This document shows, piece after piece, positions 1 to 26,044 of a DNA stretch of 26,044 nucleotides (its first letter is position 1; each line of letters begins with the position of its first letter). Both the position numbers and the translations under genes were made by a program. Source of the DNA: a virus; the IMG/VR virus record IMGVR_UViG_3300042346_000245, positions 1-26,044 of that record. One strand, 5' to 3'. A model generated the notes under the pieces. The model saw only the letters and a list, made by a program, of their open reading frames with translations. It did no database searches and was not told the origin of the DNA.

Positions 1-1047
1 GTTGAAAAAATTGGAAATCTATATTTCAAGAGGGAAGATAAATTCGCCCCTCTTGGATATGGAGGGATTAATGGATCTAAGCTTCGACAATGTATTTGGT
101 TAACTAAAGAATACGTTGAAAAGGGTAATAATCCCATCGGAGTTATTTCTGGCACTAGCGTAAAATCCCCGCAACTTCCTATGGGGTCTGCTATCGCTAT
201 GCATTTCGGATTAGAAAGTATACACGTTATTGGAGCAACTAAAGCTGAGATAGCGCATAAACATGAAAACGTAGCGATGGCCACTTGGTTTGGAGCTAGG
301 TTTTTTGTAAACCCTCAAATAGCATACAATCCTGTTCTACAAAGAAAAGTTAACGAGATTCTTGAAAGAGAAGATAGCGATGTTAAAGATTATTTTTATC
401 TAGAGTATGGTATTACCGTAGATCATAAAATTAATCATCCAAGTAAAGTAGAACAATTTCATTTAGTTGGATCTGAGCAAGTTAGAAACATTCCAGATCA
501 CATCGAAAATCTAATTATACCTGCTGGAAGTTGTAATAGTTGCACTTCCATCTTATATGGGATTGCTAGATTTAAACCTAAAAATTTAAAGAATATCTAT
601 TTAATCGGGATTGGGCCAAATAAGATTCCTTTTATCGAAGAAAGGTTAGATATTATCCAACAGCAATCTGGCCTAGATACTAAGATATTCAAAAGAAATT
701 ATATTCATTCTAAAAACTTAGAAGAATTGTATTCTAATATTCTCTTCGAAGAAGAATCTATATATAATTTATATCATTACGATCTACACACTACAAAGTA
801 CGTGGATTATCAAGATGAGATGCCATATTTTTACGAGGATATTGAATTACATCCAACGTATGAAGGTAAAGTAGCTACATATGTAAACGAAAAACTTCCA
901 GAGTTATGGAACGATAAAACTTGTTTTTGGATTGTTGGTTCTAAACCTAGAAAAGAAAATATGTATGAATTATTAAAAGATAAACTTGGCGATTTTCCAA
1001 CAAAAATTAACGAATACAAATATGATAAAAGAAACGAGTTCGCATAA
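1..1047 (+). CDS. Fold-type II PLP-dependent enzyme, 5' end cut off
   Basis: The frame is open from base 1, so the gene starts outside the window; the ATG at 181 is internal. The first 60 codons carry a hallmark of the tryptophan synthase beta / cysteine synthase / ACC deaminase superfamily: a KRED motif (residues 10-13 of the visible frame) followed by a Gly-rich stretch ending in GSK, whose Lys27 is the probable Schiff-base lysine for pyridoxal phosphate. A SGTS segment (50-53) and a Gly/Ser-rich PAGSCNSCTS loop (174-183) fit the substrate and cofactor-phosphate loops. Substrate and product are unknown. The stop lies 26 bases inside the next gene, so it appears co-transcribed with the ADDT-like and kinase genes. 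PLP enzymes act in some phage thymidine hypermodification pathways, where they remodel an amino acid attached to the base. That role is inferred here from context only; an ordinary amino-acid enzyme is the alternative. Confidence 0.75.
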   Translation, partial: VEKIGNLYFKREDKFAPLGYGGINGSKLRQCIWLTKEYVEKGNNPIGVISGTSVKSPQLPMGSAIAMHFGLESIHVIGATKAEIAHKHENVAMATWFGARFFVNPQIAYNPVLQRKVNEILEREDSDVKDYFYLEYGITVDHKINHPSKVEQFHLVGSEQVRNIPDHIENLIIPAGSCNSCTSILYGIARFKPKNLKNIYLIGIGPNKIPFIEERLDIIQQQSGLDTKIFKRNYIHSKNLEELYSNILFEEESIYNLYHYDLHTTKYVDYQDEMPYFYEDIELHPTYEGKVATYVNEKLPELWNDKTCFWIVGSKPRKENMYELLKDKLGDFPTKINEYKYDKRNEFA

Positions 1048-2179
1048 ACCAGGAAGATTTTGTAAACAAGAATTTTCTTATTTGGGGGTTGGTTTGGATT
1101 TTAGGCAACCCGCATATAGAAGAGAAGTATTTTTAAGATTTTACGAATTTCATTTAAAATATAAAGCTCATCCCGGAGCCGTATATTATATGATGCCTTA
1201 TATATCGGAAAAACTTAATTTCTCTACGGAAGATAAATTATGGTTTGCTTACATTAATGGCTGTTCTCAAAACATATTAACCACATATACCATATTCAAA
1301 GAATTCCCTAGTTTAAAAGACTTAGATATTGATAATTTCAATCTTTGGTTTCGAGAACATTATACAAAATTAGGATGGGATACTGACAGAAGGTATGTTA
1401 AAAATAGCTTCGATAAATGTATTCTAGATTATAAAAAAATCATCGGAGATAAAACTCAAGAAGATTTTTTCAATTCTTTAGCTAATACTACAGATGAGTT
1501 TGAAAATTTCAGAAATGTTTGGGATAAAGTAATAAACGATTTCTATCTATTTGGCAGGTTATCTACATTTTCTTATCTAGAATATTTAAGAATTATGGGT
1601 CTGAATATTGATTGTGATCAACTATTCTTATACGATATGGATGGAAGTAAATCGCATAGAAACGGTCTATGTAAAGTTTTAGGTAGAGACGATTTAGATT
1701 GGCACGATAAACTAAATCCTAATTTCGAAGGTTATACTAAAGATATTATTGAATGGCTAATACAAGAAGGCGAAACTTTACTCAATGAAGCTAAGGATAG
1801 ATTCAAAAAAGCTTCTTTTTATAGAGACGTTTCTTATTTTACGCTAGAATCAACTTTATGTTGTTATAAATCTTGGCATAGAAAAAACCGTAGATATCCT
1901 AACGTATATAATGATATGTTCCATGACCGCATTAAATACGCCGAGAGTAAATGGGAAGAATTTGATAAATTTAATATATTTTGGGAAGCTAGAAAAGAAC
2001 TCCTTCCTGAATATTTGAGGTTAGAAGCGAATCCGTTAGATCCGGGGGTTAAAGCGGAAAAACAAAATCATTATAGAGATACAGGACAGGTTATAATGAT
2101 GGACGATGAGTGGCCCTGTTTTAAAAATGATTTTAATGATAGATATTACCGTAGTAGAGGAATTGAGGATTTTATATGA
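1022..2179 (+). CDS. ADDT-like amino acid:DNA transferase / alpha-glutamyl-putrescinyl thymine pyrophosphorylase clade 2 homologue
   Basis: The 385-residue protein carries motifs I associate from memory with phage ADDT (aGPT-PPlase clade 2) proteins: WFAYINGCSQN at 74-84, WDTDRRYVK at 119-127, and FGRLSTFSYLEYL at 177-189. These enzymes act in hypermodification of thymine in phage DNA, where a pyrophosphorylated 5-hydroxymethyl-dU is attacked by an amino acid or amine. The protein is largely helical with no signal peptide or membrane segment. I chose the ATG at 1022; an in-frame TTG at 986 would add 12 residues but has no better ribosome site and overlaps the previous gene more. The ATG of the kinase gene overlaps this gene's stop as ATGA, indicating translational coupling. 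The exact reaction and substrate are inferred from family and neighbours. The related helical domain of 5-hmdU DNA kinases is the main alternative. Confidence 0.78.
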   Translation: MIKETSSHKPGRFCKQEFSYLGVGLDFRQPAYRREVFLRFYEFHLKYKAHPGAVYYMMPYISEKLNFSTEDKLWFAYINGCSQNILTTYTIFKEFPSLKDLDIDNFNLWFREHYTKLGWDTDRRYVKNSFDKCILDYKKIIGDKTQEDFFNSLANTTDEFENFRNVWDKVINDFYLFGRLSTFSYLEYLRIMGLNIDCDQLFLYDMDGSKSHRNGLCKVLGRDDLDWHDKLNPNFEGYTKDIIEWLIQEGETLLNEAKDRFKKASFYRDVSYFTLESTLCCYKSWHRKNRRYPNVYNDMFHDRIKYAESKWEEFDKFNIFWEARKELLPEYLRLEANPLDPGVKAEKQNHYRDTGQVIMMDDEWPCFKNDFNDRYYRSRGIEDFI

Positions 2180-2715
2180 GAAAAATTATGGCTATTTCTG
2201 GAGAACCAGGAACTGGAAAAACTTCATTGATGTGGAGATTTATCAATCAATATAAGTGGGAAACTCGAGAAGATGTAAAGTTGGTTAACAGTCTCTATAA
2301 TAAGGAATTAGATTTACATCTATTAGGTAAATATGAGCAAGGGGAAGTATTCGCCGGAACTGATCGTTTTTCTATGGCGGTTCAGCCAGCCGCTATAGAA
2401 TTCGTTCAAAAAACCGAATCTAATATTTTATTTGAGGGTGATAGATTAACTAATGGAAAATTTTATGATTTCCTTTTATCTTTACCCAATACTGAGGTTC
2501 AATTTTTAATAATTACTGCGAAGAAAGATACTTTAACTGAAAGGTATCAACTAAGGAATAGTAATCAATCAGATACTTTCTTGAAGGGTAGAAAAACTAA
2601 AATTGATAATATAATGAGTAATTTCGAATATATGGATTATAGAGAAGTTGTTCAAAATGAAGATGAACGCGATCAAACTGAAATATTAAAACGAATTAAT
2701 AATTTCTTTCAATAA
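2176..2715 (+). CDS. P-loop kinase of the hypermodification cassette (possible 5-hmdU DNA kinase)
   Basis: A 179-residue P-loop NTPase of small-kinase type. Walker A is GEPGTGKTS at residues 9-17, with Lys15 and Thr16 as the nucleotide-binding residues. The hydrophobic NILFEGDRL segment in mid-protein would supply the Walker B-like strand with Glu/Asp. An FAGTDRFSMAV segment may form the substrate site. Proteins of this type sit beside ADDT-like genes in phages with modified thymines, where a kinase phosphorylates 5-hydroxymethyl-dU in DNA to activate it. Here the gene overlaps the ADDT-like gene by 4 bases and ends the cassette just before the terminator hairpin. Kinase membership is well supported; the base substrate is inferred from context, and a nucleotide or other small-molecule kinase is possible. 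Confidence 0.72.
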   Translation: MRKIMAISGEPGTGKTSLMWRFINQYKWETREDVKLVNSLYNKELDLHLLGKYEQGEVFAGTDRFSMAVQPAAIEFVQKTESNILFEGDRLTNGKFYDFLLSLPNTEVQFLIITAKKDTLTERYQLRNSNQSDTFLKGRKTKIDNIMSNFEYMDYREVVQNEDERDQTEILKRINNFFQ

Positions 2716-2745
2716 AAAAAGGGAGCCGAAGCTCCCTTTCTTATT
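2711..2745. terminator. Bidirectional intrinsic terminator between convergent units
   Basis: AAAGGGAGC (2718-2726) and GCTCCCTTT (2731-2739) form a 9-bp stem with a 4-base CGAA loop. A-rich sequence lies on the left and T-rich sequence on the right, so both strands show a stem followed by a U-tract. It lies 2 bases past the stop of the plus-strand kinase gene and about 25 bases past the minus-strand gp23 stop, and so can end both units. Confidence 0.85.
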
Positions 2746-2763
2746 TTCTCGTTTACGAGAATC

Positions 2764-4062
2764 TTACATGATATTTCTAACAGCGAAGATTCTGTAGTAA
2801 ACGTTGGAACGAGAGTTTAGAACTCCACCGCCGACGGTTGTACCTTCAGCAAATGGGTTTGCAACCATTCCGTAACGAGTCTTGAAGCCGATCTTAGGTT
2901 GGAAAGTACCTGGATCAACTGCACGAACCATTTGTAGAGGAACGTATGGGCAGTAGAATAGACCCGCGTCATAAGGAGAAGTACCCTTATAACCAACAGT
3001 AACTAGTTCAGTACCAGCAGACATACCACCGAAGTATGGGTCGATGTAAACTTTAATACGGCCATGTAGCATACCGCAGAAAGTATTACCAGTATCGTCA
3101 ACTTGTAGATCAGCGCTTAGAGCTGGGGTGTAAGATAGAACACCAGCCATTGCTAGAGCAGAAGCTACGTCAGAAGAAACGATAAGAACATTACCTTTCC
3201 CTCTACGAGTTTCTTTCGCAATTACATTCGCTTCTCTTTCGATTTGATAAATTAGACCCTTGAAACGTTCAACAGACCAACGACCATTAGAATCGGTATC
3301 TAGATCGAATACGCCAGAAGTAACAGTACCCCATTGGCAACCAGGTTTAGCAACAGAGTAGATCGTACGGATAACTTCGCGGTTGATTTCCGCTAGGATT
3401 TCAGTAGATAGAATGTTGCTTAGTTCGGTTTCAGCGTCTAGACCATGAATCGCTTTTAGGTCTTGAGCTAGTTCTAGTGAATATTCAGCCTTTAACGCAC
3501 GAGTATTCGCGGTTACAGTTACTTTATCAATAGAAACAGCCATTTGTGGGAAAGTTCCGGTATCAAGCTGTTCAGCAACAGAAGTCTTGAATCCTAGACC
3601 AGTAGTGAATATTGAGCTGTTAGCGATATTAGCAACTGGGTTGTTAGAAGTATCAGAACCGCCAGCATTTTGAGTGGTACCAACAATACCAGAGAATACG
3701 GTATTAGCTTCGTTATAGAACGCTTCAGTACCAGACTGACCGTTATAACGCGAACGTAAAGCGAAGATTAGTCCAGTAGGACCAGTCATAGGCTGAACGC
3801 CAGCAACGTCATACGCAATTAGGTTAGGTAGCGAACGGCGAACTAGGCTGATAAGAATTGGATCGAAGTTAGAAATACCGCCAGCAACGTTAGTTGGAGC
3901 AGTTTCATTAATCGCGCCTCTTTCAGAGTCCATCGCGTTTTGCTGGTTTTCAAGAACCATAGCAGTAACGGTTCTTTTATACGGGTCTTTAATTGGTTCT
4001 AGTTCTGGGTGCTCCAGAATAGGACTCCATTTTTCAACAATTTGGTCTTCGTTTAAGTACAT
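2764..4062 (-). CDS. 23: Major capsid protein gp23
   Basis: The 432-residue protein matches the T4-like gp23 family, slightly shorter than T4 gp23. It forms the hexameric capsid lattice. The N-terminal about 50 residues are charged and helical and form the delta region removed on maturation. INE at 51-53 fits the [L/I]-x-E rule of the gp21 protease, so the mature chain should begin at Thr54. Downstream, FDPILISLVRRSLPNLIAYDVAGVQPM-type sequence (shown here only in part: SLVRRSLPNL, AYDVAGVQPM) is typical of the HK97-fold core of this family. The start has a strong ribosome site (AAGGAG). It is the last gene of the head operon, directly after gp22. The vertex protein gp24 is not in the window. 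Confidence 0.95.
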   Translation of the reverse strand: MYLNEDQIVEKWSPILEHPELEPIKDPYKRTVTAMVLENQQNAMDSERGAINETAPTNVAGGISNFDPILISLVRRSLPNLIAYDVAGVQPMTGPTGLIFALRSRYNGQSGTEAFYNEANTVFSGIVGTTQNAGGSDTSNNPVANIANSSIFTTGLGFKTSVAEQLDTGTFPQMAVSIDKVTVTANTRALKAEYSLELAQDLKAIHGLDAETELSNILSTEILAEINREVIRTIYSVAKPGCQWGTVTSGVFDLDTDSNGRWSVERFKGLIYQIEREANVIAKETRRGKGNVLIVSSDVASALAMAGVLSYTPALSADLQVDDTGNTFCGMLHGRIKVYIDPYFGGMSAGTELVTVGYKGTSPYDAGLFYCPYVPLQMVRAVDPGTFQPKIGFKTRYGMVANPFAEGTTVGGGVLNSRSNVYYRIFAVRNIM

Positions 4063-4091
4063 TGTAGATTTCTCCTTAATATTTTTAAAAA

Positions 4092-5399
4092 TTAAAATTT
4101 AGTAAGTTTGGTAATTTTATTAACATAAGATGCGATTAAGGGATCGACAACTTTTGTCGTATAATCTTCATCGAGTTCAACTGATTCATTTAAAGAATCA
4201 TAAGTTGCTTGTTTAACCGTATTTGGGAAATAGCTTTCCTTGATAGTTTCAAGCTTTTCGTTAAAATCTTCTTCTGAAACAAAATCTACGCTTTTTGCAA
4301 TTGATTTAATTTTCTCAGCTTGAGAAAGAGTTAAACCTTCGCAAATTCCATGAATTGCTTCAAGTTTCTTTTGTTCAGAGATAGATTTTTTAAGATCAAT
4401 ATTTTTCAGAATTTGTTGATTTACTTGTTCTTCTAAATCTTCAACTTTAGATACAAGTTCTTCGACAACATCAACACTTTCTTCTGGAATATCAATATAG
4501 TGTTCAACAAACACATTGCGTAGTGCTCCGATGAAATCTTCTACGATTTCTGTACGAAGTCCTTTTTCGATGGCAAGTTTATTTTCTTCCATCCAATTTT
4601 CAACAACATAGTCAAGATAAGAATCTAATTTACCTGCAAAATCTTCCTTGACCACGTCTAGAGTTTCTTCAAATTCCTGTGTAAATCTTTCTTCTAATTC
4701 TGCTGCAATTTCTTCAACGCGAGCTTCAACAGCAGCTTCGAAAATCATTGTAGCTTTTACTTTGAAATCTTCAGAAAGATTTTCTCCATAAAGCATAGCA
4801 TCAATATCTTCTTTCATCTTTTCTTTGCTCTTAGAAGAAACTTTTGGTTTTTCTTCGCCGGACATTTGACAAACAGCATCTTCTTTACCCATGCCATATT
4901 TTTCAACGAAAGTTTCTTCATCCATTAATTCTAGATCTTCCATAACTTCTTCTTCAGAAGCTTCTTCGTATTCTTCTTCATCATCCCATTCTTCCTCTTC
5001 TTCACCTTCGTCGCAGCAAGGTTTTGACGCTCCTGGGTTTGCAGAGAAAGTTTGTTTAGGCATTGGGCCTTTTTTACGATTTACTTTAGCTTCGTCTGAA
5101 GTTTCAGTACCTTCTGGTTGATTTAAAACTCCCTTTTCTTGAGGCTGAGAGCTAAGTTTCTTCATTGGTTCAGAACCAACTGGAGGTTTTGCTCCAGGAG
5201 GAGTAGCAGTTGGAACGCCTCTGGTTGCATCGTAGTTACTGTCTGTGGTTTTGTGACCAGCAGTACCAATTCCTACTGTAGCCTGTTGAGGAGCTGTTAC
5301 GCTGGGTTTATAACCATCCCCAAAAGCAGCTCTTGGAGCACTACTAGCAGAACCCTTTAGGATTTCTGCAGCAGCTTCTGATAAATTTAATTTTGACAT
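4092..5399 (-). CDS. 22: Prohead core scaffolding protein gp22 (enlarged)
   Basis: Identified by position between gp21 and gp23 and by a gp22-like C-terminal half, with LSEDFKVKATMIFEAAVEAR-type sequence followed by long acidic coiled-coil-forming helices. The protein is expected to build the internal prohead scaffold and be degraded by gp21; several L-x-E/I-x-E tripeptides are available as cut sites. It has 435 residues, well above T4 gp22 (about 270). The extra length is N-terminal: a Pro/Ala/Gly/Thr-rich segment (about 20-125), a CCDEGEEEEEWDDEEEYEE acidic tract (about 127-146), then a linker. The start has a strong AAGGAG site 6 bases upstream and a late promoter 40 bases upstream. Confidence 0.88.
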   Translation of the reverse strand: MSKLNLSEAAAEILKGSASSAPRAAFGDGYKPSVTAPQQATVGIGTAGHKTTDSNYDATRGVPTATPPGAKPPVGSEPMKKLSSQPQEKGVLNQPEGTETSDEAKVNRKKGPMPKQTFSANPGASKPCCDEGEEEEEWDDEEEYEEASEEEVMEDLELMDEETFVEKYGMGKEDAVCQMSGEEKPKVSSKSKEKMKEDIDAMLYGENLSEDFKVKATMIFEAAVEARVEEIAAELEERFTQEFEETLDVVKEDFAGKLDSYLDYVVENWMEENKLAIEKGLRTEIVEDFIGALRNVFVEHYIDIPEESVDVVEELVSKVEDLEEQVNQQILKNIDLKKSISEQKKLEAIHGICEGLTLSQAEKIKSIAKSVDFVSEEDFNEKLETIKESYFPNTVKQATYDSLNESVELDEDYTTKVVDPLIASYVNKITKLTKF

Positions 5400-5438
5400 T
5401 TACAATCTCCTTAGATTTAAATATATTTCTATATGATT

Positions 5439-5446
5439 TATTTATA
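5439..5446 (-). promoter_or_regulatory. T4-type late promoter for gp22-gp23
   Basis: The minus strand reads TATAAATA, the T4 late promoter octamer, 40 bases before the gp22 start in the 72-base gap after gp21. The same octamer precedes four other units of this window at 26-34 bases, which supports it over chance in AT-rich DNA. Confidence 0.7.
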
Positions 5447-5471
5447 AAAAATTAATATTTTAATAAATTAC

Positions 5472-6134
5472 TTATAATCTATTAATATAAGTTTCGAAAA
5501 TTCTTAAAGCTACGGCTTCAATATCTTTCTTTTTGGTTTTATGGATGGTTTTTTTAGCTTCTTCTTTATATTGCTGAACCCAACCTTGCCCATTAACAAA
5601 TACCCAGTCTACGTCTTCCATAATACCATCTACCCAACAAGAAATTCCCGATGGTTGTAAAACAGCATCAACGCAAGCAATAGTAAAATCGGGTTGAACA
5701 ATTTTAATTCCGTTTTCTTCTTTTAAAGAGCCTAAAGCTCTAGAAGAACAACCGAACGAAACCCCGCCTTCAATCAACGCTTTAAGCTCTTTTCCAGCGG
5801 CAGTTTCTAATACTTTAGCTTTACCCCAAATATCACCTTTATCGGTTCCTTTTCGAACAACATTTAATTCTGTAATGATATGAGAAATTTTATTCTCTGT
5901 AACTCTTGGAGATTCTTCATGACCTAATGTACCGACCGCTCTGTTCTTAGAAACAAGTTCTTCGATATATTTTTCGACTGCAGGAATCATCACGTTTTCG
6001 TGATATATTCTTCCATTTCTGTTCGGAACTCCAAACTCCATAAATGGACCTTGAATGTAATAATTTTTTGCTCCGGAAGCAGTAGATTCAGTCAAAACTT
6101 CAAAATCTTCTATATCTTCTCGTAATAGTTTCAT
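5472..6134 (-). CDS. 21: Prohead core protease gp21
   Basis: The 220-residue protein is the maturation protease of T4-like proheads (peptidase family S77, herpesvirus-assemblin-like fold). It cleaves scaffold and capsid proteins after the glutamate of L/I-x-E sites. The N-terminal part contains GPFMEFGVPNRNGRIY. The probable catalytic His72 is in GTLGHEESPR, and the nucleophile is Ser130 or Ser131 in GVSFGCSSRALG. Length is close to the T4 enzyme. It lies between a small prohead-core-like gene and gp22, the T4 order. The ribosome site AAAAGGAAAA precedes the ATG. Confidence 0.93.
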   Translation of the reverse strand: MKLLREDIEDFEVLTESTASGAKNYYIQGPFMEFGVPNRNGRIYHENVMIPAVEKYIEELVSKNRAVGTLGHEESPRVTENKISHIITELNVVRKGTDKGDIWGKAKVLETAAGKELKALIEGGVSFGCSSRALGSLKEENGIKIVQPDFTIACVDAVLQPSGISCWVDGIMEDVDWVFVNGQGWVQQYKEEAKKTIHKTKKKDIEAVALRIFETYINRL

Positions 6135-6151
6135 TTTAGTTTTCCTTTTTA

Positions 6152-6463
6152 TTATAAAGTCTTTCTTTTAGATAATTTTTCTAATTTATTTTCTAATTCT
6201 TTTCTATGGCTATCAATTTTTTCTATATTTTGATGAGGATGTATTATAGAAACTGCTCTTTTTTGAGCATCAATTCTATTGATAGAATCAGAAGTTAATT
6301 GTTCATCGACAGAAGAATCTTCAAAATCTAAAATATCAATAGAAGTTTTCTTTTCTTGTAACCTTTTGAAAACTTTTTCCGATATAATGTTCTTGAGATG
6401 TAATTCTGCTTCTGCTAATTTATTATTAGAAAAACATTCTAGTAATTTTTTTATATTATCCAT
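6152..6463 (-). CDS. Small prohead-core-like protein (gp68 position)
   Basis: A 103-residue charged helical protein. Residues 1-45 fit a pattern I recognise from prohead internal proteins of the gp67/gp68 group: a short helix, an Asn/Lys turn, then an Ala/Glu-rich helix ending in VFKRLQEKK and an acidic patch (ILDFEDSSVDE). The C-terminal 30 residues are Lys/Glu-rich and probably coiled coil. It lies directly upstream of gp21, where T4 has gp68. No catalytic motif, signal peptide or membrane segment is visible. The core role is inferred from position and composition; sequence similarity alone would not prove it. Confidence 0.6.
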   Translation of the reverse strand: MDNIKKLLECFSNNKLAEAELHLKNIISEKVFKRLQEKKTSIDILDFEDSSVDEQLTSDSINRIDAQKRAVSIIHPHQNIEKIDSHRKELENKLEKLSKRKTL

Positions 6464-6467
6464 ACGT

Positions 6468-6884
6468 TTAAATCTTTGTTAGTTGAAAGTGCATACCGTC
6501 CGGAGAATCCCATTCGCCGCCCCAATCAAACCCAGCTTCTTTGAAACAATTTACAAAACCTTCAGATAGCGTTGGAACTTTTCCCATTTTATTCCAAGCT
6601 GCATTTATGTCTATAGCAACTCCCCAAGAATGTAGAGAAGGAGTATCGCCTTGCCTTTTATTTCTTATATTAAAACACCCGTCCCAAGATTTTAATTCTT
6701 CTTGCAGTCCATTTTTTATTATATTTTTAAAAGCATTAGTTAATGGAGCAACTAGATCTTTATTACAATATATTTTTTTCGGTACTGCCGTGAATTGTAA
6801 TTCTCTTGGGACGTTCCATAGAATCATATTAGATTCTGTTATAGGGTTTCCGTATTTATCGTAACATTGTTTAGAAGTTAACAT
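6468..6884 (-). CDS. M15-type zinc peptidase (VanY/endolysin-like)
   Basis: The 138-residue protein has the peptidase M15 signature: SLHSWGVAIDIN at 83-94 gives zinc ligands His85 and Asp92, and DGMHFQL at 129-135 gives the third ligand His132 with Asp129 as a likely catalytic acid. M15 enzymes cut D-Ala or L-Ala-D-Glu bonds in peptidoglycan, and several phages use them as endolysins. No signal peptide or transmembrane segment is seen, so release would need a holin or it could be packaged. It is embedded in the head-assembly cluster, 3 bases after a beta-rich unknown gene and 4 bases before the core-like gene. It could be the lysis enzyme or a virion-carried peptidoglycan hydrolase; the sequence does not decide between them. 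Confidence 0.85.
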   Translation of the reverse strand: MLTSKQCYDKYGNPITESNMILWNVPRELQFTAVPKKIYCNKDLVAPLTNAFKNIIKNGLQEELKSWDGCFNIRNKRQGDTPSLHSWGVAIDINAAWNKMGKVPTLSEGFVNCFKEAGFDWGGEWDSPDGMHFQLTKI

Positions 6885-6887
6885 ATA

Positions 6888-7394
6888 TTAAGGAGTAACG
6901 CCATAAGGTCTGTAATTGAATGCATTAGGTTCTATTAATTGTCCAGCATCATAATAATTATTATCTTTATGCAATTCTACTATGATTGAATAACACCCTG
7001 AAGTTACATTATTAGAATATAATCCAATATCCCCTTTAACTCCAGCGCCTGTGTTGTTATTTTGAATAGCAATCCAATTTCCAGCTGCATTATATTCACC
7101 GGCTCCTGACATAGTTAGGATAGGAACTTGATTTGCTCCGCTCCATGTCAAATACATACAAGCGCCAGCGTTCAAAGATACATCATACCAAACCCTATAA
7201 ACAGATAATCCGTAATAAGTTTTAGCAACCCCGCCGTTTGTTAATAAATTATTATTTGCATCTAAAGCTCTATATAAAGTATTTGCTACTATTCTAGCGC
7301 TATTACTCTCATCGGAAGTCAATGCTGTTCCTGTAAGTTTAATAACTGTTTGTTTTGTAGTATCTTTTAATACTTGGTAGGTAAAACTAGGCAT
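6888..7394 (-). CDS. Beta-rich small protein, possible virion or decoration protein
   Basis: I do not recognise a named family. The 168-residue product is rich in Gly, Asn, Ser, Thr and aromatics, low in charge, and predicted beta by its alternating pattern; it lacks signal peptide and membrane helices. The C-terminal third has GDIGLYSNN, SGCYSIIVELHKD and YDAGQLIEP segments. The composition resembles phage surface or decoration proteins, and its place inside the head cluster fits, but this is inference. The ATG overlaps the stop of the upstream gene by 8 bases and has a good AAGGAAAA ribosome site, so it is a genuine, coupled gene. Confidence 0.7.
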   Translation of the reverse strand: MPSFTYQVLKDTTKQTVIKLTGTALTSDESNSARIVANTLYRALDANNNLLTNGGVAKTYYGLSVYRVWYDVSLNAGACMYLTWSGANQVPILTMSGAGEYNAAGNWIAIQNNNTGAGVKGDIGLYSNNVTSGCYSIIVELHKDNNYYDAGQLIEPNAFNYRPYGVTP

Positions 7395-7782
7395 TTATTT
7401 TTTCCTTATTTTTTACTGAATAAGCCAAAAGGTTTAAAAAGTTTTGATCTGATTCTTTTATAAAATTTTCGAATTCTTCTTTTCCTTCAGATAAAGATTC
7501 ATATAGATCTATTATTAAATCGGCACAATCTTTATTAATGTTTAAAGAAATTCCATTCTCGAAATAAATTTCTTGAACTTCTTCTAATTTTTTTAGATCT
7601 TCTATTAAAGAATATTCAGATTCTGTTAATCCAATTCCGGTTTTATTGTATGTTATTGAAAAATATTTTTTCAAAGATTCGCAATAGTACAAAGCAACTT
7701 TCTGATTTCCAGGAAATTGTTGTACACCCTTTTTTTGAAAAATTAGGGTATTAGGTAAATCTTTAATATTATTTTCTTTCAT
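7387..7782 (-). CDS. Hypothetical protein in head cluster
   Basis: Not recognised. A 131-residue, mildly acidic, soluble protein. The first half looks beta (VALYYCESLKKYFSITY), followed by a Glu/Lys-rich helical second half with a LYESLSEGKEEFENFI segment. No motifs, signal or membrane segments are visible. It lies between the gp67-position gene (20 bases upstream) and the beta-rich gene, whose start it overlaps by 8 bases. The ribosome site is weak. Genuine coding is supported by the packing and coupling; the function is unknown. Confidence 0.65.
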   Translation of the reverse strand: MKENNIKDLPNTLIFQKKGVQQFPGNQKVALYYCESLKKYFSITYNKTGIGLTESEYSLIEDLKKLEEVQEIYFENGISLNINKDCADLIIDLYESLSEGKEEFENFIKESDQNFLNLLAYSVKNKEKINA

Positions 7783-7802
7783 TATTTTTTAATATTCCAG
7801 AT

Positions 7803-8216
7803 TTATTTTTCTTTACGCATTCCGTAGAAAGCTCCTAGAGCCATTTTAATTCTTTCTTCTTTAGATTTTCCTGCGAACTTAGGATCGTCTGAATGAACGA
7901 AATCTCTAATTACTTCAGAAGCTGACATACCTGAAGTTAATTTTTCATCAAGTTCATCCGATTCCTTACGGAGTTTAGAAAAATCGGCTGATGTTAATTT
8001 TCCTTTTGGTTCAGCTACATCTAATTTTTTTTGTTTTCCGACCAATTCTTTGGACTCAGTTACCCCTACATTAATCAAACTTTTAGCAACTTCAATCCTT
8101 TCTTGTTCTATTGCATTAATAATTTTGTAAGCTAATGCTGATTCAATTTCTGCTTGCATATCAGCTACATTATTGTCAAATGCGTAATCAACAGAATTTC
8201 TAACCTTTTCGTTCAT
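7803..8216 (-). CDS. Prohead-core-like protein (gp67 position)
   Basis: A 137-residue helical, charged protein directly after the portal gene, where T4 has gp67. The N-terminal part (about 8-46) has the pattern of T4-like prohead internal proteins: a short helix, then an ALAYKIINAIEQERIEVAK segment. The C-terminal part, ASEVIRDFVHSDDPKFAGKS followed by KEERIKMALGAF, resembles a conserved tail I recall from other phage head-assembly proteins. No catalytic motif is seen. It probably belongs to the internal scaffold around the portal and would be trimmed by gp21. The TAGAGGAATTT ribosome site supports the ATG chosen. Confidence 0.65.
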   Translation of the reverse strand: MNEKVRNSVDYAFDNNVADMQAEIESALAYKIINAIEQERIEVAKSLINVGVTESKELVGKQKKLDVAEPKGKLTSADFSKLRKESDELDEKLTSGMSASEVIRDFVHSDDPKFAGKSKEERIKMALGAFYGMRKEK

Positions 8217-8253
8217 TTTAAATTCCTCTAAATTTATAAGTATTTATTATTTA

Positions 8254-9915
8254 TTATTTTACGTTATATGGATTACTAGGTTTCATTTGTTGCTCTTGAG
8301 GAGGGGCAGGTTCTTCTCCTGCGTTAATTTGCGCCTCTGGATTAGGATTTAATTCGTTTTGTAACTCAATAGCTTGTTGTTGAAGCATAATCTGCTTTTG
8401 TTGATCTTCTGATTGTTTTTCGAAATCTTCGGCAGATTCTTCGTCCATTTCTTTTTTCATTTCTGCCATTTCTATATCGTTGAATCTCAAAACATTCTCA
8501 GAAATCCATTTTTTAGAATAGTATTTGCCTGCGTATTGATCTATAATAGCAAGAATACCTAATCTTTCTTGCATTAATTCCGCTTCTTTTAATTCTACGA
8601 AATTATTATCTTTTATAAAATCGTAATAAACATCTTCTTTATATAATCCCCATTCTTCCTCAGTACAAACTCCTTTTAAAACTAGTTGTACTCTTAGAGC
8701 TTGATCGAATATTTCGGAAAATTTTCCTCTTATTTTATCAATAAATTTAGAGAATTTTAATTCGTCTCTAGTAATTTCTGTAGATCTTCCTATAGAAGTC
8801 GCTTGACTTGGATCTAATCTAGTTACAGGAACATTTAAAGATTTATATAATTTTCTTTCAAAATAATTTACATCTTCTAATTGACCTAAGTTCTGACCAG
8901 AAGGTAATGTAGTAATTTCTGTGGATTTTCCATCGCTTCTGCGAGGCATCCAGAAATCTTCCATCATAGAAAGATGTCTTCTATCGTCCCTAACTTCTCC
9001 TGTTTGAGCATCATAGACCAATTTATTTTTGTATTTGGTCATAATATCTTTGACGTATTGTTCTGCTTTAATTCTAGGAAGATTACCGACGTCAATATAA
9101 AAAATTCTTCTTTCTGGTGCTCTACTTAATCTATAGATAACCACGGCGTCTTCAATCATTCTTAATTGATTGAGAGGTTTAATTGCTTTGTGTAGGTATG
9201 ATAAAACCATACCTCTCTTAGAATCCATTAGCCCAGAATTAACATTAATTACGGAATCTGGGGCTATTTTAATACCAGCTACGGTAGAACTCATTGGACC
9301 GCTCATAATTCTTTCAGAATAAACAAAATATTCTTGAGTGGTCGTTATAATATCAATACCAGTATTAGTATCTTTTTGTTTTTTTACTTCTCTTACTTTC
9401 CTAATTTTTCTAGGATCTATATATCGTAATTCTTGAATTCCTTTTTGGGGAGATTCTATATCAACAATTAAATGATAAAATAACCTACCGTCTACATAAT
9501 ATCTACGAAATATATCAGAACCCATATTATCAAAATTTAATAATCTTAATATAGTTTTGAATTCTTCTTCTATAGCAGTTTTTATTTTATCTGGTTGTTT
9601 GAGATCGTCCATGATGATTTTGACACTTTTTCCAGTATCATCATGGACGATTGCTTCGTTTACTATATCATCAATAGCGGATTCAACTTCAGGCTGCATA
9701 GCCATTTCTCTATAACGAGTGATTAGCTCTACTTCGTTTTTAGCTGATCCGTCTAAATCAATAGCAGATGTTCCAAATTGTGCCGCAGAAGTAACAGTAA
9801 ATGCCCCATCCTCATTATTAGGCGGAGCAAATGATGGTTGTACTAATTGTTCGGCTTCATCTTCTTTCTTTCCGATTCTAAAACCAAAAAGATTGAATCT
9901 ACTTTTATCTGCCAT
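8254..9915 (-). CDS. 20: Portal vertex protein gp20
   Basis: The 553-residue product matches T4-like gp20, the dodecameric portal through which DNA is packaged and to which the neck attaches. Clear family segments are YREMAMQPEVESAIDDIVNE at about 68-87, the RYYVDGRLFYH segment (138-148), RYIDPRKIRKVREVKK (164-179) and FWMPRRSDGKSTEITTLPSG at 321-340, followed by a conserved YFERKLYKSLNVPVTRL segment (351-367). Length is close to T4 gp20 (524). The C-terminal tail is Gln/Glu/Pro-rich and probably disordered. The start has GAGGG seven bases upstream. It lies 31 bases after gp19. Confidence 0.95.
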   Translation of the reverse strand: MADKSRFNLFGFRIGKKEDEAEQLVQPSFAPPNNEDGAFTVTSAAQFGTSAIDLDGSAKNEVELITRYREMAMQPEVESAIDDIVNEAIVHDDTGKSVKIIMDDLKQPDKIKTAIEEEFKTILRLLNFDNMGSDIFRRYYVDGRLFYHLIVDIESPQKGIQELRYIDPRKIRKVREVKKQKDTNTGIDIITTTQEYFVYSERIMSGPMSSTVAGIKIAPDSVINVNSGLMDSKRGMVLSYLHKAIKPLNQLRMIEDAVVIYRLSRAPERRIFYIDVGNLPRIKAEQYVKDIMTKYKNKLVYDAQTGEVRDDRRHLSMMEDFWMPRRSDGKSTEITTLPSGQNLGQLEDVNYFERKLYKSLNVPVTRLDPSQATSIGRSTEITRDELKFSKFIDKIRGKFSEIFDQALRVQLVLKGVCTEEEWGLYKEDVYYDFIKDNNFVELKEAELMQERLGILAIIDQYAGKYYSKKWISENVLRFNDIEMAEMKKEMDEESAEDFEKQSEDQQKQIMLQQQAIELQNELNPNPEAQINAGEEPAPPQEQQMKPSNPYNVK

Positions 9916-9946
9916 ATAATTCCCTCTATAATATATTATTAATCAA

Positions 9947-10486
9947 TTAAGTCGTTATTCCTTCTCTTGTCCAATATTGCATAGCAAAAGTCACAGGAAA
10001 TTCCATAATAGCATTATTATTTCCCCAGTCTAATGGCATAGCGCCGATATCTATAGGAAAACATCCTGTCATTTTATAAGTAGCTATAGCTTTTTCACCA
10101 GTCTTACCATATTGAACTACAGTAGCGTCTTTTTGATAATCTATTGCTTTAACAAAACCGCCTGCTCTTGTATTTTTTGTATGAGAATTCAAAGAATCCA
10201 TCCAAGATTCTAATTTAGCTCTAGGACCTTTTCCGGCTTCAAAATCCCCTTCATCTACCAAAACGCTAACAGACCAATCTGCAAAATTTCTATTTCCCGC
10301 AAATTTAACCAATCTTCCAAAATAATAAGCTCCGACCATTGACATATTAGAACCTGGAATAGCAGTAGCTTTTGCTCTAATATTAAAATTATCCCCAGCC
10401 ATAGCGAAAGTAATTTCAAATAGGTTGGGTCTTGCACCATCTGCTGCCATTGATGTAATAAAATCGTTGACGTTAAATACCGCCAT
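9947..10486 (-). CDS. 19: Tail tube protein gp19
   Basis: A 179-residue protein matching the T4-like tail tube family, which polymerises into the hexameric inner tube. The N-terminus (VNDFITSMAADGARPNLFEI) and a late CFPIDIGAMPLDWGNNNAIM segment are family features; T4 gp19 is 163 residues. It is located between sheath and portal genes, as in T4. The start has AAGGAG 7 bases upstream, and a late promoter lies 26 bases upstream, allowing expression at a level independent of gp18. Confidence 0.93.
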   Translation of the reverse strand: MAVFNVNDFITSMAADGARPNLFEITFAMAGDNFNIRAKATAIPGSNMSMVGAYYFGRLVKFAGNRNFADWSVSVLVDEGDFEAGKGPRAKLESWMDSLNSHTKNTRAGGFVKAIDYQKDATVVQYGKTGEKAIATYKMTGCFPIDIGAMPLDWGNNNAIMEFPVTFAMQYWTREGITT

Positions 10487-10511
10487 AATTATTCTCCTTA
10501 AATGTTTTATA

Positions 10512-10519
10512 TATTTATA
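10512..10519 (-). promoter_or_regulatory. T4-type late promoter for gp19
   Basis: Minus-strand TATAAATA, 26 bases before the gp19 start and immediately following the intergenic hairpin at 10519-10543. This is the T4-like arrangement of a hairpin and then a new late promoter. Confidence 0.75.
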
Positions 10520-10543
10520 CGGCCAGGAAAAGCTCCTGGCCGT
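10519..10543 (-). terminator. Strong hairpin between gp18 and gp19
   Basis: ACGGCCAGGA and TCCTGGCCGT form a perfect 10-bp G+C-rich stem with a 5-base loop, 14 bases past the gp18 stop. On the minus strand it is followed by TATAAATA rather than a U-run, so it may act as a partial terminator or an mRNA 3' stabiliser. Confidence 0.6.
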
Positions 10544-10556
10544 TTATATTATTTGT

Positions 10557-13289
10557 TTATAGAACTAAAGTGTTAAAATCAACCCCAGATTTAGATGCTA
10601 TAAAATTCAATTGGATGAAATTAATAGATCTAGCTGGTTTAATATAGATGTCTGCAATAAATCCGTTAGTATCTATTACATAATCAGTATTATTACTTTC
10701 GTCGCAAACAACTCTAAAATCGTAAATACCTCTTCTGCCTTGAACTTCTCTCAAGAAAGGTTCTACAATAGAAACGAATCTTGCTCTTGTATAAGAATCA
10801 TTCATTTCAAACATTTGAAGTTTTGCTGCTCTGGAAATAGTTTTTTCTAGAGTTAAGAACAATCTTCTGACGTTTATTCTATCAAACGCGCTGACTTTAT
10901 TGTAAAGCATTTTATCGCCGAATAATAAAGTTCCTTCGCCGGTTTGATATATTACTGGATTAACGCCTTTTCTGTATAGAAGGTCTCTATTAGTTTTGTC
11001 AGCGTTCCAACCAAGCTTGGTTACGTTCATAATCTTTCCTCTATTGTATCCTGCTGGAGAATACCAAGGATCTTGATTTTTATCAGTTCTTGAACATAAA
11101 CCTGCAATATCGCCGTTTAAAGGAACCCAACGATAAATTTTCATTTTAGGATCATATTGGTATTTCCAATTATTATCCATAAACACGTAAGAAGAACTTA
11201 TACCTAAATCAGAAACATATTGTAGAATAGCATCAGATTCAAATCCGTCATTATCTATAACGTCTCCTGATTTTGGAGAAATAAACATAACACAATCTTT
11301 ACGCGGATTCACTACATTATCAAAAATATGATTCATCAAAGTTGTATTAGAACTATATCCACCAGTTAATACTAGATCATAATCATAATTTTCAGAAGAT
11401 TTTATAGCATCCCATCCATTAATTATTTTTGAAATATCTGTTGTAGAATCATATCCGCCATTGAAAGATGCATAATAGTTATCAGTTCCGGCGAAATTAA
11501 CCACTTGATCAATTTTTTTACCCCAAGTTAATTCCGTATTTTGAGGATCAATAAAATCTGAAGCGTATATGTAGTTGGAATATTCATTAATGTAATCAAC
11601 ATAATAATAGTTTCTTCCATTCGGACCTATTACATCAGAACCTTTCGATAATGCTACGAATTTTTCTAATATAGTGCCAGGGCTTCCTGTGAATAATCCT
11701 TTGCTATCTACAACAACGATATGTAATTCGTCATCTTGGCCGTAAATTTCATCAGAAGTATCAGAATAAATTCTATCCTGAACATACATAGAAGTTCCTG
11801 GAGCTTCGTCGAAAAGAGTAGAATAATCATAATCAGTTACAGGATCTTTCCAGATGCCAAATTTCGAAGCAGATGAACAAACGCTAACTTTAATAGAATC
11901 TCCCATTTTACCTGGATATTTTGCTACGAAAGGACCATACTTAGCATAAGCATCGTTATTAAATACGCCCTTTGAATTAAAGTCGTCGATATTTTTTATA
12001 TTTAAATCGCTGGTATAAGCTACTGACTTAAACGATATTCGTTCTCCAGCTGACACAGCAACAGGAAGAAAATCTTGTAATAGTATAGAAACGTTACTAG
12101 AATCGTTAGTAGCATCTAATACAGTACCAAGAAGAATTTCTGGAGATAATTTTGCAGTTGTATCATTACCGGTATAATCAGTTGGACCAGAAGTTCCTGA
12201 AATGGCTTGTTCTGCTTGAGCGCCCCAAATATATAATCCTTGGGTAGTACCGTTTCCAATCCAAGGAGTGTATGACGAGTTATTCGCTGCTAAAACCGTA
12301 AACTTATGGAAACCATTATTTGCAGAATCTGATCCTACAGTAGCAGTTACAGAACATCTATACCAATCATTTCCAACGGAAGTAATTGACGAATTGTTTG
12401 CGTAGTTTCTTGTTGTGCCGTAACTATAAGTATTACCCTGAACGCCAGAACCAGTTAATTTAAAATCAGCCTTGAATCCTATTGATGTTTTTAGGCTGTT
12501 TGTAAGTTCCATTCTTACGTTACTAATTCCGCCGGATGGTTTTAGATATACGGAATAGCAAATCGGTTTTGTACTATCTAAGGGATATCCTGTAACAACT
12601 CCGTTGTTTAGAATATATCCTTCTGTGGGTAAGATATTGGTTTGCGATGGCCCTTGAGAACGTTCAATAAAATGAGTTCCAAGTACAGATGTAGCTAAAA
12701 CTAGATCAGAATTAGAAGAAAGGTCTGGAGCTGAAGTGGCTGTAGTATTAGGAACTACAGTCGTACGACCTTTGTCCCAAGGACTAACATCAAATTTTTC
12801 TGTTCTAGTTAAGATGTTATTATAAGGATTTTTATAAACTAACATCTCAGGTATAACATTAGCAGTAAATGTATTATAACTTAAAGTAATGATATTTTCT
12901 TCTGTAGTAGCACCTAATATTGCAGCATTAGAAGAAGTTTTTCCTTGTTTTAATGTTGTATAAATTCCAGTTAATCCATAAGAATTTCTAGAATCATCGG
13001 AAGCTTCTCTAACAACATATAATAAGCTAGAGCTATATCCAAGAAAGTTTGAACAAGTGAAATAAGAACTTCCGATATCAGAAACTGCTAAATTGTTTGT
13101 AGGCGATCTGAATAAAGTATTTAATTGCCCTGAGCTGGATACTAAAGTTGGTTTGTGTACTGGACCCCAAGAAAATTCCCCAACGAATGCTCCTATCGTC
13201 GGAGATCCAGGAAGTACAGTTGATTGAGTTAAATCCAATTCGTTTATTACGATACCTGGACTAACTTGGTTTATAACATTTATAGCCAT
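10557..13289 (-). CDS. 18: Contractile tail sheath protein gp18 with inserted domain
   Basis: The N-terminus (SPGIVINELDLT at 10-21, FVGEFSWGPV at 35-44) and the C-terminal 120 residues (RRLFLTLEKTISRAAKLQMF, with RGIYDFRVVCDE further on) are clear T4-like gp18 sheath signatures. The protein is the contractile outer layer of the tail. At 910 residues it is far longer than T4 gp18 (659). Most of the extra length is a continuous insertion at about 155-378, described separately. After it, the sheath sequence resumes with AKYGPFVAKYPGKMGDSIKV at about 449-468. The start has an AAAGGAGAAG ribosome site. The gene is separated from gp17 by an unusually long gap of 468 bases and from gp19 by a hairpin and late promoter. 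Confidence 0.94.
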   Translation of the reverse strand: MAINVINQVSPGIVINELDLTQSTVLPGSPTIGAFVGEFSWGPVHKPTLVSSSGQLNTLFRSPTNNLAVSDIGSSYFTCSNFLGYSSSLLYVVREASDDSRNSYGLTGIYTTLKQGKTSSNAAILGATTEENIITLSYNTFTANVIPEMLVYKNPYNNILTRTEKFDVSPWDKGRTTVVPNTTATSAPDLSSNSDLVLATSVLGTHFIERSQGPSQTNILPTEGYILNNGVVTGYPLDSTKPICYSVYLKPSGGISNVRMELTNSLKTSIGFKADFKLTGSGVQGNTYSYGTTRNYANNSSITSVGNDWYRCSVTATVGSDSANNGFHKFTVLAANNSSYTPWIGNGTTQGLYIWGAQAEQAISGTSGPTDYTGNDTTAKLSPEILLGTVLDATNDSSNVSILLQDFLPVAVSAGERISFKSVAYTSDLNIKNIDDFNSKGVFNNDAYAKYGPFVAKYPGKMGDSIKVSVCSSASKFGIWKDPVTDYDYSTLFDEAPGTSMYVQDRIYSDTSDEIYGQDDELHIVVVDSKGLFTGSPGTILEKFVALSKGSDVIGPNGRNYYYVDYINEYSNYIYASDFIDPQNTELTWGKKIDQVVNFAGTDNYYASFNGGYDSTTDISKIINGWDAIKSSENYDYDLVLTGGYSSNTTLMNHIFDNVVNPRKDCVMFISPKSGDVIDNDGFESDAILQYVSDLGISSSYVFMDNNWKYQYDPKMKIYRWVPLNGDIAGLCSRTDKNQDPWYSPAGYNRGKIMNVTKLGWNADKTNRDLLYRKGVNPVIYQTGEGTLLFGDKMLYNKVSAFDRINVRRLFLTLEKTISRAAKLQMFEMNDSYTRARFVSIVEPFLREVQGRRGIYDFRVVCDESNNTDYVIDTNGFIADIYIKPARSINFIQLNFIASKSGVDFNTLVL
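12156..12827 (-). other. Carbohydrate-binding-like domain inserted in the tail sheath
   Basis: Residues about 155-378 of gp18 follow a module I recognise from many phage tail and fibre proteins. It begins with an ILTRTEKFDVSPWDKG-like opening (159-174), then CYSVYLKPSGG (244-254), SITSVGNDWYRCSV (301-314) and GLYIWGAQAE (351-360). This fold is a beta sandwich resembling carbohydrate-binding or LamG-like modules. It would project from the sheath surface. Boundaries are approximate and the ligand is unknown. Confidence 0.75.
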
Positions 13290-13363
13290 AAATCATCTTC
13301 TCCTTTATAAAAAAATGAATAAAATATACTAATATTATTTAGTAAAATGGACTTTTTAACGCC

Positions 13364-13371
13364 TATAAATA
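13364..13371 (+). promoter_or_regulatory. Plus-strand late-promoter octamer
   Basis: An exact TATAAATA on the strand opposite to the flanking genes. Expected initiation several bases downstream would fall at the edge of the structured stretch beginning near 13381. Chance occurrence in AT-rich DNA is possible. Confidence 0.4.
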
Positions 13372-13377
13372 ATATAA

Positions 13378-13540
13378 AATAAAGACGACTTGCGTTCGAT
13401 ATTTATCGTTCGAAAAATCTAGTACGCCACCGAAATACCTACCTTTCGGTCAAGAGGACCATTTTTGTATCCTTCCGTAGTCAATCGGTAAATCTTCCTA
13501 GACAGGGAAATTATTCGAAGGTCGAGATTTCCTATTGTCA
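13378..13540 (+). ncRNA. Candidate structured non-coding RNA
   Basis: This stretch is about 41% G+C by count, above its surroundings. It contains several possible stems: CCGAAA/TTTCGG (13430-13435 with 13444-13449), GGTC/GACC (13448-13451 with 13457-13460), CCTTC/GAAGG (13471-13475 with 13517-13521), and a long hairpin at 13501-13539 in which GACAGGGAAAT pairs with ATTTCCTATTGTC with small bulges. Some of these are mutually exclusive. The plus strand is proposed only because of the upstream TATAAATA. No known RNA family is recognised. Confidence 0.3.
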
Positions 13541-13680
13541 ATAAAAAAGAATATATATTTTAATGATTGTTCTGTGTGTTATTAAAATATGCCGCTGGGA
13601 TTAGCATAGCAGCAGTAAAAGGTACAGCCCAACCGCCTACTCCTATAATTAGGTTTGCTTACAGAAAATTCAAAATGGCT

Positions 13681-13748
13681 CCGTTTAGCATAAAAAGAGA
13701 ATACTTTGTCCGAGTCAGGGCATAGTATTCTCAATTCACCGTTTAGCA
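13681..13748. repeat. 10-base direct repeat flanking the terminator hairpin
   Basis: CCGTTTAGCA occurs exactly at 13681-13690 and 13739-13748, 58 bases apart, with the hairpin between the copies. It may be a protein-binding pair or the trace of a small insertion or duplication. Confidence 0.6.
13692..13732 (-). terminator. Intrinsic terminator after gp17
   Basis: On the minus strand GAGAATACT and AGTATTCTC form a 9-bp stem (13724-13732 with 13697-13705) with an 18-base loop, followed by a run of five T. It lies 26 bases past the gp17 stop and probably ends the gp13-gp17 transcript. Confidence 0.7.
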
Positions 13749-13757
13749 ACGATTTAA

Positions 13758-15464
13758 TTAAAACATAGTACCGTTATTATCAAAGAAAGAATTAAGAAAT
13801 TCATCATAAGAAGTTTTTGAACTACCGAAAACCCAAACAGAATCATCTTCTATGAAATGAGGAATTTCTTTTCCATTAGTTGGTGAAATAACAGGTAAGT
13901 TTTCTTCATCCGGTACTTCAAAATGTTCAGCTTGTAATTGTTTCCTTAGATCATGTTCTAATATATCTTTAAATACTTTTTGTGTAGATAACCATCCAAA
14001 CAAAACTAGAGTCATTGCTAAATCATCATTACAACCTTCTTCAGCTCTATATGATGGTCCTTCTTGAACAAATGTTGTTAATTCAGATATTGTTTCAAAA
14101 TCATTTAATACAAGTTTATCGTTTTCTATTAAAGTTTTTAACATTGAACAACCAATTCGTTTTACTAATGGAGTCATTTTAACTCCTGAGGCAGTATTTT
14201 TACCCCATTGTAAACAAATTTGTTGAGCTTTCTTATTACCTGATTTAACTCTAAATACGTTTTCGTATCCTAGATCTTCTATTAAAACGTCCGCAACTTG
14301 AGGAGTATTATTTATTTCAATTAATACATATGCATTATTAAAATATTCCGCGCTTGCTTTAATTATAGAAGGATATAATATTGTTGGTATAGCATTATTT
14401 CTATATACAGCAACTTGTTTATAAGGCATGCATGAAACATCAATAACAGAAAATGCAGAGTAATCTAAATTTTTACCTTCAGATACATCAACATTAATAA
14501 CATAGACGTGTTCTTTAGATTCTAATTTACCTGTATATTCATCATATGTTTCTTTTATAGGTTCTTCATAAACAATCATATCAGAATATTCTGTTAATTG
14601 TTCTTTATATGGTAAAGAAGCTAATTTTTCTCCAGCAATAAGAGTATTAGTTGAACCTAGGAATTCGCATTCAAATTCTTGATTCCATTGCCTCAAACTT
14701 GTATTTTTAATAGTTTGTTCTTTAAACTTTTCGTCTCTACCAGGAACCATCGACCAGTGAATACTAAAAGTATTATATTCGTTTCTTTTCGCTAGAGCAT
14801 CAGTCCACATTTTATAGAATAGATTCATACCGTTTGGAGTTGAAACGATAATCATCTTAGTAGTTTTACCTGATGATATTACAGGATAAACTGATGTAAA
14901 GAAATTTTCTGCTATACTATTAGGAACGAATCCAAATTCATCAAGGAATACTAGAGTAAAGGATCCTCCTCGAATAGCATTAGAAGAAGTTGCTGAGGCT
15001 AATACTTTCGAACCATTTTCTAATTCTACATTACGTTTGTTCCATACTTTAATTCCTTGCTGAAGCCACATAGGAAGATTTTCATATGCTAATTGATATC
15101 TATCTAAAATTTCCTGCGCAAGATCGCCTTTATTCGCAAGAATAGCAATATTTTGGTCTGGATTGAATAGAGATAACCATAAGATATAAGAAACAGAAGA
15201 AATTGTTTTTCCAACCTGACGAGGACATTTAACAATACTAAATCTATTATCATTAAATGTATTGATCATATCCCTTTGGAAATCCCACATATCAAAAGGA
15301 ATTACGCCTCTATCAACATGGACGATTTTTACATAATTTTCTATAAAGTATATTGGATCGTTAGAACATTTGATATATTCAGATAATTGTTCTTCGTTGA
15401 ATTCAAAACTGACGCCTTCTCTTTTTAATAGAGGATTGGCGCGATAGGAACTTTCTACTGTCAT
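13758..15464 (-). CDS. 17: Terminase large subunit gp17
   Basis: The 568-residue packaging motor protein has an N-terminal ATPase and a C-terminal nuclease. Walker A is VKCPRQVGKT at 78-87, Walker B is LVFLDE at 171-176 with Asp175 and catalytic Glu176, and the coupling motif is VSTPNG at 207-212. The RNase H-type nuclease begins with VINVDVSEG, giving a likely metal-binding Asp326. Length is near T4 gp17 (610). It docks on the portal gp20 and works with gp16. The ATG overlaps the gp16 stop as ATGA, showing translational coupling. No intron or inserted homing gene is visible. Confidence 0.95.
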   Translation of the reverse strand: MTVESSYRANPLLKREGVSFEFNEEQLSEYIKCSNDPIYFIENYVKIVHVDRGVIPFDMWDFQRDMINTFNDNRFSIVKCPRQVGKTISSVSYILWLSLFNPDQNIAILANKGDLAQEILDRYQLAYENLPMWLQQGIKVWNKRNVELENGSKVLASATSSNAIRGGSFTLVFLDEFGFVPNSIAENFFTSVYPVISSGKTTKMIIVSTPNGMNLFYKMWTDALAKRNEYNTFSIHWSMVPGRDEKFKEQTIKNTSLRQWNQEFECEFLGSTNTLIAGEKLASLPYKEQLTEYSDMIVYEEPIKETYDEYTGKLESKEHVYVINVDVSEGKNLDYSAFSVIDVSCMPYKQVAVYRNNAIPTILYPSIIKASAEYFNNAYVLIEINNTPQVADVLIEDLGYENVFRVKSGNKKAQQICLQWGKNTASGVKMTPLVKRIGCSMLKTLIENDKLVLNDFETISELTTFVQEGPSYRAEEGCNDDLAMTLVLFGWLSTQKVFKDILEHDLRKQLQAEHFEVPDEENLPVISPTNGKEIPHFIEDDSVWVFGSSKTSYDEFLNSFFDNNGTMF

Positions 15465-15898
15465 GGAGTAATATCCTTCGTTTTCAATTCTTTAACCATT
15501 TTAGCTAGTTCTGCAGTAGAACCAACAAACAAAGCATTTTTTATGGTTGTATTTTCTTTTGTTTTATGGTTAGTTATTTCGCGTATTTTTTTATGAAGGT
15601 CTATTACTTTTTCGTTAGCATCAACTACTGTTTTCAATAGAGTTGCGGCAACTTCAAAATCTCTTCCTCTTTCAGATTCTCGAGCTATAGATAGAATATC
15701 ATCAAGAGCATGTTTACCTTTTTCTATTAATTCGTCGAGGTTTTCTCTGGTTTTTTCGTAATCCGCTTTAAGATCTTTTTCTAAATCTTCAAATACTGCT
15801 GGAGCTGGATTATTATTTTCATAAATTGTTGGTACATTTTCTTCTTTAGAAGATTCCACATTGAAAAAATTCTCCATTTTTTCATCAAAAGTTTTCAT
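15461..15898 (-). CDS. 16: Terminase small subunit gp16
   Basis: The 145-residue helical protein lies directly before gp17. The central part, DYEKTRENLDELIEKGKHAL with SIARESERGRDFEVAATLL following, matches the coiled-coil core of T4 gp16, which forms rings that regulate gp17 ATPase and nuclease and select the DNA end for packaging. The N-terminal 40 residues are acidic and probably disordered; the C-terminal part is Lys-rich. Length is slightly below T4 gp16 (164). The ribosome site AGGAT precedes the ATG. Confidence 0.87.
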   Translation of the reverse strand: MKTFDEKMENFFNVESSKEENVPTIYENNNPAPAVFEDLEKDLKADYEKTRENLDELIEKGKHALDDILSIARESERGRDFEVAATLLKTVVDANEKVIDLHKKIREITNHKTKENTTIKNALFVGSTAELAKMVKELKTKDITP

Positions 15899-15903
15899 AA
15901 TAA

Positions 15904-16911
15904 TTAATATCCTATTATTGCTGTATTAACTGTCCAGTTAGAATTAGCTGTTGCGTTTGTTGGGTTTAATGTTTGAATTATAGTTACTGCATTAGCAGAA
16001 CCTTGAGTTTGACTTTCAACGATAAAATTAGATAAAGTTTCTTTACCGATTAAAGGTTGATTTATTTTAATATCGCCTTTTTGGAGGTATAATACTAATA
16101 TATTATTAACAGAATCCCATGAATAAACTCTAGCCGAAAAATAAGAATTATCTAAATTAATTCCTTGATACACAACTTCATTATATTTGTATCCACCATA
16201 TCCGCCCGATACCATTTGATACGAAAATACCAACTCAGGGGCTTCTATTATATTCGTAGTCATATTAGAGGTAAAATGTAGAGTTTGATTCTTTATTATA
16301 GAAGAAGAAACGTCTCTCATTCCGCCGAAAATAAAAGCTTTCGCTGTAAAAGATAAAGTCCAAAAAACTGTCCGAGCTTCTGTATTGAATAGACCGCCAG
16401 AATCTATAAGACTTTGAATTTGATTAAGAACTATCGGTATATTTCTTATTATACTTAACTCAGGAACCATATTTATTTTTATAGTATAATCTGGCGCGAA
16501 GTAAGGTATAATTTGTTCTAGTATTTGATTTCCATCTTCTATCGTTCTTGTATAAATCGTTAAAGAAAAATCGAAATCATAAGGAACAGGATTATATTGA
16601 AAAAAAGTTTTATCTTCAATAGAACCAAAAGTTTTATTATTTGTATTTAATTTTCTAGCTGCATCGTACCTAAACCCGTTAAGTTCGTAAGACATCCTAG
16701 GTAAAGTTATTTGAACCTTTTTATCTAATTCTTGATCGCCTTGTAGACGTTTAATATATTTTTCTTTATCTGCAAATTCTAGAGGAACTATAATTCTCTG
16801 ATTTTCGCTTCCATCAGTATTTTCTCTAATTAACATTATGTTATTAAAAAGAGAAGCAAACCCTGCTGTAATTTTTCTTATGGATTTATGGTAGTGAGTT
16901 AAGGTTGACAT
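15904..16911 (-). CDS. 15: Tail sheath stabiliser and completion protein gp15
   Basis: A 335-residue protein of the T4-like gp15 family, which caps the finished tail and joins it to the head. Family segments include HYHKSIRKITAGFASLFNNI (6-25), LDKKVQITLPRMSYE (62-76) and PYDFDFSLTIYTRTIEDGNQ (110-129). It is longer than T4 gp15 (272); the extra sequence is C-terminal and contains a VVYQG...SWDSVNN...LIG module at about 245-300 that is shared with gp14. The start codon overlaps the gp14 stop as TAATG. The C-terminus ends 5 bases before gp16. Confidence 0.9.
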   Translation of the reverse strand: MSTLTHYHKSIRKITAGFASLFNNIMLIRENTDGSENQRIIVPLEFADKEKYIKRLQGDQELDKKVQITLPRMSYELNGFRYDAARKLNTNNKTFGSIEDKTFFQYNPVPYDFDFSLTIYTRTIEDGNQILEQIIPYFAPDYTIKINMVPELSIIRNIPIVLNQIQSLIDSGGLFNTEARTVFWTLSFTAKAFIFGGMRDVSSSIIKNQTLHFTSNMTTNIIEAPELVFSYQMVSGGYGGYKYNEVVYQGINLDNSYFSARVYSWDSVNNILVLYLQKGDIKINQPLIGKETLSNFIVESQTQGSANAVTIIQTLNPTNATANSNWTVNTAIIGY

Positions 16912-17774
16912 TATAAAGTACCGAATGGGTTAGTTTCTGAAGTATCAATAATATTAAAAACTTCGTCTTCAACAACTTTATTATCCCAAACTTCTCGTAT
17001 TTGAGGATTACTAAATTCATCGTAATCAACCATAATATAAGAAGCTCCGCTAGAATTTCCTATTATATTTGAATTAGAAACAAAGGTTCCTGATATATTA
17101 GTTAGTTTTATTGTATTGTTTGGAGAGTTCCATTCTTGTAGAGTAGCTGTACATATAGCATTTGCATAGGTATTGCCTTGATATACTATTTCCCTTATTG
17201 TATAATCTATGTCGTTTCCAGAACCTAATGTATATTCTATAGCATAAGCATCAAATTCATTAACGAAATCGATTTCATCCAAACCTGTATCAATCTTGTC
17301 GTGAGAATATTTAAACAATTCTATTTCTAATTCCCAGCTATAAGGTTGTTTTCTACCTAAAGTGAAAAAATCTGTCGCATCATTAACGTATTTAATTTCA
17401 TATAATTCTCCAGTACCAGATAAGAATGGTATATAAATTAGATCGCCTTCTCTTGGCCTAGAATAAGGAACAGCGCTAAATGCTCTTCTGGGTAATTGGA
17501 CTCTAGTATTATTTTTTATTTCAAGACCAAATTTCGTAAAAAAGTCGTTATTCACGCCAGCGTCTACAGAATTAGATAGATATAATTCTATTGAGTATGA
17601 GTCAGTGAAAACTTTCAGAGGATCATCTCCGTATAGCAAATCTCTTGACGCTTCATTAGTATTTGGTATATAATATCCATCAAATCCCATAATACTAACT
17701 GCTTCATGTATTAGATCTTCGACTAGATTTTGTTCTGGTTCCGAACTATAATTTCTAAAATACGGAGAAGTCAT
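16911..17774 (-). CDS. 14: Neck protein gp14
   Basis: A 287-residue protein of the T4-like gp14 neck family. The opening NYSSEPEQNLVEDLIHEAVS and the RDLLYGDDPLKVF segment (44-56) are family features, as is PRPREGDLIYIPF-type sequence (RPREGDLIYIPF, 106-117). With gp13 it forms the neck ring that seals the filled head. A C-terminal module at about 195-250 (IVYQG, EWNSPNN, IIGNSSGASYI) resembles the one in gp15. It is translationally coupled to gp15 and follows gp13 after 4 bases, with AGGATA as ribosome site. Confidence 0.9.
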   Translation of the reverse strand: MTSPYFRNYSSEPEQNLVEDLIHEAVSIMGFDGYYIPNTNEASRDLLYGDDPLKVFTDSYSIELYLSNSVDAGVNNDFFTKFGLEIKNNTRVQLPRRAFSAVPYSRPREGDLIYIPFLSGTGELYEIKYVNDATDFFTLGRKQPYSWELEIELFKYSHDKIDTGLDEIDFVNEFDAYAIEYTLGSGNDIDYTIREIVYQGNTYANAICTATLQEWNSPNNTIKLTNISGTFVSNSNIIGNSSGASYIMVDYDEFSNPQIREVWDNKVVEDEVFNIIDTSETNPFGTL

Positions 17775-17778
17775 TAAA

Positions 17779-18525
17779 TTATCCTATCATAAATTGTGGA
17801 GGCAATTCGTAAGAATTTTGCATTTCAGTTTCTAATTGTATAATTTCCGTTCTGGCATCTTCATATATTGAATCGCCATTTAATTGAACTCCCCCTGGAA
17901 GAGTTATTCCTCTAAATTTACGAAGATTTTCGCCCCATTGCCTTTTTATTTGGGCAGTTGCATATCTTTTAATCCATCTATCGTCATATACTTTTGTATA
18001 TACTTCAGGATCTATCATTTTATATCCTTCTAGAACTATTACAGTTCCTTCTGGTAATTCGGAACTTCCCCAAGAAAGATCAAGATATACTCTATCAGTA
18101 TGTCTTTGATACCTGATTGGAATTTCTCCGCTGAATAATAATTCCAGAGAGCGAAGGTGTTGCATAGTCATTGTATAATTAAGCATATTCACTGAAGTAA
18201 AGTCCCATAATTCATGGAGCCTTAATTGATATCTTATATCCCACATATAAGATTTAGTCCAAGTAGATGATAGAGGGAATAATCTAGTTATACCTATGAT
18301 ACCATCATCAACGGTAAGATATTTATTTTCAATATCTTGTTGAGTAACTTCGTGTTTCCAATACATAGTTTCCACTGCATCATAGTGATAATCTGTATAA
18401 TATTGGAAAGCGTCAGCTATTCTATCTTCTATTTGATCTTCTGATACATTTATCTCGATTACAGGATACCCTAATCTTCTTAAACAATAATCTTTTAATT
18501 CTTGTCTAGATCTTATTTGAGCCAT
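17779..18525 (-). CDS. 13: Neck protein gp13
   Basis: The 248-residue product matches the T4-like gp13 neck (head completion) family. Recognisable parts are the N-terminal SRQELKDYCLRRLGYPVIEI (6-25), the following EDRIADAFQYYTDYHYD segment, DDGIIGITRLFPLS, and a late RWIKRYATAQIKRQWGENL stretch with LPGGVQLNGDSIYEDA. It binds the portal end and gp14. It is the first gene of the gp13-gp17 unit, with a TATAAATA late promoter 31 bases before its start. Confidence 0.93.
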   Translation of the reverse strand: MAQIRSRQELKDYCLRRLGYPVIEINVSEDQIEDRIADAFQYYTDYHYDAVETMYWKHEVTQQDIENKYLTVDDGIIGITRLFPLSSTWTKSYMWDIRYQLRLHELWDFTSVNMLNYTMTMQHLRSLELLFSGEIPIRYQRHTDRVYLDLSWGSSELPEGTVIVLEGYKMIDPEVYTKVYDDRWIKRYATAQIKRQWGENLRKFRGITLPGGVQLNGDSIYEDARTEIIQLETEMQNSYELPPQFMIG

Positions 18526-18555
18526 TTTAATTCTTCTTTGGTATTGGTAATATAC

Positions 18556-18563
18556 TATTTATA
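18556..18563 (-). promoter_or_regulatory. T4-type late promoter for gp13-gp17
   Basis: Minus-strand TATAAATA, 31 bases before the gp13 start, in the short gap after the 47-residue gene. It would drive the neck and terminase unit, which ends at the hairpin at 13697-13732. Confidence 0.75.
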
Positions 18564-18571
18564 AAAAGAAA

Positions 18572-18715
18572 TTAGATTAATTCGATATCGTTTATAGCAT
18601 TAGCAGAACGCAAAATTTCAACGAATTTTATATAACTTTGATCGGAAGAATCTTGTACAATAACTTCTTTTATTGTATTAGACGATTCAGAAATTTTTAT
18701 AAAACGTATATCCAT
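18572..18715 (-). CDS. Small 47-residue protein upstream of gp13
   Basis: The minus strand encodes a 47-residue product starting MDIRFIKISESS and ending SANAINDIELI. It is soluble, with an even mix of charged and hydrophobic residues, likely one beta-rich and one helical half. Its ATG follows the stop of the upstream gene without a gap (TAAATG), the same junction used elsewhere in this window, which supports translation by coupling. It fills what would otherwise be a gap in a tightly packed genome. The function is unknown. Confidence 0.55.
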   Translation of the reverse strand: MDIRFIKISESSNTIKEVIVQDSSDQSYIKFVEILRSANAINDIELI

Positions 18716-19051
18716 TTATTTTGTTATATTTGGAGTTATTTCTAAAGTTCCTTCAACTGCTCTAGTTTTAATTCCAAGAGAAGTAGAATATATTAAAATA
18801 TCATACATATATTTTCCTGGAGATATATTTGCTGTCGCGCTATATGGTAGTGTTATATTTATAGCTCCATTAGCTGGATTTTCTATACTACAGATAAATG
18901 TAGCTGCTACTTCTTGATTATGAGATTTTCTAATTTGGGAATTAGCTGTATATCCGGTTAAATCAAATGGAGATTTATTTGAATCTAGAAGAATAACTGT
19001 TCTTTCGTATGTGGAATACTGATCAACAGTTAAATTTTTTACTACTGCCAT
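18716..19051 (-). CDS. Small Ig-like/BppU-like virion-type protein
   Basis: A 111-residue beta-rich protein with a pattern I recognise in many phage structural proteins related to the N-terminal domain of BppU-type baseplate proteins: LTVDQYSTYERTVIL opening, PFDLTGYTANSQIRKS (28-43), NGAINITLPYSAT, then PGKYMYDILIYS and a VEGTLEITP end. It has no signal peptide or membrane segment. It is the first gene after the late promoter at 19085-19092 and is coupled to the 47-residue gene. A virion or baseplate-periphery role is inferred from family and position next to the neck genes. Confidence 0.72.
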   Translation of the reverse strand: MAVVKNLTVDQYSTYERTVILLDSNKSPFDLTGYTANSQIRKSHNQEVAATFICSIENPANGAINITLPYSATANISPGKYMYDILIYSTSLGIKTRAVEGTLEITPNITK

Positions 19052-19084
19052 TTTTATTTCCTAATTAAAACTATATACAATTAT

Positions 19085-19092
19085 TATTTATA
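19085..19092 (-). promoter_or_regulatory. T4-type late promoter for the 111-residue protein gene
   Basis: Minus-strand TATAAATA, 34 bases before the start at 19051, in the divergent gap with the plus-strand epimerase gene. A TATAAT lies on the plus strand at 19091-19096, but it has no matching -35 element and would leave almost no leader for the epimerase gene. Confidence 0.7.
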
Positions 19093-19110
19093 TAATATTA
19101 TAGGAGCTTT

Positions 19111-19965
19111 ATGATTGTAGTTACTGGAGCGAGTGGATTTATAGGTTCAAATTTAATTTTAGAACTTATTAAAAGGGGCGAAACGGATATCTTAGCGGTA
19201 GATTTCATATATAGAGATTATCTTAAAGATTTGCCTGTAATATTTTCTTATGCCGATTATTTTTATGAAAATATTGATTATTATAAAGAAAATATATCTA
19301 TGATATTTCATGAAGGAGCTATATCATCAACTATAGAAACTGATTGGAAATCTTTATTTCATAAAAACGTAAATTGCTCGTGGGAATTAATATATTATTG
19401 CAGAACTAATAATATACCATTGCAATACGCATCTTCTGCTTCCGTTTATGGAAACCCTTCAAAAGAAGAATGGAGTAATCCTAATAAAGAAACCGCTCCT
19501 TTAAATTTATATGCAAAATCAAAACAACAAGTTGATTATGTTGCAGATTTAGTTATTAAATCCAGAAAACCTCCTAAACTTTTACAAGGATTAAGATATT
19601 TCAATGTATATGGACCAAATGAAGAACATAAAGGTGATCAATCTAGTCCATATAATAAATTTACAAGTCAATTAAATGAATATGGAAAAATAAAATTATT
19701 TGAAGGTTCTGTAGAATATTACAGAGATTTTATATCGGTAGATAATGTTATTAATACCAAATTAAAATTAATAAAAGAAAACGATTCCGGTATATATGAT
19801 GTTGGAACCGGAATTCCAAAATCTTTTTACGATGTAGCGAAAGAAGTTTGTATAAAAAAAGGCATAGAAAATCCAGAACAATATATTGAATGGATTCCTA
19901 TGCAAGATAATTTAAAAGAGCATTATCAGAAATATTCTTGCGCTATTTTAGATTACATTAAATAA
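19111..19965 (+). CDS. hldD: ADP-glyceromanno-heptose 6-epimerase-like SDR (HldD)
   Basis: A 284-residue extended short-chain dehydrogenase. NAD(P) binding is VTGASGFIGSN (4-14). HEGAISSTIETD (67-78), QYASSASVYG (105-114) and RYFNVYGPNEEHKG are close to HldD rather than generic epimerases, and EYYRDFISVDNV fits the following family segment. The catalytic set is Ser109/Ser111, Tyr134 and Lys138 (YxxxK). HldD makes the ADP-L-glycero-D-manno-heptose used for LPS inner core. The C-terminus is about 25 residues short of typical bacterial HldD. It is the only plus-strand gene among minus-strand neighbours, has a GGAG ribosome site, and its end overlaps the convergent glycosyltransferase gene by 18 bases. 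Confidence 0.85.
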   Translation: MIVVTGASGFIGSNLILELIKRGETDILAVDFIYRDYLKDLPVIFSYADYFYENIDYYKENISMIFHEGAISSTIETDWKSLFHKNVNCSWELIYYCRTNNIPLQYASSASVYGNPSKEEWSNPNKETAPLNLYAKSKQQVDYVADLVIKSRKPPKLLQGLRYFNVYGPNEEHKGDQSSPYNKFTSQLNEYGKIKLFEGSVEYYRDFISVDNVINTKLKLIKENDSGIYDVGTGIPKSFYDVAKEVCIKKGIENPEQYIEWIPMQDNLKEHYQKYSCAILDYIK

Positions 19966-21375
19966 AGATTCCTTTAATTTTTCTAACGGTTCTTTCCAAG
20001 TTCTAGGAGATTCTTGTCTGAATAAAAATACATTATCGCCATACCAAGGAGATTTTTCCATAGAATGAGACCAAACATAATAAGCAGAAATAGGTACGAA
20101 AATACAAGTATTTTTACCCATAGCAGCAGAAGCATGAGCTACTGAAGTACAACTTGTAATAACAAGATCTAAATTTTCTATTACAGCTAGTGTATCTTCC
20201 CAGGAATTTAATTTATCCCCAAGATCAATAAGTCCAGGAAAATCTGATAATTCTTCTAATCCGTTATCCTTTTGTAATGAATAAAAATCTGCGTCTACAT
20301 GTTTTAAAGATTCATATATTCCTTTTAAATCAACTGATCTATGTAAATCATTATCATAGAAAGGATTTCCTTGCCATCTAATACCAATCTTTAATTTTCC
20401 GCTGGTTTTTATATGACTCCATTTTTCTATAAAAGATTTATCTGCTGTTATATAAGGCCCATACCATAGATCTTTATATTCTAGATTTAGATCTATCGGT
20501 AAATGCATAGATTGAGTATAGTAGACATCGGAATCAGAAACTTCGGATAATTTTCTTATTACATTAAATCCTTGTCTTTCAAAAACTTTTAATATATCAG
20601 ATCTTTCTGGATAAGAATTATACCAATAAGGAATCATTCCTAAATCAGTAAGTCGTTTCATAAACCTGAAATTGATTATTTCATCCCCTATTCCAGCTTC
20701 TGCATGAACTATAATAGCTGCCCCAGGTCTAGGAATTCCGTCCCATTTTTTAAACGATTGAGCTTTTATTTTATTATTAAATGTTTCTAGATTTAGATTA
20801 TTATTCCTAGCAAAAATAGATTCGGTATTCCAAACCTTCATCTTTGCGCCTTCTTCTAAGAACAACCTCAACCCTTTTTGAAATTCGTCTCTATAGAGAT
20901 AATAAGTCCCTAGATTAAATTTAACTTTAGTTTCTATTTCTTCAGATAATTCAAAGTTTGATAATAAATTTTGTAAGATTTCTTCTGCTTCATCCCTTCT
21001 AGTTAATAGATAATATGAATAAGCTTTAGCTAATAGATTATCTACATTATTAGGAATAACGTGTTCGTTTTGTTCAATATATTTTAAAGCTATTTCTGGA
21101 TAATTTGCATGTTGATATACATTAATTAAATTTTCCCTAGCGAAATATAAACGCTGGCTATCTGGAGCTAATACCAAAGCTTTCAAACCGTATTCTATTG
21201 CAGAACTATAATCTTTTAATCTAAAGAAACATTTAGCAATATTATCATATTCATCATATGATCTAGAAAATTTAGAAAAAGTTTCTAGGATTTCAACAGC
21301 TAATTCTTTTTTCTTTAATTTTTCTAAAGTTAAAATTATTGGTTCTAAATCAGAAATTCCCATTTTAGTTGTCAT
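19948..21375 (-). CDS. TPR-repeat protein fused to a GT9/GT-B-like glycosyltransferase
   Basis: A 475-residue, two-part protein. Residues about 10-190 are tetratricopeptide-type helical repeats (for example FRLKDYSSAIEYGLKALVLA, 51-70). Residues about 215-475 resemble a GT-B fold of the heptosyltransferase/TPR-glycosyltransferase kind: VHAEAGIGDEIINFRF (223-238) in the N-terminal half and NLDLVITSCTSVAHASAAMG (401-420) at the donor site. It probably transfers a sugar to a protein or glycan; heptose is an attractive donor given the HldD neighbour, but this is inference. Two starts are possible, ATG at 21375 (used) or 21363; the first overlaps the methyltransferase gene by 11 bases. No membrane segment is seen. 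Confidence 0.8.
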   Translation of the reverse strand: MTTKMGISDLEPIILTLEKLKKKELAVEILETFSKFSRSYDEYDNIAKCFFRLKDYSSAIEYGLKALVLAPDSQRLYFARENLINVYQHANYPEIALKYIEQNEHVIPNNVDNLLAKAYSYYLLTRRDEAEEILQNLLSNFELSEEIETKVKFNLGTYYLYRDEFQKGLRLFLEEGAKMKVWNTESIFARNNNLNLETFNNKIKAQSFKKWDGIPRPGAAIIVHAEAGIGDEIINFRFMKRLTDLGMIPYWYNSYPERSDILKVFERQGFNVIRKLSEVSDSDVYYTQSMHLPIDLNLEYKDLWYGPYITADKSFIEKWSHIKTSGKLKIGIRWQGNPFYDNDLHRSVDLKGIYESLKHVDADFYSLQKDNGLEELSDFPGLIDLGDKLNSWEDTLAVIENLDLVITSCTSVAHASAAMGKNTCIFVPISAYYVWSHSMEKSPWYGDNVFLFRQESPRTWKEPLEKLKESLFNVI

Positions 21376-21916
21376 CTTTCACCACAACTAGTTTAATTTT
21401 AGTATCGCTATAAACGTTATTAAACCTTTCTGAAATTTCTTGAATTTCTTCAAACCTTCCTTGTTCTACTAGAGGAAGATATCTATTTTCTATGATATAA
21501 TCAAATTCTAATACTTCAAAATCAACATTTAAAGTAAGTCCGAATCCAGAAGCTGAACCATATGTATCAATATGCCAACGGTTATATTTCTTACTGAATT
21601 TCTTAAACATTTCGACTGTTATTGGTCTAACGTGAGTAGGATCTCCGAAATAATTTTCATGTCTATGATGAGGAACTTCAATATCAATAATAGCCCCATC
21701 TTTACATACTCTATAAATCTCTTGCATAAGAGATAAGAATCCATCTCCAATATGTTCTAGAATATGATGAGCTTTAATTTCTTCTACTGAATTATCTTCG
21801 AATGGTAATTTATCTTTATTTAAATTTACAATAAAATCTGGATTGGTTAATTCGTCACAATCTACGTTTAAAAATCCATCAAAACGTTTTAACCCGCCGC
21901 CAATATTAATTTTCAT
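21365..21916 (-). CDS. Class I SAM-dependent methyltransferase
   Basis: From the ATG at 21916 the product has 183 residues. Motif I is reduced to NIGGG (4-8), followed by NVD with acidic Asp19 for SAM ribose, then a LPFEDNSVEEIKAHHILEHI segment (37-56) that is typical of the Methyltransf_11 type. The substrate is unknown; small-molecule or sugar methylation fits the neighbours. I prefer this ATG over a GTG at 21925 because AAGGTGA lies at the right distance. The start overlaps the end of the upstream Cys-cluster gene by 11 bases, and the stop overlaps the glycosyltransferase start. Confidence 0.82.
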   Translation of the reverse strand: MKINIGGGLKRFDGFLNVDCDELTNPDFIVNLNKDKLPFEDNSVEEIKAHHILEHIGDGFLSLMQEIYRVCKDGAIIDIEVPHHRHENYFGDPTHVRPITVEMFKKFSKKYNRWHIDTYGSASGFGLTLNVDFEVLEFDYIIENRYLPLVEQGRFEEIQEISERFNNVYSDTKIKLVVVKDDN

Positions 21917-22274
21917 TTTTATCACCTTGTATTATATAATATGTATTATTTTCTTTAACCCAACTATCAATAAATTCTATAATTTTTTGTTCTATATCAT
22001 TTTCCATCTGTATGACTTTCAGAAATTGTTTTTTGTTTGAATCAATTTCAACTGATATTAGAACTTTACTTTCAGTTGGCTTCATCCAATCCGGAAATAA
22101 TCCTTGACTCCATGCGCATTGATATGTTGAACAAGTTTTGGGTCTTGTGTTATATATAGAACATTTTTTATTACATAAAAATACGCAAGGGATACCATTA
22201 CCGAATTTATTTCCGTATGAATTAGAAATCAACCAGCCATCGCAACAAGCTGTACATTCCCCGCATTCTTTCAT
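21906..22274 (-). CDS. YkgJ-type (UPF0153) cysteine-cluster protein
   Basis: A 122-residue protein with the YkgJ family pattern CxxCxxCC at 4-11, then Cys30, Cys34, Cys38, Cys48 and Cys53, with the conserved YNTRPKTCSTYQC segment (41-53). These proteins are predicted to bind zinc or an iron-sulfur cluster; their function is not settled. The second half is variable and Glu/Lys-rich. The ATG directly follows the sulfotransferase stop (TAAATG), and the end overlaps the methyltransferase gene, so it belongs to the same unit. A role in the maturation or modification of a partner is only a guess. Confidence 0.85.
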   Translation of the reverse strand: MKECGECTACCDGWLISNSYGNKFGNGIPCVFLCNKKCSIYNTRPKTCSTYQCAWSQGLFPDWMKPTESKVLISVEIDSNKKQFLKVIQMENDIEQKIIEFIDSWVKENNTYYIIQGDKNEN

Positions 22275-23054
22275 TTAATATCGCCAAACTTCTAGGTCTT
22301 TAAATTTATGCTGAATATCTGGAGGTAATATCATTTGACGTTCTATCCATTTAACTTCTTTTCGAGTTGTATGTAAACCTTTTATATTAACATCAGCATC
22401 AAATTCGTCATGAGATGATTCTACATTATTAAAATCGTGTTGATAATAGGGTTGATCAATAAAGTTATATATTGCTTTCATCATACCTTCTGGATTTTTA
22501 CAAAGTTGTTCATATTCAACTAACATAATCATATTCTTTTCTTCTGAAGTTATCGCTTGTTTAAGAGATAGATAAGCGAATCCTATTGTAGAATCTTCTC
22601 TCATCAGATAATCACATCTAGAATAAACGGTAGATGAAAATTCATCCGGAATCATAAGAGATTTATCGTATGGATTTTTTCTATATAAAGTTTCAAAAGA
22701 ATCAAGAACCCAATTTAAATCTCTTACGCACATGATAAGTTTTGTATAAGGATAAATGTCTTTCAGAAACGGAGTTAGTAATCCCCATCCTCTATTAGTA
22801 TCAAAAAAGACTTCTTTATTTGGAGTATCATAATAATTATCAAAGATACCTTCAATAATTTTTTTACGTTTATCTGGAGGACATTGATGTCTATAACCAG
22901 ACATAGCTGAAGATTGTTCTATTATAGCTCTAGTAAATCTAGCTAGAGGACCAGAAATAGATGCTTGAAATTTAGGGTTTTGATTAAGGATTGCAGAAAG
23001 AAGGGTTGTTCCTGAGCGAGGCAACCCTGAAATAAAATAGTATTTTTTGTTCAT
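22275..23054 (-). CDS. PAPS-dependent sulfotransferase
   Basis: A 259-residue sulfotransferase-family protein. The 5'-phosphosulfate loop is GLPRSGTTLLS (10-20), and the 3'-phosphate site is CVRDLNWVLDSF (109-120) with Arg111 and Ser119. The family moves sulfate from PAPS to sugars, lipids or protein tyrosines; the acceptor here is unknown. Length is normal and no signal or membrane segment is seen, so it would act in the host cytosol. It is the first gene of the decorating unit and has its own late promoter 31 bases upstream, placing it among late genes and favouring a virion component as acceptor (inference). Confidence 0.88.
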   Translation of the reverse strand: MNKKYYFISGLPRSGTTLLSAILNQNPKFQASISGPLARFTRAIIEQSSAMSGYRHQCPPDKRKKIIEGIFDNYYDTPNKEVFFDTNRGWGLLTPFLKDIYPYTKLIMCVRDLNWVLDSFETLYRKNPYDKSLMIPDEFSSTVYSRCDYLMREDSTIGFAYLSLKQAITSEEKNMIMLVEYEQLCKNPEGMMKAIYNFIDQPYYQHDFNNVESSHDEFDADVNIKGLHTTRKEVKWIERQMILPPDIQHKFKDLEVWRY

Positions 23055-23084
23055 ATAAAAGTTCCATAATAAAAATCACAAAGA

Positions 23085-23092
23085 TATTTATA
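23085..23092 (-). promoter_or_regulatory. T4-type late promoter for the sulfotransferase-glycosyltransferase unit
   Basis: Minus-strand TATAAATA, 31 bases before the sulfotransferase start and just past the end of the first RCC1 gene. Confidence 0.75.
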
Positions 23093-23097
23093 TTAAC

Positions 23098-24252
23098 TTA
23101 TATATCGTCTTTTACTATTACAGTATTATATCCGCCCATAACTGAAGTTGAAACTTGTTTCCAATTGGTTCCAAAAGCTATAGTTTGTACTGGAGAACTT
23201 TTACCTGCTATTGTATTATCTCCGAGTTGTCCTCTACTATTATCCCCCCAAGTCCATAGAGTTCCATCTGTCTTTATCGCAGCTGTATTCAAATAACCGG
23301 CAGCTACTTGTTTCCAGTTAGTCCCAAATGTTATAGTTTGTACTGGAGAACTTTTAGTCGTTGTTGTGTTATCGCCTAATTGACCATATAAATTAGTGCC
23401 CCAAACCCATAGAGTTCCATCTGTCTTTATCGCAGCTGTATTATCTCCGCAAGAAACTTGTTTCCAGTTAGTGCCGAAAGCTATCGTTTGTACCGGAGAA
23501 CTTTTAGTCGTTGTTGTATTATCGCCTAATTGACCGCTAGTATTTTGCCCCCAAGACCATAAAGTTCCGTCTGTCTTTATCGCGGCTGTATGATATCTTC
23601 CCGCGGAAACTTGTTTCCAATTAACCCCAAAAGCTATAGTTTGAACTGGAGAACTTGTATTGTTCGCCGTATTATTACCTAATTGACCATTATCGTTTCT
23701 TCCCCACAACCATAATGTTCCGTCTGTTTTTATTGCCGCTGTGTGGTATCCGCAAGCTACTTGTTTCCAATTATTACTAAACGTCATTGTTTGAACTGGC
23801 GAACTTTTACCTGTTATTGAATTATCTCCCAAATTGCCATAGGTATTAGTTCCCCAAGTCCATAAAGTCCCGTCGGTCTTTATAGCAGCTGTGTAAGTAG
23901 CCCCAGCAGCGACTTGTTTCCAATTAGTACCAAATGATATTGTTTGAACAGGAGAACTTTTACTTGATATTGAATTATCACCTAATTGACCGGCATTATT
24001 CCCCCAAGTCCATAAAGTCCCGTCGGTCTTTATGGCTGCTGTATGATTTCTGCCGCTAGAAACTTGCTTCCAATTAGATCCCCGAGCAATTGTTTGAACA
24101 GGAGAACTATTATTTGTTCTTGTATTATCGCCTAATTGACCATTATTATTATACCCGCAAAGCCATAATCCGCCTTCTGAGAAAATGTCTCTTGGTACTA
24201 ACAAATTTCCAAGATCAGAGCCGTCTGAAGTTGTAAATCCTATCTTAGCCAT
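23098..24252 (-). CDS. Seven-bladed RCC1/BLIP-II-like propeller protein A
   Basis: A 384-residue protein made almost wholly of seven RCC1-type repeats of about 50 residues, from residue 28 to near the end. The repeat core is GTLWTWG, GQLGDN, SSPVQTI, FGTNWKQV and HTAAIKTD. A 27-residue leader (MAKIGFTTSDGSDLG) resembles the start of phage virion proteins. There is no signal peptide. Differences between blades concentrate on the loop after WG.N, around the residues before SSP, and on the 2-4 residues before TAAIKTD. It lies where T4 has short-fibre and whisker genes, so a receptor-binding or fibre-tip role is inferred. Its start overlaps the oxygenase-like gene by 8 bases. AAAAGGAAAAG is the ribosome site. 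Confidence 0.85.
   Translation of the reverse strand: MAKIGFTTSDGSDLGNLLVPRDIFSEGGLWLCGYNNNGQLGDNTRTNNSSPVQTIARGSNWKQVSSGRNHTAAIKTDGTLWTWGNNAGQLGDNSISSKSSPVQTISFGTNWKQVAAGATYTAAIKTDGTLWTWGTNTYGNLGDNSITGKSSPVQTMTFSNNWKQVACGYHTAAIKTDGTLWLWGRNDNGQLGNNTANNTSSPVQTIAFGVNWKQVSAGRYHTAAIKTDGTLWSWGQNTSGQLGDNTTTTKSSPVQTIAFGTNWKQVSCGDNTAAIKTDGTLWVWGTNLYGQLGDNTTTTKSSPVQTITFGTNWKQVAAGYLNTAAIKTDGTLWTWGDNSRGQLGDNTIAGKSSPVQTIAFGTNWKQVSTSVMGGYNTVIVKDDI
23110..24171 (-). repeat. Tandem RCC1-coding DNA repeats, array A (seven units of about 150 bases)
   Basis: Units are highly similar in DNA, with recurring strings such as CCAGTTAGTCCCAAA and GTCCATAAAGTTCC variants. The same units recur in array B, which makes both arrays prone to homologous exchange. 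Confidence 0.8.
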
Positions 24253-24742
24253 TATCTTTTCCTTTTAATCTGTATAATTGTATCAATCTTTGATGAGTTA
24301 AACTATGAAATAGCCAAGGTCTAAAAATTATTCCTTGATTGGGTTCTAATAATATATTAGTATGAATATCCCAATCGAGTAAATTATTATAATCAAATCT
24401 ATATTCATCCAATGCGGTTTTTGCTCCACTTAAATGATGATATAAATTAAATGTTGTAGGTTCTAATGCTAATATAAAAATCCATTCTTTCATAGAATCA
24501 AATCCTTCGAAATGTATTCTCAGATTCGGTTTTCTGAATATTCCTGAATTTTCTTCATCAACAGATACTTCTTCTCCGACGAATTTAGAAAATACAGAAT
24601 CTAATCCTGGTATTACTAGATTGAATTGATCTATTTCAAACCCGTGTTCTTTTTCTATATATTGTAAATTATTTGTACAATTAAATATATGATCAACATC
24701 GGCTTGATTATAGAAATTATCCGCTTGGAGAAGTTTTATCAA
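24245..24742 (-). CDS. 2OG-Fe(II) oxygenase-like protein between the two propellers
   Basis: A 165-residue protein with double-stranded beta-helix features. A possible metal site is His77 and Glu79 in RIHFEGFD (HxE, in place of the usual HxD), with a distal His146 in GIIFRPWLFHS (137-147) and Arg158 for 2-oxoglutarate in LIQLYRLK (153-160). The fold and spacing fit 2OG-dependent hydroxylases, which hydroxylate Pro, Asn, Asp or Lys. I chose a TTG start at 24742: it overlaps the stop of the upstream propeller gene (TTGA), with GGGGGA about 6 bases before it. Extending in frame to 24805 would overlap that gene by 67 bases. Family assignment is moderate; a non-enzymatic cupin-like protein is possible. 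Confidence 0.6.
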   Translation of the reverse strand: MIKLLQADNFYNQADVDHIFNCTNNLQYIEKEHGFEIDQFNLVIPGLDSVFSKFVGEEVSVDEENSGIFRKPNLRIHFEGFDSMKEWIFILALEPTTFNLYHHLSGAKTALDEYRFDYNNLLDWDIHTNILLEPNQGIIFRPWLFHSLTHQRLIQLYRLKGKDNG

Positions 24743-25962
24743 AAATCGTCCCCCATTTCTTGAATGGCCGCTGTGTGAAAATATCCACAAGATACTTGTT
24801 TCCAATTAGTTCCGAATGTTATTGTTTGAACAGGAGAACTTTTTGGAGTTGTTGTATTATCTCCTAATTGACCATACATATTTCTTCCCCATACCCATAA
24901 AGTTCCATCGGTTTTAACTGCGGCTGTATGTGCTCCAGTAGATACTTGTTTCCAATTAGTTCCGAATGTTATTGTTTGAACTGGAGAACTTTTTGGAGTT
25001 GTTGTATTATCTCCTAGTCGTCCACCAGTATTATCTCCCCAAGTCCATAAAGTTCCATCCGTCTTTATTGCTGCTGTATGACTTCTGCCGGCATCTACTT
25101 GTTTCCAATTAGTTCCAAATGCAATTGTTTGAACTGGAGAACTTTTTGGAGTTGTTGAGTTATCTCCTAATCGCCCGTCGTTATTATATCCCCCGCATGC
25201 CCACAAAGTGCCATCAGTCTTTATTGCTATTGTATGATCTTGACCTGCAGAAACTTGTTTCCAGTTAGTCCCAAATGCAATTGTTTGTACTGGAGAACTC
25301 GTACTATTTGCTGTATTGTTTCCTAATTGACCATAAAGATTATATCCCCAAGTCCATAAAGTTCCATCAGTTTTTATTGCTGCTGTATGATACCCGCAAG
25401 ATACTTGTTTCCAATTAGTACCGAATGTTATAGTTTGTACTGGAGAACTTTTATTTGTTCTTGTATTGTCTCCTAATTGTCCGCCATTATTATGTCCCCA
25501 AGTCCATAAAGTTCCGTCCGTCTTTATCGCAGCTGTATGGAGATAACCGCAAGAAACTTGTTTCCAATTAGTACCGAATGCTATAGTTTGAACTGGAGAA
25601 CTTCTGCTAGTTGTTGAATTATCTCCTAATTGACCAGAACTATTTCTACCCCAAAGCCATAAAGTTCCGTCCGTCTTTATCGCAGCTGTGGAATTATGGT
25701 CTGTTGATATTTGTTTCCAATTAGTTCCATATGCTATTGTTTGAAACGGAGAACTTTTATCGGTTGTTGTATTATCTCCTATTTGACCAATAGAATTATT
25801 TCCCCAACTAAATAAACCAGCAAATTGTATATTACCTAATCCGCTTAAATAAGGATAAACATCAATTAAATATTCTTTAGTAACAAATTTAACCCCAAGA
25901 TCTACGTTATTTTCCGCAGAACTTTCTCTAAAGTTGCTGATAAATTGATTATTAGCTGCCAT
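24739..25962 (-). CDS. Seven-bladed RCC1/BLIP-II-like propeller protein B
   Basis: A 407-residue paralogue of protein A with seven RCC1-type blades from about residue 49 to the end. The core is the same (GTLWTWG, GQLGDN, SSPVQTI, FGTNWKQV, HTAAIKTD). The 48-residue leader differs (ANNQFISNFRESSAENNVDL) and looks like a virion-attachment segment shared by several phage structural proteins. Blade 5 carries an extra residue (WACGGYNNDG), and the last blade ends in HTAAIQEMGDDF in place of a full closing strand. No signal or membrane segment is seen. Surface or receptor-binding function is inferred from fold and position. Its end overlaps the start of the oxygenase-like gene. Confidence 0.85.
   Translation of the reverse strand: MAANNQFISNFRESSAENNVDLGVKFVTKEYLIDVYPYLSGLGNIQFAGLFSWGNNSIGQIGDNTTTDKSSPFQTIAYGTNWKQISTDHNSTAAIKTDGTLWLWGRNSSGQLGDNSTTSRSSPVQTIAFGTNWKQVSCGYLHTAAIKTDGTLWTWGHNNGGQLGDNTRTNKSSPVQTITFGTNWKQVSCGYHTAAIKTDGTLWTWGYNLYGQLGNNTANSTSSPVQTIAFGTNWKQVSAGQDHTIAIKTDGTLWACGGYNNDGRLGDNSTTPKSSPVQTIAFGTNWKQVDAGRSHTAAIKTDGTLWTWGDNTGGRLGDNTTTPKSSPVQTITFGTNWKQVSTGAHTAAVKTDGTLWVWGRNMYGQLGDNTTTPKSSPVQTITFGTNWKQVSCGYFHTAAIQEMGDDF
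24760..25818 (-). repeat. Tandem RCC1-coding DNA repeats, array B (seven units of about 150 bases)
   Basis: Seven units with long stretches of identical DNA among themselves and with array A, for example around the CCAATTAGTTCCGAATGTTA string that occurs in more than one unit. Confidence 0.8.
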
Positions 25963-25974
25963 TTTTTATCTCGA

Positions 25975-26044
25975 TTAAATTATTTCTGGAGTTGGTGGTT
26001 CCCATATAGGATTATCAGATATTAATTTAATAGCGTCTAATTCT
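25975..26044 (-). CDS. C-terminal end of a gene running in from the right
   Basis: The minus strand holds an open frame that enters at the window edge and stops at 25975-25977. The visible 22 residues end in LISDNPIWEPPTPEII. The stop lies 12 bases before the start of propeller B, the spacing usual in this genome, so it is likely the upstream gene of the same unit. Its identity cannot be judged. Confidence 0.5.
   Translation of the reverse strand, partial: ELDAIKLISDNPIWEPPTPEII

Follow-up and report, generated by a model that had tools for sequence, protein, structure and literature searches.

Three overlapping genes at the left end of a contig from an environmental T4-like phage are genes 2 to 4 of a four-gene operon, the first gene of which encodes a TET/JBP dioxygenase. 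This contig, the window, is an entire virus record (IMGVR_UViG_3300042346_000245; 26,044 bases). The best reading of the operon, to which we would give a probability of roughly 80%, is that it directs a post-replicative hypermodification of thymine that is started by the TET/JBP enzyme.

On the plus strand of the window, overlapping ORFs at 1..1047, 1022..2179 and 2176..2715 encode a fold-type II PLP enzyme (348 of 374 a.a., the 5' end being lost at the contig end), an amino acid:DNA transferase (ADDT; PF18724, formerly aGPT-PPlase clade 2), which is a homologue of orf247 of Salmonella phage ViI (Vi01), and a small P-loop kinase of the Ploopntkinase3 type. A reading of the sequence alone (the sequence-only reading) had placed three coupled genes here, and their coordinates and strand were correct. 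At the operon end, a terminator-like hairpin with a T-rich tail (plus strand, 2718..2739; 9 pairs, loop of 4) separates the kinase gene from that for the T4-type major head protein gp23 (minus strand, 2764..4062; PHROG 138, 3.8e-155), which is convergent with the operon. The gp20 portal, gp18 sheath and gp17 terminase genes lie elsewhere in the window, in agreement with the earlier statement that the cassette stands beside T4-type head genes.

The region left of base 1 is covered by a second contig, L003, which is identical to the window start over 3075 of 3075 bases and adds 1849 bases leftward. An hmdU synthase gene had been presumed to lie on this side; L003 instead carries, just left of base 1, a gene for a TET/JBP 2-oxoglutarate dioxygenase (L003 429-1775, 448 a.a.), which overlaps the full-length PLP ORF (L003 1772-2896, 374 a.a.) by 4 nt. 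The 448-a.a. product matches Tet_JBP (PF12851) with an E-value of 8.7e-22 (77.5 bits; cut-off 34.9), and a profile of the family reaches human TET2 in the PDB (3.1e-6). The iron ligands of the HxD...H motif and the downstream arginine are present, with H301xD303, H354 and R367 invariant. The labels "SNF2 DNA repair protein" and "queuine tRNA-ribosyltransferase" that homologues of this protein carry were rejected, because the proteins concerned match Tet_JBP. Every adjacent pair of genes in the TET/JBP-PLP-ADDT-kinase unit overlaps, by 4-26 nt; the ADDT and kinase ORFs stand at L003 2871-4028 and 4025-4564, and the hairpin closes the unit at L003 4567-4588. Upstream of the TET gene are an RBS and a sigma-70-like promoter match (TTGACT-17-TATAAT, 11/12); total promoter matches in L003 were no higher than in shuffles, and only this 11/12 site was used. 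The overlaps, together with the promoter-like site and RBS before the TET gene, argue that the four genes form one operon.

None of the three window proteins alone reaches a curated Pfam cut-off in single-sequence scans, and their families, PHROGs and folds were therefore examined. The PLP protein gave no match in its own Pfam scan, and the sole NCBIfam match found beside the Pfam scans of the PLP and ADDT proteins was a sub-threshold one to ACC deaminase. However, 14 of 22 aligned relatives of the PLP protein match PF00291, a PLP family, and the window protein falls in PHROG 3650 (3.2e-106), the PHROG of Vi01 orf226, with which it is 48% identical over its length. In the PDB, a profile of the family picks up ACC deaminase (6.7e-5), and Foldseek aligns an AlphaFold model (pLDDT 92.9) with D-cysteine desulfhydrase and ACC deaminase (E-value 2.6e-10). 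Lys53 in the motif NGSKLRQ, invariant in alignments A1 and A6, is the candidate residue for the Schiff base with PLP. The earlier assignment to fold-type II PLP enzymes is thereby borne out, and by analogy with orf226 the protein is predicted to decarboxylate a DNA-bound amino acid. The same reading had added that this enzyme may define a new product; since the homology to the ViI enzyme is full-length, no positive reason for this was found.

The ADDT presents a similar case. The window copy alone has no PF18724 match in the Pfam scan, and to that extent its earlier assignment to the ADDT/aGPT-PPlase families did not hold, but it is upheld by family, PHROG and structure. PF18724 is matched by 23 of 31 aligned relatives; a copy that is 59% identical to that of the window matches it with an E-value of 5.2e-22, over the cut-off, and the window protein belongs to PHROG 3271 (5e-81), that of Vi01 orf247, to which it is only 27% identical (alignment A4). 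A model of the protein (pLDDT 92.8) has as its best match 8z2m, a 5-phosphomethyl-dU (5-PmdU) glycinyltransferase (Z 15.8, rmsd 3.8 over 260 residues); the next folds, those of DNA glycosylases and queuine-salvage enzymes, reach only Z 7.5-9.7. The link to 8z2m came from structure comparison only, as a search of the PDB with the sequence family gave nothing credible. The protein is predicted to be an amino acid:DNA transferase that acts on phosphorylated hydroxymethyluracil in DNA.

The third protein has the P-loop GEPGTGKT and a near-cut-off match to PF18751, Ploopntkinase3 (5.2e-6, 26.6 bits; cut-off 27), and 21 of 23 relatives match this family with E-values of 0.001 or better, so that its identification as a P-loop kinase stands. 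Across the family, the GK of the P-loop is invariant and GxD and EGDR-type motifs are also found, the latter in most members; the kinase alignment (A3) is too diverse for use as a search profile. The label "terminase small subunit" attached to PHROG 800 was rejected for this protein, since it shows the kinase profile of PF18751 and its gene accompanies those for TET and ADDT. It is predicted to phosphorylate 5-hydroxymethyluracil in DNA.

The operon is found in relatives. A T4-like contig of 168,653 bases (L008, also G001), the source of the 59% identical ADDT, carries the same operon of four genes, and its T4-type head genes are 35-60% identical to those of the window. Among the best 80 of 539 ADDT relatives in IMG/VR and further loci, TET, ADDT and kinase genes occur together in nearly all cases where the contig is long enough, and the orders TET-PLP-ADDT-kinase, PLP-ADDT-kinase-TET and TET-ADDT-PLP-kinase were seen. 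The slot between TET and ADDT may hold the PLP gene, a methyltransferase-like gene of ~260 a.a., both (L005) or neither; slot and order counts were dereplicated for identical ADDT cores only, and near-copies remain in them. All four genes are also present on L230, a contig listed as part of an Actinomycetota MAG. One contig (G054, locus L137) has PLP-ADDT-kinase, with neither a TET gene nor a hydroxymethylase/HMUDK_hel front end detected in its 93.8 kb, and TET is therefore not the sole possible start.

The two front ends were compared in 40 whole records, of which 24 were picked by HMUDK_hel (PF18723) and 16 by an ADDT or PLP enzyme of the window type. Tet_JBP occurs in 15 of the 16 window-type records and in none of the 24 HMUDK_hel records (Fisher 4e-10), whereas PF00303, the thymidylate synthase/hydroxymethylase family that includes the hmdU synthases, occurs in 0/16 and 18/24, respectively (Fisher 6e-6); the records are related and not independent, and these P values are thus descriptive. 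HMUDK_hel is likewise found in none of the 16, and the window-type records that lack both it and PF00303 include contigs of 168.6, 173 and 306 kb, the first of which lacks terminal repeats and is possibly incomplete. HMUDK_hel was also not found in the window record, a result that says little, as this record spans just 26 kb of an incomplete genome. The same pattern was seen in an earlier set of 26 records: HMUDK_hel without TET in Vi01, Montesquieu, L022 and L023, and TET without HMUDK_hel in most of the others. The other half of the exclusion fits a statement from work on pelagiphages, according to which a thymidylate synthase always accompanies aG/PT-PPlase1 in M6-like systems (PMC9599517). 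The exclusion is not absolute for PF00303 as a whole, as Caulobacter phage Cr30, which has TET, ADDT and kinase genes, also has a PF00303 gene resembling an ordinary thymidylate synthase. In a tree of the ADDTs, the front end switches at least four times, for instance between mycobacteriophage Heath (TET) and its neighbor Montesquieu (hydroxymethylase), a number that is approximate because the tree is a quick one with long branches. The main argument that both front ends deliver hydroxymethyluracil is this interchange of TET and hydroxymethylase before ADDT and PLP enzymes of the same families, and the absence of PF00303 and HMUDK_hel from the 16 window-type records suggests that the start is most likely oxidation of thymine in DNA rather than incorporation of hmdUTP. 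Hence, the earlier proposal of a thymidine hypermodification cassette holds as to what the genes encode and which pathway they belong to, but not as to a start by hmdU synthase.

The kinase, transferase and remodelling steps in phages M6, ViI and phi W-14 were reportedly described by Lee in 2018 and 2022. For these three phages, the logic of the steps is also set out in PMC6449724. In the pathway proposed for the window phage, which follows this logic, the TET/JBP enzyme would hydroxylate the methyl group of thymine in phage DNA, yielding 5-hydroxymethyluracil. The small P-loop kinase would then phosphorylate the resulting hydroxyl, the ADDT would exchange the phosphate for a free amino acid (serine by analogy), and the PLP enzyme would decarboxylate the attached amino acid. 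In the DNA of Vi01, about 40% of T is present as 5-NeOmdU, i.e., 5-(2-aminoethoxy)methyl-dU (PMC11721090). Given the homology of the PLP enzyme and ADDT to those of ViI, the same nucleoside, made from serine, is the first guess for the product here, although the background would be ordinary T and not hmdU. Such a base may serve to protect the phage DNA from restriction.

Within this TET-started pathway, a different amino acid or a PLP reaction of another kind, for example elimination or epimerisation, would lead to an undescribed nucleoside. This variant is unlikely, though far from negligible. The low identity of the ADDT to that of Vi01 leaves room for it, since substrate specificity is unreadable from sequence, and the methyltransferase that occupies the slot in some relatives indicates that products vary; the PLP enzyme, on the other hand, shares both its PHROG and nearly half of its residues with the ViI enzyme.

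A route through cytosine, with 5-methylcytosine as the substrate of TET, 5hmC as that of the kinase and C as the base that receives the amino acid, is improbable. TET/JBP enzymes of other organisms do act on 5mC, a C5 methyltransferase occurs together with TET in the Melnitz phages and in G004, and methylation by the host could supply 5mC even to a phage without a methyltransferase of its own. However, the 168.6-kb relative and the TET-type records tested, Melnitz and G004 apart, yielded no PF00145 methyltransferase, which speaks against a 5mC substrate. Moreover, the same ADDT and PLP families accompany an hmdU synthase in ViI-type phages, and the nearest solved ADDT structure is a transferase acting on a phosphomethylated deoxyuridine. 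On this indirect evidence, we infer that the modified base is T rather than 5mC.

It is very unlikely that the window phage follows the standard ViI pathway, with an hmdU synthase encoded elsewhere in the genome feeding hmdUTP to replication and TET as an accessory. The close family relationship of the PLP enzyme and ADDT to the ViI enzymes would suit this, as would the incompleteness of this phage's own genome, but both marker families of that pathway are absent from the 16 window-type records and the first gene of the operon is TET. Least probable of all is a role in amino-acid or nucleotide metabolism, or a set of remnants: metabolism commonly makes use of fold-type II PLP enzymes and P-loop kinases, and several homologues carry unrelated annotations, yet the linkage of several genes is conserved despite shuffled order, the active-site motifs are intact and the ADDT fold matches a DNA-modifying transferase.

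The TET-started operon can be set against several known systems. ViI (Kuttervirus, Ackermannviridae) has the PLP and ADDT families in common with the window, but it lacks a TET/JBP gene and encodes a thymidylate-synthase-like hydroxymethylase and HMUDK_hel at dispersed places in its genome; in contrast, the window phage has a compact operon with TET/JBP first and a kinase of the PF18751 type. Glutamicibacter phage Montesquieu has adjacent ADDT, PLP and PF18751 kinase genes, as in the window, with a thymidylate synthase/hydroxymethylase and HMUDK_hel in place of TET. Rhodococcus phage Tonitrus has been annotated with ParB, Tet-like JBP, aGPT-Pplase2 and 5-hmU DNA kinase (PMC11955845). In Tonitrus and Heath, TET/JBP, aGPT-PPlase2/ADDT and P-loop kinase genes stand side by side as in the window operon, but a ParB-like gene is present instead of the PLP enzyme (searched for in Heath, none by description in Tonitrus), and neither phage is T4-like. 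Among cultured T4-like phages, TET orthologues are found in Cr30 and DLP6 (46-48% identical) and in C48C1 (43%). Cr30 also has an ADDT (PF18724, 1.3e-52) and a kinase, with the genes dispersed, and TET alone was recognised in the regions of DLP6 and C48C1 that were read. No PLP homologue was found in any TET-bearing cultured phage tested, including Cr30, DLP6, C48C1 and Heath. Among solved structures, the one nearest in fold to the window ADDT is gp46/PUGT of Pseudomonas phage PaMx11 (8z2m), which is 12% identical in sequence and, per its entry title, transfers glycine.

Iyer et al. reportedly predicted in 2013 that TET/JBP enzymes start base hypermodification in phages. To our knowledge, hmdU incorporated during replication is the starting point of the phage thymidine hypermodifications that have been characterised. 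Sets of TET, ADDT and kinase genes are already known, having been predicted or annotated in actinophages. What is new is the PLP enzyme on a TET front end, of which no report was found in the open-access literature, together with the setting in a T4-like phage and the mutual exclusion of the two front ends. It is tentatively proposed, as a conjecture well short of the main reading, that these operons represent a distinct and widespread class, in which TET/JBP and the PF18751 kinase replace hmdU synthase and HMUDK_hel and thymine is rebuilt in place at sites chosen by TET. The slot between TET and ADDT, whether filled by the PLP enzyme, the methyltransferase, both or neither, would then be interchangeable and give rise to several nucleosides, some of them undescribed and possibly including that of this phage.

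If a TET-started pathway does operate, it would leave the nucleotide pools and the DNA polymerase unchanged and could be sequence-selective, and its four compact genes would constitute a transferable package. The long-standing prediction that phage TET/JBP enzymes are an entry to thymine hypermodification becomes directly testable with four small proteins; the PF18751 family supplies a candidate kinase, and one assay could settle the substrate. T4-like phages would thereby gain a possible disguise for their DNA besides glucosylated hmC.

Homologues of the TET/JBP dioxygenase occur in four cultured phages, DLP6 (L040 12001-13347), C48C1 (L041 11941-13359), Cr30 (L002 3647-4975) and Heath (L035 785-1759), where their annotations are "SNF2 DNA repair protein", "hypothetical" or "queuine tRNA-ribosyltransferase". 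The Cr30 kinase is likewise annotated as a "terminase small subunit". Phage Montesquieu is a mixed case for the PF18751 kinase family, as it encodes two such kinases in tandem (L036 6930-8123) alongside the hydroxymethylase and HMUDK_hel of the other front end.

In the 93.8-kb relative L137 (G054), the operon reads PLP-ADDT-kinase and no TET, hydroxymethylase or HMUDK_hel gene was found, so that a third kind of front end is possible. The region directly downstream of this operon contains a radical-SAM-like ORF (10960-12399) as well as ParB-like genes. In L021 (G006), the TET gene (8014-8902) is split into two overlapping ORFs, and the joined reading contains in-frame stops; this broken gene is the product of either decay or sequencing error.

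Within the window, the 910-a.a. tail sheath (10557-13289, minus strand) aligns at both ends with that of the 168.6-kb T4-like relative, while a stretch of more than 300 a.a. after approximately residue 96 is unmatched, which suggests from the alignment that a domain has been inserted there. A cluster encoding an epimerase, a TPR protein, a methyltransferase, a CxxCxxCC protein and a sulfotransferase (19111-23054) is possibly a set for surface or glycan decoration. Two minus-strand RCC1-type repeat proteins (23098-24252 and 24739-25962; PHROG 4219, "regulator of chromosome condensation") have closely similar repeat units, and tail and surface genes are close to both.

In many relatives, the slot between TET and ADDT is occupied by a methyltransferase-like protein of approximately 260 a.a. 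(e.g., L005 2008-2781 and L026 9219-10004), which has a DFPYFG motif and a weak RrnaAD match; in L005 its gene occurs together with a PLP gene. A possible role for this protein is methylation of the attached amino acid or of the base. After its TET gene, C48C1 carries a stretch (L041 13356-15388) encoding an uncharacterised protein and a UDP-galactopyranose-mutase-like protein, which suggests a modification of the sugar type from the same TET start.
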